Positions 1 to 64,000 of a stretch of 64,000 nt of DNA are shown piece by piece. Position numbers and translations under genes: made by a program. Source of the stretch: Actinomycetota bacterium (lineage in GTDB: Bacteria; Actinomycetota; Geothermincolia; Geothermincolales; RBG-13-55-18); assembly GCA_014360655.1 (NCBI GenBank), contig JACIXC010000004.1:124001-188000 (forward strand), read 5' to 3'. Each line of letters starts with the position of its first letter. Positions within the stretch are counted from its first letter, which is position 1. The notes beneath the pieces were generated by a model that saw only the letters and a list, made by a program, of their open reading frames with translations, did not search any database and was not told the DNA's origin.

Positions 1-199
1 AGGGCCCAAGAAGGAGAGGGTGACCATCTCCCAGTTCCTTACCGAGGTCAGGGCGGAGATGAAGAAGGTGACCTGGCCCACGCGGGACGAGGTCATCTCC
101 TACACCATCGTGGTGGTGGTGACGGTGGTGATCATGGGCGGGCTGGTCTATTTCGCGGACATCCTCTTCACCAAGCTGGTGGAGATATTCATCCTGTGA
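1..199 (+). CDS. secE: Preprotein translocase subunit SecE, 5' truncated
   Basis: SecE is the small stabilising subunit of the SecYEG channel in the inner membrane. The visible frame starts at base 2 and encodes about 65 C-terminal residues. An amphipathic segment ([20 protein letters not shown], the SecE signature) is followed by one membrane-spanning stretch rich in Val, Ile and Gly, ending at TGA. The start lies outside the window. nusG begins 13 bases after the stop, the usual secE-nusG pair. Confidence 0.95.
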
Positions 200-212
200 G
201 CGGAGGAACCCC

Positions 213-740
213 ATGGTGGATGCGAAGTGGTACGTGATACACACGTATTCCGGGTATGAGAACAAGGTGAAGAGCAACCTCGAGCACCGCATAGCCTCCC
301 TGGACATGGAGGACAGGATCTTCAAGGTGGTGGTCCCCACCGAGGATGTCATGGAGATCAAGGGGGGCAAGAAAGAGGTGGTGCAGAAGAAGATGCTCCC
401 CGGCTATATACTGGTCCAGATGGAACTGGACGACGACAGCTGGTACGTGGTGCGCAACACGCCCGGGGTGACCGGGTTCGTGGGCTCGAGCGCCAAGCCC
501 ACCCCCCTCACCGAGGAGGAGGCCCTGAAGCTGCTCAAGCCGCCCACGACGGAGAAGCCGCGCCCCAAGACGGAGTTCGAGGAGGGCATGAGCGTGCGCG
601 TGATCTCCGGACCCTTCGCGGACATGACGGGGACCGTCGCGGAGATCAACATCGATCAGAGCAAGCTGAAGGTCATGGTCTCCATCTTCGGCAGGGAGAC
701 GCCGGTGGAGCTGACCTTCGACCAGGTGAGCAAGTTGTAA
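213..740 (+). CDS. nusG: Transcription elongation/antitermination factor NusG
   Basis: NusG binds the RNAP clamp through its N-terminal NGN domain and contacts Rho or ribosomal protein S10 through its KOW domain. The 175-residue protein has the NGN start [16 protein letters not shown], the [10 protein letters not shown] core, and a C-terminal KOW domain from about residue 125 ([19 protein letters not shown]). It lacks the long N-terminal extension of many actinobacterial NusG proteins. A GGAGG sits 6 bases before the ATG. It lies between secE and rplK as in most bacteria. Confidence 0.98.
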
Positions 741-756
741 GGAGGATGGAGGAGGC

Positions 757-1182
757 ATGGCCAAGAAGGTCATCGCGAAGATAAAGCTGCAGATACCGGC
801 CGGCCAGGCCAACCCGGCGCCGCCGGTGGGACCGGCCCTGGGCCAGCACGGCGTCAACATCATGGCGTTCTGCCAGGCGTATAACGCGCAGACCCAGTCG
901 CAGGCGGGGACCATCATCCCGGTGGAGATAACCGTCTACGAGGACCGCAGCTTCACCTTCATCACCAAGACCCCCCCGGCGGCGGTGCTCTTGAAGCAGA
1001 AGGCGGGCCTGGAAAAGGGTTCGCCGGAGCCCAACGTGCAGAAGGTCGCCCGCCTGACGCGCAGGCAGGTACGCGAGATCGCGGAGCAGAAGATGGCCGA
1101 TCTCAACACCACCGACGTGGAGGCGGCGATGCGCACCATCGAGGGAACCGCCCGCAGCATGGGCATCGTGGTGACGGAGTGA
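757..1182 (+). CDS. rplK: 50S ribosomal protein L11
   Basis: L11 forms the GTPase-associated stalk base with 23S rRNA and L10. The 141-residue sequence carries the family core [18 protein letters not shown] near the N-terminus and the RNA-binding C-terminal domain ending in [12 protein letters not shown]. The length is normal. The ATG is preceded by two purine-rich Shine-Dalgarno matches (GGAGGATGGAGGAGGC). It follows nusG by 16 bases and precedes rplA. Confidence 0.98.
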
Positions 1183-1281
1183 GGCGCCGCGCCGCGTTCT
1201 CGCCGCGGGCGGCATGCGATATGACGTGAGAATTAGGGCGTGGGAGGGCTGCGGCCCGCCTGGACCACGGAGGTGATCGGA

Positions 1282-2004
1282 GTGAAGAAGAGAAGCAAGC
1301 GCTACCGCGAGTCCCTGTCCCTGTACGACCGCCAGAAGCTCTACCATCCCGCCGAGGCCGTAAGGATCGTCAAGGCCATGCCGGCGAGCCGCTTCGACGA
1401 GACGGTGGAGGTGGCCTTCCGCCTCGGCGTGGACCCGCGCAAGGCCGACCAGATGGTGAGGGGCACCGTGAGCCTGCCCCACGGAACGGGCAAGGAGGTG
1501 CGGGTGCTGGTCATTGCGCAGGGAGACAAGGCCCGGGAAGCGGAGGCGGCGGGGGCGGACATCGTGGGAGGACCCGAACTGCTGGACAAGATCAAGGAGG
1601 GCTGGTTCGAGTTCGACGCCATGGTGGCCACCCCGGACATGATGTCGCAGGTGGGTAAGCTGGGCAAGCTACTGGGGCCCCGCGGACTGATGCCCAACCC
1701 CAAGGCGGGGACGGTGACCTTCGAGGTGGAAAAGGCGGTCAAGGATATCAAGGCGGGCAAGGTGGAGTACCGCGTGGACCGCCAGGGCAACCTCCACCTC
1801 GTGCTGGGGAAGAAGAGCTTCGATGAGCGCAAGCTACTGGAGAACTACGCCGCCGTGCTGGAGGAGATCATCCGTGCCAAGCCGGCGGCGGCCAAGGGGC
1901 GCTACCTCAAGAGCATCACCTTCTCAACCTCCATGGGGCCCGGGGTGAGGGTTGACCCCGCGGTGGTGAGGGACATCCTGGGAGAGGAGAAGGCCGCCGT
2001 CTGA
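1282..2004 (+). CDS. rplA: 50S ribosomal protein L1
   Basis: L1 forms the mobile stalk that helps release E-site tRNA and often represses its own operon. I chose the GTG at 1282 because it has GGAGGTGATC just upstream and gives the family start KKRSKRYRE. An in-frame GTG at 1240 would add 14 atypical residues. The resulting 240 residues match the family, with the conserved block [20 protein letters not shown]. The next gene is separated by a regulated leader, so L1 probably ends the nusG-rplK-rplA unit. Confidence 0.95.
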
Positions 2005-2067
2005 GAGACCCCCGGCAAGGGGCCAGGTCTCATGGTGTGCCCGGAGCGATATGGCTTAGGCAACGGG

Positions 2068-2096
2068 TTGACACGGGTTTTTCCCCGTGATAGCTT
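2068..2096 (+). promoter_or_regulatory. Predicted promoter of the rplJ-rplL unit
   Basis: A perfect TTGACA (2068-2073) is separated by 17 bases from TAGCTT (2091-2096). The predicted start near 2103 coincides with the beginning of the L10-type leader. Seen directly as sequence matches; promoter activity is inferred. Confidence 0.65.
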
Positions 2097-2099
2097 GGT

Positions 2100-2203
2100 C
2101 GACGTCAGGCCGGAGAAGTGGGTGCCGCTAGCGGCTTAATCTTCCCGCGGAGGCCGGAGGCGAAGGTCTACGACGCGCCCCCGTGCTTCGCGGGGGCGCG
2201 TTT
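2100..2203 (+). ncRNA. Ribosomal protein L10 leader
   Basis: The 5' leader contains a short GCCGC-TA-GCGGC hairpin, then CTTAATCTTCCCGC and a GGAGG-type purine stretch. This resembles the conserved core of the bacterial L10 leader that binds the L10(L12)4 complex. It starts at the predicted promoter and ends with a strong GC hairpin, the arrangement expected for autogenous attenuation of rplJ-rplL. Assignment is by pattern recall, not by a covariance-model search. Confidence 0.65.
2174..2203 (+). terminator. Attenuator hairpin of the L10 leader
   Basis: A perfect 10-bp stem (CGCGCCCCCG / CGGGGGCGCG, 2174-2183 with 2191-2200) closes a 7-base loop and is followed by TTT only. The short T-run makes it a weak intrinsic terminator, suitable as a leaky attenuator before rplJ. 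Confidence 0.6.
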
Positions 2204-2262
2204 GACGTGAGAGGCCTTGACGAGAGGAAAGTAAGGACGCCGGGAAGAGGCGGGAGGAAACC

Positions 2263-2787
2263 ATGCCCAGGCAGGAAAAAATTGCCAAAGTGGAGGAGAT
2301 TCGCAAGAGGTTCCTCGACAACCGGTTCGTTTTTCTCACCGATTTCACCGGCTTGACGGTGGAGGAGATAAACCGGTTGCGGCAGGTGCTGCGCACGAGG
2401 GGTGCCGATTACCGGGTGCTCAAGAACACCCTCACGCTGCTTGCCATAAAGGAAACCGAATTCGAGCCACTGGAGAGACTCCTGGTGGGGCCGATCGGCG
2501 CAGCTTTCGGGGCGGATGACCCCGTCGCCGTCGCCAGGGAGCTGGTGGCCTTCGCGCGGGAGAACCCGAAACTGGAGATCAAGGGAGGGTTCCTCGACGG
2601 CAGGGTGCTCGCGGCCGAGGAGGCACGCGCCATCGCCACCCTGCCGCCGCGCGAAATCTTGCTGGCAAGGCTAACGGGTTCCTTCAAGAGCCCCCTGTAT
2701 CGACTGCACGGGGTGCTCTCGGGACCTTATCGTAAGCTCGTTTACGCGCTGCAGGCGGTGGCTGACACGAAGTCGCAGGCCGCATGA
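2263..2787 (+). CDS. rplJ: 50S ribosomal protein L10
   Basis: L10 anchors L7/L12 dimers to the stalk base and usually represses its own mRNA through the leader. The 174-residue product begins PRQEKIAKVEEIRKRF and includes FLTDFTGLTVEEINRLR. The C-terminal part should hold the L12-binding helix. GGGAGG lies before the ATG. Its own promoter and leader lie just upstream, and rplL follows 78 bases later. Confidence 0.97.
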   Translation: MPRQEKIAKVEEIRKRFLDNRFVFLTDFTGLTVEEINRLRQVLRTRGADYRVLKNTLTLLAIKETEFEPLERLLVGPIGAAFGADDPVAVARELVAFARENPKLEIKGGFLDGRVLAAEEARAIATLPPREILLARLTGSFKSPLYRLHGVLSGPYRKLVYALQAVADTKSQAA

Positions 2788-2865
2788 CCTGCAATGGACG
2801 TGGCGAGGAAGGCGGGAACATAAGCCGGAAAAAGAAGGTGAACGCGAAGGTGGAGGTGTGAAGCT

Positions 2866-3267
2866 TTGGCCGAGAAGAAGATCAGCAAGGAGGACATCCT
2901 GGAGGCCATCGACTCCATGACCGTGCTCGAGCTCAACGAGCTGGTAAAGGCCCTGGAGGAGAAGTACGGCGTCACTGCCGCTGCACCGGTGGCGGTGGCG
3001 GCGGTCGGGGCGGGAGCGCCCGCCGCCGGCGAGGGACCCGCGGAAGAGGCGGAGAAGACGGAGTTCGACGTCGTTCTTCTCGCGGCCGGCGACCGCAAGG
3101 TGCAGGTCATCAAGGCGGTGAAGGAGATCACGGGTATGGGTCTCAAGGAGGCGAAGGCCCTCGTGGACGAGTCTCCCAAGCCGGTCAAGGAAAAGGTTTC
3201 GCGTGACGAGGCGGAGCGCGTGGCTGAGATGCTGCGCGACGCGGGGGCGCAGGTAGAGATAAAGTAA
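2866..3267 (+). CDS. rplL: 50S ribosomal protein L7/L12
   Basis: L7/L12 recruits translation factors to the ribosome. The 133-residue protein has the N-terminal dimerisation domain ([26 protein letters not shown]), an Ala/Val/Gly-rich hinge at about residues 38-60, and the factor-binding C-terminal domain ([23 protein letters not shown]). The start is TTG at 2866 preceded by GGAGGTG. The usual rplL-rpoB neighbourhood is interrupted by nearly 1 kb of repeats. Confidence 0.97.
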
Positions 3268-3310
3268 AGGCCGGGCCGGGGCTCGTTCTCGCTCTGCGGC
3301 GCGTTTCTTT

Positions 3311-4083
3311 TTCCTTCTTCCGGCGGCCGGGCCGCCGGGTAACGGTCTCGCTCGCAGGCTCGCTGCGACCGACCCTGTAGTTCCCCGGGCTGGTTGGGTG
3401 GAAATCCGTCCTTTTTCCGGCGGCCGGGCCGCCGGGTAACGGTCTCGCTCGCAGGCTCGCTGCGACCGACCCGGTCGTTCCCGGCCTTGGTGGGTGGGAA
3501 TCGGGAGGCCGCTTGCGATGTCCCTCGCCCGACCCCCGGACCCGGCCTTGGTGGGTGCATAATCAGTCCTTCTTCCGGCGGCCGGGCCGCCGGGTAACGG
3601 TCTCGCTCGGCGCCGCGTTCCTTTCTCGTAAATCCGAGACCTTAGGAAAGGCGTCCTCGCTGCGACCGACCCTGTAGTTCCCCGGGCTGGTTGGGTGGGA
3701 ATCGGGAGGCCGCTTGCGATGTCCCTCGCCCGACCCCCGGACCCGGCCTTGGTGGGTGGTTCAGTAAAGGCTCGCTGCGACCGACCCGGTCGTTCCCGGC
3801 CTTGGTGGGTGGGAATCGGGAGGCCGCTTGCGATGTCCCTCGCCCGACCCCAGGACCCGGCCTTGGTGGGTGCATAATCAGTCCTTCTTCCGGCGGCCGG
3901 GCCGCCGGGTAACGGTCTCGCTCGCTGGCTCGCTGCGACCGACCCGGTCGTTCCCGGCCTTGGTGGGTGGGAATCGGGAGGCCGCTTGCGATGTCCCTCG
4001 CCCGACCCCCGGACCCGGCCTTGGTGGGTGGTTCAGTAAAGGCTCGCTGCGACCGACCCGGTCGTTCCCGGCCTTGGTGGTTG
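3311..4083 (+). repeat. Mosaic of three interspersed GC-rich repeat units (A, B, C), locus 1
   Basis: This gene-free stretch between rplL and rpoB is almost entirely repeats. Unit A contains the hairpin CGGCGGCCGGGCCGCCG followed by GGTAACGGTCTCGCTCG, with cores at 3321, 3418, 3576 and 3891. Unit B is about 38 bp starting CTCGCTGCGACCGACC, at about 3359 (degenerate), 3456, 3655 (degenerate), 3771, 3929 and 4043. Unit C is 61 bp starting GGGAATCGGGAGGCCGC, at 3496, 3697, 3811 and 3969. Units occur in differing orders (A-B-C, C-B), and one A-B join carries a roughly 45-bp variant insert (3610-3654). Short open frames through the array translate to repetitive peptides and I do not count them as genes. 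Function is unknown. Confidence 0.9.
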
Positions 4084-4117
4084 CTTATACGTCTTTATAC
4101 CAAAAAGAAGGATGCTG

Positions 4118-4195
4118 TATAATCCGGCTAGATGATATGGGCAGAAACAGGGGATGCACCGTTGTTTGACAGGATTGTCACTTATATCATAGTAT
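4118..4195 (+). promoter_or_regulatory. AT-rich promoter tract upstream of rpoB
   Basis: After the repeats, base composition turns sharply AT-rich. It contains a perfect TATAAT (4118-4123) with only a weak -35 (TTATAC, 4095), and TTGACA (4166-4171) 18 bases before TAGTAT (4190-4195). The second pair would start transcription about 55 bases before the rpoB start codon. This suggests rpoBC has its own promoter or promoters rather than relying on read-through from rplL. Confidence 0.6.
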
Positions 4196-4257
4196 AGTGT
4201 TTTGCGTATATGTGAGGGTGTTTTTTGCTTCAAGCGGGAAAAGGAGTGAGTGAAACA

Positions 4258-7200
4258 GTGGGTGTGAACGGTGGATTGCGGGTGCGCAAGAACTTCGCCA
4301 AGATACCCGAAATACTCGATGTACCCAACCTGATCGACATCCAGAGGAAATCCTACGAGTGGTTCCGCAACGAGGGGCTGCGGGAGGTCTTCGACGACAT
4401 CTCCCCCATTGAGGACTACGGCGGCAACATGGCCGTGGAGTTCGGAGAGCACAAGTGGCATGAGCCCAAGCACGACGTGGACGAGTGCAAGGAAAAGGAC
4501 ATGACCTACTCCTGCCCCCTCTTCGTCACCGTGCGCTTCATCAACCGCGAAACGGGCGAGATAAAGGAGCAGGAGGTCTTCATGGGGGAGTTCCCCCTAA
4601 TGACGGACAAGGGCACCTTCATCATCAACGGAACGGAAAGGGTGGTGGTCTCGCAGCTGGTCCGCTCCCCCGGCGTTTACTTCAGCAAGGAGCTGGACAA
4701 GGCTACGGACAAGGAGCTCTACTTCGCCAAGATCATCCCCTCCCGCGGCGCATGGCTGGAGTTCGAGACCGACAAGCGCGACGTCATCGGGGTGAGGATC
4801 GACCGCAAGCGCCGTCAGCCCGCAACCGTGCTCCTGCGCGCCATGGGGTACGAGGACGAGGACCAGATACTCTCCCTCTTCGACGGCTCCCCCCTGATAG
4901 AGGCCACCCTGGAGAGGGACCATACCTCCAACCGCGAGGAAGCCCTCATGGACATATACCGCAAGCTGCGCCCGGGGGAGCCGCCCACCGCGGACTCGGC
5001 CTTCAGCCTGCTGGAGAACCTCTTCTTCAACCGCAAGCGTTACGACCTGGCCAGGGTGGGGCGTTACAAGCTCAATAAGAAGCTGGGCCTCGACGTCCCC
5101 CTGTCGGTGACCGTGCTCACCTTCGAGGACATCGTCGAGACCATCCGCTACCTCCTGCGCATCATGCCGGGGGACATCGAGGAAGTGGACGACATAGACC
5201 ATTTCGGCAACCGTCGCGTGCGCTCTGTGGGGGAACTCATCCAGAACCAGGTGAGGATCGGGCTCTCCCGCATGGAGCGGGTGGTGAAGGAGCGCATGAC
5301 CACCCAGGACGCGGAGGCCATCACCCCGCAGAACCTCATCAACATCCGTCCCGTGGTGGCGGCCATCAAGGAGTTCTTCGGGTCCAGCCAGCTCTCGCAG
5401 TTCATGGACCAGACCAACCCCCTGGCGGGCCTCACCCACAAGAGGCGCCTTTCCGCGCTGGGACCCGGGGGCCTGTCGCGGGAGAGGGCCGGCTTCGAGG
5501 TGCGTGACGTGCACCCCTCCCACTACGGGCGCATGTGTCCCATCGAGACGCCGGAAGGTCCCAACATCGGGCTCATCGGCTCCCTGGCCACCTTTGCGAG
5601 GGTCAACGAGTTCGGCTTTATCGAGACCCCCTATCGCAGGGTGGTGAAGGGAAGGGTCACCGACGAGATAGTCTATCTCACCGCCGACGAGGAGGAGAAG
5701 TACGTCATAGCCCAGGCCAACGCGCCCATCGACAAGCGGGGGCGCTTCCTGAGCCCCACCATCCTCTGCCGCACGAAGGAGGCGGTGAAGGCGGTGCACC
5801 CGGAAGAGGTGGACTACATGGACGTCTCCCCGCGGCAGATCGTCTCCGTGGCCACCGCCCTCATCCCCTTCCTGGAGCACGATGACGCCAACCGCGCCCT
5901 CATGGGCTCCAACATGCAGCGGCAGGCGGTGCCGCTGTTGCGCTCGGAAGCCCCCCTCATCGGGACCGGGATGGAGTACCGGGCCGCCAAGGACACCGGC
6001 GACGTGCTCTGCGCGCGTGCGGCTGGGATCGTGACCTACGTGGACGCCAACCGCATCGAGATCAAGCGCAAGGACGGGACGGTGGACGTCTACAAGGTGG
6101 CCAAGTTCCGCCGCTCCAACCAGGGGACCTGCGTGAACCAGAAGCCCATCGTGGACGAGGGCGACCGCGTGGAGGAAGGCCAGGTGATAGCCGACGGCCC
6201 CTGCACGGACCACGGGGAGCTGGCGCTGGGCAGGAACCTCCTGGTGGCCTTCATGCCCTGGGAGGGCTATAACTACGAGGACGCCATCATCGTCTCCGAG
6301 CGCATGGTCTACGACGACGTGCTTTCCTCCATACACATAGAGGAACACGAGACCGACGCCCGCGACACCAAGCTGGGGCCGGAGGAGATCACGCGGGATA
6401 TACCCAACGTGAGCGAGGACATGCTCAAGGACCTCGACGAGAGGGGAATCATCCGGGTGGGGGCGGAGGTGAGCCCCGGCGATATCCTGGTGGGCAAGGT
6501 CACCCCCAAGGGGGAGACGGAACTCACCGCCGAGGAAAGGCTGCTGCGGGCCATCTTCGGCGAGAAGGCCAGGGAGGTGCGCAACACCTCGCTCAAGGTG
6601 CCCCACGGCGAATCGGGCAAGGTCATCGACGTCAAGGTGTTCTCGCGGGACGCCGGGGACGAGCTGCAGCCGGGCGTCAACGAGATGGTACGCGTCTACG
6701 TGGCGCAGGTGCGCAAGATATCCGACGGGGACAAGCTGGCCGGCCGCCACGGCAACAAGGGGGTCATATCCAAGATCCTCCCCGTGGAGGACATGCCCTT
6801 CCTCGCGGACGGCACCCCCGTGGACATCGTGCTCAATCCCCTGGGGGTGCCATCGCGCATGAACATCGGGCAGATACTGGAGACCCACCTGGGTTGGGCC
6901 GCCCACGAGGGATGGCCCAAGAAGGGGAAGAACAAGGCGGACGGGCCGGTATACGTGGCCACCCCGGTCTTCGACGGCGCCAGGGAGGGCGAGATCGAGG
7001 AGGCCCTGCGGGAAGCCGGCCTTCCCGAGGACGGCAAGGCCATCGTCTACGACGGCATAACCGGGGAGCCCTTCCACCAGCCCATAACCGTGGGATACAT
7101 CTACATGATGAAGCTGTTGCACCTGGTGGACGACAAGATCCACGCCCGCTCCACGGGGCCCTATTCCCTGGTCACCCAGCAGCCCCTGGGCGGCAAGGCC

Positions 7201-7587
7201 CAGTTCGGGGGCCAGCGTTTCGGGGAGATGGAGGTCTGGGCCCTGGAGGCCTACGGGTCCGCCTACACCCTGCAGGAGCTGCTCACCGTGAAGTCCGACG
7301 ACGTCATGGGCAGGGTGAAGGTCTACGAGGCCATCGTCAAGGGGGAGAACATCCCGGAGCCGGGGATACCGGAGTCCTTCAAGGTGCTGGTCAAGGAGAT
7401 GCAGGCGCTCTGCCTCGACGTTGAGGTGCTCTCCGAGACGGGCGAGGAGATCGAGATCAAGGAGACGGATGAAGACCTCCTGCGCACCGCCGAGGACCTG
7501 GGCATAGACCTGCGCACGGCGTCGGCGGCGCTGCTCTCCACCCGCAGCGAGGAAGAGCTCTTCGAGGAGAGGCCCGAGGAGTTCTGA
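4258..7587 (+). CDS. rpoB: DNA-directed RNA polymerase subunit beta
   Basis: The beta subunit forms half of the RNAP active-site cleft. I prefer the GTG at 4258 (1109 residues), which follows AAGGAG; an in-frame TTG at 4225 would add 11 residues. The rifampicin-pocket region reads [12 protein letters not shown] followed by [14 protein letters not shown], with Asp, His and Ser at the usual resistance positions, so it looks rifampicin-sensitive. Also visible are [19 protein letters not shown], the [10 protein letters not shown] active-site loop, and the C-terminal [23 protein letters not shown]. rpoC follows 55 bases later. Confidence 0.98.
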
Positions 7588-7642
7588 GGCGCGGTGAAGG
7601 ATAGGGATGTCGGCAGGAAAGAACACGCAAGGAGGTTGACCC

Positions 7643-11530
<3,888 letters not shown>

Positions 11531-11621
11531 TCCCGGTTCGGGCGTACCCGGTGTCCCTGCCTGCGGGTCGGCGTGGGGCCGGAAGGGGCCTTGCCGGCGC
11601 GGGAAAGGGCGGGCAAGCACG

Positions 11622-11651
11622 TTGACAGGCGCGAAAGCCTGATGGTAAACT
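11622..11651 (+). promoter_or_regulatory. Predicted promoter of rpsL-rpsG-fusA
   Basis: TTGACA (11622-11627) lies 18 bases before TAAACT (11646-11651), in the 199-base gap between rpoC and rpsL. It would start transcription near 11658, about 70 bases before the rpsL start. Confidence 0.55.
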
Positions 11652-11729
11652 TGCGGCTTGGTGCCGGCAAAAAACGGCAACAGGAAGATACTGGAAGAAC
11701 AATGGAAGAGCGTCCGTGAGGAGGTAGGT

Positions 11730-12107
11730 TTGCCGACCATCAACCAGTTGGTCCGCAAGGGCCGGCAGGAGAAGAGGAAGAAGACGAAGACCCCGGCCCT
11801 GCAGGGTTGCCCGCAACGCCGGGGCGTCTGCACGCAGGTGAAGACCACCACTCCCAAGAAGCCCAACTCCGCCCTGCGCAAGATCGCCAGGGTGAGGTTG
11901 ACCAACGGGATCGAGGTGACCACCTACATCCCCGGCATCGGACACAACCTCCAGGAGCACTCCATAGTGCTGGTGAGGGGAGGCAGGGTGAAGGACCTGC
12001 CCGGGGTGCGCTACAAGATCATCCGCGGCACCCTCGACGCCGCCGGGGTCTCTGACCGCAAGCAGGCCAGGTCGCGTTACGGGACCAAGAAGAAGGCGAC
12101 ACTGTAA
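11730..12107 (+). CDS. rpsL: 30S ribosomal protein S12
   Basis: S12 monitors codon-anticodon pairing at the decoding centre. I chose the TTG at 11730 because it follows GAGGAGGTAG and gives the invariant start [12 protein letters not shown]; an in-frame GTG at 11658 would add 24 atypical residues. The 125-residue protein has [17 protein letters not shown] and [25 protein letters not shown], with wild-type lysines at the streptomycin-resistance positions. It opens the str operon. Confidence 0.96.
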
Positions 12108-12137
12108 GGTTTCGCGAGGAAGGGGATGGAGTAAGCG

Positions 12138-12608
12138 ATGCCCAGGAAGGGACCGGCACCCAAGAGGGAGATACCACCGGACACCAGGTACCACAGCGTG
12201 CTGGTGGAGCAGTATATCCGCAAGGTAATGCTGGACGGCAAGAAGAGCAAGGCGGAGAAGATCGTCTACGGTGCCCTGGATATCCTGCGGGAGAAGACGG
12301 GAAACGATCCCCTGGTGATCCTGCGCAAGGCCACCGACAACGTCCGCCCCGTCCTGGAGGTGAGGTCACGGCGGGTGGGGGGAGCGAGCTACCAGGTGCC
12401 GGTGGAGGTACGCCCCCGGCGCAGCACCAGCCTGGCCATCCGCTGGATTGTCAACTACGCCCGGCAGCGCAGGGAGAAGACCATGATGGACCGCCTGGCC
12501 AACGAGCTGCTGGATGCCGCCAACGGCGTGGGCGCTTCCATAAAGAGAAAAGAGGATCTGCACAAGATGGCGGAGGCCAACAAGGCCTTCGCCCATTACC
12601 GCTGGTGA
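12138..12608 (+). CDS. rpsG: 30S ribosomal protein S7
   Basis: S7 nucleates assembly of the 30S head and contacts E-site tRNA. The 156-residue product has the standard length and conserved segments ([30 protein letters not shown] near the start and a basic C-terminal helix ending KAFAHYRW). It is 30 bases downstream of rpsL and upstream of fusA. In other bacteria S7 represses the str operon; no specific site was identified here. Confidence 0.98.
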
Positions 12609-12648
12609 GATGAAGGTAAAGACGACGGGAAGAGTGGAGAGACCGACC

Positions 12649-14736
12649 TTGCAGGAAGTGAGGTTTCCTCTCGAGAAGGTGCGCAACATCGGCATCATCT
12701 CCCACATAGATGCCGGCAAGACCACCACCACGGAGAGGATACTCTTCTATACCGGCAAGACCTACAAGATGGGCGAGGTGCACGAGGGGTCAACGGTGAT
12801 GGACTGGATGGTGCAGGAGCAGGAAAGGGGCATCACCATCACCAGCGCCGCCACCACCTGCTACTGGAGGGACCATAAAATAAATATTATAGATACTCCC
12901 GGCCACGTGGACTTCACCGTAGAGGTCGAACGCTCTCTCCGCGTTCTCGACGGGGCCATCACCATCCTGGACGGGGTGGCCGGCGTGGAGCCGCAGACGG
13001 AGACGGTGTGGAGGCAGGCCGACCATTACGGCGTGCCGCGCATCTGTTACGTGAACAAGATGGACAGGCCGGGCGCCGACTTCTTCGGCAGCCTGGAGAT
13101 GCTCGAGGAGAAGTTCGATACCAGGCCGGTGGCGGTGCAGGTACCCATAGGGCAGGAAGGGGGGTTCGCGGGGTGCGTGGACCTCGTCCGCATGCAGGCC
13201 CTTGTCTACCGGGATGAGCTGGGAACCGAGTGGGAGTGGGTGGAGATCCCGGAGGAACTGGCGGAAACGGCCTTCCTGTACCGCCACGCCCTCCTGGAAG
13301 CCTGCGCCCACCACGACGACGAGATGCTGGAGAAATACCTCGAGGCGGAGGAGCTGGTCACGGAGGAGGACATCCGACGCGCCCTGCGCAGGGGGACCCT
13401 CGAGTGCGAACTGGTGCCGGTGTTCTGCGGCGCTTCCTTCCGCAACAAGGGGGTGCAGCCGCTGCTGGACGGGGTGGTGGATTACCTTCCCTCGCCCCTC
13501 GACGTGCCCCCCGTGGAGGGGGTACAGATGGGCAAGGACAAGAAGGAGATCAGGCGGGCCTCGGACGACGAGCCCTTCGCTGCCCTGGCGTTCAAGGTGG
13601 TTTCCGATCCCTACGTGGGGAAGCTCGTCTATATCCGCGTCTATTCCGGGACCCTCAAGGTGGGGTCCACGGTGCTGAACAGCACCCGTCGCCGGAAGGA
13701 ACGCGTGGGAAGGCTTCTCCAGATGCACGCCAACCACCGGGAGGACAGGGAGACGGTCTTCACCGGGGACATCATCGCGGCCGTGGGCTTGAAGGAGACC
13801 TACACCGGGGACACCCTCTGCTCCGCCCACAGGCCCATCCTCCTCGAGTCCATGGCCTTCCCGGAGCCCGTGATAAGCGTGGCCATCGAGCCCAGGACCA
13901 AGGCGGACCAGGACCGCCTGAGCGAGGCCATGGAGAGGATAGCCGAGGAGGATCCCACCTTCCGGGTGAAGCTGGACCCGGAGACCGGGCAGACCATCAT
14001 CTCGGGCATGGGGGAGCTGCACCTGGAGATCATCGTGGACCGGCTGCTGCGGGAGTTCGGGGTGGGCGCCAACGTGGGGCGGCCGCAGGTGTCTTACCGC
14101 GAGACGGTTTCGGGCCATGCGCGGGAAGTGGAGGGCAAGTTCATACGGCAGACGGGCGGGCGGGGGCAGTACGGGCACGTGGTCATCGACCTCGACCCCC
14201 TGCCTCGCGGCGAGGGCTTCGCCTTCGAGAGCAGGGTCACCGGAAACGCCGTCCCCAGGGACTTCATCCCAGCCGTGGAGCAGGGGGTGAGGGGGGCCCT
14301 CGAATTCGGCGTCCTCGCCGGTTACCCGGTGGTGGACGTGAAAGTGACCCTCAAGGGGGGTTCGTATCACGAGGTGGATTCCTCCGAGCTGGCCTTCAAG
14401 GCGGCGGCCTCGATGGCCTTCCAGGAGGCCCTGCGCCGGGCCGACCCCATACTCCTGGAACCCATCATGGAGGTGCGTATCAGCGTCAGCGAGGAATACC
14501 TCGGGGACGTCATCTCGGATATCAACGCGCGGCGCGGCAAGGTGGAGGGCATGGAGACGAGGGGAAAGCAGCAGTCCATAGTCGCCCTCATCCCCCTGGC
14601 GGAGACCTTCGGCTACGCCACGGACCTGCGTTCCCTGAGCCAGGGAAGGGCCACTCACCACATGCAGTTCTCCCATTACAGCGAGGTGCCGCACAACCTG
14701 GCCGCGGAGATCATTAGGAGGATAAGGGGGGAATGA
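12649..14736 (+). CDS. fusA: Translation elongation factor G
   Basis: EF-G catalyses GTP-dependent translocation and helps recycle ribosomes. The P-loop reads [14 protein letters not shown] and switch II reads DTPGHVDF. Domain IV-V motifs such as RGQYGHV are present. I favour the TTG at 12649, which follows TGGAG at suitable spacing and places [10 protein letters not shown] six residues in, as in the family (695 residues). An ATG at 12610 would add 13 residues but has only a poorly placed GGTGAG. Confidence 0.97.
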
Positions 14737-14821
14737 GCGTTACGGCATTGCGGGCGCGCCCGGGGGCGGCGGCGGAATGCGCCGCGTGGCGGAAAAAGCC
14801 CGAAATGGTGGAAAAACGGTC

Positions 14822-14850
14822 TTGTCTGCAGGACCTTTCATGTCTAAAAT
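14822..14850 (+). promoter_or_regulatory. Predicted tuf promoter
   Basis: TTGTCT (14822-14827), a 17-base spacer and TAAAAT (14845-14850) lie in the 170-base fusA-tuf gap. The predicted start near 14857 gives a leader of about 50 bases. This would allow EF-Tu to be transcribed above the level of the upstream operon. Confidence 0.55.
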
Positions 14851-14906
14851 AGGGAAGTTGTGTCCGGAGAGAGACACCGCGGATCGGTGAAAAGAGGAGG
14901 GTCAAA

Positions 14907-16109
14907 ATGGCCAAGAAGAAGTTCGAGAGGACCAAGCCCCACGTCAACGTGGGCACCATAGGTCACGTGGACCACGGCAAGACCACCCTGACCTCGGCCA
15001 TCACCAGGTGCCTGCACAACCAGGGCCTGGAGGTGGAGGAGAGGTCCTTCGACAGCATAGACAACGCCCCCGAGGAGAAGGAGCGCGGCATCACCATCGC
15101 CATCGCCCACGTGGAGTACCAGACGGAGAAGCGCCACTACGCCCACGTGGACTGCCCCGGCCACGCCGACTACATAAAGAACATGATCACCGGCGCCGCC
15201 CAGATGGACGGGGCCATCCTGGTGGTCTCGGCCGCAGACGGCCCCATGCCCCAGACGCGCGAGCACATCCTCCTGGCCCGCCAGGTGGGGGTGCCGGCCA
15301 TGGTGGTCTACCTCAACAAGGCGGACATGGTGGACGACCCCGAGCTCCTGGAGCTGGTGGAGATGGAGGTGCGGGAGCTCCTCACCGAGTACGAGTTCCC
15401 CGGGGACGAGATCCCCGTGGTGGCCGGCTCCGCCCTCAAGGCCATGGAGTGCGGCTGCGGCAAGCGCGACTGCGAGAACTGCGCCTCCGTCATGGAGCTC
15501 CTGGACGCCGTGGACGAGTACATCCCCACCCCCGCCCGCGACGTGGACAAGCCCTTCCTCTTGGCCATAGAGGACGTCTTCTCCATCACCGGGCGCGGCA
15601 CGGTGGTCACGGGGAGGATAGAGCGGGGCAAGATCCACACCGGCGAGGAGGTGGAGATCGTGGGCATCCGCCCCACCCAGAAGACGGTGGTCACCGGGGT
15701 GGAGATGTTCCGGAAGATCCTGGACGAGGGGCAGGCGGGCGACAACGTGGGCCTGCTTTTGCGCGGCATAGGCAGGAAGGACGTGGAGCGCGGCCAGGTG
15801 GTGGCCGCCCCCGGCTCCATCACCCCCCACGTCTCCTTCCGCGCCCAGGTCTACGTCCTCTCCAAGGAGGAGGGGGGCAGGCACACCCCCTTCTTCTCCG
15901 GCTACCGGCCCCAGTTCTACTTCCGCACCACCGACGTCACCGGCACCGTCACCCTCCCCGAGGGGGTGGAGATGGTCATGCCCGGCGACAACACGGAGAT
16001 GAACGTGGAGCTCATCTCCCCCATCGCCATGGAGGAGGGCCTGCGCTTCGCCATCCGCGAGGGGGGCCGCACGGTGGGGGCCGGGAGGGTCATCGCCATC
16101 GAGAGGTAG
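14907..16109 (+). CDS. tuf: Translation elongation factor Tu
   Basis: EF-Tu delivers aminoacyl-tRNA to the ribosomal A site as a GTP complex. The 400-residue protein shows [14 protein letters not shown] (P-loop), [28 protein letters not shown] (switch II) and NKAD. At the end of domain 1, residues 181-192 form a Cys-rich loop (C182, C184, C189, C192; [11 protein letters not shown]) absent from E. coli EF-Tu, possibly a metal or redox site. rpsJ follows 49 bases later, joining the str and S10 operons. Confidence 0.98.
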
Positions 16110-16158
16110 GGGGAGAACCCGCGGGGTCGACCCGCGACAACATGGACCGAGGAGTGTC

Positions 16159-16473
16159 ATGGTCAAGCAAAGGCAGAAGATAAGGATAAGGCTCAAGGCA
16201 TACGATCACGAGATCATCGACCGCTCCGCGAAGCAGATAGTGGAGACGGCGAAGCGTACGGGAGCGTCCATATCCGGGCCGGTGCCCCTGCCGACGGAGA
16301 AGCACGTCTATTGCGTCATCCGCTCCCCGCACGTGAACAAGGACTCGCGGGAGCACTTCGAGATGCGGGTGCACAAGCGCCTCATAGATATACTGGAGCC
16401 CACGCCCAAGACGGTGGACTCCCTCATGCGCCTGGACCTCCCTGCGGGAGTGGATATCGAGATCAAGCTATAG
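16159..16473 (+). CDS. rpsJ: 30S ribosomal protein S10
   Basis: S10 is a 30S head protein and the NusE partner of NusB and NusG in antitermination. The 104-residue sequence has [31 protein letters not shown] and ends GVDIEIKL, both canonical. GGAG lies 5 bases before the ATG. It begins the S10 operon, and no separate S10 leader could be recognised in the short gap after tuf. Confidence 0.98.
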
Positions 16474-16547
16474 GCCATGCAGGCCGAGAGGCTGGCGGCC
16501 AAAGGTAGAGGCAATGGCCGCGGCAAGGCCGGCGAGAGGTGAATGAG

Positions 16548-17210
16548 TTGAAGGGAATCATAGGAAAAAAATTGGGCATGACCCAGATCTTCACCGAGGA
16601 CGGGAAGATAGTACCCGTGACGGTGGTGGAGGCCGGCCCGTGCACGGTGACCCAGGTAAAGACGGTGGAAAAGGAGGGTTACGACGCCGTGCAGCTGGGA
16701 TTCGGCGCGGCGCGGGAGAGGAAGGTGAACAAGCCCTTGCTCGGGCACTTCAAGGGGAAGGGGCTGCAGCCCCTCCGGCACCTGGCGGAGATAAGGGTCG
16801 ATGACCCCGGGGCATACCAGGTAGGCCAGGAGGTCACGGTAGGCATGTTCTCCAGGGGAGAGCGCGTCGACGTCACCGGGCGCTCCAAGGGCAAGGGTTA
16901 CGCCGGCGTGGTCAAGCGCCATGGTTTCGGGGGAGGTCCCGGCTCGCACGGTGCCCATTTCCATCGCGCGCCGGGGTCCATCGGGGCCTGCGCCACTCCT
17001 TCTCGTGTCTTCAGGGGCTCGCGCATGCCGGGGCGCATGGGAGGCGAGCGCGTGACCGCCCTCAACCTCGAGATCGTGGACGTCAAGCCGGAGCGCAACG
17101 TCCTCCTCCTGAAGGGCAGCGTGCCCGGGCCTAACGGCGGACTCCTGGTGATCAGGGAATCGGTGAAGGGACGGAAGAAGCGGAGCCGCAAGGCCCACGT
17201 GCTTGCATGA
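16548..17210 (+). CDS. rplC: 50S ribosomal protein L3
   Basis: L3 reaches the peptidyl-transferase centre and starts 50S assembly. The TTG at 16548 gives the family start [14 protein letters not shown] and follows GAGAGG; a GTG at 16539 would add three residues. The 220-residue product carries the conserved loop [21 protein letters not shown] and [15 protein letters not shown]. The normal length and its position between rpsJ and rplD support the call. Confidence 0.96.
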
Positions 17211-17225
17211 TATCGGGAGATGGGA

Positions 17226-17864
17226 ATGAAAACGGTTCCGGTCTACGACACGGAGGGGAAAAAGACGGGCGAGGCGCAGCTGAAGGACTACTTCTTCGGC
17301 TGCGAGGTGAACCTGCCCGTCATGCACCTGGTGGTGCGCCGCCAGCTGGCGGCCGCGCGCAGGGGGACCGCCTCCACCAAGGGACGCAGCGAGGTGAGGG
17401 GAGGAGGCCGCAAACCATGGCGCCAGAAGGGTACGGGAAGGGCCCGTCACGGCTCCATCCGCTCCCCGCTGTGGAGGGGCGGCGGAACCGTGCACGGCCC
17501 CAAGCCGCGCGATTTCACCTTCAAGGTCAACCGCAAGGTGCGCAGGCTGGCGTTGCGCTCCGCCCTCAGCGTGCGCGCCGGCGAGGACAGGATCATGGTA
17601 CTGGAGGACTTCACCTTCACGGAGCCCAAGACCAAGCTGGCGGCGTCCATCCTGCGGGCGCTGGGGGTGGAGGACAGCGTCCTGCTGGTCCTGCCCGAGG
17701 ACGACGAGAACGTGGTCAAGTCCATGCGCAACCTGCCCGGCGTCGAGGTCATCAGGGTTGATTTCCTGAACACCTACGACGTTCTCGCCAGCGACAGGGT
17801 GATCTTCACCCGCGCTTCGCTGGAAAAGCTGCAGGAAGGGGTGGAGGATGAAGGATCCGCGTGA
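17226..17864 (+). CDS. rplD: 50S ribosomal protein L4
   Basis: L4 lines the peptide exit tunnel and in some bacteria represses the S10 operon. The ATG at 17226 sits 6 bases after GGGAG, whereas the ATG at 17220 directly abuts it. The 212-residue protein has the tunnel loop motif GTASTKGRSEVRGGGRKPWRQKGTGRARHGS and RKVRRLALRSALS. It overlaps the start of rplW by 17 bases, so translation is probably coupled. Confidence 0.95.
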   Translation: MKTVPVYDTEGKKTGEAQLKDYFFGCEVNLPVMHLVVRRQLAAARRGTASTKGRSEVRGGGRKPWRQKGTGRARHGSIRSPLWRGGGTVHGPKPRDFTFKVNRKVRRLALRSALSVRAGEDRIMVLEDFTFTEPKTKLAASILRALGVEDSVLLVLPEDDENVVKSMRNLPGVEVIRVDFLNTYDVLASDRVIFTRASLEKLQEGVEDEGSA

Positions 17865-18141
17865 CATCATCATCCGGCCGGTGATCTCGGAGAAGAGCTA
17901 CACCCTCCTGGACCATAACAAGTACACCTTCGAGGTGCACCCGAAGGCCAGGAAGACCGAGATCCGCCAGGCGGTGGAGGAGATATTCAACGTGAAGGTG
18001 ACCGGGGTGAACACCATCAAGGTCCCCCCCAAGCCACGCAGGCGGGGATGGACCTCGGGGCGCACCGCCGCCCGGAAGAAGGCCGTTGTCACCCTCGCGC
18101 CCGGTTACAACATCGAGTTTTTCGAGGGACCGTTAGGTTGA
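17848..18141 (+). CDS. rplW: 50S ribosomal protein L23
   Basis: L23 sits at the exit of the peptide tunnel and docks trigger factor and SRP. The 97-residue product starts KDPRDIIIRPVISEKSY and includes NKYTFEVHPKARKTEIRQAVE and VNTIKVPPKPRR. The ATG lies inside the 3' end of rplD after GTGGAGG. rplB starts 22 bases after its stop. Confidence 0.97.
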   Translation: MKDPRDIIIRPVISEKSYTLLDHNKYTFEVHPKARKTEIRQAVEEIFNVKVTGVNTIKVPPKPRRRGWTSGRTAARKKAVVTLAPGYNIEFFEGPLG

Positions 18142-18162
18142 GGAAAGGCGGGATGAAGGGTA

Positions 18163-18990
18163 ATGGGCATAAAGAGATATAAGCCGACCTCGCCCGGGAG
18201 GAGGTTCACCAGCGTATCGGATTTCTCGGAGATAACCAAGAAGGAGCCCGAGAAGACCCTCCTGGCTCCCATGAACTACAAGGCGGGGCGGAACAACAAG
18301 GGGCGCATCACCACCCGCCACAAGGGAGGCAGGGTCAAGAGGCGCTACCGCATCGTGGATTTCCGGCGGGACAAGGACAACGTCCCGGCGAAGGTGGTGG
18401 CCATCGAGTATGACCCCAACCGCAGCGCGCGACTGGCCCTGCTGCATTACGAGGACGGCGAGAAGCGGTACATCCTGGCCCCCCTCAAGCTGAAGGTGGG
18501 GGACCGCGTGATGTCGGGGCCGGATGCGGACATAAAGCCCGGTAACGCTCTGCCCCTTTCCGCCATACCGGTGGGCACCACCATCCACAACATCGAGCTC
18601 AAGCCGGGAGCTGGGGGGAAGATGGTGCGCGCCGCGGGAGGGGCCGCGCAGCTGATGGCCAAGGAGGGGGACTTCGCCCACATAAGGCTTCCCTCCAGCG
18701 AGGTGCGGCTGGTGAACATAAACTGCCGCGCCACCGTCGGCCAGCTGGGCAACGTGGAGCACGAGCTGCTCAACGAGGGCAAGGCGGGGCGCGGCCGCTG
18801 GAAGGGGCGGCGACCCACGGTGCGCGGAACGGTCATGAACCCCGTGGACCACCCGCACGGCGGCGGCGAGGGCAAGTCCTCCGCGGGACGGCACCCGGTC
18901 ACCCCCTGGGGGAAGCCGACCCTCGGGTACCGTACACGCAAGAAGAACAAGCCGTCGAGCAAGTATATCGTGCGTCGCAGGAAGAGCTGA
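18163..18990 (+). CDS. rplB: 50S ribosomal protein L2
   Basis: L2 bridges the subunits and is needed for peptidyl-transferase assembly. The 275-residue length is typical. Visible motifs are [21 protein letters not shown] near the N-terminus and the C-terminal [29 protein letters not shown], which contains the conserved histidine of the family. It lies between rplW and rpsS as expected. Confidence 0.98.
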
Positions 18991-19007
18991 GAGGTGGGGA
19001 GGTAGCC

Positions 19008-19292
19008 TTGGGCAGGTCTTTGAAGAAGGGCCCCTACGTGGACGAGAAGCTCTATTTCAAGATAGAGGACCTCAACCGGCGCAACGAGAAGCGCGTCATC
19101 AGGACCTGGTCCCGCCGTTCCACCATCTTCCCGGAGATGGTGGGGCACACCATAGCCGTCTACGACGGCAAGAGGCACGTGCCGGTGTACATCACCGAGA
19201 ACATGGTGGGACACAAGCTGGGGGAGTTCGCGCCCACGCGGCGGCGCACCAAGCACGGGCACGCCCACGAAAGGCCCACCCGCCTGAAGTAA
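19008..19292 (+). CDS. rpsS: 30S ribosomal protein S19
   Basis: S19 forms part of the 30S head and contacts the 50S through intersubunit bridges. The 94-residue product has [44 protein letters not shown] and [11 protein letters not shown]. The start is TTG at 19008 after GGGGAGGTAG. Its stop codon lies within an exact 17-base tandem duplication. Confidence 0.97.
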
Positions 19293-19316
19293 GGCGGCGC
19301 CTGAAGTAAGGCGGCG
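19283..19316 (+). repeat. 17-bp tandem duplication at the rpsS stop
   Basis: CCTGAAGTAAGGCGGCG occurs twice head to tail (19283-19299 and 19300-19316). The first copy contains the last rpsS codons and its TAA stop, so the second is an untranslated copy of the gene end. It looks like a slippage duplication. Confidence 0.9.
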
Positions 19317-19345
19317 ATGACGGCGAGAGGAAGACGAGGAGTCGC

Positions 19346-19771
19346 ATGATGGCGGAAGCAGCGGAGGAAGGCGTAAGGGTTCGCGCCGTGGCGCGATACG
19401 TGCGGGTGTCGCCCTACAAGGCCCGCCAGGTGGCGGACCAGATAAGGGGCAAGGACGTGGAGGAAGCCCGCTATATAACGAGGTTCTCTCCCAAGGGCGC
19501 CGCCCGCCTGGTGGGCAAGGTCCTCGAGTCGGCGGTGGCCAACGCGGAGAACAACAACGGGATGCGCGCCGAGGACCTCGTGGTGGTGAACTGCTACGTG
19601 GACGAGGGCCCCACCCTGAAGAGATGGCGTCCGCGTGCCCTGGGGAGGGCCACGCGCATACGCAAGCGCACCAGCCACATAACCGTTGTCCTGGGAGAGC
19701 GGGAAGGAGAGGCGAAGGAGGGGAAGCGCCGCGCCTCGCGCAGGCGCTCCGCGTCGCGAGGGAAAGGATGA
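19346..19771 (+). CDS. rplV: 50S ribosomal protein L22 with basic C-terminal tail
   Basis: L22 contributes the beta-hairpin that narrows the peptide exit tunnel. The core [26 protein letters not shown] and the tip region [24 protein letters not shown] are standard. At 141 residues it is longer than the usual 110-115 because of an Arg/Lys/Ser-rich tail from about residue 118. ATG at 19346 is used; the upstream sequence is GA-rich. Confidence 0.97.
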
Positions 19772-19778
19772 AATAAGC

Positions 19779-20576
19779 GTGGGTCAGAAGGTTCATCCGT
19801 ACGGTTTCCGCCTGGGGATAATCTATCCCTGGAAGTCGCGGTGGTTCGCCACCCGCGACTATGCCGATCTCCTGCAGGAGGACCTCGCCATACGCCGCTA
19901 CATCAGGGAGCACATGAAGCGGGCAGCCATATCGCGCGTGGAGATCGAGCGCACGAGCAAGCGGGTGAAGGTGGACATCTTCACGGCGCGACCCGGCATC
20001 GTCATCGGCCGCAGGGGGGCGGAGGTGGACCGCATAAAGCGCGACCTGGCCACCATGACCGGCAAGGACGTGCAGGTGAACATCCAGGAGATCGACTCTC
20101 CCGAGCTCGATGCCTTCCTGGTGGCGCAGAACGTGGCGGAGCAGCTGGAGGGCAGGGTTTCCTTCCGGCGCGCCATGAAGAGGGCGGTGCAGAACACCAT
20201 GCGTGCCGGGGCCAAGGGGATAAAGATCTCCTGCGCGGGCCGCCTGGGCGGAGCGGAGATGGCGCGCACCGAATGGTATCGCGAGGGCCAGGTGCCCCTG
20301 CAGACGCTGCGCGCCGACATCGATTACGGGTACTGCGTGGCCCGCACCACCTTCGGGGTCATAGGCGTCAAGGTCTGGATCTACAAGGGGCTTATCGGGG
20401 AGCCGGACCGCAAGGTGCGGGAGAGGCCAGCGGAGGAACGCGGCGCGCTGTTGAGGGAGGGCGCGCCTCCTGCCGCACCGGAGGAATCGCCCGAGGAGAC
20501 GGCGCCGCAGGGGGAGGAGCAGGCGGAACCCGTCGAGGAAAAGGACGAGGAACTGGCATACGAGCGGGAGGTATAA
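19779..20576 (+). CDS. rpsC: 30S ribosomal protein S3 with acidic C-terminal extension
   Basis: S3 lines the mRNA entry channel and has helicase-related function. The GTG at 19779 gives the family start [21 protein letters not shown], with upstream AAAGGA. The KH domain is visible ([20 protein letters not shown]). The protein is 265 residues; after the normal fold ends near residue 215 there is a Glu/Pro/Ala-rich acidic tail. rplP follows 5 bases after the stop. Confidence 0.96.
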
Positions 20577-20581
20577 GGCAG

Positions 20582-21004
20582 ATGCTGATGCCTCGCAAGA
20601 TAAGGCACCGCAAGGTGCAGAGGGGCAGGCTCAAGGGCCGCTCCAAGGGAGGCACCGAAGTCCACTTCGGGGACTACGGCCTGCAGGCCCTGGAGCCGTC
20701 ATGGGTCACGGCCCGCCAGATCGAGGCGGCCAGGGTCGCCATCACCAGGCACGTGAAGAGGAGCGGGAAGGTCTGGATAAACATCTTCCCCGACAAGCCG
20801 GTGTCCAAGAAACCCGCCGAGACGCGCATGGGAAGCGGCAAGGGAAACCCGGATCACTGGGTCGCCGTGGTCAAGCCGGGGCGGGTCATGTTCGAGCTCT
20901 CGGGCGTGCCCGAGAACGTGGCGAGGGAGGCCATGCGGAGGGCGGCCCACAAGATGCCGATGAAATGCCGTTTCGTGAAGCGGTTCGCTGCAGGTGGTGA
21001 GTGA
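20582..21004 (+). CDS. rplP: 50S ribosomal protein L16
   Basis: L16 organises the A-site region of the 50S subunit. Starting at ATG 20582, with GGGAGG 10 bases upstream, the product is 140 residues and begins [18 protein letters not shown]. It includes [22 protein letters not shown] and [17 protein letters not shown], all characteristic. Its stop overlaps the region where rpmC starts. Confidence 0.97.
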
Positions 21005-21006
21005 GG

Positions 21007-21213
21007 ATGGTAAAGGCGAGCGAGTTGCGCGGGTACTCCTACGAGGAGCTCGTGCAGAAGCTGAAGGAGGCGAAGGAGGAGCTCTTCAACCTGCGCTTCC
21101 AGGAGGCGACGGGGCAGCTTGACAACACCGCCCGCATAAAAGAGACCAAGAAGGACATAGCGCGCATCTGCACCGTCATGAGGGAATACGAGATGAGCGA
21201 GGAGGCGGGTTGA
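21007..21213 (+). CDS. rpmC: 50S ribosomal protein L29
   Basis: L29 is a small helical protein near the tunnel exit. The ATG at 21007 follows GGTGGTGA by 6 bases and gives [31 protein letters not shown], the family signature. A GTG at 21001 would add two residues. The product has 68 residues. Translation is probably coupled to rplP, whose stop lies at 21002-21004. Confidence 0.95.
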
Positions 21214-21242
21214 GCCTCCTGGGAAAGGAAGGAATGCCGGGT

Positions 21243-21503
21243 ATGGCGGAGAGAACCAGCCGGAGGAAGGTACGCACGGGCACGGTGGTGTCGGACAGCA
21301 TGGACAAGACCATAGTGGTGAAGGTGGAGACCCGCATGCCTCACCCGCTCTACGGGAAGATCGTCGCCCGCAGCAAGAAATACATGGCCCACGACGAGGA
21401 GAACCAGTGCCGGGTGGGGGACGTGGTGCGCATCATGGAGACCAGGCCCCTCTCCCGCAACAAGCGCTGGCGCCTGCTGGAGATAGTGGAGAGGGCCGAA
21501 TAA
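21243..21503 (+). CDS. rpsQ: 30S ribosomal protein S17
   Basis: S17 is a primary 16S rRNA-binding OB-fold protein. The core [29 protein letters not shown] and [11 protein letters not shown] is diagnostic. The start is uncertain: the ATG at 21243 (86 residues) matches the family and has AGGA 9 bases upstream, while an ATG at 21234 and a start at 21210 overlapping rpmC are in frame. Confidence 0.94.
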
Positions 21504-21532
21504 CGCCGGAGGTCGCGGTTCGGAGGTAGACG

Positions 21533-21901
21533 ATGATACAGGCGGAATCGCGTGTGAAGATAGCCGACAACACGGGCGCCCGGGAGCTCCTGGTGATCAA
21601 GGTCCTGGGCGGTTCGGCGAGGCGCTACGCCTACGTCGGCGACATCGTGGTGGGCACGGTGAAGGTGGCGACACCGGGAGGCTCCGTGAAGAAGGGCCAG
21701 GTGGTGAAGGCTGTGGTGGTGCGCACCAAGAAGGAACGCCGGCGCAAGGACGGCTCGTACATCAAGTTCGACGAGAACGCGGTGGTCATCATCGACGAGG
21801 CCAAGGAGCCCAAGGGGACGCGCATATTCGGGCCGGTCGCCCGCGAGCTGCGCGAGAAGAAATTCATGAAGATCGTCTCCCTGGCCCCCGAGGTCCTCTG
21901 A
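21533..21901 (+). CDS. rplN: 50S ribosomal protein L14
   Basis: L14 contributes to intersubunit bridges and factor binding. The 122-residue sequence is the standard length and shows [27 protein letters not shown], then [19 protein letters not shown] and [35 protein letters not shown] lies before the ATG. Confidence 0.98.
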
Positions 21902-21930
21902 GAGGCAAGACCACGGAGGAGTAAAGGAAA

Positions 21931-22251
21931 ATGGCCGGATTGAAGATCAGGAAGGGCGACAGGGTAACGGTGCTCGCGGGGAAGGACCGCGGCAAGCAGG
22001 GCAAGGTGCTGCGCAGCTTCCCCGACAAGAGAAGGGTGATCGTGGAGGGGGTCAACCTGGTGAAGAGGCATTCCAGGCCCAGCAAGGAGAACCCCCAGGG
22101 GGGCATCATCAGCAAGGAGGCCCCCATACACGTGTCCAACGTCGCCCTCGTGTGCGGCTCGTGCGACCGCGTCGTGCGCGTCGCTTACCGCTTCGATGCG
22201 GAGGGCAACAAGAGGCGGTTCTGCCGCAAGTGCGGCGCGGATATCGATTGA
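21931..22251 (+). CDS. rplX: 50S ribosomal protein L24
   Basis: L24 is an assembly-initiating KOW-domain protein. The N-terminal KOW reads [23 protein letters not shown], and [22 protein letters not shown] follows. The C-terminal half keeps a [14 protein letters not shown] ... RFCRKCG pair of Cys-x2-Cys motifs, a zinc-binding form found in many bacterial L24 proteins. Length is 106 residues. Confidence 0.97.
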
Positions 22252-22280
22252 GAGGACGGGAACGGAGCAAGGAAGGAAGC

Positions 22281-22826
22281 ATGGTTCCAAGGTTAAAGGA
22301 GAAATACCGGGAGGAAGTGGTCCCCGCCCTCAAGGAGCGGTTCGGTTACCGCAACGACATGCAGGTACCGCGGCTGGAGAAGATCGTGATCAACATGGGA
22401 GTGGGGGAAGGCGCCCATGACCCCAAGGCCATCGACGGGGCCATGAAGGACCTGGCGAAGATAAGCGGGCAGAAGCCCAAGCTCAACCGTGCCAAGAGGT
22501 CGGTTGCCGGCTTCAAGCTGCGCACCGGGATGTCGGTGGGGTGCAAGGTCACGCTGCGGGGGGATCGCATGTACGAGTTCCTCGACCGCCTCATGTCCCT
22601 GGCCATCCCCCGCGTGCGCGACTTCAGGGGCCTGAACCCCAAGTCCTTCGACGGCAGGGGCAACTACAACATGGGGCTGGACGAGCAGCTGGTCTTCCCG
22701 GAGATAGATTATGACGACATAGACAAGGTGAGGGGCATGGACATAACCATCGTGACGACGGCCAAGACGGACGAGGAAGGGCTGGCCCTGCTCGATGCCC
22801 TGGGCATGCCCTTCCGGAGCAAGTGA
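22281..22826 (+). CDS. rplE: 50S ribosomal protein L5
   Basis: L5 binds 5S rRNA in the central protuberance. From the ATG at 22281, preceded by AAGGAAG, the 181-residue product includes [46 protein letters not shown] and [30 protein letters not shown], the family hallmark. An upstream in-frame extension overlaps rplX and is not family-like. Confidence 0.97.
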
Positions 22827-22838
22827 GCAGGAGGCGGC

Positions 22839-23024
22839 ATGGCCAAGAAATCCCTGGTTGCCAAGCAGAAGAGACCTCCCAAGTTCCGCACCCGCGCCTA
22901 CAACCGTTGCAGGCGCTGCGGCCGGCCGCGGGGATACTTCCGCAAGTTCGAGCTGTGCCGGGTGTGCCTGCGCGAGCTGGCGCACGAGGGGGAGATCCCC
23001 GGATTGACCAAGTCGAGCTGGTAA
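22839..23024 (+). CDS. rpsN: 30S ribosomal protein S14 type Z
   Basis: This 61-residue short S14 is the zinc-binding form. It carries [20 protein letters not shown], giving two Cys-x2-Cys pairs for one zinc ion, and ends [11 protein letters not shown]. The short C+ type is common in actinobacteria and Gram-positives. GGAGGC precedes the ATG. Confidence 0.98.
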
Positions 23025-23039
23025 GGAGGCGTAAGGCGG

Positions 23040-23438
23040 ATGACCATGACGGATCCCATCGCGGATATGCTGACCCGCATCCGTAACGCGAGCGCTGCCC
23101 GACACGAAGAGGTGGAGATGCCCTCGTCGAAGATGAAGCAGGAGATCGCGGCGATACTGAAGAGGGAGGGTTTCATCGCGGATTATCAGGTGGTCAAGGG
23201 CGGCAGCTACGACACCTTGAGATTACGCCTCAAGTACGGGCCCAACCGCGAGCAACTTATAAACGGCATCAAGCGTATCAGCAAGCCGGGGCTGCGCGTG
23301 TACACGAAGAAGTCCGAGATGCCCCGCGTGCTGGGAGGGCTGGGGATAGCCATCATCTCCACCTCCAAAGGCCTTCTGACCGACAGGGAGGCGCGCGAGA
23401 AGGAAGTGGGCGGGGAGGTCATCGCCTACGTCTGGTGA
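23040..23438 (+). CDS. rpsH: 30S ribosomal protein S8
   Basis: S8 binds helix 21 of 16S rRNA and, in enterobacteria, represses the spc operon. The 132-residue protein shows [13 protein letters not shown] at the N-terminus and [27 protein letters not shown] at the C-terminus. ATG 23040 is 9 bases after TAAGGAGG; ATG 23046 is an alternative. Confidence 0.97.
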
Positions 23439-23486
23439 TGCCGGTCCGCCGGCCCACGCACGACGAGAGAGAGCTGGAGGTAGCAA

Positions 23487-24023
23487 TTGTCGAGGATAGG
23501 AAAGGCGCCCATTCCCGTCCCCCCGGGGACGGAGGTAAGGATAGAGGGTAACCGCGTGCACGTGAAGGGTCCCCGGGGTGAGCTCACCCAGGAGTTCCAC
23601 CCGGACATGATCATCGAGCTGGAGGAGGGGTCCATAAGGGTGCGGAGGCCCTCCGACTCCAACCTCCACCGCTCGCTGCACGGGCTGACTCGCTCCCTCA
23701 TCGCCAACATGGTGGAGGGAGTCACCAACGGTTTCGAGAAGAACCTGGAGATACACGGGGTGGGCTACCGCGCGGTGGCCAAGGACCGTGACATCGAGCT
23801 CTCCCTGGGCTTTTCCCATCCCATCCTGGTCAAGGCTCCCGAGGGGATCGAGTTCGAGCTGGTGACGCCCACCAAGATCAGGGTGAAGGGCGTGGACAAG
23901 CAGAAGGTGGGACAGGTGGCGGCGAAGATCAGGGCGCTGCGCAAGCCCGACCCCTACAAGGGCAAGGGAGTGCGCTACGCCGGCGAGCATATAAGGCGCA
24001 AGGCCGGGAAGTCCGCCGGGTAG
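23487..24023 (+). CDS. rplF: 50S ribosomal protein L6
   Basis: L6 lies near the sarcin-ricin loop. The TTG start at 23487 follows TGGAGGTAG and gives [16 protein letters not shown], the usual opening. The 178-residue protein contains two related domains and the C-terminal motif [24 protein letters not shown]. Length and position between rpsH and rplR are standard. Confidence 0.97.
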
Positions 24024-24058
24024 TAGGCGGACGGACAGGAACACGGAGTAGAGGGAAC

Positions 24059-24421
24059 ATGGACGGCGCCAAGGAGAAGAGGCTGAAGAAGGAGCGACGC
24101 AGGAAGCGCGTGCGCAAGAAGATACAGGGGTCGCCCGAAAGGCCGCGGCTCTCGGTGTTCAGGAGCAACCGCCACATCTACGCGCAGGTCATAGACGACG
24201 TGGCGGGTCACACCCTGGCCAGCGCTTCCACCATGGAAAAAGGCCTGGACCTGGCCGGCAAGAAGAAGACGGAGGCGGCCATGGAGGTGGGGCGGCTGAT
24301 CGCGCGGCGGGCGCGCGAAAAGGGCGTGAGCAGGGTGGTCTTCGACCGGGGAGGAAATCTCTACCACGGCAGGGTGAAGGCGCTGGCCGAGGGCGCCCGG
24401 GAGGAAGGACTGGAGTTCTGA
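24059..24421 (+). CDS. rplR: 50S ribosomal protein L18
   Basis: L18 binds 5S rRNA with L5. The 120-residue product has a basic N-terminus ([18 protein letters not shown]), [30 protein letters not shown], and ends [31 protein letters not shown] 24059 follows an A/G-rich stretch. rpsE follows 28 bases after its stop. Confidence 0.97.
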
Positions 24422-24449
24422 TCCGCATGGAAGATACTGGAGGTACCGC

Positions 24450-24962
24450 ATGCCCAAGATAGACCCGACCGTCCTCGAGCTCGAGGAGCGCGTGATACAC
24501 ATCAACCGCGTGGCTAAGGTGGTGAAGGGGGGCCGCCGCTTCAGCTTCACCGCCCTGGTGGTGGTGGGGGATAAGGCGGGCCTGGTCGGCTACGGCTACG
24601 GGAAGGCCCGCGAGGTGCCGCTGGCCATCCAGAAGGGCGTGGAGAGGGCCAAGCGCAGCCTTTTCAAGGTCCCCACGCGCGGCACCACCATACCCCACCA
24701 GGTGGTGGGGAAATACGAATCCTCGCGCGTGCTCCTCAAGCCGGCCAGGGAGGGGACCGGCGTGATAGCCGGGGGACCGGTGCGGGCGGTCATGGAGCTC
24801 TCGGGCATCCAGGACGTGCTGACCAAGACCTACGGGTCCCGGAACCCGGTGAACGTGGTCAAGGCCACCGTTAACGGACTCAAGGCCATCAGCAGGGCGC
24901 GCGAGGTGGCGCAGATACGGCAAGCGGAGTTGCGCAAGGTCGAGGGGGCGGTGCAGGCATGA
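24450..24962 (+). CDS. rpsE: 30S ribosomal protein S5
   Basis: S5 helps maintain decoding accuracy. The 170-residue product shows [44 protein letters not shown] and [18 protein letters not shown]-like motifs. No expansion of the spectinomycin loop is apparent. It overlaps rpmD by 4 bases (ATGA), so the two are probably translationally coupled. Confidence 0.98.
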
Positions 24963-25156
24963 GCGACGGAGAAGGGAAACTGCGTATCACCCTGGTCCGC
25001 AGCCTCATCGGGCGTCCCCGGGCGCAGAGGCGCACGGTGCGGGCGCTCGGGCTGAAAAGGCTGCAACACAGCGTGGTGCATAAGGACACCCCCGAGATAA
25101 AGGGGATGATCCGCAAGGTGAGCCATCTCTTGCGCGTGGAACCACTGGAGGAATGA
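24959..25156 (+). CDS. rpmD: 50S ribosomal protein L30
   Basis: L30 is a small non-essential 50S protein. The 65-residue product contains [29 protein letters not shown] followed by [19 protein letters not shown], which is the family pattern. It begins within the rpsE stop region and ends just before rplO. Confidence 0.96.
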
Positions 25157-25159
25157 GCG

Positions 25160-25603
25160 ATGGCCATGAAGATACACGACCTCAAGCCGGCGCCGGGATC
25201 CACCCACGCCCCCAAGAGGGTGGGGCGCGGGCGCAGCTCGGGCCACGGGAAGACCAGCGGCCGGGGCATGAAGGGCCAGAAGGCGCGCGGCAAGACCCGC
25301 ATCGGCTTCGAGGGCGGGCAGATGCCGCTGCAGCGGCGGGTCCCCAAGCTGCGCGGGTTCAAGCCCCGGGACAAGAAGGAATATCACCTGGTGAACGTGG
25401 AGAAGCTCAACCTCTTCTCCGACGGGGACGTGGTCACGCCGCAGGCGCTGGTGGAAAAGGGCATCCTGCGGAAGGTCCAGAAAGAGGTGAAGGTCCTGGG
25501 AAGGGGGACGCTGGAGCGCAGGCTCACGGTGAGGGCGCACGCCTTTACCGCCGGGGCGACGGCCAAGATCGAGGCCGCCGGGGGAAGCGTAGAGGTGGTC
25601 TGA
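25160..25603 (+). CDS. rplO: 50S ribosomal protein L15
   Basis: L15 is a late assembly protein at the base of the central protuberance. The N-terminus is Gly/Arg-rich (RVGRGRSSGHGKTSGRGMKGQKAR) and continues GFEGGQMPLQRRVPKLRGF, both diagnostic. The 147-residue length is normal. secY follows one base after the stop. Confidence 0.97.
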   Translation: MAMKIHDLKPAPGSTHAPKRVGRGRSSGHGKTSGRGMKGQKARGKTRIGFEGGQMPLQRRVPKLRGFKPRDKKEYHLVNVEKLNLFSDGDVVTPQALVEKGILRKVQKEVKVLGRGTLERRLTVRAHAFTAGATAKIEAAGGSVEVV

Positions 25604-25604
25604 C

Positions 25605-26882
25605 TTGCTCCGCACCTTCCGCAACATCTACAAGGTAGTAGACCTGCGCCGCAAGATCCTTTTCACCTTCGTCATCATCCTCCTTTACCGCCTGGGTTCC
25701 TCCATCCCCTCACCGGGGGTGAACACGAGTGCTCTGACGAAGCTTGTTGAGGAGGGGGGCATCCTCGGTTTCCTCAACTTCTTCTCCGGGGGGGCGCTAT
25801 CGCACCTGGCGGTGTTCGGGCTGGGCATCATGCCCTACATCACCTCCGCCATCATCATGGAGATGCTGGTGGCGGTGATACCCAAGCTCAAGGAGTGGCA
25901 GGAGGAGGGGGAGTCGGGCCGGCGCAAGATCACCCAGGTGACGCGCTACCTCACCCTGGGCCTGGCCCTCATGCAGTCCATCGGGTTGGTGTGGCAGTTC
26001 TCCCGCGCCCGTGATATCGGGGGAGAGACGGTGCGCATCATCGAGTTCACCTGGATGAAGGGCATCGTCATCGTGCTCGCACTCACCGCGGGGATGGCCC
26101 TGCTCATGTGGTTCGGGGAGCTCATCACCGAGAGGGGCATAGGGAACGGCATGTCCATCCTCATCTTCACCTCCATCATCGCCCGCGTCCCCTATGAGTT
26201 CAAGACCATGATCACCCAGACGGAGCTGCGTTACGGCAACGTGGCCTACGGCTACATCATATCGGTGGTGATGTCCCTGGCGGTGATCGTCGCCGTCATC
26301 TACCTTGACCAGGGGGAGAGGCGCATCCCCGTGCAGTACGCCAAGCAGATAAGGGGAAGGCGCATGACCATGGGGGGGTCCACCTACCTTCCCCTGAAGA
26401 TCAACACCTCCGGGGTCATCCCCATCATCTTCGCCTCCTCGATCATCTTCTTCCCCACCATGCTTTCGCAGTTCATCCCTGCCCTGCAGGGGGTGGCCAC
26501 CCACCTCACGCAGGGATGGCTCTACTTCGTGGTCTACACCTTTCTCATCATCTTCTTCGCCTACTTCTACACCTACATAGTCTTCGATCCCTTCACCCAG
26601 GCCGAGCACCTCAAGAAGTACGGCGCCTTCGTGCCGGGGATACGTCCGGGCACCCCCACCGCCACCTATTTCGGCAAGGTCATCAACCGCATCACCCTCC
26701 CGGGCTCCATGGCCCTGGCGGCCATCGCCCTGCTGCCGGCGGTCATGTTCTATTTCTTCGGCACCCGGGAGATACCTTTCGGCGGCGCCGCCATCATGAT
26801 CATCGTCGGCGTGGCCCTGGAGACCATGAAGCAGATCGAGGCCCAGCTGCAGATGCGCCACTACGAAGGCTTCCTGCGATGA
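25605..26882 (+). CDS. secY: Preprotein translocase subunit SecY
   Basis: SecY is the protein-conducting channel of the cytoplasmic membrane. The 425-residue protein begins at TTG 25605 and has the ten hydrophobic segments of the family. GIMPYITSAIIMEML, ITERGIGNGMSILIF and the C-terminal KQIEAQLQMRHYEGFLR are visible. Its only Shine-Dalgarno candidate (AGAGGTGG) lies inside the rplO end, so translation is likely coupled. adk follows 27 bases later. Confidence 0.98.
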   Translation: MLRTFRNIYKVVDLRRKILFTFVIILLYRLGSSIPSPGVNTSALTKLVEEGGILGFLNFFSGGALSHLAVFGLGIMPYITSAIIMEMLVAVIPKLKEWQEEGESGRRKITQVTRYLTLGLALMQSIGLVWQFSRARDIGGETVRIIEFTWMKGIVIVLALTAGMALLMWFGELITERGIGNGMSILIFTSIIARVPYEFKTMITQTELRYGNVAYGYIISVVMSLAVIVAVIYLDQGERRIPVQYAKQIRGRRMTMGGSTYLPLKINTSGVIPIIFASSIIFFPTMLSQFIPALQGVATHLTQGWLYFVVYTFLIIFFAYFYTYIVFDPFTQAEHLKKYGAFVPGIRPGTPTATYFGKVINRITLPGSMALAAIALLPAVMFYFFGTREIPFGGAAIMIIVGVALETMKQIEAQLQMRHYEGFLR

Positions 26883-27551
<669 letters not shown>

Positions 27552-27638
27552 ACCCGGTTGGGAAAGCGGTGGCGGGTGATGGAAGGCACGTTCGGGCATG
27601 CGGTTCTTGCGCGGAGCGGCGTTACGGGTAGGGTACCC

Positions 27639-28385
27639 ATGATCATCAGGAAATCCCGGGAGGAGATAGCGAAGATGCGCGAGGCCGGCCGCATAGTGGC
27701 CGGGGTCCTGGACATGCTCGGCGAGCATATCAAGCCCGGTGTCGCCACCGAGACGCTGAACCGCCTGGCGGACGAATATATCAGGAAGAGGAAGGCAATA
27801 CCGTCGTTCCTCGGATACCGCGGTTTCCCCGCCTCCATCTGCACGTCCATCAACGACGTGGTGGTGCACGGCATCCCCGGCGGGGAAAGGCTAAGGGAGG
27901 GTGACATCATAGGCGTCGACGTGGGAGTGATCCTCGACGGCTACCAGGCGGACGCCGCGCGCACCTACGCGGTGGGCGAGGTGAGCGAGAGGGCCGCGAG
28001 ATTGATGCAGGTCACCAGGGACTCCTTGCAGGCGGGCATCGACGCCTGCCGACCCGGCAAGCGCCTGGGAGACGTTTCCAACAGCATCCAGAGGGTGGTG
28101 GAGGCGGGAGGGTTCTCGGTGGTCGTGCAGTTCGTGGGCCACGGCATAGGGAGGGAGATGCACGAGGAGCCCCAGATCCCCAACTTCGGGCCCCCGGGGA
28201 GAGGCCCCCTCCTGCAGCCGGGGATGACCTTCGCCCTCGAGCCCATGGTCAACGAGGGTACCTACGAGGTTAGGGTGGATGACGACGGCTGGACGGTGCG
28301 TACCGTGGACGGCAAGCTCTCCGCCCATTTCGAGCACACGGTGGCGGTGACCGAGACCGGGCCCGTGATACTGACCCTGCCTTGA
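27639..28385 (+). CDS. map: Methionine aminopeptidase type I
   Basis: MetAP removes the initiator methionine from nascent proteins. ATG 27639 gives IIRKSREEIAKMREAGRIV, the family start, and 248 residues. The metal ligands are visible: two Asp in GVDVGVILDGYQADAARTYAVG, the His in GHGIGREMHEEP, and the Glu residues in LEPMVNEG and HFEHTVAVTETG. There is no long N-terminal zinc or SH3 extension. An in-frame TTG at 27558 would add 27 unlikely residues. Confidence 0.96.
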   Translation: MIIRKSREEIAKMREAGRIVAGVLDMLGEHIKPGVATETLNRLADEYIRKRKAIPSFLGYRGFPASICTSINDVVVHGIPGGERLREGDIIGVDVGVILDGYQADAARTYAVGEVSERAARLMQVTRDSLQAGIDACRPGKRLGDVSNSIQRVVEAGGFSVVVQFVGHGIGREMHEEPQIPNFGPPGRGPLLQPGMTFALEPMVNEGTYEVRVDDDGWTVRTVDGKLSAHFEHTVAVTETGPVILTLP

Positions 28386-28592
28386 GGGAAGGAGGCGAGG
28401 CGATGAGGCCGGAAAGGCCGGTCGCAACAAGGGCGGGAAGGGACCGCGCGGCGAGTTCGCGCGGAGCGTGCAGGCGGTCCAAGGAGACCACGGCGGAATC
28501 CTGGACTATCCGGAACTTGTTTGTTAGTATATAAATTCTGGTGCGAAAAGAATTGACGCGCCCCGCGCGGGGTGGCGTTGGGAGAGTGAGGA

Positions 28593-28814
28593 GTGGGCAG
28601 GAAGGAAGGCTCCGTAGAGGTAGAAGGGACCGTACTGGAACCGCTGCCGAACGCCATGTTCCGGGTGGAACTGGACAACGGACACAAGTTGCTTGCTCAC
28701 ATATCCGGCAAGATGAGGATGCATTACATAAGGATATTACCCGGGGACAGGGTGGTGGTGGAGATCTCGCCCTACGATCTCACCCGGGGCAGGATCGTCT
28801 ATCGCTACAAGTAG
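28593..28814 (+). CDS. infA: Translation initiation factor IF-1
   Basis: IF-1 blocks the A site during initiation. The 73-residue OB-fold protein reads [41 protein letters not shown] and ends RGRIVYRYK. The start is GTG 28593. It is preceded by a 207-base gap containing an AT-rich patch (28517-28536) and the 12-bp palindrome CCCCGCGCGGGG (28561-28572), possible but unproven promoter elements. Confidence 0.97.
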
Positions 28815-28841
28815 CGCAGCGCTGAAAGGAAGAAGCTGGAA

Positions 28842-28955
28842 ATGAAGGTAAGGCCGTCGGTGAAGAAGATGTGCGACAAGTGCAAGGTGATACGCCGTCA
28901 CGGCAAGGTCCTTGTCATCTGCCAGAACCCCCGCCACAAGCAGAGGCAGGGTTGA
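28842..28955 (+). CDS. rpmJ: 50S ribosomal protein L36
   Basis: This short gene encodes 37 residues beginning [20 protein letters not shown] and ending NPRHKQRQG. It is the zinc-binding form, with C11, C14, C27 and H32 as ligands. AAAGGAAGAAGC lies upstream. infA-rpmJ-rpsM is the expected order. Confidence 0.97.
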
Positions 28956-28974
28956 GTCGAGGAGGTTGGTGGTC

Positions 28975-29349
28975 TTGGCGCGTATAGCGGGCGTGGATCT
29001 TCCCAGGGACAAGCGCGTGGAGGTGGCCCTCACCTATATTTACGGCATAGGAAGGTCCACCTCGCTGAAGGTGCTCCATGATTGCCGGATCGACCCCAAT
29101 ACCAAGGTGCGCAACCTCACCGACGAGGAGGTCGTGCGGCTGCGCAGCTACATAGACCAGAACCTGAAGGTGGAGGGGGACCTGAGGCGTGAGGTGGCCC
29201 AGAACATCAAGAGGAAGATGGACATAGGGTGCTACCAGGGTTTGCGCCACCGCATGGGGTTGCCCGTGCGGGGCCAGCGAACCCACACCAATGCCCGCAC
29301 CCGCAAGGGACCGCGCAAGACGGTGGGAGTGAAGCGCAAGAAGAAGTGA
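28975..29349 (+). CDS. rpsM: 30S ribosomal protein S13
   Basis: S13 contacts P-site tRNA and the 50S bridge B1. The TTG at 28975 follows GAGGAGGTTGG and gives [27 protein letters not shown]. The 124-residue protein ends in the basic tail [23 protein letters not shown]. In-frame upstream codons overlap rpmJ and are rejected. Confidence 0.97.
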
Positions 29350-29427
29350 TGCACGGCATGGACTACGCCGCGGCCTGAGCGGCTTGTCCCGGAAGACGGG
29401 AGACGGAAGAGGACAGGAGGTTGCCAG

Positions 29428-29826
29428 TTGGCCAGACCGGCGAGAGGAAGAGGAAGAGGAAAGAAAAGGGAAAAGAAAACGGTGTTGCACGGTGAAGCCC
29501 ATATCAAGTCAACCTTCAACAACACCATCATCACCATAACCGATAAGAACGGGGACACCCTCACCTGGTGCAGCTCGGGAACGGTGGGGTTCAAGGGTTC
29601 GCGCAAGAGCACGCCCTTCGCCGCGCAGATGGCGGCGGAGAGCGTGGCCAAGAAGGCGCAGGAATTCGGGATGAAGAAGGTCGACGTCTTCGTGAAGGGG
29701 CCCGGCTCGGGTCGCGAGACGGCCATACGCACCCTGCAGGCCAACGGGCTGGAGGTGGCGAGCATCACCGACGTCACGCCCCAGCCCCACAACGGGTGCC
29801 GCCCCAAGAAGAGAAGAAGAGTGTAG
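29428..29826 (+). CDS. rpsK: 30S ribosomal protein S11
   Basis: S11 forms part of the platform and E-site mRNA path. The start is TTG 29428 after GGAGG. The 132-residue product has an Arg/Gly/Lys-rich N-terminus, then [33 protein letters not shown] and the C-terminal [18 protein letters not shown]. All are characteristic of the family. Confidence 0.98.
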
Positions 29827-29838
29827 GGGTGTGGGGAA

Positions 29839-30465
29839 ATGGCCCGTAACCTGGAACCATCCTGCAAGCAGTGCCGGCGCGAGGGGCAGAAGCTCTTCCT
29901 CAAGGGCAGCCGCTGCGAGAGCGACAAGTGCGCCATGGAGAGGAGGTCTTACCCGCCCGGGGAGCACGGCCGCGGCAGGGTCAAGGAGACGGAATACCTG
30001 CTGCAGTTGCGGGAAAAGCAGAAGGCTAAGCGCATATACGGCGTGCTGGAAAGGCAGTTCAGGCGCTATTACGGCAAGGCTTCCCGCCAGCAGGGGATAA
30101 CAGGCGAGAACCTGCTCTTCCTCCTGGAGACCAGGCTGGACAACGTGCTCTACCGCGGCGGCCTCGCCTCTTCACGCGGCGACGCGCGGCAACTGGTGCG
30201 CCACGGCCACGTGACGGTGAACGGCCGCAAGGTGAACATCCCTTCCTACGAGGTGAGGGTGGGGGACGTGGTGGAGTTGAAGGAGAAGAGCAGGGACCTG
30301 GTGCGGGTCATACAGGCGGTGAGGGCCGCCGAGGGCAGGCCGGTGGTACCCTGGTTGAAGGTGGACGCGGAAAGACGCCGCGTGGAGGTCGTAGCGCGCC
30401 CCCGGCGCGAGGACATCGACGTCCCGGTGAAGGAACATCTCATCGTGGAGCTCTATTCCAAGTAG
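29839..30465 (+). CDS. rpsD: 30S ribosomal protein S4, zinc-binding form
   Basis: S4 starts 16S rRNA 5'-domain assembly and lies at the mRNA entry site. The 208-residue protein keeps four N-terminal cysteines (CKQCRREGQ ... CESDKC), the zinc-binding form. The S4 RNA-binding domain ([34 protein letters not shown]) is clear. It lies between rpsK and rpoA, where it is an autogenous regulator in other bacteria. Confidence 0.97.
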
Positions 30466-30489
30466 GATACGGACAGGAGGGAATATACC

Positions 30490-31434
30490 TTGGTTCTGGA
30501 AATGCAGAAACCGCATGTCGAGGTGGATAAGCTCGAGGACTCGTACGGAAGGTTCATCGTGGAGCCCCTGGAGCGCGGGCTCGGGCATACCCTGGGCAAC
30601 TCCATGCGCCGCATCCTGCTTTCCTCCATCCCGGGCGCGGCGATAACCTCCTTGCGCATCGAGGGGGTGGTGCACGAGTTCACCACCATCGAGGGCGTCA
30701 AGGAGGACACCATGGATATAATCCTCAACCTGAAGGGTGTCATCCTGCGCATACTCGACGAGGGGCAGCACACCCTCTTCATCGACGTCACCGGCCCGCG
30801 CACGGTGACCGCCGGGGATATCCAGGCCCCCTCCGAGGTGGAGATCGTCAACCCCGACCTGAAGATATGCACCATGAACGGCAAGGGCAGGCTGAAGATG
30901 GAGATGACGGCACAGAAGGGCAGGGGTTACGTGTCCTCCGAGCACCTGGGCGGAATACGGGAGGTGGCTGGCACCATCCCCCTGGACGCCATGTTCTCAC
31001 CGGTGGTGCGCGTTTCCTACCAGGTGGAGGCCACCCGCGTGGGGCAGCGCACGGACTACGACAGGCTCATCCTGGAGGTGCACACCAACGGGAGCATAGA
31101 CCCCAAGGAGGCCCTGGTGAGGGCAGCCCAGATCCTCGCCGGGCACATAGGGATCTTCATGGGGCTTGCCGAGGGCGAGGAAGGGGAGCTGGCGAGCATC
31201 TTCTCCGCGGAGCAGCCGCGCGCGGGGAGCAAGGAGATGCAGACCCCCATCGAGGACCTGGAACTGCCGGTGCGCGTCCTCAACTGCCTGCACCGCGGCG
31301 GCATCAATACCGTGGGCCAGTTGATTGAGAGGACGGAGGAAGACCTGCTGGCGCTGCGGAGCTTCGGGGCCAAGTCCATAGAGGACGTGAAAGAAAAGCT
31401 GGAGAAGAGGGGCCTCAGCCTGCGCACCGGCTAG
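30490..31434 (+). CDS. rpoA: DNA-directed RNA polymerase subunit alpha
   Basis: Alpha dimerises to nucleate RNAP assembly and its C-terminal domain binds UP elements and activators. The 314-residue product starts at TTG 30490 after AGGAGGG. The N-terminal domain has [28 protein letters not shown]. The C-terminal domain from about residue 250 has [35 protein letters not shown]. rplQ follows 44 bases later. Confidence 0.98.
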
Positions 31435-31478
31435 CCAGCAGCCGCAGACCATCGCGACGATCACGAGAGGGACGAGTC

Positions 31479-31829
31479 ATGCCGCAGCCAAAGAAGGGCA
31501 GGAGATTGGGAGGGAGCAGCTCCCACCAGCGCTCCATGCTGGCCAACCTGGCCAGGGAGCTGATCGAGCACGAGAGAATCAGGACCACCCAGGCCAAGGC
31601 GAAGGAAGTGCAGCCCCTGGTGGATAAGCTGGTGGGCCTGGCCAAGCGCGGGGACCTGCACGCCCGCCGGCAGGCGCTGGCCATCATCCCCGACCGCGAC
31701 GTGGTGCACAAGCTCTTCGCGGAGATCGGACCGCGCTACGAGGATCGCGAAGGCGGTTACTGCCGCGTGGTGAAGACAGGGCCGCGCCAGGGCGACGCCG
31801 CCCCCATGGCGGTCATAGAGTTCGTATAA
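31479..31829 (+). CDS. rplQ: 50S ribosomal protein L17
   Basis: L17 lies near the tunnel exit. The 116-residue product shows [38 protein letters not shown] and ends in a strand rich in small residues. It closes the alpha operon. A stem-loop without a T-run begins 10 bases after the stop, followed by the second repeat array. Confidence 0.97.
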
Positions 31830-31839
31830 GGTAAAATCC

Positions 31840-31866
31840 AAGGGAGAGGGCTTCGCCCCCTCCCTT
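31840..31866 (+). terminator. Stem-loop after rplQ
   Basis: AAGGGAGAGGGC and GCCCCCTCCCTT can pair with one mismatch around a 3-base loop. No T-run follows, so it may be a Rho-type or processing hairpin rather than a simple intrinsic terminator. Its position at the end of the alpha operon supports some 3'-end role. Confidence 0.4.
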
Positions 31867-31881
31867 GACCCTCCCCCGTAC

Positions 31882-32292
31882 TTCTTTCGGCGGCCGGGCC
31901 GCCGGGTAACGGTCTCGCTCGCAGGCTCGCTGCGACCGACCCGGTCGTTCCCGGCCTTGGTGGTTGCGTATCAGTCCTTCTTCCGGCCCAGGGCCTCAGG
32001 GTAACGGTCTCGCTCGGCGCCGCGCATCTTTCTCATGAATCCGAAACCCTGGGAAAGGCGTCCTCGCTGCGACCGACTCTGTAGTTCCCCGGGCTTGGTT
32101 GGTGTGTATTCATCCTTCTTCTGGCGGCCGGGCCGCCGGGTAACGGTCTCGCTCGCAGGCTCGCTGCGACCGACCCGGTCGTTCCCGGCCTTGGTGGTTG
32201 CATATCAGTTCTTCTTCCGGCCCGGGGCCGCCGGGTAACGATCTCGCTCGCAGGCTCGCTGCGACCGACCCGGTCGTTCCCGGCCTCAGTAG
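31882..32292 (+). repeat. Interspersed GC-rich repeats (A and B), locus 2
   Basis: The rplQ-truA gap carries the same repeat family as the rplL-rpoB gap. A cores lie at 31888, about 31985 (degenerate), 32122 and about 32217. B units lie at 31926, 32063 (degenerate), 32160 and 32255. The variant insert also occurs here (32008-32062, GGCGCCGCGCATCTTTCTCATG), matching 3608-3654 with several substitutions. Unit C is absent. No gene is credible in this stretch. Confidence 0.88.
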
Positions 32293-32351
32293 GGTGAAAT
32301 TCAGGGGGCGATGGAAGGGGTTTCCGTGTCGCGCGGTAGGGGGAGCGAAGG

Positions 32352-32357
32352 TAAAAT
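32352..32357 (+). promoter_or_regulatory. -10 element of a possible leaderless truA transcript
   Basis: TAAAAT ends 6 bases before the truA ATG, and no Shine-Dalgarno sequence is present. This matches the TANNNT spacing of leaderless actinobacterial promoters. No convincing -35 is visible. Confidence 0.45.
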
Positions 32358-32363
32358 CGGGAT

Positions 32364-33107
32364 ATGGCGAACTACATGTTGAAGCTGGCGTACGACGGCA
32401 CCGCTTACAAGGGTTTCCAGGTGCAACCGGGACTACCCACCGTGCAGAGGACGCTCGAGGAGGCTCTCGCGCGCGTCGCGAAGCGCTACTCGCCGCTCTA
32501 CGCGGCGGGAAGGACAGACGCGGGGGTGCACGCAAGGGGACAGGTGGTGAACTTCCACGCGGAGCTGCGCGTGGAGGTCGCCAGGCTGGCACGCGCACTT
32601 AACTCCCTCCTGCCGGACGACATCGCCGTTGTCTCCTGTAGGGAGGTGAGGGAGGAATTCCACGCGCGCAGGGATGCCGTAGCGCGTTCGTACTCCTATT
32701 ATTTCCATACGGGTGAACATCCTTCACCCTTTCACCGCCTTTACGCGCTGCACGTTGGCGGGTCCCTCGACGAGAAGGGGATGGGGGAGGCCCTGCGGTC
32801 CATAGTCGGCGTACACGACTTCGCTTCGTTCTGCCGACGGGAGGAGGGGAGGTCCACCATCCGCGAGGTTTACGAGTCTGAGGTCGTACGCGATGGTGAG
32901 CTCCTGCGCGTGCGCGTGAAGGCCAACGCCTTCGCATGGATGATGATGCGCATGCTCTGCGGGAGCCTTCTCGAGGTGGGGAAAGGGAGGTGGTCCCCGC
33001 AACGCTTCCGCGAGGTCCTGGAGGCTGCCGACAACTCGCTCTCCGGCCCGGTTCTGCCTCCCCACGGCCTCTTTCTCGAGGAGGTCCATTACCCGGACGG
33101 CCTCTGA
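32364..33107 (+). CDS. truA: tRNA pseudouridine synthase A
   Basis: TruA isomerises uridines 38-40 of tRNA anticodon stems. The 247-residue protein has the catalytic Asp motif AAGRTDAGVHARGQVVNF and the usual YDGTAYKGFQVQPGLPTVQRTLEEAL opening. The C-terminal half shows the conserved RMLCGSLLEVGKG. truA after rplQ is common in Gram-positives. It lacks a Shine-Dalgarno site and may be leaderless. Confidence 0.96.
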   Translation: MANYMLKLAYDGTAYKGFQVQPGLPTVQRTLEEALARVAKRYSPLYAAGRTDAGVHARGQVVNFHAELRVEVARLARALNSLLPDDIAVVSCREVREEFHARRDAVARSYSYYFHTGEHPSPFHRLYALHVGGSLDEKGMGEALRSIVGVHDFASFCRREEGRSTIREVYESEVVRDGELLRVRVKANAFAWMMMRMLCGSLLEVGKGRWSPQRFREVLEAADNSLSGPVLPPHGLFLEEVHYPDGL

Positions 33108-33165
33108 TCTCCGACCCGCACCGCGGCGGGAGCAGATTACGGGGGCGTGCGGTCGGGCGGTGCGC

Positions 33166-33873
33166 TCAGGTCGGAGGCTCGGGCCTCAGGGTGATGAGGG
33201 AACGGTAACGCTGCAGGCTCTCCTGTGGGTCGTAACCCACCAGCTCCAGGACCAGCCTGGCGGGAGGAGCGGATCCCTCGCCCACCCATACCCGGCACCT
33301 GACCTCGAAGCGCAGGTTGCTGAAATACTCCCAGGCGGGACCGGAAAGGATGTCCTGCGCGCGTGCGGAGGAAAGCTCCAGGAGGTAGACACGGAAGGTC
33401 GCGCCGCCGTCCACCTGCACTCCCTCGCTCACGGGATCGCCGTATTCGGTGAGCACCTTCGTGAAGTTGCGGGGGTCATACAGGCGGTTGGGCATGTCCC
33501 CGGGATCGATGGCCTTGGTCTCGCCGTTCTCCTTGCTGTAGACGGCGCCTTCCTGGGAAAATATGGTAAGTATCTCCTCGCCGGCTGGCGAGGAACTCAG
33601 CACGGAGAGGGAGAATTCGCCGTCTTCCAGGAAGCCCTCGCCCTTCTCGTCCCCGTAGACGGTGTAACCGGAGACGCCTATCCATGTCTGCACCTCCAGT
33701 TGGAAACGGTACGCGGCTCTCTCGTGCAGCGCGCGCAGGGAAGCCTCCACCGCCTCCCGCGCCCCTTCCGCCGGTTCGACCGGGGAGCTGCCGCAGCCTC
33801 CCGCGTACTGCACTTGCAGGAGGAGCAGGGCAGCGATGAGGGCGGGCGCTGCGGCGCGGAGCAACCGGCTCAT
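33166..33873 (-). CDS. Putative lipoprotein of unknown function
   Basis: The 235-residue product begins with basic residues and a Leu/Ala-rich hydrophobic stretch ending at Cys27 (YAGGC), read as a lipoprotein signal with a weak -3 position. The mature part is soluble, with alternating hydrophobic residues and no motif I can name; its size and plan recall LppX/LprG-type or similar secreted lipoproteins, but this is speculative. Its ATG overlaps the stop of manB (ATGA), so the two form an operon. Function unknown. Confidence 0.75.
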   Translation of the reverse strand: MSRLLRAAAPALIAALLLLQVQYAGGCGSSPVEPAEGAREAVEASLRALHERAAYRFQLEVQTWIGVSGYTVYGDEKGEGFLEDGEFSLSVLSSSPAGEEILTIFSQEGAVYSKENGETKAIDPGDMPNRLYDPRNFTKVLTEYGDPVSEGVQVDGGATFRVYLLELSSARAQDILSGPAWEYFSNLRFEVRCRVWVGEGSAPPARLVLELVGYDPQESLQRYRSLITLRPEPPT

Positions 33874-35213
33874 CGGGAACGGATCACCGCCAGTATCTCG
33901 TCACGTTTCGTCTCCATGAGCTCACGCGTCCTGGCTTCCAGGTTGAGGCGCAACAGTGGTTCGGTGTTTGAAGGGCGCACGTTGAACCACCAGTCGTCGT
34001 ACTCGACGGTGACGCCGTCCAGGCGGTCGATACGCGCTCCGGCGTGCAGGCGGGCGATCTCGTCCAGCTTGGCGGGGATGTCATCCACCCTGCTGTTGAT
34101 CTCCCCGGAAGCGTGATACTTCTTGAAAGGCTGCAGGATCTCGGAGAGCGGCCTGCCCTCCAGGCTGACGATCTCCAGCACGAAGAGCGCGGCGATGATG
34201 CCGGAATCGGCGCGGTAATTGTCGCGGAAGTAGTAGTGACCCGAGTGCTCCCCGGCGAAGACGGCCCCCGTCTCCGCCATGGTCTGCTTGATGAAGGAAT
34301 GGCCCACGCGCTCCCGTATGGGGACGCCGCCGCAGGCGCGGATGGTCTCCGGTACGATCCAGCTGTTTATGCAGTTGTAGATGATCTTTTCGCCGGGGTT
34401 CTTCTGCAGTATGCGCCTCGCTATCAGGGCGGTGGTCAGGGAGCCGCTCACCGGCTCGCACAGGTCGTCCACCAGGAAGACGCGGTCGGCATCGCCGTCG
34501 AAGGCCATGCCCAGGTCAGCCCCGGCCTCCCGTACCCAGTCCTGCAGTAGCTTTATGTTCTCGGGCTCGATGGGGCTGGGCTGGTGGTGCGGAAAGGAAC
34601 CGTCGAGCTCGAAGCAGTGGGGGATGAGGTCGCATGGAAGATGTTGGAAAAGAGCGGGGAGCACCAGTCCCGCCATGCCGTTTCCGGCATCCGCCACCAC
34701 CCGCAGGGGTTTGACGGCGGAGACGTCGATGAAGCCGAGGACGTGCTCTATGTAGCGGGGGAGCATGTCCCTCTCCACGACCTCGCCGCGGCTCCGGGAA
34801 GCGGGGAGGTCTCCCCCCAGGACCAGGTCCCGGATCTGGGCGATGCCGGTATCCTCGCTGATGGGCCCCGCCTTGCGGCGGCAGAGCTTGAGGCCGTTGT
34901 ATTCCGCGGGGTTATGGGAGGCGGTGAACATGGCTCCCGGGAGATCGAGCTCTCCGGAGGCGTAGTAGAGCATGTCGGTGGAACAGAGGCCTATGTCCAC
35001 CACGTCCGCCCCCTGCCTCGTTGCGCCCTCGATGAAGGCCCGCGAGAGGGAGGGGGAGGACAGGCGCATGTCCCTTCCCACCAGGATCCTGTCCTCCTCG
35101 AGGAAGGTGACGAAAGCCCTGCCTATAAGGGAAGCCACCTCCTCGTCTATCTCCTCGGGATAGACGCCCCTTATGTCGTATGCCTTGAAAATCGCGGGAT
35201 CCACGGCTCCCAT
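33870..35213 (-). CDS. manB: Phosphomannomutase/phosphoglucomutase
   Basis: This alpha-D-phosphohexomutase interconverts hexose 6- and 1-phosphates, supplying mannose-1-P or glucose-1-P for nucleotide sugars. Starting at 35213 on the reverse strand, after GGGAGGAGGTGAGG, it has 447 residues. Visible are the opening FKAYDIRGVYPEEID, the phosphoserine loop TASHNPAEYNGLK, the metal loop GMAFDGDADRVFLVDD, the sugar-binding GEHSGHYYF and the phosphate-binding VRPSNTEPLLRLN. It is divergent from the PGI/PMI gene, and a perfect palindrome lies in the gap. Confidence 0.93.
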   Translation of the reverse strand: MGAVDPAIFKAYDIRGVYPEEIDEEVASLIGRAFVTFLEEDRILVGRDMRLSSPSLSRAFIEGATRQGADVVDIGLCSTDMLYYASGELDLPGAMFTASHNPAEYNGLKLCRRKAGPISEDTGIAQIRDLVLGGDLPASRSRGEVVERDMLPRYIEHVLGFIDVSAVKPLRVVADAGNGMAGLVLPALFQHLPCDLIPHCFELDGSFPHHQPSPIEPENIKLLQDWVREAGADLGMAFDGDADRVFLVDDLCEPVSGSLTTALIARRILQKNPGEKIIYNCINSWIVPETIRACGGVPIRERVGHSFIKQTMAETGAVFAGEHSGHYYFRDNYRADSGIIAALFVLEIVSLEGRPLSEILQPFKKYHASGEINSRVDDIPAKLDEIARLHAGARIDRLDGVTVEYDDWWFNVRPSNTEPLLRLNLEARTRELMETKRDEILAVIRSR

Positions 35214-35232
35214 CGCCTCACCTCCTCCCGGG

Positions 35233-35252
35233 CATGCTAAAATTTTAGCATG
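35233..35252. promoter_or_regulatory. Perfect 20-bp palindrome in the manB/PGI-PMI divergent region
   Basis: CATGCTAAAATTTTAGCATG is a perfect inverted repeat in a GC-rich 117-base divergent intergenic region, 19 bases from the manB start. It contains TAAAAT, a -10-like hexamer, on both strands. This is the layout of an operator for a dimeric repressor acting on one or both genes. The binding protein is unknown. Confidence 0.6.
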
Positions 35253-35330
35253 GTTTAACCGCGTAGGCCCCGCGCACCGCGCGCTTTCCCACGGGCGCGG
35301 CACCGCTGCGGCACGGAAGGGGGGTATTGA

Positions 35331-36458
35331 TTGGCCGGTACGGAGATCCTGGATGACCTGGTGTCGCTCGAGGAAGGAGACCCGGGGGGCATGCTCCCGG
35401 CCGTGGAGGCCTTTCCCCGGCAGTGCGCGGATGCCCTGCGGCTTGGCAGGGAGCTGGAGACGGTCCCCTCCGCGGAGGGGTTGGCGAGGGTCGCCTTCCT
35501 GGGGATGGGCGGGTCGGCCATCGGGGGTGACGTGCTGCGCGTCCTCCTCGAGGAGGCCACGGGACTTTCCATGAGCGTACACCGCTCCTACCGCCTGCCG
35601 GTGACGCTGGGGTCGGACACCCTGGCCGTGGTGGCCAGCTATTCCGGCAACACCGAGGAGACCATCTCCGCTTTCGAGGACGCCCTCTACCTGGGGTGCC
35701 GCGTCCTGGCGGTCACATCGGGGGGGGAGCTCCTGAAGCGGGCCCGCGTTTCCGGCCTGCCCTGCCTGGTCATCCCCGCCGGGCTGCAGCCGCGCGCCGC
35801 CCTGGGATACCTTTCGCTGGCTGCGGCGGCGGTGATGGAGCGCATGGGGCTGCTGCAGGGTTTCGTGAAGGTTGCCAGCGAAACGGTTTCTTGCCTGGAG
35901 GACAAGGCTGAAGAGTGGGGGCGCATCTCCGTTACCGGCAAGAACTTCGCCAAGCAGCTCGCCCGCCGCCTGGTGGGCAGGGTGCCCGTGGTCTACGGGA
36001 CGGAAAGCCTCCTGGGGGTGGCGGCGTACCGCTGGAAATGCCAGTTCAACGAGAACGCCAAGGTGCCGGCGTTCTGCCACGTCCTTCCCGAGATGAACCA
36101 CAACGAGATAGTGGGCTGGCACGAGCTGAACGACGTCACGCGCCGCGCGGAGGCCATATTCCTCCTCGAGGAGGACGACGACCCGCGTATCGCCAGGCGG
36201 GTGGAGGTCACGGCGGAGCTCCTGCGGGACAGGGTGGGAGGGGTCACCGTGATACGCGTCGGTGGGCGCACGCGCACGGAGAAGCTCTTCGGCGCCATGT
36301 ACCTCGGCGATTTCGTCAGCGTCTATCTCGCCCTGCTCAACGGGGTGGACCCTACCCCGGTGGAGAGCATAGCCCTGCTCAAGGAGCGCATGGCGCGGGA
36401 GGAGCGTGGGGAACCCGGGGAGGACGGTAGCGGCATTGGCGGCGGTGAGGGGGTGTGA
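35331..36458 (+). CDS. Bifunctional phosphoglucose/phosphomannose isomerase
   Basis: This enzyme converts both glucose-6-P and mannose-6-P to fructose-6-P. The 375-residue protein has two SIS domains, with GMGGSAIGGD at residues 58-67, SYSGNTEET near 103-111, and the catalytic region EMNHNEIVGWHELN. These define the compact PGI/PMI family known from archaea and some bacteria, rather than classical Pgi. TTG 35331 follows GGAAGGGGGG. With divergent manB it gives a route from fructose-6-P to mannose-1-P. Confidence 0.9.
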   Translation: MAGTEILDDLVSLEEGDPGGMLPAVEAFPRQCADALRLGRELETVPSAEGLARVAFLGMGGSAIGGDVLRVLLEEATGLSMSVHRSYRLPVTLGSDTLAVVASYSGNTEETISAFEDALYLGCRVLAVTSGGELLKRARVSGLPCLVIPAGLQPRAALGYLSLAAAAVMERMGLLQGFVKVASETVSCLEDKAEEWGRISVTGKNFAKQLARRLVGRVPVVYGTESLLGVAAYRWKCQFNENAKVPAFCHVLPEMNHNEIVGWHELNDVTRRAEAIFLLEEDDDPRIARRVEVTAELLRDRVGGVTVIRVGGRTRTEKLFGAMYLGDFVSVYLALLNGVDPTPVESIALLKERMAREERGEPGEDGSGIGGGEGV

Positions 36459-36537
36459 GGGTCATGCCCGCGGGGTGGGAGAGGGCGATGGACGGGGCGG
36501 ACGGCGACCGGCCGGTGGGAAGGTCCGATGGGAAGTG

Positions 36538-37377
36538 ATGGAAAGGCGTGAAGAGGCGGCTGTTGAACGCGTGACCTCCCTGTGCGTTGAGGCGGGGATA
36601 CCCCGCTTGCGCGCGGCGGTGGTGCTGGGGAGCGGCCTGGGGGATGCCGTGCCCGGGCTCGACGGGGCCGTGGAGATACCCTTCTCGGAGATACCAGGCT
36701 GGCCCGAGGCGGGGGTGCCGGGGCACGCGGGAACGCTTCTCGCCGGCGCGTACCGGGGACGGGGCGTGCTGGTGCAGCGCGGGAGGCCGCATTATTACCA
36801 GGGTCTGGAAATGGATGAAGTCACCTTCCCGGTGCGCGTGATGGCCGGGCTCGGCGTGGAGAGGATCTTACTCTGCAACGCCGCCGGTGCCCTCAACCCC
36901 GCGTTCGAGCGCGGTTACCACATGCTGGTTAGGGACCACATCAACCTCATGGGGGTGAATCCCCTGCGGGGCATGCGGGATGCCGACGGCAACCCGGCCT
37001 TCCTCGACGTCTCCTCCCTCTACGACGCGGAGGCGGGCGACCATCTCATGGCAAGGGCCCCCTCGGCCGCCTGGCCCCTTGCGGAGGGGGTGCTGGTGGC
37101 GGTCTCCGGGCCCTCCTACGAGACGGGCGCCGAGTTACGCTTCCTGCGCCTCATCGGGGGCGACGCGGTGTCCATGAGCCTGGTCCCCGAGGCCCTGGTG
37201 GCGCGTTTCCTGGGAATGTCGGTGACGGGGGTGAGCGTCATCACCAACGCCTGGGACCTGCGCAGGCCCCATCCCATGACGCACGAGGACGTCCTGAGGA
37301 CGGCGGAAGAAGCGGTTCCCGTCCTCAGGGATATCATCGCCGCCTGGCTCGACCTGCAGGGCCAGCCGTTTTCTTGA
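36538..37377 (+). CDS. punA: Purine nucleoside phosphorylase, trimeric class
   Basis: PNP cleaves purine nucleosides with phosphate in purine salvage. From ATG 36538 the product is 279 residues, with the phosphate loop LGSGLGD, the GRPHYYQGLEMDEVTFPVRVM segment, NAAGALNP and VSGPSYETGAELRFLRLIGGDAVSMS. The family signature usually has Gly where this has Ser in VSMS. The alternative upstream frame is low quality. The rplM promoter overlaps its stop codon. Confidence 0.93.
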   Translation: MERREEAAVERVTSLCVEAGIPRLRAAVVLGSGLGDAVPGLDGAVEIPFSEIPGWPEAGVPGHAGTLLAGAYRGRGVLVQRGRPHYYQGLEMDEVTFPVRVMAGLGVERILLCNAAGALNPAFERGYHMLVRDHINLMGVNPLRGMRDADGNPAFLDVSSLYDAEAGDHLMARAPSAAWPLAEGVLVAVSGPSYETGAELRFLRLIGGDAVSMSLVPEALVARFLGMSVTGVSVITNAWDLRRPHPMTHEDVLRTAEEAVPVLRDIIAAWLDLQGQPFS

Positions 37378-37403
37378 CAGGGGACGAGGAGGGCCACTAT
37401 CAT
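37374..37403 (+). promoter_or_regulatory. Predicted rplM-rpsI promoter
   Basis: TTGACA (37374-37379) contains the TGA stop of the preceding gene. It is separated by 18 bases from TATCAT (37398-37403). At the predicted start a 6-bp hairpin TTTGTC-GTGC-GACAAA (37409-37424) could form at the mRNA 5' end or serve as an operator. Confidence 0.6.
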
Positions 37404-37445
37404 TAGTGTTTGTCGTGCGACAAAAAGAACGAGGTCAGTGAGGCG

Positions 37446-37880
37446 ATGAAGACCTACAGCGTGAAGCAGGCGGACATAGCACGCGACTGGTACCTGGTGG
37501 ACGCCGAGGGCGTGGTCCTGGGAAGGCTGGCCAGTGAGCTGGCCAAGATCCTCAAGGGGAAGAACAAGCCCATGTACTCGCCCCACCTGGACGTGGGCGA
37601 TCACGTGGTGGTGGTGAACGCGGACAAGGTCGTCCTGACCGGGGACAAGGCGGAAAAGAAGAAGTACTACCGGCATTCGGGTTACCCGGGAGGGCTGCGC
37701 GAGATCTCCTACGGCGCCCTCATGCGCGACAAACCCGAGCTGGTGGTGGAGAAAGCCGTGAGGGGTATGCTTCCCAAGAACAGGCTCGGCAGGTCCATGC
37801 TCAAGAAGCTGCACGTGTACGCGGGACCGCATCATCCCCACCAGGCGCAGAAACCGCGAAGCCTGGACCTGCGGGGCTGA
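37446..37880 (+). CDS. rplM: 50S ribosomal protein L13
   Basis: L13 is an early 50S assembly protein. From ATG 37446 the 144-residue sequence reads [38 protein letters not shown], with [14 protein letters not shown] and [30 protein letters not shown]. An earlier in-frame start would add non-family residues. The spacing from the promoter leaves a leader of about 37 bases that includes a small hairpin. Confidence 0.97.
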
Positions 37881-37902
37881 AGACCGGAAGGCAGGTGGAG
37901 AT

Positions 37903-38295
37903 TTGCCGCAACATCTGGGTTACGGGACGGGAAGGCGCAAGGAGGCCGTAGCCAGGGTATGGCTTTACCCCGGCGAGGGCGAGTTCGTGATCAACGGGCG
38001 CAGCCTGGAAGAATATTTCCCGCGCCAGACCCTGCGCGACCAGGTCATGGAGTCGCTGGGCGTGGCGGGGAGCGTGGGTAGGTACCGCGTCGTGGCCACC
38101 ATCAGGGGAGGCGGTATATCCGGGCAGGCGGGAGCCCTGCGCCACGGCATCGCCAGGGCCCTGGTGGACTGCGACGACACCCTCCGTTCGGAACTGAAGA
38201 AGGCCGGGCTCCTGCGGCGCGACCCGCGCATGAAGGAGCGCAAGAAGTACGGCCTTAAGAAAGCCCGCAAGCGGCCCCAGTTCTCCAAGCGCTGA
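37903..38295 (+). CDS. rpsI: 30S ribosomal protein S9
   Basis: S9 contacts the anticodon loop of P-site tRNA through its C-terminal tail. The TTG at 37903 follows AGGTGGAG. The 130-residue product has [29 protein letters not shown] and the invariant basic end [17 protein letters not shown]. It forms the usual pair with rplM. Confidence 0.97.
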
Positions 38296-38558
38296 TATCC
38301 TCCTGGGACGGCCGGGGATCCCTTTATCCTTTTACGGCTGGGGAAAGGTCTTTTTACGCGTCTAGCGCAGGGAAAAGGTCGAGAGGCCAGGGGCCGCGGG
38401 GAAAGGCTACGAGGCCTTGCCCACCGCAACCGGAGACGGGACTCCCGGGCCCGTGCCGTGCCCCAAACACGAGTTACCCCCGGGGTTGCTGACGCCCGTG
38501 AGGGAGTGGCCGGGGAACCGGGAGGCAGGTCGCGGGCGTCCCTGCAGCGTACTTTTCC
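38296..38558. other. Gene-free leader-like region before glmM
   Basis: No credible gene is seen on either strand. It contains several G/C-rich inverted segments (for example CCCCGGGG-type runs around 38470-38500), so transcripts through it could be structured. I compared it by eye with common riboswitch cores (SAM, c-di-AMP, cobalamin, glmS ribozyme) and found no convincing match. Confidence 0.4.
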
Positions 38559-38588
38559 TTGAAGCCCCGGAAGGCGGGGTGATATAGT
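38559..38588 (+). promoter_or_regulatory. Predicted glmM promoter
   Basis: TTGAAG (38559-38564) and TATAGT (38583-38588) are 18 bases apart. The predicted start falls almost on the in-frame GTG at 38593, leaving about 25 bases before the preferred ATG at 38617. Confidence 0.5.
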
Positions 38589-38616
38589 CCATGTGAGGGG
38601 AAAGCGGGAGCACGGT

Positions 38617-39975
38617 ATGAAGGCGAGGAAAAGAGGCGGACCCCGGCTTTTCGGCACCGACGGCGTGAGGGGGAAGGTCAACAGCGAGCTTACTCCCGAG
38701 CTGGCCTTGCGCCTGGGCTGCGCGGCCGTGCAGGTCCTCGCCAGGGAAAACCCCCGCCCCCTGCTGCTCATCGGCCGGGATACCCGCATCTCGGGCGGGA
38801 TGCTGGAGGCGGCCATGGTGGCGGGCATCTGCTCCAGCGGCGGCCGGGTGGAGTTGCTGGGAGTCGTTCCCACGCCAGCCGTGGCCTGCCTGGTCAGGAG
38901 CAGGAGTGCGGACGCCGGGGTGATGATCTCGGCCTCCCACAACCCCGCCGGCGACAACGGCATCAAGTTCTTTCACCGCGATGGCTTCAAGCTCCCCGAC
39001 GATGTCGAGGACGAGATGGAGCGGCTGGTGGAGGACGCACGCATCCCGGGCCGTCCCAGGGGCGACGCGGTGGGCGTTTACCGCCAGGTGCCGGAGGCGG
39101 AGGAGGAGTACCTGCGCCACCTGCTCTCCATCACCCGACCGGACCTTTCCTCCCTGCGCATCGTGGTGGACAGCGCCCACGGCGCGGCGTACCGCGTTGC
39201 ACCCAGGCTGCTGGAATCCCTGGGGGCCGAGGTCATATCCATCAACGCCTCACCCGACGGCCTGAACATCAACCGGGAGTGCGGTTCCACCCACTGCGAC
39301 GGGCTGCAGAGGGAGGTGGTGGAGAGAGGGGCCCACCTGGGCCTGGCGTTCGACGGCGACGCGGACAGGCTGATAGCCGTAGACGAGGAAGGCCGCGTGG
39401 TGGACGGGGACTTCATCCTGGCCATCTGCGCCCTGCGCATGAAGGACAAGGGAATACTGAAGAGAAGCGCCGTTGTGACCACGGTCATGGCCAACCTGGG
39501 CTTTCACCGCGCCATGCGAAGGGCGGGCATAGAGGTACACGTCACCGATGTCGGGGACCGCTACGTGCTGGAGAGGATGCTCGGCGAGGGGAACAACCTC
39601 GGGGGGGAACAGTCGGGCCATCTCATTTTCCTCGACCACACCACCACCGGCGACGGGCTGGTCACCGCCCTCATGCTCGCGGAAGCCCTTGTCGAGCACG
39701 GAGGGACCCTCTCCTCGCTGGCGCGCGTGATGGAGAAGGTGCCGCAGCTCCTGATCAACGTCCCGGTCAAGGAAAAGGAAGGCCTGTTGGAGAACAAGCG
39801 CATAGCGGAGGCCCTGCATGCCTGGGAAGAGAGGCTGGGGGACGAGGGCCGCGTGCTGCTGCGGCCTTCGGGAACGGAGCCCGTGGTCAGGGTCATGGTG
39901 GAAGCCCTCAGTGGGGAGACCGCGGAAAGGGCGGCCCGCGAACTGGCGGAGCTCGTGGGGAAGGAGATGGGCTGA
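38617..39975 (+). CDS. glmM: Phosphoglucosamine mutase
   Basis: GlmM converts glucosamine-6-P to glucosamine-1-P for UDP-GlcNAc and peptidoglycan. The 452-residue protein has LFGTDGVRGKVN, the phosphoserine loop MISASHNPAGDNGIKFF, GLAFDGDADRLIAVDE, GGEQSGHLIF and the phosphate-binding RPSGTEPVVRVM. ATG 38617 follows GGGAG. GTG 38593 is an alternative that could be leaderless. The neighbouring glmS supplies its substrate. Confidence 0.96.
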   Translation: MKARKRGGPRLFGTDGVRGKVNSELTPELALRLGCAAVQVLARENPRPLLLIGRDTRISGGMLEAAMVAGICSSGGRVELLGVVPTPAVACLVRSRSADAGVMISASHNPAGDNGIKFFHRDGFKLPDDVEDEMERLVEDARIPGRPRGDAVGVYRQVPEAEEEYLRHLLSITRPDLSSLRIVVDSAHGAAYRVAPRLLESLGAEVISINASPDGLNINRECGSTHCDGLQREVVERGAHLGLAFDGDADRLIAVDEEGRVVDGDFILAICALRMKDKGILKRSAVVTTVMANLGFHRAMRRAGIEVHVTDVGDRYVLERMLGEGNNLGGEQSGHLIFLDHTTTGDGLVTALMLAEALVEHGGTLSSLARVMEKVPQLLINVPVKEKEGLLENKRIAEALHAWEERLGDEGRVLLRPSGTEPVVRVMVEALSGETAERAARELAELVGKEMG

Positions 39976-39976
39976 T

Positions 39977-41803
39977 TTGTGCGGCATAATCGGTTACGTG
40001 GGGAAGAAGCCCGTTGCGCAGACCCTTTTCCAGGGACTGCGCAGGCTGGAATACCGTGGCTATGACTCCGCGGGGATAGCGGTGTATGACCGCGGGGGGA
40101 TCAGGATGCTCAAGCGCAAGGGGAACCTCGATCAGATGGAGCCCCTCCTGCCGCGGTTTCCGGACCGCGGGGGCACGGGGGTCGCCCACACGCGGTGGGC
40201 TACTCACGGCCCGCCTTCCATGGAAAACGCCCACCCCCACGTTGATTGCCGGGGAGAGATCGCCGTCGTGCACAACGGGATCATCGAGAATTACCAGGAG
40301 CTGCGCGAGGAGCTCCTCTCGCGGGGACACCAGTTCCGTTCCGGCACGGACTCGGAGATCATCGCCCACCTGGTGGAGGAACATTACGGGGGAGACCTCG
40401 TGGAGGCGGTGCGCGCGGCCGTTCCACGCCTGCAGGGCTCCTATGCCCTGGTCTTCATGAGTTCCCGGGAACCCGGGGTCCTGGTGGGCGTGCGCAAGGA
40501 CAGCCCACTCCTATTGGGAGTGGGCAAAGAGGAGAATTTCCTGGCTTCCGCTACCCTGGCCTTCCTGGATCACACGCGCAGGGCCGTGGCCCTGGAGAAC
40601 GGCGACGTGGTCAGGGTGACCGACAGGGGCTGGCGCCTGCTGGACGAGAGCGGCAAGGCGATCACCCGGGATTCTTACATCATTCCCTACGACGTCTCCT
40701 CGGTGGAAAAGGGCGGTTACGCAGACTTCATGCTCAAGGAGATATACGAGCAGCCGCAAGCCTGGCTGGACACGTTGCGGGGCAGGTTGACCAGGTCGGG
40801 AAGGTTACGCATTGAGGAGTTGGAGGACGTGAGCTTCGATTTCAAGGATATACGGAGGCTCATCTTCGTCTCCTGCGGGACTTCCTACCACGCCTCCCTC
40901 CTGGGTCGCTACATAATAGAGGGGTGGATGGACATCCCGGTGGAGGTGGACATCGCCTCGGAGTTCTTTTACCGGGAGCCGCGCCTGGACCCCCACTGCC
41001 TGGTGGTGGCGGTGAGCCAGTCCGGGGAGACGGCGGACACCATGAGCGCGGTGCGCTGGGCAAAGCAATGCGGTGCCCCCGCGATTTCCATCGTCAACGT
41101 GGTGGGCAGCATGATGGCCAGGGAGTCGGACGGCGTTATCTACACCCATGCCGGGCCGGAGATCGGCGTGGCGGCCACCAAGACCTTCCTGGCGCAGATC
41201 GCCGCCGTCTACCTCCTGGGTTTCTACCTGGGCCAGGAGCGGAAACTGCTGGAGGCCGACTTCGTCCGCGACAACTTCGCCAAGCTGGAATCCATGGCCG
41301 CCTGCATAGAGGAGGTCCTGCAGGACACTGAGACGGTGGAGCGTTGCGCGGACAGGTACTGCCGCTGCGAGGATTTTCTCTTCCTGGGGCGCAAGATCAA
41401 TTATCCCATGGCCATGGAGGCGGCCCTGAAGATGAAGGAGATCTCCTACATCCATGCCGAGGGGTACCCGGCCGGGGAGATGAAACACGGACCCATCGCC
41501 CTGTTGCACCCCGGTTTCCCGGTGGTGGCCATCGTCCCCCGGGATTCCGTGTACGGGAAGATGCGCGGCAACATCGAGGAGGTGAAGGCAAGGGGGGCCC
41601 CGGTGATCGCCGTGGCCACGCGGGGGGACCGCGAGGTGGAGGCGTGCTGCGAGGAGACCATCTTCGTGCCCGAGGTCGAGGCATGTTTCAGCCCGGTGGT
41701 AGTCGCGCCCGCGGTGCAGCTCTTCGCCTACCACGTGGCCAAGCTGCGGGGGTGCAACGTCGATCAGCCTCGCAACCTGGCCAAGACGGTGACCGTGGAG
41801 TGA
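39977..41803 (+). CDS. glmS: Glutamine-fructose-6-phosphate aminotransferase (isomerising)
   Basis: GlmS makes glucosamine-6-P from fructose-6-P and glutamine. TTG 39977 is followed directly by TGC, giving the N-terminal nucleophile Cys needed after Met removal (CGIIGYVG). AAGGAG lies 10 bases upstream. The glutaminase domain covers about residues 1-240, with HTRWATHG. Two SIS domains follow, with SCGTSYHASL and SQSGETADT, and the end DQPRNLAKTVTVE is canonical. Length is 608 residues; it starts 1 base after glmM. Confidence 0.97.
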   Translation: MCGIIGYVGKKPVAQTLFQGLRRLEYRGYDSAGIAVYDRGGIRMLKRKGNLDQMEPLLPRFPDRGGTGVAHTRWATHGPPSMENAHPHVDCRGEIAVVHNGIIENYQELREELLSRGHQFRSGTDSEIIAHLVEEHYGGDLVEAVRAAVPRLQGSYALVFMSSREPGVLVGVRKDSPLLLGVGKEENFLASATLAFLDHTRRAVALENGDVVRVTDRGWRLLDESGKAITRDSYIIPYDVSSVEKGGYADFMLKEIYEQPQAWLDTLRGRLTRSGRLRIEELEDVSFDFKDIRRLIFVSCGTSYHASLLGRYIIEGWMDIPVEVDIASEFFYREPRLDPHCLVVAVSQSGETADTMSAVRWAKQCGAPAISIVNVVGSMMARESDGVIYTHAGPEIGVAATKTFLAQIAAVYLLGFYLGQERKLLEADFVRDNFAKLESMAACIEEVLQDTETVERCADRYCRCEDFLFLGRKINYPMAMEAALKMKEISYIHAEGYPAGEMKHGPIALLHPGFPVVAIVPRDSVYGKMRGNIEEVKARGAPVIAVATRGDREVEACCEETIFVPEVEACFSPVVVAPAVQLFAYHVAKLRGCNVDQPRNLAKTVTVE

Positions 41804-41882
41804 GTAAGGGAAACGGCACGCGCGCCTGCGGGGAAGGGGGGCAAGGCGTGTTAGCGGCGTTCTCGATACCGAGAAAGGAAAG

Positions 41883-42272
41883 ATGGACATCCTGGGTATA
41901 GGCGTCGACGTGGTGGAGGTGGCCAGGATAGAACGGGCCATGGCGCGGCACGAGGGCTTCGTGCCGCGCCTTTTCACTCCCCGCGAGAGGGAGAGGTGCG
42001 AGGACTGCTCCCGACCGGCCCGGCGCTACGCGGCGTGTTTCGCCGCCAAGGAGGCGGCATACAAGGCCCTGGGCGCCGGGGCGCGCGGTTTTTCCTGGCG
42101 GGAGGTGGAGCTCCTGGCGGACGGCGAGGGGCGTCCTTTCCTGGTGCTTTCGGGAAGGACGCGGGAAACGGCCCGCCGCCTCGGGGTGGAGCGCGTGCTG
42201 GTGAGCATCTCCCATACCGGGGAGCTGGCGGTGGCCTTCGCGCAGGCGGTGGGGGAGGGGGCGTCATGTTGA
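41883..42272 (+). CDS. acpS: Holo-[acyl-carrier-protein] synthase
   Basis: AcpS transfers 4'-phosphopantetheine to acyl carrier protein. The 129-residue product has GIGVDVVEVARIERAM with the metal-binding Asp, and FAAKEAAYKALG with the second conserved acidic residue. A small inverted repeat (TTCTCG-ATAC-CGAGAA, 41860-41875) sits directly before the AAAGGAAAG site. Its end overlaps the nnr start, so the two are coupled, as often seen for acpS-nnr. Confidence 0.94.
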   Translation: MDILGIGVDVVEVARIERAMARHEGFVPRLFTPRERERCEDCSRPARRYAACFAAKEAAYKALGAGARGFSWREVELLADGEGRPFLVLSGRTRETARRLGVERVLVSISHTGELAVAFAQAVGEGASC

Positions 42273-43828
42273 GGGTGGTCTATCCGCAGGAGATGGCGGA
42301 GCTGGACCGCGCGGCCATGGAGGCGGGAACCCCCTCCCTGCAGCTCATGGAAAATGCTGGAAGGTCCGTGGCGGAGCAGGCCAGGGACATGCTGGGGGGC
42401 ATCTGCAGCGGGCGCCGCATCGTGGTGGCGGCCGCGAAGGGGAACAACGGGGGGGACGGCCTGGTGGCGGCGCGCTACCTCGCCTCCTGGGGGGCCGCGG
42501 TGCGCGTCTTCCTGCTGGGCGACCCCGAAGAGCTGAGCCCCGACGCGTCCACCAACTATCGGCGTTACCGCGAGGAAGGGGGAGAGGTGACGGTAGGCGG
42601 GGCGGAGGCGCTGGCCGAGGGACTGCGCGGGGCCGACCTGGTGATAGACGCCCTCTTCGGTTTCGGCTTCCGCGGCAGCGCGAAAGGGGAGTTCGCGGCG
42701 GCCATCGAGGCGGTGAACGCGTGTCCCGCCCCCGTGCTCTCGGTGGACATCCCGTCCGGCGTGGACGCGGCCACGGGCGAGGTGAGGGGCCCCGCGGTGC
42801 AGGCACAGCGCACGGTGACCCTGGCCTGGCCCAAGGCCGGCCTCTTCCTCTACCCGGGCGCGGAGAGGGTGGGGGAGATGGTCGTGGCGGACATAGGCAT
42901 ACCCGCGCACCTTTTGCAGGAGGTGGTGAAGAGCGACATCCACCTGCTGGAGGAGGGCGACGTGGCGGAGATGATCCCTCCCCTTTCTCCCCACGCGCAC
43001 AAGGGGCAGCGGGGGAGGGTGCTGGTGGCGGCGGGGTCGCTGGGCCTCACCGGCGCCGCCGCCCTCGCTTCGCGGGCGGCACTGAGGGCGGGGGCCGGGG
43101 TGGTCACCCTGGGCATAGCGGCGGGCCTCAATGCCGTCATGGAGGTGAAGCTGACCGAGGTTATGACCCTGCCGCTTCCCGACGAGGATGGGAAGTGCTT
43201 GAGCCGCGAGGCGGCGGCAAGGGTGCTGGAGGAAGCCGGGCGTTACGACGTCCTCGCGCTGGGGCCGGGGCTGGGAAGGGCTCCGGCCACGGCGGAGATG
43301 GTATGGGAAATATTGGAAGGATGGGGGAAGCCCCTTGTGCTCGACGCCGACGGGATAAACTGCGCGGCTGAAAGGCCGCAGTTCCTGCAGCGGAGGGAAT
43401 ACCCTACCGTCATCACCCCACATCCCGGGGAGTTGGGCGGATTGCTGGGAAAAGCGGCGAGCGAGGTACAGGCATCCAGGCTGGAGAGCGCCCTCGCGGC
43501 GGCGCGCGCATTCCGCTGCGTGGTGGTGCTCAAGGGCGCCGACACGGTGATCGCCGACCCCTCCGGGAAAGCCGTCTTTCACCACCTGGCGCTTCCCGAG
43601 CTGGCCACAGCGGGCAGCGGGGACGTGCTCACGGGATGCATAGCGGCGTTCTGCGCGCGGGGACTGTCTCCCCTGCAGGCGGCGCTGTGCGGCGTCTTCC
43701 TGCACGGCAGCGCGGCACGGCTCGCCTGCAGCGTGGTGGGAGGTCTGGGGATGGTGGCGGGGGACATAATCTCCCATCTCCCGCTGGCACTGGCGGGGCT
43801 GCGCAGGGGAAAGGAAGGAGGCTTGTGA
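42266..43828 (+). CDS. nnr: Bifunctional NAD(P)H-hydrate epimerase/dehydratase
   Basis: This repair enzyme restores damaged NADHX and NADPHX. The N-terminal YjeF_N epimerase domain (about residues 1-215) has AAKGNNGGDGLVAARYL and DALFGFGFRG. The C-terminal ADP-dependent dehydratase (about 225-520) has HKGQRGRVLVAAGS, LGPGLG, TVITPHPGELGGLLG, VLKGADTVIADP and TAGSGDVLTGCIAAF. The total of 520 residues is typical for the fused form. The start ATG 42266 overlaps acpS. Confidence 0.95.
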   Translation: MLRVVYPQEMAELDRAAMEAGTPSLQLMENAGRSVAEQARDMLGGICSGRRIVVAAAKGNNGGDGLVAARYLASWGAAVRVFLLGDPEELSPDASTNYRRYREEGGEVTVGGAEALAEGLRGADLVIDALFGFGFRGSAKGEFAAAIEAVNACPAPVLSVDIPSGVDAATGEVRGPAVQAQRTVTLAWPKAGLFLYPGAERVGEMVVADIGIPAHLLQEVVKSDIHLLEEGDVAEMIPPLSPHAHKGQRGRVLVAAGSLGLTGAAALASRAALRAGAGVVTLGIAAGLNAVMEVKLTEVMTLPLPDEDGKCLSREAAARVLEEAGRYDVLALGPGLGRAPATAEMVWEILEGWGKPLVLDADGINCAAERPQFLQRREYPTVITPHPGELGGLLGKAASEVQASRLESALAAARAFRCVVVLKGADTVIADPSGKAVFHHLALPELATAGSGDVLTGCIAAFCARGLSPLQAALCGVFLHGSAARLACSVVGGLGMVAGDIISHLPLALAGLRRGKEGGL

Positions 43829-44286
43829 GAGTGAAAGCGGCGCGGGATATCATGAACACGCGTCCCGTCACCGTGGGCCCCGAGGCCTCGGTCACGGAGA
43901 TGGCGGCCCTCATGGTGGAGAAACGCATCCGTTGCCTTCCCGTGGTGGACGAGGAGGGCAGGGTGCTGGGCGTGGTGGACGAGGAGGACCTGGTGCACCA
44001 GGATGCCCGCGTCCATTTCCCGACCTTCATCCATTTCCTGGAAAGTTACATCTTCCTTCCCTCCTCCCTGAAGCGGTTCGAGAAGGAACTGCGGCAGGCG
44101 GTGGGTTCAAAGGCCCGCGAGGTGATGGAGGAGGACATCCCCGCCGTGGACCCCCTGCGGAGCGTGGAGGAGATCGCCACCCTCATGCTGGATAGGGACA
44201 TGGAATACGTGCTGGTGGTGGAGGAGGGAAGGCTGCTGGGGGTGATCACGCGGGCCGACATCCTGCGCACCATCGCGGAGGGTTGA
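43825..44286 (+). CDS. CBS-domain pair protein
   Basis: The 153-residue protein is essentially two CBS motifs (about residues 8-60 and 95-150: ARDIMNTRPVTVGPEASVTEMAALMVEKRIRCLPVVDEEGRVLGVVDEEDL, then REVMEEDIPAVDPLRSVEEIATLMLDRDMEYVLVVEEGRLLGVITRADIL). Such stand-alone pairs bind adenosine nucleotides and often regulate partners. GTG 43825 overlaps the nnr stop; GTG 43831 is possible. The linker between motifs is longer than usual. The partner is unknown. Confidence 0.9.
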   Translation: MRVKAARDIMNTRPVTVGPEASVTEMAALMVEKRIRCLPVVDEEGRVLGVVDEEDLVHQDARVHFPTFIHFLESYIFLPSSLKRFEKELRQAVGSKAREVMEEDIPAVDPLRSVEEIATLMLDRDMEYVLVVEEGRLLGVITRADILRTIAEG

Positions 44287-44415
44287 GGACGTGCGCGCCC
44301 TTGCGCCCGGTCGCCTGCGGGTGGACGCCCGCCCTGCCGGCGCCGCGCGGGTGAGGGCGGCGCCGCGGGACGGGGCAGGCGGCGCGGCGCGGGGAAGAAA
44401 GGGGGTGGCGGGCAC

Positions 44416-45606
44416 ATGAATGCGGAAGTTTTCGATACGGATGTCTTCACGCGGCCCACCCGGCTCGAGATAGACCTGGAGAACATCCGGCACAACGTGC
44501 GCGAGTACGTGCGGCTCGCCGGCCCCTCCTGCCAGGTGATGGCGGTGGTCAAGGCCGACGGCTACGGGCACGGCGCGGTGGAGGTGTCACGCGCCGCCCT
44601 GCAGGCCGGCGCCTCCCGCCTGGGGGTGGCCCTGGTCGAGGAAGGTGAGGAGTTGCGCGGGGCCGGGCTGCGCGCCCCCGTGCACCTGCTCTTCGAGCCG
44701 CCACCGGAGGCGGCGCCCAGGGTGGTCGAGCTCGAGCTCATCCCCACCGTCTACAGCGAGGAATACGCGCGGGCGCTCTCCCGGGCCTGCGCCTCGCGGG
44801 GCGCGGTACTGCCCGTTCACCTGAAGGTGGATACCGGCATGCACCGGGTGGGCGTCGCGCCCGGGGAGGCGGTCGCCCTGGCGGAAGCGCTGCGGAACAT
44901 GCCCGGGCTGGAGCTGGAGGGCGTCTACACCCACCTGGCCATGGCGTCGGTGCCCGGCCACCGGTTCAACGGCGAGCAGCTCCGGGTTTTCGAGGGGGTG
45001 CTCGCGGAGCTGCGCCTGCGGGGCATAGAGGTCCCCCTGCGGCACGTGGCCGCCTCGGGCGCCGCGCTATCCCTCCCCTCCTCGCGCATGGACATGATAA
45101 GGCTGGGGATCGCCATGTACGGACTGTTGCCCGGAAAGGAATACCGGGGCAAACTGGACCTGCGTCCGGCCCTCTCCCTGCGCACGCGCATCTGCCACGT
45201 CTTCAGGGCGCGGGAGGGGGAGGGCGTGAGCTACGGCCTTACCTACCGGTGTCCCCGGGACGGCTGGCTTGCCGTGCTGCCGCTGGGCTACGCGGACGGC
45301 CTGGCGCGCGCGCTCTCCAACCGCTGGGAGGTGCTCATCGCGGGCAAGCGGTATCCGCAGGTGGGGGCCATATGCATGGACCTCTGCATGGTTTACCTGG
45401 GTGAGGACCGCTACCGGCCCGGAGAGGAGGTGACGGTCATCGGCGGTTGGGGGGAGGAGTCGGTGGGGGTGGAACGCATGGCCGAGCTCCTGGGTACCAT
45501 AAACTACGAGGTGGTGTGCGACATGGGAAAGCGGGTGCCGCGCCTCTACCTGAACAGGCGGGGGATGAGCGGGAGCACGGAGGAAGATGACGGGGAAGGC
45601 GGGTGA
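44416..45606 (+). CDS. alr: Alanine racemase
   Basis: Alr makes D-alanine for peptidoglycan. The 396-residue protein has the PLP lysine in VVKADGYGHGAVEV. It has substrate-side residues in KVDTGMHRVG and the C-terminal domain with SYGLTYRCPRDGWLAVLPLGYADGL and GAICMDLCMV. In mycobacteria alr is followed by tsaE; here a 14.8-kb block intervenes. A weak AAAGGGGG lies upstream. Confidence 0.96.
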   Translation: MNAEVFDTDVFTRPTRLEIDLENIRHNVREYVRLAGPSCQVMAVVKADGYGHGAVEVSRAALQAGASRLGVALVEEGEELRGAGLRAPVHLLFEPPPEAAPRVVELELIPTVYSEEYARALSRACASRGAVLPVHLKVDTGMHRVGVAPGEAVALAEALRNMPGLELEGVYTHLAMASVPGHRFNGEQLRVFEGVLAELRLRGIEVPLRHVAASGAALSLPSSRMDMIRLGIAMYGLLPGKEYRGKLDLRPALSLRTRICHVFRAREGEGVSYGLTYRCPRDGWLAVLPLGYADGLARALSNRWEVLIAGKRYPQVGAICMDLCMVYLGEDRYRPGEEVTVIGGWGEESVGVERMAELLGTINYEVVCDMGKRVPRLYLNRRGMSGSTEEDDGEGG

Positions 45607-45712
45607 GCGGGGAGCGCGTCCCGGGCCGCTCTTTCCCCGCCGCTCCCATGGTGCTGGAGGGTGAAAGGGCGGGAAAAAGGGGCTCGTTTACGGGTCGCGT
45701 TCCGGGGTAGGA

Positions 45713-45718
45713 TATAGT
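45713..45718 (+). promoter_or_regulatory. -10 element of a possible leaderless THEP1 transcript
   Basis: TATAGT ends 5 bases before the ATG at 45724, and no Shine-Dalgarno is present. The spacing suits transcription starting at the start codon itself. Confidence 0.45.
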
Positions 45719-45723
45719 TAGGG

Positions 45724-46308
45724 ATGGACGAGATGACCGCCAGCATCCTGCTCAAGGGAAGGCCCGGAAGCGGCAAGACCACCCTGGTGGTCGCGCTCGC
45801 AGAGGCCCTCGCGCGCGGGGGATGGAGGGTCTGCGGTTTCGTCACCGAGGAGATCAGGGAGGGCGGGTCGCGTATCGGCTTCAGGGTGAGGGACTTCGAC
45901 GGCGCAGAGGCCGTCCTCTCCCACGTGTCCTACAGGGGCATGCCCCGCGTGGGCAGGTACGGCGTGGACGTGGCGGCCTTCGAGTCGGTGGCGCTGCCTG
46001 CCCTGGAGGAGGGACGCCGGCATGCCGACCTCCTGGTGGTCGACGAGGTGGGGCGCATGGAGACCATCTCCGCCGCCTTTCGCGAGCTCTTCATGGATCT
46101 CGCGGAGGGGGAGACACCGCTTCTCGCCACCATTCCCTGCCGCGGAGACCCCTACATACTCGCACTGCTCGAGATACCCGGCGTTGACGTTTTCGAGGTC
46201 ACGGCTAAAAACCGCTGCGCACTCGGGGAGGTGATTGAGGGGAGGCTTAAAGACGTCTTGAGCGCGAGGAAGTTCTCCGGAGAGCTTGAAGGAGGAATCA
46301 GGTCATGA
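45724..46308 (+). CDS. THEP1-family nucleoside-triphosphatase
   Basis: This family of small P-loop NTPases hydrolyses nucleoside triphosphates; its cellular role is not settled. The 194-residue protein has Walker A LKGRPGSGKTTLVVALA at the N-terminus, Walker B-like DLLVVDEVGRME and the family region CGFVTEEIREGG. THEP1 proteins are common in archaea and thermophiles. Its last codons overlap the start of the next gene (ATGA), implying joint expression. It may be leaderless. Confidence 0.87.
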   Translation: MDEMTASILLKGRPGSGKTTLVVALAEALARGGWRVCGFVTEEIREGGSRIGFRVRDFDGAEAVLSHVSYRGMPRVGRYGVDVAAFESVALPALEEGRRHADLLVVDEVGRMETISAAFRELFMDLAEGETPLLATIPCRGDPYILALLEIPGVDVFEVTAKNRCALGEVIEGRLKDVLSARKFSGELEGGIRS

Positions 46309-46727
46309 AAATCTGTCCTTCCTGCTACGCCGTCTGCGTGGACCAGAAATGGGCTTTCGACGAGGCGAAGCGCGAGAAAGCCATGAAAGGGAACGGTTGG
46401 GAGAAACAACTGTGCCCGGGCTGCGATCGGGTGGCCAGGGGCAAGGTGGACGGCGTGGTTTACCTTAGGGGGGACTTCCTGAAGGTGCACAGGGATGAGG
46501 CGAAGAACCTCATCCGTAGCGTGGCGGAGAAGAAGCTGCGCAAGAACATCGCCGCCCGCATCTACCATATCGAGGAGAAGGGCGACGAGATAATCATCGA
46601 GACCACCGACAGGGCCCTGGCGGAGCGGCTGGGCAAGGAGTTCGAGCGGGCCTATTCGGGACACCTGGACATCCAGTGGCAGCCGGGCAGCGCTTTCGCG
46701 CGCGTCTACTGGACGCGCGACCACTGA
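46305..46727 (+). CDS. BCAM0308-like zinc-ribbon protein
   Basis: The 140-residue protein has CPSC near residues 4-7 and CPGC near residues 38-41, which could form a zinc ribbon. An alpha/beta domain rich in charged residues follows (GDFLKVHRDEAKNLIRSVAEKK, then ARIYHIEEKGDEIIIETTDRALAERLGKEFERAYSGHLDIQW). I recognise the pattern of the BCAM0308 family, distantly related to the archaeal ribosome export factor NMD3. The reaction or role is unknown. It overlaps the THEP1 gene by 4 bases. Confidence 0.75.
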   Translation: MKICPSCYAVCVDQKWAFDEAKREKAMKGNGWEKQLCPGCDRVARGKVDGVVYLRGDFLKVHRDEAKNLIRSVAEKKLRKNIAARIYHIEEKGDEIIIETTDRALAERLGKEFERAYSGHLDIQWQPGSAFARVYWTRDH

Positions 46728-47037
46728 GGGCGCCCGCCGGCGTGATGCGGGCGTCTCCGCGGCGCCGCGGCGCGTTCATGCCGGGAGGGACGGACGCCGT
46801 TCCGGGATGCAGCGGTGCCTTGCAGCGCCGGGCGTGGTGCGGTTGCTGAAAGGCGGTGCAGCGGGACCGCATCCCATGTTCGTCGCGTGTTGTATAATGC
46901 CCTTGCCGGCGCAGCCTTCCGGCGCGGGGCACCGCCCCAGACCGCGGCGAACGGGCCGCGGCGCCGCAGCGGGTGATGCAGCCGCGTGGCCCCGTTGTCG
47001 GGGAGTCCGGCGTGCGGTTGCCGGAGGATGCCCCGGC
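46728..47037. other. Gene-free gap with a -10 element before the PcnB/HD gene
   Basis: No credible gene is seen. A TATAAT at 46893-46898 is preceded by TG but lacks a good -35. It could drive the downstream nucleotidyltransferase with a leader of about 135 bases. The rest is GC-rich without clear repeats. Confidence 0.45.
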
Positions 47038-48672
47038 ATGGAGCTTTTCCTCGGCCTTTCACTACCTGGAGCGCGCATGGACGGTAACGCCGGGAGCCTG
47101 GCGGAAGATGCGCGGGGAGCGGGGCTTCCCGCTTCCTTTTCCCTCCGCGTGCTGGCCCGCGACGACGGCTTCCTGGAGGAGCTGCTCGGCTTCCTCGCCT
47201 CCCTGCATCCCGGTATGTACCTGGTGGGGGGATACCTGCGCGATTACTTCCTGGGAGCGGTGTCCGACGACGTCGATTTCATCGTGCGGGGCGACCCGGC
47301 GGCCGTGGCCGCCCGGGTGGCGGAGAAGTATCATGGTAAGTTTTTCCGCCTGAAGGGTGAGGAGTTCACCTGCCGGGTGGTGATCGATGAGGCGGGGCGA
47401 AGGCGCACCGTCGACCTCTCTCCTTTGCGCGGTTTCGGCATCGAGACCGACCTTTCCATGCGCGACTTCACCGTCAACGCCATGGCGGTGGAGGTGGACA
47501 GGCTGGTGGCGGAGGGCGCCATCCTCCTGCCGCGCGACCTAGTGGACAAGCACTACGGGTGGCGCGACCTCTCGCAGGGGATCCTGCGCGAATGCCACAA
47601 CGAGACCTTCCTTTCTGACCCCGTGCGCCTGGTGAGGGCCCTGCGTTTCCATCACGTCCTGGGTATGAGGTTCGAGGAACGCACCCTCAACCACCTGAAG
47701 AAGTACGCCTTCCTCGTGGCAAGGGTGCCGGGCGAGCGCACGGCGGCGGAACTCCTGGAGACCCTCCGCCACGAGGGCACCTCGCGCGTCTTCGCCGACA
47801 TGGCCTCCACCGGTCTCATGCAGCATCTCTTCCCCGAGCTGGTAGGGACGGTGGGCCTGGAACAGAACGCCTACCACCACCTGGACGTCTGGTCGCACAC
47901 CCTCCTCACCCTGGACGAGCTCGACGGCCTCCTGCGCGCTCCGGCGGGCGTGTACCCGGACCACGCCGACGTCATGGCGGAGAGGATGGGAAGGCGTCTC
48001 CAGGACCTCTATCCGCGTGCGGCCTTCCTGCGCCTCGCGGCCCTTTACCACGACGCGGGCAAGGTGGAGACCTTCTCGCGCGACGAGACGGGGCGCATAC
48101 ACTTCCACGGCCACCAGGAGAGGAGCAGGGAGGCGGTGCTGCGGCTGTCCGAACGCCTGCGGCTCTCCCGCCGGGCGAGGGATTACCTGGCGGCGACGGT
48201 GGGGAGACATATGGATATAGGCCTTTCCTGCAAGGAGGACGTGTCGCCGCGCCGCCTGCGCAGGATGGTGGCCCGCCTGGGGGAGGAGCTGCCCGACGTC
48301 GTGCTCCTCTCCACCGCCGACCGCTTCGCCACGAGGGGGTCGCTGACCACGGAGGAGAGCCTGGACCGCTACGTGGAGGTGTGCCGCGCGCTTTTGCGGG
48401 AGTATCGGCGCGAGGAGGAGTTGCCGCCGTTGCTGCGCGGGAGGGACCTCCTGGAGGAACTGGGCATGCACCAGGGGCCGGTGGTGGGGGAGATACTGAG
48501 AGAGGTGCGGGCGGCCCAGATGGAGGGCAGGGTGAGGAGCCGGGAGGAGGCCCTGGAGCTGGCCGGGAAGCTCTTGGCTTCCGGGTCGTGCGCTCCGCGG
48601 GCGGAGGAAGGAGGGCGCGCGTCGTACGGGTGCTTACCGCGGGAGGACGGAGAGGGGGAACGAGGGCCATGA
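47038..48672 (+). CDS. PcnB/CCA-type nucleotidyltransferase with HD domain
   Basis: The protein adds nucleotides to RNA 3' ends, either as a CCA-adding or A-adding enzyme or a poly(A) polymerase; sequence alone does not separate these. The head domain has LVGGYLRDYFLG and the catalytic DDVDFIVRG (about residues 60-85). RNA-binding residues SMRDFTVNAMAV and DPVRLVRALRFH follow. An HD domain near the middle has YHDAGKVETF and a His-rich GHQERS segment. ATG 47038 follows GGAGG; ATG 47077 is an alternative with a closer TGGAG. Length is 544 residues. Confidence 0.88.
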   Translation: MELFLGLSLPGARMDGNAGSLAEDARGAGLPASFSLRVLARDDGFLEELLGFLASLHPGMYLVGGYLRDYFLGAVSDDVDFIVRGDPAAVAARVAEKYHGKFFRLKGEEFTCRVVIDEAGRRRTVDLSPLRGFGIETDLSMRDFTVNAMAVEVDRLVAEGAILLPRDLVDKHYGWRDLSQGILRECHNETFLSDPVRLVRALRFHHVLGMRFEERTLNHLKKYAFLVARVPGERTAAELLETLRHEGTSRVFADMASTGLMQHLFPELVGTVGLEQNAYHHLDVWSHTLLTLDELDGLLRAPAGVYPDHADVMAERMGRRLQDLYPRAAFLRLAALYHDAGKVETFSRDETGRIHFHGHQERSREAVLRLSERLRLSRRARDYLAATVGRHMDIGLSCKEDVSPRRLRRMVARLGEELPDVVLLSTADRFATRGSLTTEESLDRYVEVCRALLREYRREEELPPLLRGRDLLEELGMHQGPVVGEILREVRAAQMEGRVRSREEALELAGKLLASGSCAPRAEEGGRASYGCLPREDGEGERGP

Positions 48673-49643
48673 CGGAGACCATAGATGGTGTGCGGATAGG
48701 ACATGCCGGGGACCCGGTGGGCCTGACCGGCTGCACGGTGGTACTCCTGCCCCCCGGCAGCAGGGGCGGGGTGGAGGTGAGGGGCGGCGCCCCGGGCACG
48801 CGGGAGACGGACCTCCTCCGCCCCGCGAACCTGGTGGAGGAGGTGCACGCCTTCCTCATCGCCGGGGGCAGCGCCTTCGGGCTGGCGGCGTCCCTCGGGG
48901 TGGTGCGCTACCTGGAGGAGCGGGGCATAGGGTATGACACCGGGGTGGCGCGCGTTCCCATCGTCCCCGCCGGCGTGCTCTTCGACCTGGGTGTGGGGGA
49001 CGCGGGAGCGCGCCCCGACGAGGAGATGGGCTACCGCGCGTGCCTGGACGCCTGCGAGGATTACGGGCGGCAGGGGAACGTGGGCGCGGGCACGGGAGCC
49101 ACGGTGGGGAAGATGCTTGGATACGCGCACTGCACCAAGAGCGGCCTGGGCGCCGCCTTCTGCGAGGAGGGCGGGGTGAAGATACTGGCCCTGGCGGCGG
49201 TCAACGCCCTCGGCGAGGTGGTGGACGAGAGGGGTGAGGTGATGGCCGGGGTGCGCCTGCCTGAAGGAGGCTTCGCCTCCAGCGAGGCCCTCATGCGCTC
49301 GGCACTCGGGGCGGGTGGAGGCGGCGGGTTCGGCGGCGGGGCTTCGCCCCTGGTCAACACCACGCTGGCGGTCGTCGTCACCAACGCCGCTCTCTCCAAA
49401 ACAGACGTCAACTGGGTGGCCCAGAGGGGCCACAACGGGCTGGCGCGCGCCATACGCCCCAGCCACACCAGGCTGGACGGCGACCTGGTCTTCGCCGCCG
49501 CCACGGGGGAGGTGCCCGCTTCCCCCGACCTGGTGGGGGCGGTGGCTGCGGCGCTACTGGCGGAAGCGGTGCGTAACGCCGTGCGTTACGCGGAAGGGGT
49601 GGCGGGTATCCCGGCCTACCGAGACCTCTTGAAAGGCTCGTGA
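48669..49643 (+). CDS. P1 family (S58/DmpA-like) peptidase
   Basis: S58 enzymes are N-terminal nucleophile hydrolases that self-cleave into two chains and act as aminopeptidases or amidases. The 324-residue protein has DGVRIGHAGD at the start, the glycine-rich NVGAGTGATVGKM and the predicted self-processing site in PLVNTTLAVVVTNAAL, where a Thr would become the nucleophile. It overlaps the upstream gene by 4 bases (ATGA). Substrate unknown. A short GAAAGGCTCGT repeat occurs at its 3' end. Confidence 0.88.
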   Translation: MTETIDGVRIGHAGDPVGLTGCTVVLLPPGSRGGVEVRGGAPGTRETDLLRPANLVEEVHAFLIAGGSAFGLAASLGVVRYLEERGIGYDTGVARVPIVPAGVLFDLGVGDAGARPDEEMGYRACLDACEDYGRQGNVGAGTGATVGKMLGYAHCTKSGLGAAFCEEGGVKILALAAVNALGEVVDERGEVMAGVRLPEGGFASSEALMRSALGAGGGGGFGGGASPLVNTTLAVVVTNAALSKTDVNWVAQRGHNGLARAIRPSHTRLDGDLVFAAATGEVPASPDLVGAVAAALLAEAVRNAVRYAEGVAGIPAYRDLLKGS

Positions 49644-49683
49644 AAGGCTCGTGAAAGGGACGGCGTGAGGAGGTGGCGTTGGC

Positions 49684-50202
49684 ATGGACGTCTTAGAGGC
49701 CATGGAGCGAAGACACAGCGTGCGCTCCTTCGACGCCTCGCGCGAGGTGCCGGAGGACCTGGTCGATGAGGTGCTGCGCTGCGCCTGCCTGGCGCCGTCC
49801 GCGGGCAACGTGCAGCCGTGGCGTTTCCTGGTGGTGCGGGACGGCAGGATGAAGGAGGCCCTGGCCGCCGCGGCGCTGGGGCAGCGCTTCGTGGCCCAGG
49901 CGCCGGTGGTCGTCGTGGTCTGCGCCGACCTGGAGGCCCACGCCCGCAGCTACGGGAAACGGGGAGTGGAGCTCTATTCCATCCAGGACACGGCCGCCGC
50001 CGTGCAGAACATGCTCCTCGCGGCCACCGCACTGGGGCTCGGTACCTGCTGGGTGGGAGCCTTCCGGGAGGAAGAGGCGGCGCGGGCCCTGGGGCTTCCG
50101 GCGCACCTGCGGCCCCTGGCCCTCGTCCCCATGGGCTACGCGACGCATGAGGGTTCCCAGCCGCGCAAGGTGCCCCACGCCCGCCTCACCACCTACCTGT
50201 AG
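49684..50202 (+). CDS. Nitroreductase family protein
   Basis: The 172-residue flavoprotein shows the FMN-binding start ERRHSVRSFDAS, the LAPSAGNVQPWRFLVVRD segment and the C-terminal LGLGTCWVGAF and VPMGYATHE. These enzymes use FMN and NAD(P)H to reduce nitro compounds, quinones or other acceptors. The short length suggests a compact subfamily. GAGGAGGT precedes the ATG. A long gene-free stretch follows. Confidence 0.9.
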   Translation: MDVLEAMERRHSVRSFDASREVPEDLVDEVLRCACLAPSAGNVQPWRFLVVRDGRMKEALAAAALGQRFVAQAPVVVVVCADLEAHARSYGKRGVELYSIQDTAAAVQNMLLAATALGLGTCWVGAFREEEAARALGLPAHLRPLALVPMGYATHEGSQPRKVPHARLTTYL

Positions 50203-50953
50203 TGGAGGTAGCTTCCCGGGCTGGCAGGAGGTACCCCTCCGGCGTCTCGTTCACCTCATCCCGGAGAAAGCGCCACGGATACGCTCGCCATGTCTCCTGT
50301 ACGTATGCTCGACCGTCAAGCCCGCAATCCCGTGTGAGATCCCGCCGTCCAAGACGGAGGACCGCACTCCGCTTCCCGGAGGGATGGATGAAGCGTCGGT
50401 TTTCCCCCGCCTTGATCCCTCGCGGCCTCACAAGACCGCCAGCCTCACTCCATAAGGCCCCGCCCACGGTGCCCGGTAACCTCCCGCTTGGGGACACATC
50501 CGGCAATGGACTACCGTTTCAAGGACCGGGTCTGCGTCTTCTGCATGAACCCCGGGCGACGCCTGCTTCAGGCACCTGGCGTCCCAGTCGACCGAACCGA
50601 GGAAACCCCCTGGAAGGTCACCTTTACTGTCCGCCGCTTGTTCGTGTCCCGGCGACTTCTCTCGCCGCCGTCATCGCACGTTGTGGTTGACAACCGTCCC
50701 CGTCCACCGTCGTACCGCGTTGCGGCCGGGTGCGGCCGTGTGTTCGCTTGCGTTGGTGTCGTACGTGAGGGATAATCTTCACTACAACCCTCAGCAAGGT
50801 GGTTGCGTCACCCGAAGAGCCTCCAATCGCTTCTGGCCGGTCACCCGGAAAGGGTTCGGGGTCGGAAAATGGCGAGAGCCTTATGTTCAATCGAGCCGAT
50901 GAGGTGTAGGAGATAGTCGCTAGAAGGGAGCGCAGCAAGGGAGGGACCGGGAG
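50203..50953. other. Unassigned 751-base gene-free region
   Basis: Between the nitroreductase and the carbonic-anhydrase-like gene there is no frame with family-like sequence. Open frames exist (for example on the reverse strand at 50186-50506), but their compositions do not follow the codon pattern of neighbouring genes. The sequence looks less GC-biased at third positions and has C-rich pyrimidine runs. It may be a decayed gene or mobile element, or a structured RNA. Confidence 0.5.
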
Positions 50954-51511
50954 ATGACACTCCGGGCTGACGTCAAGAAGGACCCGCGCGGGAGGAAGCC
51001 TCGCGTGGCGGAGAGTTCGTTTCTGGATCCCACCGCCCAGGTCATCGGGGACGTGGTCATAGGCGATGAGGTTTTCGTGGGGCCCGGTGCGGTCATAAGG
51101 GCGGACGAGCCCGGAAGCACGATAGTGATAGGCGACCGGTGCAACGTCCAGGACCGGGTCATCATCCATGCCCTCGAGGGCTCAACGGTGAAGTTGGGGC
51201 CGGAGACCTCCCTCGCCCACGGATGCATCGTGCACGGGCCCTGCGAGATCGGGGCCGGTTGTTTCGTAGGTTTCGGGTCCGTGGTCTTCAAGGCCTCCCT
51301 GGGCGACGGCACGTTTGTGGGGCACCTGGCGGTGGTCGAGGGGGTGGAGATCAGCGCGGGGAGGAGGGTAGGGCCAGGCTGCATCGTCGACTCGCCGGAA
51401 AAGGCGGGGAAGCTGGGGATATGTGGGGAAGAGGAGAGGGAATTCGTGGGGAAAGTCGTGGGTATGAACCTGCTGTTGCTGAGGGGATACAGGGAGATGG
51501 CCGAGGGCTGA
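50954..51511 (+). CDS. Gamma-carbonic-anhydrase-like left-handed beta-helix protein
   Basis: The 185-residue protein is made of hexapeptide repeats (VIGDVVIGDEVFVGPGAVIRADE onward), the left-handed beta-helix. Three histidines in the gamma-CA pattern are present (IIHALEG, then SLAHGCIVHGPCEIG), so it may bind zinc or iron and hydrate CO2. Many homologues are uncharacterised, so activity is not certain. AGGGAGGG lies 8 bases before the ATG. Confidence 0.87.
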   Translation: MTLRADVKKDPRGRKPRVAESSFLDPTAQVIGDVVIGDEVFVGPGAVIRADEPGSTIVIGDRCNVQDRVIIHALEGSTVKLGPETSLAHGCIVHGPCEIGAGCFVGFGSVVFKASLGDGTFVGHLAVVEGVEISAGRRVGPGCIVDSPEKAGKLGICGEEEREFVGKVVGMNLLLLRGYREMAEG

Positions 51512-51746
51512 CGGATAAGGCGGCACCGTTACCGGCAAGGGCGGCAGGTCGTGACCCGGGTCAGCGGGGGAAGCCGGTCGATGACGCCCCGAACGCCTGG
51601 TTTAGTCGAAGAGGGGGTATACCCCGGGATGGCGGGAGGGACCGGGAGGCGGTCGAAGTCTCCAGGTTTGAACGCCATGCGGGTCGCCTATCCGCCGATG
51701 GTTGTCGACAGCGGAATGACCTGGTAGTGGAAAGGAGGGCCGATGG
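51512..51746. other. Gap before purC without recognised gene
   Basis: This 235-base stretch has no family-like frame. It ends with AAAGGAGGG before purC. No clear promoter was identified. Confidence 0.4.
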
Positions 51747-52775
51747 ATGGGAAGCGTGAAGGACCTGGTGGTTTTGGAGGCTCCATCCGGTGACAGGCTG
51801 GGCAGGGGGCGGTTCCGTTTCTCGGATCGCTACTCGGTCTTCGACTGGGGCGAGATGCCCGACCATATCGAGGGGAAAGGAGCGGCCCTATGCCTCATGG
51901 GGGCCTGCTTCTTCGAGAAGCTCGAGGCCACGGGGATGGCTACCCACTACCTCGGCGTGGTGGGCCGGGACGGCGTGGCGCGGCGCCTGGAGGATCTGGA
52001 TGGGCCCGCGGACACCATGGAGATAAGGCTGGTCCGGGTGATCGAGCCCGAAACGGTCGGCGACGGCTACGATTACTCGGCCTACCGAGCGGAAAGGGGC
52101 AACTTCCTCATCCCCCTGGAGGTGATCTACCGCAATTCCCTGCCCGAGGGGTCCAGTGTTTTCAAGCGCCTGGAGGAGGGGAGCCTGAGGATAGAAGACC
52201 TGGGCCTTGAATCACTCCCCGTTCCGGGGGAGCGGCTCGAAAGACCAGTCCTGGACGTGTCCACCAAGCTGGAAGCGACGGACAGATACCTGGGATGGGA
52301 GGAGGCGGGAAAGATCTCCGGCCTTTCCTCAGAGGAGCTCCGGGAGCTGAAGGAGGCCGCCCTGCGGATCAACGAGCTCATCACGCGGACCGTGGAACCC
52401 CTGGGACTGGAGAACCAGGACGGCAAGGTGGAGTTCGCCTTCGACGAGGAACGGAGGCTCATGCTGGTGGACGTCCTGGGCACGCCGGACGAGTGCCGTT
52501 TCGAGTACCGGGGCATGCCGGTGAGCAAGGAGGTAGCTCGTATCTTCTATCGGAACACGGAGTGGGCCCGGGAGGTCGAGGAGGCCAAGAAGACTGACCG
52601 GCTGGGATGGAAGGGCCTGGTGCGACAGAAGCCGCCTCCCCTTCCCGCGAGGATGAAGGAGCTGCTCTCCCTGCTCTACAAGAGTTGTTGCGAGGGCATG
52701 ACCGGGAAGCGTTTCTTCGGCGCGCCGCCTCTCGAGGAGATCCTCGCCGAGCTCGGCGGTTTGATCGAGGGGTGA
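51747..52775 (+). CDS. purC: SAICAR synthase, long archaeal-like form
   Basis: PurC joins aspartate to CAIR in purine synthesis. The substrate-binding signature GRFRFSDRYSVFDWGEMPDHIEGKGAALCLMGA is clear, and the C-terminal ATP-grasp-like fold includes VDVLGTPDECRF. The protein is 342 residues, longer than the roughly 235-295 of most bacterial PurC, and its wording resembles haloarchaeal proteins. It follows GGAGG by 8 bases. No other pur synthesis gene is nearby. Confidence 0.87.
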   Translation: MGSVKDLVVLEAPSGDRLGRGRFRFSDRYSVFDWGEMPDHIEGKGAALCLMGACFFEKLEATGMATHYLGVVGRDGVARRLEDLDGPADTMEIRLVRVIEPETVGDGYDYSAYRAERGNFLIPLEVIYRNSLPEGSSVFKRLEEGSLRIEDLGLESLPVPGERLERPVLDVSTKLEATDRYLGWEEAGKISGLSSEELRELKEAALRINELITRTVEPLGLENQDGKVEFAFDEERRLMLVDVLGTPDECRFEYRGMPVSKEVARIFYRNTEWAREVEEAKKTDRLGWKGLVRQKPPPLPARMKELLSLLYKSCCEGMTGKRFFGAPPLEEILAELGGLIEG

Positions 52776-53055
52776 TCACGTTCCCGCCGGGTGGCATCCC
52801 GGTCTGATGGCCTGGCGGAGAAGGGATACGTGTACGAACCGCGATAAGAGGTTGTACCGTTTCGCTGATCTTCAAGAGCGTCGGCCCTCCTTGTCAAAGA
52901 ACGGCCTTCCGGGGGGTTCTTACATGAGCTCATGGGCACGACCTGCTCGACCGTCTCAGGTCATGACGGAACGGGCCGGGTAAAGGCGGGTGCCCATGGA
53001 TTAGCCGCGATGGAGCGCCATTATACATACATACCATAATATGGTAATTACCGTG
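52776..53055. other. Convergent gap with an AT-rich palindromic patch
   Basis: The purC and aminotransferase genes converge here. No gene is seen. Bases 53020-53052 are unusually AT-rich and contain TACCAT-AAT-ATGGTA (53032-53046) overlapping the perfect palindrome GGTAATTACC (53043-53052). It may be a binding site or a former recombination site. No T-run terminator was seen. Confidence 0.5.
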
Positions 53056-54171
53056 TTAGGACCGCCCTCGGTGGGCTTGATAGAAGGAGCGGACGGCGGC
53101 GATGACCGCGTCCTGCTCGTCGTCCGTGAGGTAGGGGTAGAGGGGGAGGGAGAGCACCTCGCGGGCCGCGCGCTCGGCCGCCGGGCAGGGGCGCGAGGAG
53201 CCCTCCCGGAAGGGGGGCTGCAGGTGCAGGGGCAGGGGATAGTGCACGGCGGTCTCCACCCCGGCGCGGGCGAGGTGTTCGCGCAGCCCCTCCCGTTCCC
53301 GGCAGAGCACCACGAAGAGGTGGAAGCAGTGCTCGTCTCCCCCCGTCCAAGGCGGCAGGCCCAGGGGAAGGTCACGCAGCCCCTCCAGGTAGCGCCGGGC
53401 CAGTTCCCTGCGGCGCCGGTTCCACTCCTCGAGCCGCCGCAGCTTCGTGCGCAAGAACGCCGCCTGCAACTCGTCCAGGCGGCTGTTCAGCCCCACCTCC
53501 TGCAAGGTGTCGCGATCCCTCCTCCCGTAGTCGCGAAGCATGCGCAGGCGCCGTGCGAGGGAGGGGTCACCGGTCACCACCAGGCCCCCATCCCCGTATG
53601 CGCCGAGGTTCTTGGTGGGGTAGAAGCTGAAGCAGCCCGCCGCGCCCCAGGAGCCCGCCATCCTCCCCTCCAGGGAGGCGCCGTGGGCCTGCGCGCAGTC
53701 CTCCACCACCACGAGGCCACGGCGTGAGGCGAGCTCCCGCAGGCCCGGCATGTCCGCCATCCTCCCGTAGAGATGCACGGGGATGAGGAAACGCGTGCGC
53801 GGCGTGAGCCTTTCCTCCACGCTCGCAGGGTCGATGGTCAGGGTCCCCGGATCCACGTCCGCGAAGACGGGCCGCGCGCCGCAGAGGGAAACGGCCACCG
53901 CGGTGGGCGGCGCGGTGAGGGCGGGGACGATGACCTCGTCTCCCGCTCCCGCTCCCAGCGCCCTGAGGGAGAGGAGCAGGGCATCGGTTCCCGAGGCCAC
54001 GCCCACCCCGTGGGCCATCCCGCAGTATCTGGAAAATTCTTCCTCGAAGGCCAGGACCTCCTCGCCAAGGACGTGGCGTCCGCGACGCAGGAAGTCTTCC
54101 AGGTCACCCCGGAGCTCCTCCTCCAACTCCCGGTCCTGGCGGGTGAGGTCGAGGAAGGGTACGCGCCTCAC
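53056..54171 (-). CDS. DegT/DnrJ/EryC1-type sugar aminotransferase
   Basis: These PLP enzymes transaminate keto-sugar nucleotides. The 371-residue protein shows VASGTDALLLSLRALG, VIVPALTAPPTAVAV, the PLP-phosphate and Asp region VVVEDCAQAHGA, and the internal aldimine lysine in SFYPTKNLGAYGDGG. A distal YGRRDRDTLQEVGLNSRLDELQAAFL segment is canonical. Its start overlaps the upstream epimerase stop (ATGA), making it the last gene of a three-gene reverse-strand operon. The exact sugar is unknown. Confidence 0.92.
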   Translation of the reverse strand: MRRVPFLDLTRQDRELEEELRGDLEDFLRRGRHVLGEEVLAFEEEFSRYCGMAHGVGVASGTDALLLSLRALGAGAGDEVIVPALTAPPTAVAVSLCGARPVFADVDPGTLTIDPASVEERLTPRTRFLIPVHLYGRMADMPGLRELASRRGLVVVEDCAQAHGASLEGRMAGSWGAAGCFSFYPTKNLGAYGDGGLVVTGDPSLARRLRMLRDYGRRDRDTLQEVGLNSRLDELQAAFLRTKLRRLEEWNRRRRELARRYLEGLRDLPLGLPPWTGGDEHCFHLFVVLCREREGLREHLARAGVETAVHYPLPLHLQPPFREGSSRPCPAAERAAREVLSLPLYPYLTDDEQDAVIAAVRSFYQAHRGRS

Positions 54172-55214
54172 GACGGCGCAAGCCCCTTGCGGTCCAGCAC
54201 CACTTTGCCCCGCGGGGGGTGGAAGTAGTGGCTGCCGTGCTCACGGTAGAAGGAGACCGTCTCCTCGAGGGCGTCGCGGAAATCACGGCGCGGCCTCCAG
54301 CCCAGGGTCTCCTGAAGGAGGGAGGTGTCGAGGATGATATGACCCGGCTCCACGCAGAGGCGCTCGATGGGGAAGGGGATGCATCTCCAGGAACTGCCGG
54401 TCAGCTCGCACACCGCGGCGGCCGCCTCGGCCACGGAGAGGCTCGTTCCCGATGCCAGGTTGAAGGCCTTGCCTTCGCAGTCGGGGCACGCCGCCGCCAG
54501 CAGGATGGCCTCCACCGCGTCGTCCACGTAGAGGAAGTCCCTTTTCTGCTCCCCGTTCCCGAAGACGCGTATCTCCTCCCCGCAGAGCCCCTGCCTGATG
54601 AACCAGTTGAGAAAGCCCTGCCCGTCGTGGAGCATCTGGTGGCGGGGCCCGAAGATGTTGCTCAGCCGCAGGGACGTGTAGCGCAGGCGCCCCTGCTCGT
54701 GGAATACGCGGTGGTACTCCTCCACGGCCGTCTTGTGCACACCGTTGATGTCCACCGGCCTCAGGGGGTGCTCCTCGTCCACGGGGAGATAAAGCGGGCT
54801 CCCGTACTGGCTGCGGGAACCGGTGTAGACCACGCGGGCCTGGGGGCTCAGCTCGCCCAGGGCGCAGAGGAAGCGGAGCTGGCTCGCGCAGTTCCTTTCC
54901 AGGTCCTGGATGGGGTTATGCAGGCTCCCCACGTGACTGATGCAGGCGGCGAGGTTGAAGACCACCTCCTGGTCCACGAGGAAGCTGGATATCTCGTCCA
55001 CGGCGCCGATGTCCGCCACCACCAGGTTGACCTCATCGAGCACGCCCTTCAGGTTGAAGAGGTTCGCGCCCTGGTCGGGAAAGCAGGCGTCGATGATGGT
55101 GACCGCCGCGCCCAGGCGCACCAGCTCGCGCGCGAGGCTGCTGCCCACGAACCCCGCGCCGCCCGTCACCAGCACCCGGCGGCCGCGGTAGAACGCCTCG
55201 ATCTTTCCATCCAT
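54168..55214 (-). CDS. NAD-dependent sugar-nucleotide epimerase/dehydratase (extended SDR)
   Basis: The 348-residue protein has the Rossmann motif VTGGAGFVGSSLAREL, DACFPDQG and a typical C-terminal FNLASGTSLSVAEAA. The expected catalytic YxxxK tyrosine is replaced: the segment reads PVDINGVHKTAVEEYH, with Asn where Tyr normally sits. I recall similar wording in a subgroup of epimerase-like proteins, so it may be a subfamily trait. The ATG is one base after the stop of the YfhO-GT2 gene. Confidence 0.88.
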   Translation of the reverse strand: MDGKIEAFYRGRRVLVTGGAGFVGSSLARELVRLGAAVTIIDACFPDQGANLFNLKGVLDEVNLVVADIGAVDEISSFLVDQEVVFNLAACISHVGSLHNPIQDLERNCASQLRFLCALGELSPQARVVYTGSRSQYGSPLYLPVDEEHPLRPVDINGVHKTAVEEYHRVFHEQGRLRYTSLRLSNIFGPRHQMLHDGQGFLNWFIRQGLCGEEIRVFGNGEQKRDFLYVDDAVEAILLAAACPDCEGKAFNLASGTSLSVAEAAAAVCELTGSSWRCIPFPIERLCVEPGHIILDTSLLQETLGWRPRRDFRDALEETVSFYREHGSHYFHPPRGKVVLDRKGLAPS

Positions 55215-55215
55215 C

Positions 55216-58200
55216 TCAGAGTCCCCCTTTCCTTGCCAGCCTCCACCATAATGACGCCAAACCGGCCACCATGGCAAGCAGGTTTTTAAGGCGGAAGAAC
55301 TGGCTCCTGCCCTCGCGGCGCGGGAGGTGGCGCACGGGCGTCTCGGCGAAGCGCGCGCCCCGCGCCTGCAGTCCCTTTACCAGCTCCACGCAGATGGACC
55401 CGCCTTCCGAACGCAGGTCGAGGCTCCTGGCCAGGTCTCCCCGCATGAGCCGGAAGTCGCAGTCCACGTCCCGAATGGGCACCAGGAAGAGGCGCCGCAC
55501 GAAGAAATTGTACGCCTTGCCCAGGAGCACGCGATACCAGGGATCGCTGCGGCTCTCCTTGTAGCCGTTGACGACGTCGGCGGTCCCGCTGAGGGCGTGC
55601 AGCCGGCGCAGGTCAGCCACGTCGTACTGGCCGTCGCTGTCGGTGTAGAAGACCCATTGCTTGGCGGACGTCTTGATGCCGCTGCGCAGGGCAGCGCCGT
55701 AGCCGCGGTTGCGGTCGTGGCGCACCACTCTCACCTCGGGATAGGCTGCCGCGAGGGAGTCGATGACCGCCCCGGAAGCGTCGGAGCTGCCGTCGTCCAC
55801 GATGATCACCTCGTAGTCGTCGCAGAGCTCGCGCAGCACCTCGAGGGCTCCGGTCACCACCTCCCCTATGGTGGCGGAATCGTTGTAACAGGGGAAGAAG
55901 GCGCTGATGCTCGTGGCCTGCGGCGGGGGGAGGGAGGGCGCCTCGCGGGCTTGCCCGCGTGCTCGTGCGCGCTCCCGCAGCCCCACCAGGAGGAGGAGGG
56001 CCAGGAAAGCGAACAGGCTGAGGATGGAGACCGCCGCACCCACCGCCAGGCCCGGCTGCCGGTAGTCGAGGGTCACCAGGTGCTCGCCCGCCGGGAGGTA
56101 GAGGGCGGTCAGGAAGCCGTAGGCGGAGAAGAGCCCGCAGGGCCGGCCGTCCACCCTCGCTTCCCAACCCGGGAGGTAGTCCAGCGAGAGGACGAGCACG
56201 CAGTCGCCGCCGCTCGTGGTGCGGAAGGAAAGGTGGTCGCCGCCTTCCTCCACGCGATCCACCCTCACCTCTCCCTGCGGCGCCCGCAGCGAGGATATGC
56301 GCTCACGCAGCGCGGGGTCGATCTCCTGCGCCAGCAGGACGGCATTTCCCTCCCGGAAGCCGTCCTCCCAGGCTATGTCCACGGCTTCCCTCCAGTCCTC
56401 CGCCCACGTGAATTCCCAGGCGGGGAATGCGGGGTAGAGGCTTTCCTCCAGCGTGTAGACGGCGTGCCTACCGTCGCTGTATGCGGCAGGCCAGGGCGTG
56501 AGGGGAAATCCGCGACCGTACTCGTCCAACATGCTCACGGCGAGCAGGCGCGTTCCCTCAAGGCTCTCCTGGCAGGCGGTGGTGACCACCAGTTGCTCGC
56601 TCCTCCTCAACCTGCACGGAACCCTTACCTCGACGGCCTCGCGTCCCCTGCCGTAACCGGGAGAGCGGAAGCCTATGCGGTCGATGGTGGGCGGGTATTC
56701 GTTGTACATCACGGTCAGGGCGCATTCCTCCTCCCCGGCCTCCTTTTCCAGGAGCAGCACGGGCAGCCGCACGACGCGTCCGCCGCTCAGGCAGTCGAGC
56801 TTGAGGTAGAGCTTGCCGTGCGCGTCGCGCTCGAGGATGCGGCCGTCCAGGAGGAAACGCAGCTCCTTTCCCGTGAGGGAAGCATCGCAGGCGTAGGAAG
56901 ACGATCCCAGGCCGCCCGCGATGGAAAACGGGAACCCGAAGTCGTAGGGCACCCCCCTTACGCGCACCAGGTCGGCGTAGAGGGCCTCCACCCCCAGGAG
57001 CGCGAAGGCGTTCCGGTCCGGTTGCCGGTCCAGGTAGCCGAGAAAACGGTCGAGGCGGGCCGGGGGGATGGTCGAGAAGCCGAAGGCGTCGGGTATGGAG
57101 TAGGGGAGGAGCTGGTTTGACGAGAGGGCGAACTCCCCGCGGTTGATGCCGGGCTCCTTGAGCAACGCCGCCCTCCCGCCCTCCAGGTCCTCCAGGACGT
57201 TGATGACCGCCGGCCGGCTCTCTGCCCTGTTCCTGGGAACGGGCTTGAGCACCAGCGATGCGAAGACGAAGGTGTCCAGGAAGGCGACGAGGACCGCCAC
57301 GCATACCGTGACGCGTCTCGGCCCGCCCTTTCTGCGCGTGTCGGAGAGGAGGAGGAAAAATATGCCGAGCAGGGCGAGGGGAACCAGGAATTCCGTCCTC
57401 CAGGTGGTGAAGTAGTCGCAGAGGGAGGAGAGCACGCGTTCCGTGGGGGCCTTCACTCCCGTCAGAAGCGGCCTGGCCACCAGGGCCGCGAAGTCCCTAA
57501 AACCCAGGAGGTTACAACGATAAAGCACCGTCAGCAGCGCCAGGCACGCCGTCACTATGCCGGCCGCCAGGGCCCAGCCGCGCACCAGGCGCGAGCGCGC
57601 TTCCCCATCCAGCCTTCCCTGGCGCCAGCGGTCCAGCCCCATGGCTCCCAGGAGTAGGACGGAGAGGTTGCAGGTGAGCAGAAAGCGGCTGGGTCCCTTG
57701 AGCACGTGGAATCCCGGCAGGCGGTGCAGGAGCGGCCAGAGCAGGCCTTGATTGCCGAGGCTCAACAGGAGGGAAACGACCGCCGTCCAGAAGAAGAAGG
57801 CGGCCGGCCAGGCGCGCTCCCTTCGCAGCGCGGCGGGGGCGAAGAGCAGGGGGAGTATACCCACGTAACCGTAGGTCTCCTCGAAGGTCCAGGCTCCCAG
57901 GTATCCTCCCTGCGCTATGCCCCGCCCGAAGGAGCGGGGCAGCACCAGACCCAAGAGCTGGAGGGCGGGAAGGTTGCCGGTGTTGGCGAGCGAGCCGGAG
58001 AGGCCCCCCGCGCGGTAGGAGTTCCGTACCAGGAAATAACTGGGAAGATTCTGCGCCATGCCCAGCCCCGCCCCCAGGGCGAAGGCGGCGGCCAGCCCCC
58101 CGAGGTCGGCCAGGAGGCCCCTGCCGCCCTCGCGTCTCCCGCGGTGATGAAAGATGACGTAGAAGAGCGCCATGACGCCCTCCATGAGCGGGACCATGAG

Positions 58201-58785
58201 GAAGCCGCCCAGGAACTGCAGGCCGAGCACCCCCCCGGTCAGCAGGAAGAAGGAGAACCTCGCCTCGCCGAGCGCCCTCTCCAGGAGGTAGAGGAAGAGG
58301 GGCATCCAGGCGGCGGTGGCCACCGCGTTGGGGTGGACGAGGTGCGCGAGGAGGAACCCGCCCAGCATGAAGGGAAGGGCGGCGAAGAGGGAGGCAGGGC
58401 GGCTCAGCCCGAGACGGCGGCAGTAGAGGTAGAGGAAGCCGCCGCCGAGCAGGTAGTGGAAGACCAGGGACCAGGTGAACCCCGTGAGCGAAGGCAGGAG
58501 GAAGAAGAGCGGGTTAAAAGGATAGAAGAGCCCCATCTCGCTGTCGGCGAATAGGGGAAACCCGCAGTAGATGCCCGGGCACCAGAAGGAAAGGCCGCCC
58601 GTGCGCAGCGCGTGCGAGAGGTAGGTCCAGTTGGGGAGGTAATAGGTCTTTATGTCGGAGAACCACGGCACCCGCTTCAGGAGGATCATGGATTGGAAGA
58701 AGAGGAAGACGGCCAGGAACAGGAGGAGCAGGGGCCACGCCCTTTTCCCTTCCTCCCTTACCGGGGTGCGGACAACGTCTTCCAT
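55216..58785 (-). CDS. YfhO-like multipass membrane protein fused to a GT2 glycosyltransferase
   Basis: The 1189-residue protein has roughly ten to twelve hydrophobic segments in residues 15-520, including FADSEMGLFYPFNPLFF, the wording of YfhO/GT-C-like membrane proteins. A large extracytoplasmic domain covers about 530-910, and a further transmembrane segment lies near 920-945. From about residue 957 a family-2 glycosyltransferase follows (SAFFPCYNDSATIGEVV, IVDDGSSD, YTDSDGQYD, DVDCDFRLM), closest in style to dolichyl/polyprenyl-phosphate sugar synthases. It leads the reverse-strand operon. Substrate unknown. Confidence 0.85.
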   Translation of the reverse strand: MEDVVRTPVREEGKRAWPLLLLFLAVFLFFQSMILLKRVPWFSDIKTYYLPNWTYLSHALRTGGLSFWCPGIYCGFPLFADSEMGLFYPFNPLFFLLPSLTGFTWSLVFHYLLGGGFLYLYCRRLGLSRPASLFAALPFMLGGFLLAHLVHPNAVATAAWMPLFLYLLERALGEARFSFFLLTGGVLGLQFLGGFLMVPLMEGVMALFYVIFHHRGRREGGRGLLADLGGLAAAFALGAGLGMAQNLPSYFLVRNSYRAGGLSGSLANTGNLPALQLLGLVLPRSFGRGIAQGGYLGAWTFEETYGYVGILPLLFAPAALRRERAWPAAFFFWTAVVSLLLSLGNQGLLWPLLHRLPGFHVLKGPSRFLLTCNLSVLLLGAMGLDRWRQGRLDGEARSRLVRGWALAAGIVTACLALLTVLYRCNLLGFRDFAALVARPLLTGVKAPTERVLSSLCDYFTTWRTEFLVPLALLGIFFLLLSDTRRKGGPRRVTVCVAVLVAFLDTFVFASLVLKPVPRNRAESRPAVINVLEDLEGGRAALLKEPGINRGEFALSSNQLLPYSIPDAFGFSTIPPARLDRFLGYLDRQPDRNAFALLGVEALYADLVRVRGVPYDFGFPFSIAGGLGSSSYACDASLTGKELRFLLDGRILERDAHGKLYLKLDCLSGGRVVRLPVLLLEKEAGEEECALTVMYNEYPPTIDRIGFRSPGYGRGREAVEVRVPCRLRRSEQLVVTTACQESLEGTRLLAVSMLDEYGRGFPLTPWPAAYSDGRHAVYTLEESLYPAFPAWEFTWAEDWREAVDIAWEDGFREGNAVLLAQEIDPALRERISSLRAPQGEVRVDRVEEGGDHLSFRTTSGGDCVLVLSLDYLPGWEARVDGRPCGLFSAYGFLTALYLPAGEHLVTLDYRQPGLAVGAAVSILSLFAFLALLLLVGLRERARARGQAREAPSLPPPQATSISAFFPCYNDSATIGEVVTGALEVLRELCDDYEVIIVDDGSSDASGAVIDSLAAAYPEVRVVRHDRNRGYGAALRSGIKTSAKQWVFYTDSDGQYDVADLRRLHALSGTADVVNGYKESRSDPWYRVLLGKAYNFFVRRLFLVPIRDVDCDFRLMRGDLARSLDLRSEGGSICVELVKGLQARGARFAETPVRHLPRREGRSQFFRLKNLLAMVAGLASLWWRLARKGGL

Positions 58786-59335
58786 GGCATGGTTACCTTC
58801 TCATCGCCTGTCGCGTTCCCGCGAGAACGTGAGAACCGCGCGTAGCGCGCCGCCATCGGGTTCCCGGAAGCCGGGCCCGGGTCGCGGGCGCTGAGGGGCG
58901 CGGCCGCATAAATAAGTTAATCCCCGCAGTGCGTTTGGACAAGCGCGCAGGGGAGCCGTTCTCGTGACGCCGACATCGCCGGGGAATCGTCCCCGGCATC
59001 ACCGCGGACCGACCTCGCCCGGCAGCCCCGTTGCTCGCAGAGGCGGGCTTGCCCGGTTAGACAGCGGGAGAGGGGGCCTGGTTCCCGGACCTGGTTCCCG
59101 CGCTGCCCTGCGTCGGGAAGGTGCCACCGCGGTTTTACCTTGCCGGGGAGTACCCGCATGCGGTAATCGAGGGAGGGCGGGACCGTTCCAGGGGGATATC
59201 CGCTTGCGCCGGCCGCCCGTCCGCGCATAAAGGGGAAGGGCGTCGGGCGTTGATCGCGTTGATGCGTCTCGTTGCCATGGAGATGCGCGGTGGTTACAAT
59301 GAGGTCGTGGCGGCGTAAAGGGAAGGTGAGCGAGA
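58786..59335. other. Intergenic region between the glycan operon and fmdB-like gene
   Basis: No convincing gene lies in this 550-base gap. It should hold the promoter of the reverse-strand operon, for which I see only weak candidates (TTGTCC with a degenerate -10 near 58917-58945, read on the reverse strand). The AT-rich CATAAATAAGTTAA at 58906-58919 stands out. The forward fmdB-like promoter lies at its far end. Confidence 0.5.
59272..59300 (+). promoter_or_regulatory. Predicted promoter of the FmdB-UDG unit
   Basis: TTGCCA (59272-59277), a 17-base spacer and TACAAT (59295-59300) each match five of six consensus bases. The predicted start near 59307 leaves about 29 bases before the start codon, including GGAAGGTGAG. 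Confidence 0.65.
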
Positions 59336-59572
59336 ATGCCTTTCTACGAATACAAGTGCGAGGAATGCGGCGGGACCTTCGAGCATTTCGCCCGCAACAC
59401 CGCGGACGTGGCGGAATGCTGCGCTTCCTGCGGCGGCAGGAAGATCAAGAAGCTCTTCTCGACCTTCGGCTTCAAGAGCGGCTCCGCCGCATCCGGCGAC
59501 TTCCGCTCCTCGGCGGGCTCCTCGGCCTGCAGCACGTGTACCTCGTCCAGCTGCGCGGGATGTTCCGGGTAG
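59336..59572 (+). CDS. FmdB-family zinc ribbon protein
   Basis: The 78-residue protein begins PFYEYKCEECGGTFE and has two Cys pairs (C8/C11 and C29/C32, with an extra C28) forming the FmdB zinc ribbon, a putative regulatory or redox module. The C-terminus is rich in Ser and Cys (SACSTCTSSSCAGCSG), as in several FmdB homologues. Partner and function are unknown. It is followed 7 bases later by the uracil-DNA glycosylase gene. Confidence 0.9.
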   Translation: MPFYEYKCEECGGTFEHFARNTADVAECCASCGGRKIKKLFSTFGFKSGSAASGDFRSSAGSSACSTCTSSSCAGCSG

Positions 59573-59579
59573 GGGGACC

Positions 59580-60236
59580 ATGGCGGGAGACTGGCGCCGG
59601 GCGACCACCATCGCGGAGTTGAGGGAAGCGGTCGAGGGCTGCCTTCTCTGCCCCCTGGGAAGGACCCGCACCAACCTGGTGCTGGGGAGCGGGGACGAGG
59701 ATGCCGAGATCATGTTCGTGGGCGAGGCGCCGGGATATCACGAGGACCGCCAAGGCCTGCCATTCGTGGGCCCGGCGGGGCAGTTCCTGGACCAGCTCCT
59801 GCGCTCCATCGGCCTTGAACGCTCACAGGTCTATATCGCCAATACCCTGAAGTGCCGCCCCCCGGACAACCGCGATCCCCTGCCCGAGGAACTGCAGGCC
59901 TGCACGCCTTACCTCTTCAAGCAGATCGAGATCATCAGGCCCCGCATCATCTGCACCCTGGGGAACCACGCCACCAGGACGCTGTTGGGGACGAGCACCG
60001 GCATCTCCCAGCTGCACGGCAGGCTGGTGCGCAAGGGAGGCCTGGCCTACGTGCCCCTCTTCCACCCCGCGGCGGCCCTGCACAAGCCGCCGCTCAAGGC
60101 GGTGCTCATCGAGGACTTCCAGAGGTTGCGGGAGCACCTGGACGAGGAGAGGGCGCGCTGGGAGAGCGAGCCCGAGGCCCTGGAGGAGGTCGCGGAAGTG
60201 GCCCCCGAACAGCCCGAGCAGATGGGCCTCTTCTGA
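59580..60236 (+). CDS. Type 4 (Fe-S) uracil-DNA glycosylase
   Basis: The enzyme removes uracil from DNA. The 218-residue protein has the four-Cys pattern of family 4 (CLLCPLGR near the N-terminus, C-x-x-C, then TLKCRPPDNRDPLPEEL and LQACTPYLF) for a 4Fe-4S cluster. Catalytic-site motifs include GEAPGYHEDRQGLPFVGPAG and LFHPAAAL. A Glu-rich tail ends in QMGLF, resembling a sliding-clamp-binding pentapeptide. Such UDGs are frequent in thermophiles and actinobacteria. Confidence 0.93.
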   Translation: MAGDWRRATTIAELREAVEGCLLCPLGRTRTNLVLGSGDEDAEIMFVGEAPGYHEDRQGLPFVGPAGQFLDQLLRSIGLERSQVYIANTLKCRPPDNRDPLPEELQACTPYLFKQIEIIRPRIICTLGNHATRTLLGTSTGISQLHGRLVRKGGLAYVPLFHPAAALHKPPLKAVLIEDFQRLREHLDEERARWESEPEALEEVAEVAPEQPEQMGLF

Positions 60237-60410
60237 TCCCATTCCCCATCTTTCCATGAATTCCATAATATACCTATCGGGGCGGTCCCCACGGCGGGCT
60301 TCCTTGCGCGCGGGGAGGCAAGCATAATAGGGTAACGGAAGTGGCATGAGGAGAACGCCTGGATGCGCGGGAGGAAAAGCGCGGAGGCACGCGGGAGTAG
60401 GGGAAGAGGC

Positions 60411-60905
60411 ATGATGGCGCAGGAGCAGGAGGACGTCCACCTCTCGTTTCTTTTGCGCGGCGAGGAGGCCACCCTTGCCCTGGCAAGGAGGCTGGCGGAG
60501 CTGCTGCGCCCCGGCGACGTGGTCCTGCTGGAGGGGGAGCTGGGCGCGGGCAAGACATGCTTCGTCCGGGGGATCGCCGAGGGGCTGGGGGTGAGGGAGC
60601 GCGTCCTCAGCCCCACCTTCACGCTGCTGCGCGAGTACGAGGGCAGGTTGCCCCTCTACCACCTCGACGCCTACCGCCTCGAGGGGCCCTGGGATCTCCA
60701 CGACCTCGGGCTGGAGGAATACCTGGAGGGGCAGGGGGTGCTGGCGGTGGAATGGGCCGACCGCGCGAGGGGGTTCTTCACAGGTGAGCACCTGGATGTC
60801 TCGCTCGCCTTCGCGGAGGGCGGGGAGGCGCGCCGTGTCGTCATGCGCCCACGGGGCGATTCCTGGAAGGAGAGGCTTGAGCGCATGGGAGGAGAGGGGC
60901 CTTGA
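60411..60905 (+). CDS. tsaE: tRNA threonylcarbamoyladenosine biosynthesis ATPase TsaE
   Basis: TsaE is the ATPase partner of TsaB and TsaD in making t6A37 of ANN-decoding tRNAs. The 164-residue protein has the P-loop EGELGAGKTCFVRGIAEGLG and the family motif SPTFTLLREYEGRLPLYHLDAYRL. ATG 60411 follows GGGGAAGAGG; in-frame starts upstream (60363) would add 16 residues. It starts the tsaE-tsaB-rimI-tsaD unit. Confidence 0.94.
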   Translation: MMAQEQEDVHLSFLLRGEEATLALARRLAELLRPGDVVLLEGELGAGKTCFVRGIAEGLGVRERVLSPTFTLLREYEGRLPLYHLDAYRLEGPWDLHDLGLEEYLEGQGVLAVEWADRARGFFTGEHLDVSLAFAEGGEARRVVMRPRGDSWKERLERMGGEGP

Positions 60906-61642
60906 GCGGGATGGGGAAGGAGGCGGGAGCGGCGGGCGGCAGGGAACGGGGGCCGTGGCTCCTGGCCTGGGACCTCTCCGGGTCGCGCGGCCTGCTCGTC
61001 CTCGAGGGCGCGGGCGCCCTGCTATCCCGCACGCTGGAGGGTGCGGCGGAGACCGCGTCCCTCTTCTCGTGCGCGGAGCTCATGCTGGCGGAGGCGGGGA
61101 TATGCGCGCGGGACCTGGGCCTGCTGGGAGCGGCGCGGGGCCCCGGGGCCTTCACCGGGGTGAGGACGGCGGTCATGGCCGCCAAGACGCTGGGAGAGGT
61201 GCTGGGGATTCCCGTGGTGGCGCCGGAGAGCCTGGCGGTCATCGCCGCGGCGGTGGAAACGCCGGGACATGTCTTCGTCGCCGCGGACGCCAGGAGGGGG
61301 CAGGTCTATTACGCCCTTTACAGGGTGGAAGAGGGGTCTTACGGAGCATGTCCCGTCACGCTCGAGGGACCGGCGGCGGCCCCTCCCGACGCCGCCGCCG
61401 CCTCCCTGCGCAGGTGGATGGAGGAGCTGGGGGAGGGGATCGTCCTGGCCGGTTCGGGAGTCGAGGTCTACCGCGACCTCTGGCCGCGCGGACTGGGGCG
61501 TAAGGCCGGCGGCGCGCCGCGGCCGCGGGGGCTGGTCTCTCTCTGCCGCGGGCTTTACGGTCGCGGGGATACGGTGGACCCCCTGCGTCTCACCCCCCTT
61601 TACCTGCGGCACCCGGACGTGGGAAAAAAAGGGGGGGCGTGA
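60902..61642 (+). CDS. tsaB: tRNA threonylcarbamoyladenosine biosynthesis protein TsaB
   Basis: TsaB is an inactive paralogue of TsaD that forms the TsaBD complex. The ASKHA-type N-terminus reads LLAWDLSGSRGLLVLE, and the conserved ARGPGAFTGVRTAVMAAKTL follows. C-terminal half is variable with Ala/Pro-rich loops. TTG 60902 overlaps the tsaE stop and has GAGGAG upstream; ATG 60911 is possible. Product about 246 residues. Confidence 0.92.
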   Translation: MSGMGKEAGAAGGRERGPWLLAWDLSGSRGLLVLEGAGALLSRTLEGAAETASLFSCAELMLAEAGICARDLGLLGAARGPGAFTGVRTAVMAAKTLGEVLGIPVVAPESLAVIAAAVETPGHVFVAADARRGQVYYALYRVEEGSYGACPVTLEGPAAAPPDAAAASLRRWMEELGEGIVLAGSGVEVYRDLWPRGLGRKAGGAPRPRGLVSLCRGLYGRGDTVDPLRLTPLYLRHPDVGKKGGA

Positions 61643-61648
61643 CGGAGG

Positions 61649-62161
61649 ATGAACGGCGAATCCCTGCTCGTCAGGCGCATGCGCGAGGGAGACCTCGACG
61701 AGGTGATGGCGGTGGAAAGGGACTCCTTTTCCAGTCCCTGGAACATGGACATGTACCGACGCGAGATCGGGAAGGAGGAGGGGTGTTACCTGGTCGCCAG
61801 GATGGGAGAGGAGCTGGCGGGCTACTGCGGGGCGCTGCTCATCCTGGACGAGGCGCATGTCATGACCCTGGCTGTGCGCCGGGACCTGCGCCGCAGGGGG
61901 ATCGCCGCCCGCCTGCTCCTCGAGCTCATCGCGCGCGTCGAGGTCATGGGGGCGCGCTTTCTCACCCTGGAGGTACGCGTGTCCAACCGGCCGGCTATCG
62001 AGCTGTACACCTCGTTCGGTTTCCAGATCATGGGAGAGAGGAAGAACTACTACCTGGACAACCTGGAGAACGCCTACATCATGTGGACGGAGGACATCAC
62101 GTCGCCCTCTTACCGCGAGAAGCTGCGCGCCCTGCGGAGGAGATATGCCCATGCCTTCTGA
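61649..62161 (+). CDS. rimI: Ribosomal-protein-alanine N-acetyltransferase
   Basis: RimI-type GNAT enzymes acetylate N-termini, in E. coli that of ribosomal protein S18. The 170-residue product has the GNAT core VMTLAVRRDLRRRGIAARLLLELIARV with the acetyl-CoA loop RRxGIA, and LEVRVSNRPAIELYTSFGFQIMGERKNYY. It overlaps the tsaD start. The tsaB-rimI-tsaD order is widespread. Start ATG 61649. Confidence 0.93.
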   Translation: MNGESLLVRRMREGDLDEVMAVERDSFSSPWNMDMYRREIGKEEGCYLVARMGEELAGYCGALLILDEAHVMTLAVRRDLRRRGIAARLLLELIARVEVMGARFLTLEVRVSNRPAIELYTSFGFQIMGERKNYYLDNLENAYIMWTEDITSPSYREKLRALRRRYAHAF

Positions 62162-63164
62162 GGGGCTGCTGCTGGGGATAGAGACCTCCTGCGACGAGAC
62201 CTCCGCCGCGGTGGTGAAGGGCGACGGAGAGGTCCTCTCGCTGGTCATCTCCTCGCAGGCCGGGTTGCACGCGCGCTACGGCGGGGTGGTGCCGGAGATC
62301 GCCAGCCGCGCCCACCTGGAGGCGCTGCTGCCCGCCGTGCGGGAGGCCCTGGACGAGGCGGGTGCGGGATACGGCGACCTCAACGGGGTGGCGGTGACGC
62401 GGGGTCCCGGTCTCATAGGTGCCCTGCTGGTCGGCCTCACCGCGGCCAAGGCCATCTCCTTCGCGCTGGGGATACCCCTGCTCGCCGTGAACCACCTGGA
62501 GGCGCACATATATGCCAATTTTCTCCACTTCCCGGAACTCGCGCCGCCGCTGCTCGCTTTCGTCGTCTCCGGGGGCCACACCCTGCTGGCCCACATGCCG
62601 CGGCATCGCTCGTACCACGTGCTGGGGGAAACCCTGGACGACGCCGCGGGGGAAGCCTACGACAAGGTGGCCCGCTTCCTGGGACTGGGCTATCCCGGGG
62701 GGCCTGAGATAGAGCGCGCCGCGCGTGAGGGGGACCCCGATGCCATACCCTTCCCGCGCGCCATGATGCGAGACGGCGGCTATGACTTCTCGCTCTCCGG
62801 CCTCAAGACGGCGGTGGTCAACTACGTGCGCAGGCGCAGGGAGGCGGGGGAACCCGTGAGCGTCGAGGACGTGGCCGCCTCCTTCCAGGCGGCGGTGGTT
62901 GACGTGCAGGTGCACAAGATAGTGCGCGCGGCGGAGGAGTGCGGCGTGGACAGGGTGGTGCTGGCGGGCGGCGTGGCCGCCAACCGCTTCCTGAGGGAGA
63001 GGCTCGAGGAAGGGCTGCGGGGCCGCGCCAGGCTGTATTACCCTCCCCTCTCTCTGTGCGTGGACAACGCGGCCATGGTCGCCTACCTCGGCTGGCGCAT
63101 GCTCGCGGAGGGCGACATATCCCCGCTGGACGTGGACGCGGCCGCCGTGCTCCCCCTGGCCTGA
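62145..63164 (+). CDS. tsaD: tRNA N6-adenosine threonylcarbamoyltransferase TsaD
   Basis: TsaD transfers the threonylcarbamoyl group to A37. The 339-residue protein has GIETSCDETSAAVV, TRGPGLIGALLVGLTAAK, the metal site HLEAHIYANF, SGGHTLL and LAGGVAANRFLRERLE. The length is typical. ATG 62145 is 4 bases after GGAGG; ATG 62151 would be at 10-base spacing. Its 5' end overlaps rimI. Confidence 0.96.
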   Translation: MPMPSEGLLLGIETSCDETSAAVVKGDGEVLSLVISSQAGLHARYGGVVPEIASRAHLEALLPAVREALDEAGAGYGDLNGVAVTRGPGLIGALLVGLTAAKAISFALGIPLLAVNHLEAHIYANFLHFPELAPPLLAFVVSGGHTLLAHMPRHRSYHVLGETLDDAAGEAYDKVARFLGLGYPGGPEIERAAREGDPDAIPFPRAMMRDGGYDFSLSGLKTAVVNYVRRRREAGEPVSVEDVAASFQAAVVDVQVHKIVRAAEECGVDRVVLAGGVAANRFLRERLEEGLRGRARLYYPPLSLCVDNAAMVAYLGWRMLAEGDISPLDVDAAAVLPLA

Positions 63165-63261
63165 TCGTCGTGCTTCCCCCGACTTTGGGCTAAGAGGGGT
63201 TTCGTGGGGGGCACGATGGGGGCTGCCGCGGGAAAAATCCCGAAAAAGATGGAACAGGGTC
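63165..63261. terminator. Possible stem-loop after tsaD
   Basis: TCGTGCTTCCCCC near 63168 can pair with GGGGGGCACGA near 63207-63217 across a large loop. There is no T-run after it. It might end the tsa transcript, but the evidence is weak. Confidence 0.25.
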
Positions 63262-63290
63262 TTGATTTTTCCCCGGCGGCATATTATTTT
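63262..63290 (+). promoter_or_regulatory. Predicted groES promoter
   Basis: TTGATT (63262-63267), a 17-base spacer and TATTTT (63285-63290) precede the first CIRCE element. The predicted start falls at its left arm, so HrcA binding there would block transcription. Confidence 0.55.
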
Positions 63291-63294
63291 CTTC

Positions 63295-63321
63295 TTAGCA
63301 CTCTTGGCATTAGAGTGCTAA
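63295..63321 (+). promoter_or_regulatory. CIRCE operator 1 (HrcA)
   Basis: A perfect CIRCE element, TTAGCACTC-N9-GAGTGCTAA. It is the binding site of the heat-shock repressor HrcA upstream of groESL. Confidence 0.95.
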
Positions 63322-63340
63322 CACACATATCAGTAGAGTG

Positions 63341-63367
63341 ATAACACTCTTGAACGGCGAGTGCTAA
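63341..63367 (+). promoter_or_regulatory. CIRCE operator 2 (HrcA), imperfect left arm
   Basis: The left arm is ATAACACTC (seven of nine matches), the spacer is 9 bases, and the right arm GAGTGCTAA is perfect. It lies 19 bases after the first CIRCE, giving tandem operators. Confidence 0.85.
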
Positions 63368-63411
63368 AGCAGGGAAACACGAACAGGTACAGAGATAGGA
63401 GGGATGTGTAG

Positions 63412-63699
63412 ATGAAGCTGAGACCGTTGGGAGATCGGGTGGTCGTAAAGCCCGGCGAGAGCGAGGAGAAGACCAAGTCCGGCCTGGTGATCCCCGACAC
63501 CGCCAAGGAAAAGCCGCAGGAGGGGGAGGTCATCGCCGTCGGCCCCGGACGCTGGGAGAACGACAAGTACGTCCCGCTTGAGGTGAAGGTGGGGGACACC
63601 ATCATCTATTCGAAGTACGGCGGGACGGAGGTGAAGATCGACGGCGAGGAGCACCTCATCCTGAGCGAGAGGGACATACTCGCCGTGGTCGAGAAGTAG
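63412..63699 (+). CDS. groES: Co-chaperonin GroES
   Basis: GroES caps GroEL during protein folding. The 95-residue product reads [19 protein letters not shown] and has the mobile loop [22 protein letters not shown]. It ends [40 protein letters not shown] lies before the ATG at 63412. groEL follows 49 bases later under the same CIRCE control. Confidence 0.98.
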
Positions 63700-63745
63700 G
63701 CCGGGCATGCACGGCCGTGAGGATTTCCTGAAGGAGGAGAGATAG

Positions 63746-64000
<255 letters not shown>

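Follow-up and report, generated by a model that had tools for sequence, protein, structure and literature searches.

A YfhO-type membrane glycosyltransferase fused to a polyprenyl-phosphate-type GT2, encoded next to SDR and DegT aminotransferase genes in Actinomycetota

The fusion gene and its operon

The window, a 64,000-nucleotide stretch of contig JACIXC010000004.1 from an Actinomycetota genome, possesses on its minus strand a single uninterrupted ORF (55216..58785, ATG to TGA) coding for a protein of 1189 aa which joins a YfhO-type GT-C membrane glycosyltransferase to a GT2 of the polyprenyl-phosphate sugar transferase type. The GT-C half occupies residues ~17-947 (55945..58737, minus strand) and the GT2 half residues 957-1189 (55219..55917, minus strand). 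Such a fusion had been put forward in the original prediction, and a Pfam domain search now places both domains above their cut-offs in one frame, with YfhO (PF09586) at an E-value of 7e-15 (54.9 bits against a cut-off of 28.5) and Glycos_transf_2 (PF00535) at 6e-23 (82 bits, exceeding the 23.3-bit cut-off), the YfhO match being partial and covering mainly the C-terminal domain of the family. The best partial matches of the fusion to NCBIfam models include ArnC, PpgS, PgfS and PgfM2, with those to PgfS and PgfM2 lying far under the cut-offs of these models. By sequence search the GT2 half is closest to ArnC, with DPM synthase and GtrB also matched. The junction, foreseen at about residue 950, falls in a linker of residues 948-956, where the model confidence drops (pLDDT <50 at 948-951), and the GC content by codon position remains in phase and continuous across it.

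Both halves carry conserved acidic residues. In the GT2 half, the metal/nucleotide-sugar motif D1049-x-D1051 (55633..55641, minus strand) was identified from an alignment of 90 GT2 sequences, in which D1049 and D1051 are conserved at 95% or more. In the GT-C half, Asp44 (58654..58656, minus strand) belongs to a D-x3-YY-x-P motif in the first extracellular loop and is invariant in 12 fusions and in every separate YfhO protein aligned. By analogy with the role of such residues in GT-C enzymes, it is the likely catalytic base.

Two further genes follow on the same strand. An extended SDR of the NAD-dependent epimerase/dehydratase family (54168..55214, 348 aa, PF01370 E-value 9e-44, model pLDDT 87), also recognized by its frame and synteny, starts 1 nt past the stop codon of the fusion gene, and the start of a DegT/DnrJ/EryC1/StrS sugar aminotransferase gene (53056..54171, 371 aa, PF01041 E-value 3e-114) overlaps the stop codon of the SDR gene by 4 nt (GTGA). 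Such tight spacing predicts translational coupling within the operon [YfhO-GT2]-SDR-DegT. Scanning the operon for promoters and terminators yielded no decisive result.

The model of the SDR has a NAD-binding Rossmann fold of the sugar epimerase/dehydratase type, with Foldseek matches to Mth375 and TM0509, and its glycine motif is intact (T17-G18...G21-x-x-G24, invariant). At the Y-x3-K position of the active site, the alignment of relatives shows N157-x3-K161 instead (54732..54746, minus strand), which is invariant in A3. The position of the catalytic tyrosine is occupied by asparagine in all 64 relatives with a residue there, 57 of which keep the lysine. A review lists active-site motifs for GalE and for those SDR dehydratases that act on sugar nucleotides; its sole entries lacking tyrosine are WbpM/PglF, which have methionine (TDK...Mx3K) (PMC8987622). 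These resemble the present protein in being extended SDRs with the catalytic tyrosine replaced and the lysine kept, but differ in their methionine and TDK motif, where the SDR family described here has asparagine and an arginine-containing [ST]R motif (PMC8987622). The asparagine form with an invariant arginine beside the serine/threonine is found in no row of the motif list of that review (PMC8987622). As it lacks the catalytic tyrosine, the SDR may not perform the normal epimerase/dehydratase chemistry; thus, of the downstream epimerase and aminotransferase originally proposed, the operon of SDR and DegT genes stands, while the name epimerase was dropped.

The DegT protein is an aminotransferase and not a dehydratase, as its PLP-binding lysine, Lys187 of the SFYPTK motif (53611..53613, minus strand), is in place; this lysine is present in all 59 aligned family members. 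Its best named PDB matches are the DesV-type 2oga, QdtB and WbpE, which score well above the ArnB and PseC-type entries. These three enzymes act at C3. With the DegT protein nearest to 3-amino-sugar transaminases, the amino group would most likely be placed at C3 of the sugar, which is offered as a lead and not as a result. The presence of the SDR and the aminotransferase in the operon supports the earlier reading of an aminosugar system. The three genes do not include a dehydratase to provide the keto sugar for DegT, and no acceptor gene is linked to the operon.

Predicted structure, topology and the flipping step

The fusion protein was modelled with AlphaFold2 from a 28-row alignment of the window and locus proteins (mean pLDDT 83.7, pTM 0.73). 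In the model, the GT-C half consists of a multi-helix membrane domain, a soluble beta-rich domain at ~599-908 and a last long helix at 913-947. Foldseek matched this half to ArnT (5f15, target TM 0.50) and, by a weak whole-chain match, to AftD (6w98). The N-terminal half, which combines a multi-helix membrane domain with a soluble domain on the outside and has an acidic residue in its first outer loop, shows the features of a GT-C fold, in agreement with the GT-C nature proposed for it. The GT2 half was matched in the PDB to ArnC (TM-score ~0.6, target-normalised), DPM synthase and GtrB.

A positively charged N-terminus precedes TM1, Asp44 comes after TM1, and the last membrane helix (~918-936 by hydropathy) is followed by the positively charged, arginine-rich segment RERARARGQAR. 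From this arrangement the GT2 half is predicted to be cytosolic and Asp44 to lie outside, which would place the two active sites on opposite faces of the membrane. By hydropathy there is no hydrophobic segment past residue 936, such that the GT2 half lacks C-terminal transmembrane helices of the ArnC/GtrB type. The structure of ArnC has such helices, which are not common to all polyprenyl-phosphate GT2s. As the GT2 half has no transmembrane helix of its own, it may be anchored in the membrane by the GT-C half to which it is fused.

With the GT2 and GT-C active sites predicted on opposite faces, a lipid-linked sugar would still need to be flipped. The GtrA flippase is the usual third component of such systems. 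None of the 18 genomes of the order, that of the window included, gave a match to GtrA/GtcA (PF04138), whereas 7 of 14 control genomes did. It may be speculated that the fusion itself favours flipping. The proposal that one polypeptide both charges the lipid carrier and uses it is therefore borne out as regards the two types of domain, but the two sites would be separated by the membrane, with a flip needed in between and GtrA absent. How polyprenyl phosphate loaded inside is flipped for use outside is a long-standing question of surface glycosylation, and a natural fusion of loader and user in genomes lacking GtrA offers one protein on which to test a coupling among synthesis, flipping and transfer.

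Distribution of the fusion and of the wider cassette

The fusion is present as one stop-free frame in 12 of the 18 genomes of the order, with the fusions of the 11 relatives being 36-79% identical to the window protein; the named relatives are Candidatus Solincola and Candidatus Geothermincola MAGs of the Actinomycetota. G093, which belongs to a different order within the class, has it too, so that 13 assemblies overall have the uninterrupted frame. One further genome (G010) has the fusion gene interrupted by contig ends only, while in G005 and G006 it lies in neighbouring broken frames. G002 has a stand-alone GT2 with a YfhO-type gene on a separate contig, and only weak GT2 paralogues were found in G008 and G012. 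The broken or split versions in G002, G005 and G006 indicate that the covalent linkage is not strictly required. In an unrooted GT2 tree, the broken sequences of G005 and G006 sit beside the fused family, inside the lineage; three changes are needed to account for the fusion label and the order of fusion and splitting is not settled. Three other long frames of the phylum (G291, G152, G160) were considered as additional YfhO-GT2 fusions and rejected, as they lack this GT2.

The [YfhO-GT2]-SDR-DegT operon is conserved within the order. A methyltransferase gene is added at the operon end in G093 and G001; G003 also has the methyltransferase while the SDR is missing. The genome of the window has a second YfhO gene, which adjoins a TMEM260-like gene annotated as a protein O-mannosyltransferase.

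Beyond the lineage, 84,980 species genomes were scanned with the fusion alignment and the best 80 matches were retained, so that the counts given here describe the closest relatives. The first of these are the fused lineage itself and the next are stand-alone GT2 genes with ~43-55% identity over the GT2 only, found in Chloroflexota, Acidobacteriota, Verrucomicrobiota, Wallbacteria, Eisenbacteria, Curtissbacteria, some Actinomycetota and one Pseudomonadota MAG. Among these best matches are 64 stand-alone GT2 loci, of which 39 have both an SDR and a DegT gene nearby; under the same strict thresholds, eight have DegT only, eight SDR only and nine neither, many of the contigs ending nearby. With looser thresholds and the methyltransferase counted, just two of the 64 are left with no partner. 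This methyltransferase, of class I SAM type and forming one cluster, is near the GT2 gene in 39 of the 64 loci among the best 80 matches. Across several phyla the arrangement GT2-SDR-DegT recurs, its genes overlapping or separated by tiny gaps. In five loci (L093, L096, L101, L108, L126) a separate yfhO gene directly follows DegT; the adjacency of the two halves where they are not fused provides independent support for a functional link between them. Judged from gene order, the conserved unit is thus a GT2-SDR-DegT-(methyltransferase)-(GT-C) cassette of several phyla, of which the fusion is a lineage-specific variant. The earlier picture of a compact system of the fusion and two genes accordingly describes the operon well, but the unit that is conserved is larger.

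No description of the YfhO-GT2 fusion or of the GT2-SDR-DegT-methyltransferase cassette, and no experimental work on either, was found in the open-access literature (subscription papers were outside this scope); the cassette is widespread and apparently has not yet been studied. The partner fused to the GT2 in Ppm1 of M. tuberculosis is an apolipoprotein N-acyltransferase and is not known to use lipid-linked sugars. Ppm1 nevertheless is a precedent for joining a polyprenyl-phosphate GT2 to a membrane domain, its orthologues in related species being unfused, and differs from the present protein in that its partner is a six-helix membrane domain (PMC3485146); a YfhO partner was not found reported. 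The cassette provides a set of genes with which to seek a new surface amino sugar in several little-studied phyla, along with a family of SDRs whose active site is unusual.

Related systems and the route proposed

The operon has similarities to a number of known systems. As regards the Arn pathway, the GT2 half is nearest to ArnC by sequence and has it among its best matches by fold, the GT-C half folds like ArnT, and the DegT aminotransferase and SDR would supply an amino sugar. However, ArnC and ArnT are separate proteins where here there is one polypeptide, the GT2 half lacks the C-terminal transmembrane helices of ArnC, the three-gene operon has neither an ArnA formyltransferase/decarboxylase nor an ArnD deformylase, and the DegT protein resembles 3-amino transaminases more closely than it does ArnB. 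The CsbB-GtcA-YfhO and GtlA-GtcA-GtlB systems of teichoic acid glycosylation likewise have a polyprenyl-phosphate GT2 and a YfhO-family transferase acting outside, but they differ from the single polypeptide described here, for which GtrA/GtcA was not found and which shares its operon with sugar-modifying enzymes (PMC7389260). In Streptococcus mutans, the pgfS-pgfM1-pgfE-pgfM2 operon, coding for a GT2, two membrane proteins and an epimerase, is involved in the modification of surface proteins (PMC5856776). It also brings together a GT2, a YfhO-family membrane transferase and an SDR, whereas its genes are separate, it has no aminotransferase and PgfE is annotated as a UDP-glucose 4-epimerase (PMC5856776). 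The weak PgfS and PgfM2 model matches of the fusion and the missing tyrosine of its SDR neighbour limit this likeness. The mycobacterial PpgS/Rv3779 system for the galactosamine modification of arabinogalactan also pairs an actinobacterial GT2 with a membrane transferase for the addition of an amino sugar outside, but with separate genes and polyprenyl-P-GalNAc as donor; the likeness is one of route and not of a comparison of Rv3779 with YfhO (PMC3485146).

From the domains, folds, operon, conservation, synteny and motif states observed, we infer each reaction, the sugar, the flip and the acceptor of a route modelled on the three-component logic of the teichoic acid systems (PMC7389260), the pgf operon (PMC5856776) and the PpgS/Rv3779 route (PMC3485146). 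The SDR and DegT transaminase would act in the cytosol to help build a nucleotide-linked amino sugar, which the C-terminal GT2 would place on polyprenyl phosphate at the inner face of the membrane. The lipid-linked sugar would then be flipped by a protein other than GtrA. Outside, the N-terminal GT-C (YfhO) half, using Asp44 as its likely base, would transfer the sugar to a glycan, lipid or protein of the surface. Most other phyla encode the GT2 separately within the cassette, and the methyltransferase, where present as it often is, may methylate the amino sugar. We consider it reasonably probable that the operon is a compact Arn/Pgf-like unit of this kind, in which an amino sugar is made, loaded on polyprenyl phosphate and moved to a surface acceptor, the loading and the using enzyme being one protein. 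More tentatively, and with some doubt, the cassette as a whole could be an uncharacterised pathway, shared by several phyla, for a 3-amino sugar that is carried on a lipid and may be N-methylated, with a new class of sugar SDR lacking tyrosine (Asn-x3-Lys), its loader and user having been joined in Solincola/Geothermincola for local handover of the lipid-linked sugar in the absence of a GtrA flippase.

One alternative is a protein glycosylation system, a Pgf-like O-glycosylation acting on neither polysaccharide nor lipid and not requiring an amino sugar. In S. mutans, surface proteins are indeed modified by the YfhO-family PgfM1/PgfM2 acting with PgfS (a GT2) and PgfE (an epimerase) (PMC5856776), PgfS and PgfM2 are among the partial NCBIfam matches, and the second YfhO of the window genome lies beside a TMEM260-like gene; however, the conservation of DegT beside the GT2 in several phyla favours an amino sugar and the other YfhO enzymes with known acceptors work on teichoic acids (PMC7389260), so that this is regarded as rather unlikely. 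It is also conceivable, if improbable, that the fusion adds a common hexose and that the SDR and DegT products serve other glycosyltransferases, the genes being neighbours through a shared general sugar operon. Those stand-alone GT2 loci that miss SDR, DegT or both under strict thresholds, several on contigs ending close by, would fit with this, as would G003 with no SDR, but the recurrence of the GT2-SDR-DegT order with tiny gaps and overlaps across several phyla and the predicted translational coupling within the window speak against it, and the amino-sugar route is preferred.

That the fusion is an artefact of annotation or assembly, or two genes read as one, can be considered refuted by its conservation and has next to no probability left. 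Homologues elsewhere are indeed separate genes and the frames of G005 and G006 are broken. Nevertheless, an assembly error, raised as a possibility in the original prediction, is countered by the survey of homologues, in which independent assemblies of the order as well as G093 carry the fusion in a single frame, the genes being separate outside the lineage. The sequence divergence within the order (36-79% identity to the window protein) and the continuous coding signal over the junction also argue for a genuine single gene.

Active site of the cassette SDR

Within the SDR of the window operon, positions 54732-54746 carry an Asn where the catalytic Tyr would be expected, and this residue is invariant across the aligned relatives (alignment A3), which come from several phyla. 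The Tyr-less (Asn) SDR family is probably a separate class of sugar SDR.

GT-C partners and neighbours of related cassettes

In three Chloroflexota cassettes (L087, L107, L112) the SDR is followed by a membrane protein of ~640 aa (cluster 21), which in L087 is a GT-C of the PMT_2 type, and thus the GT-C partner of the cassette seems to be interchangeable between the YfhO and PMT_2 types. An Anaerolineae MAG encodes a double GT-C fusion of 1412 aa (L077:7944-12182, plus strand), in which a YfhO-type GT-C is joined to a PMT_2-type GT-C, the gene being situated within the same type of GT2-SDR-DegT cassette. Upstream of other Chloroflexota cassettes (L068, L070, L072), an ATPase-like protein of ~540 aa and, on the opposite strand, a protein of ~620 aa recur, neither with an evident link to sugars.

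A second locus in the window genome

The window genome has a second locus (L051; G000:C1:262000-278000, 3157-10324) encoding a TMEM260-like membrane transferase and a stand-alone YfhO of 773 aa, with a GT2 and a methyltransferase of the cassette type on the opposite strand. The window operon itself has no methyltransferase; L051 is possibly a protein O-glycosylation locus carrying the missing one.
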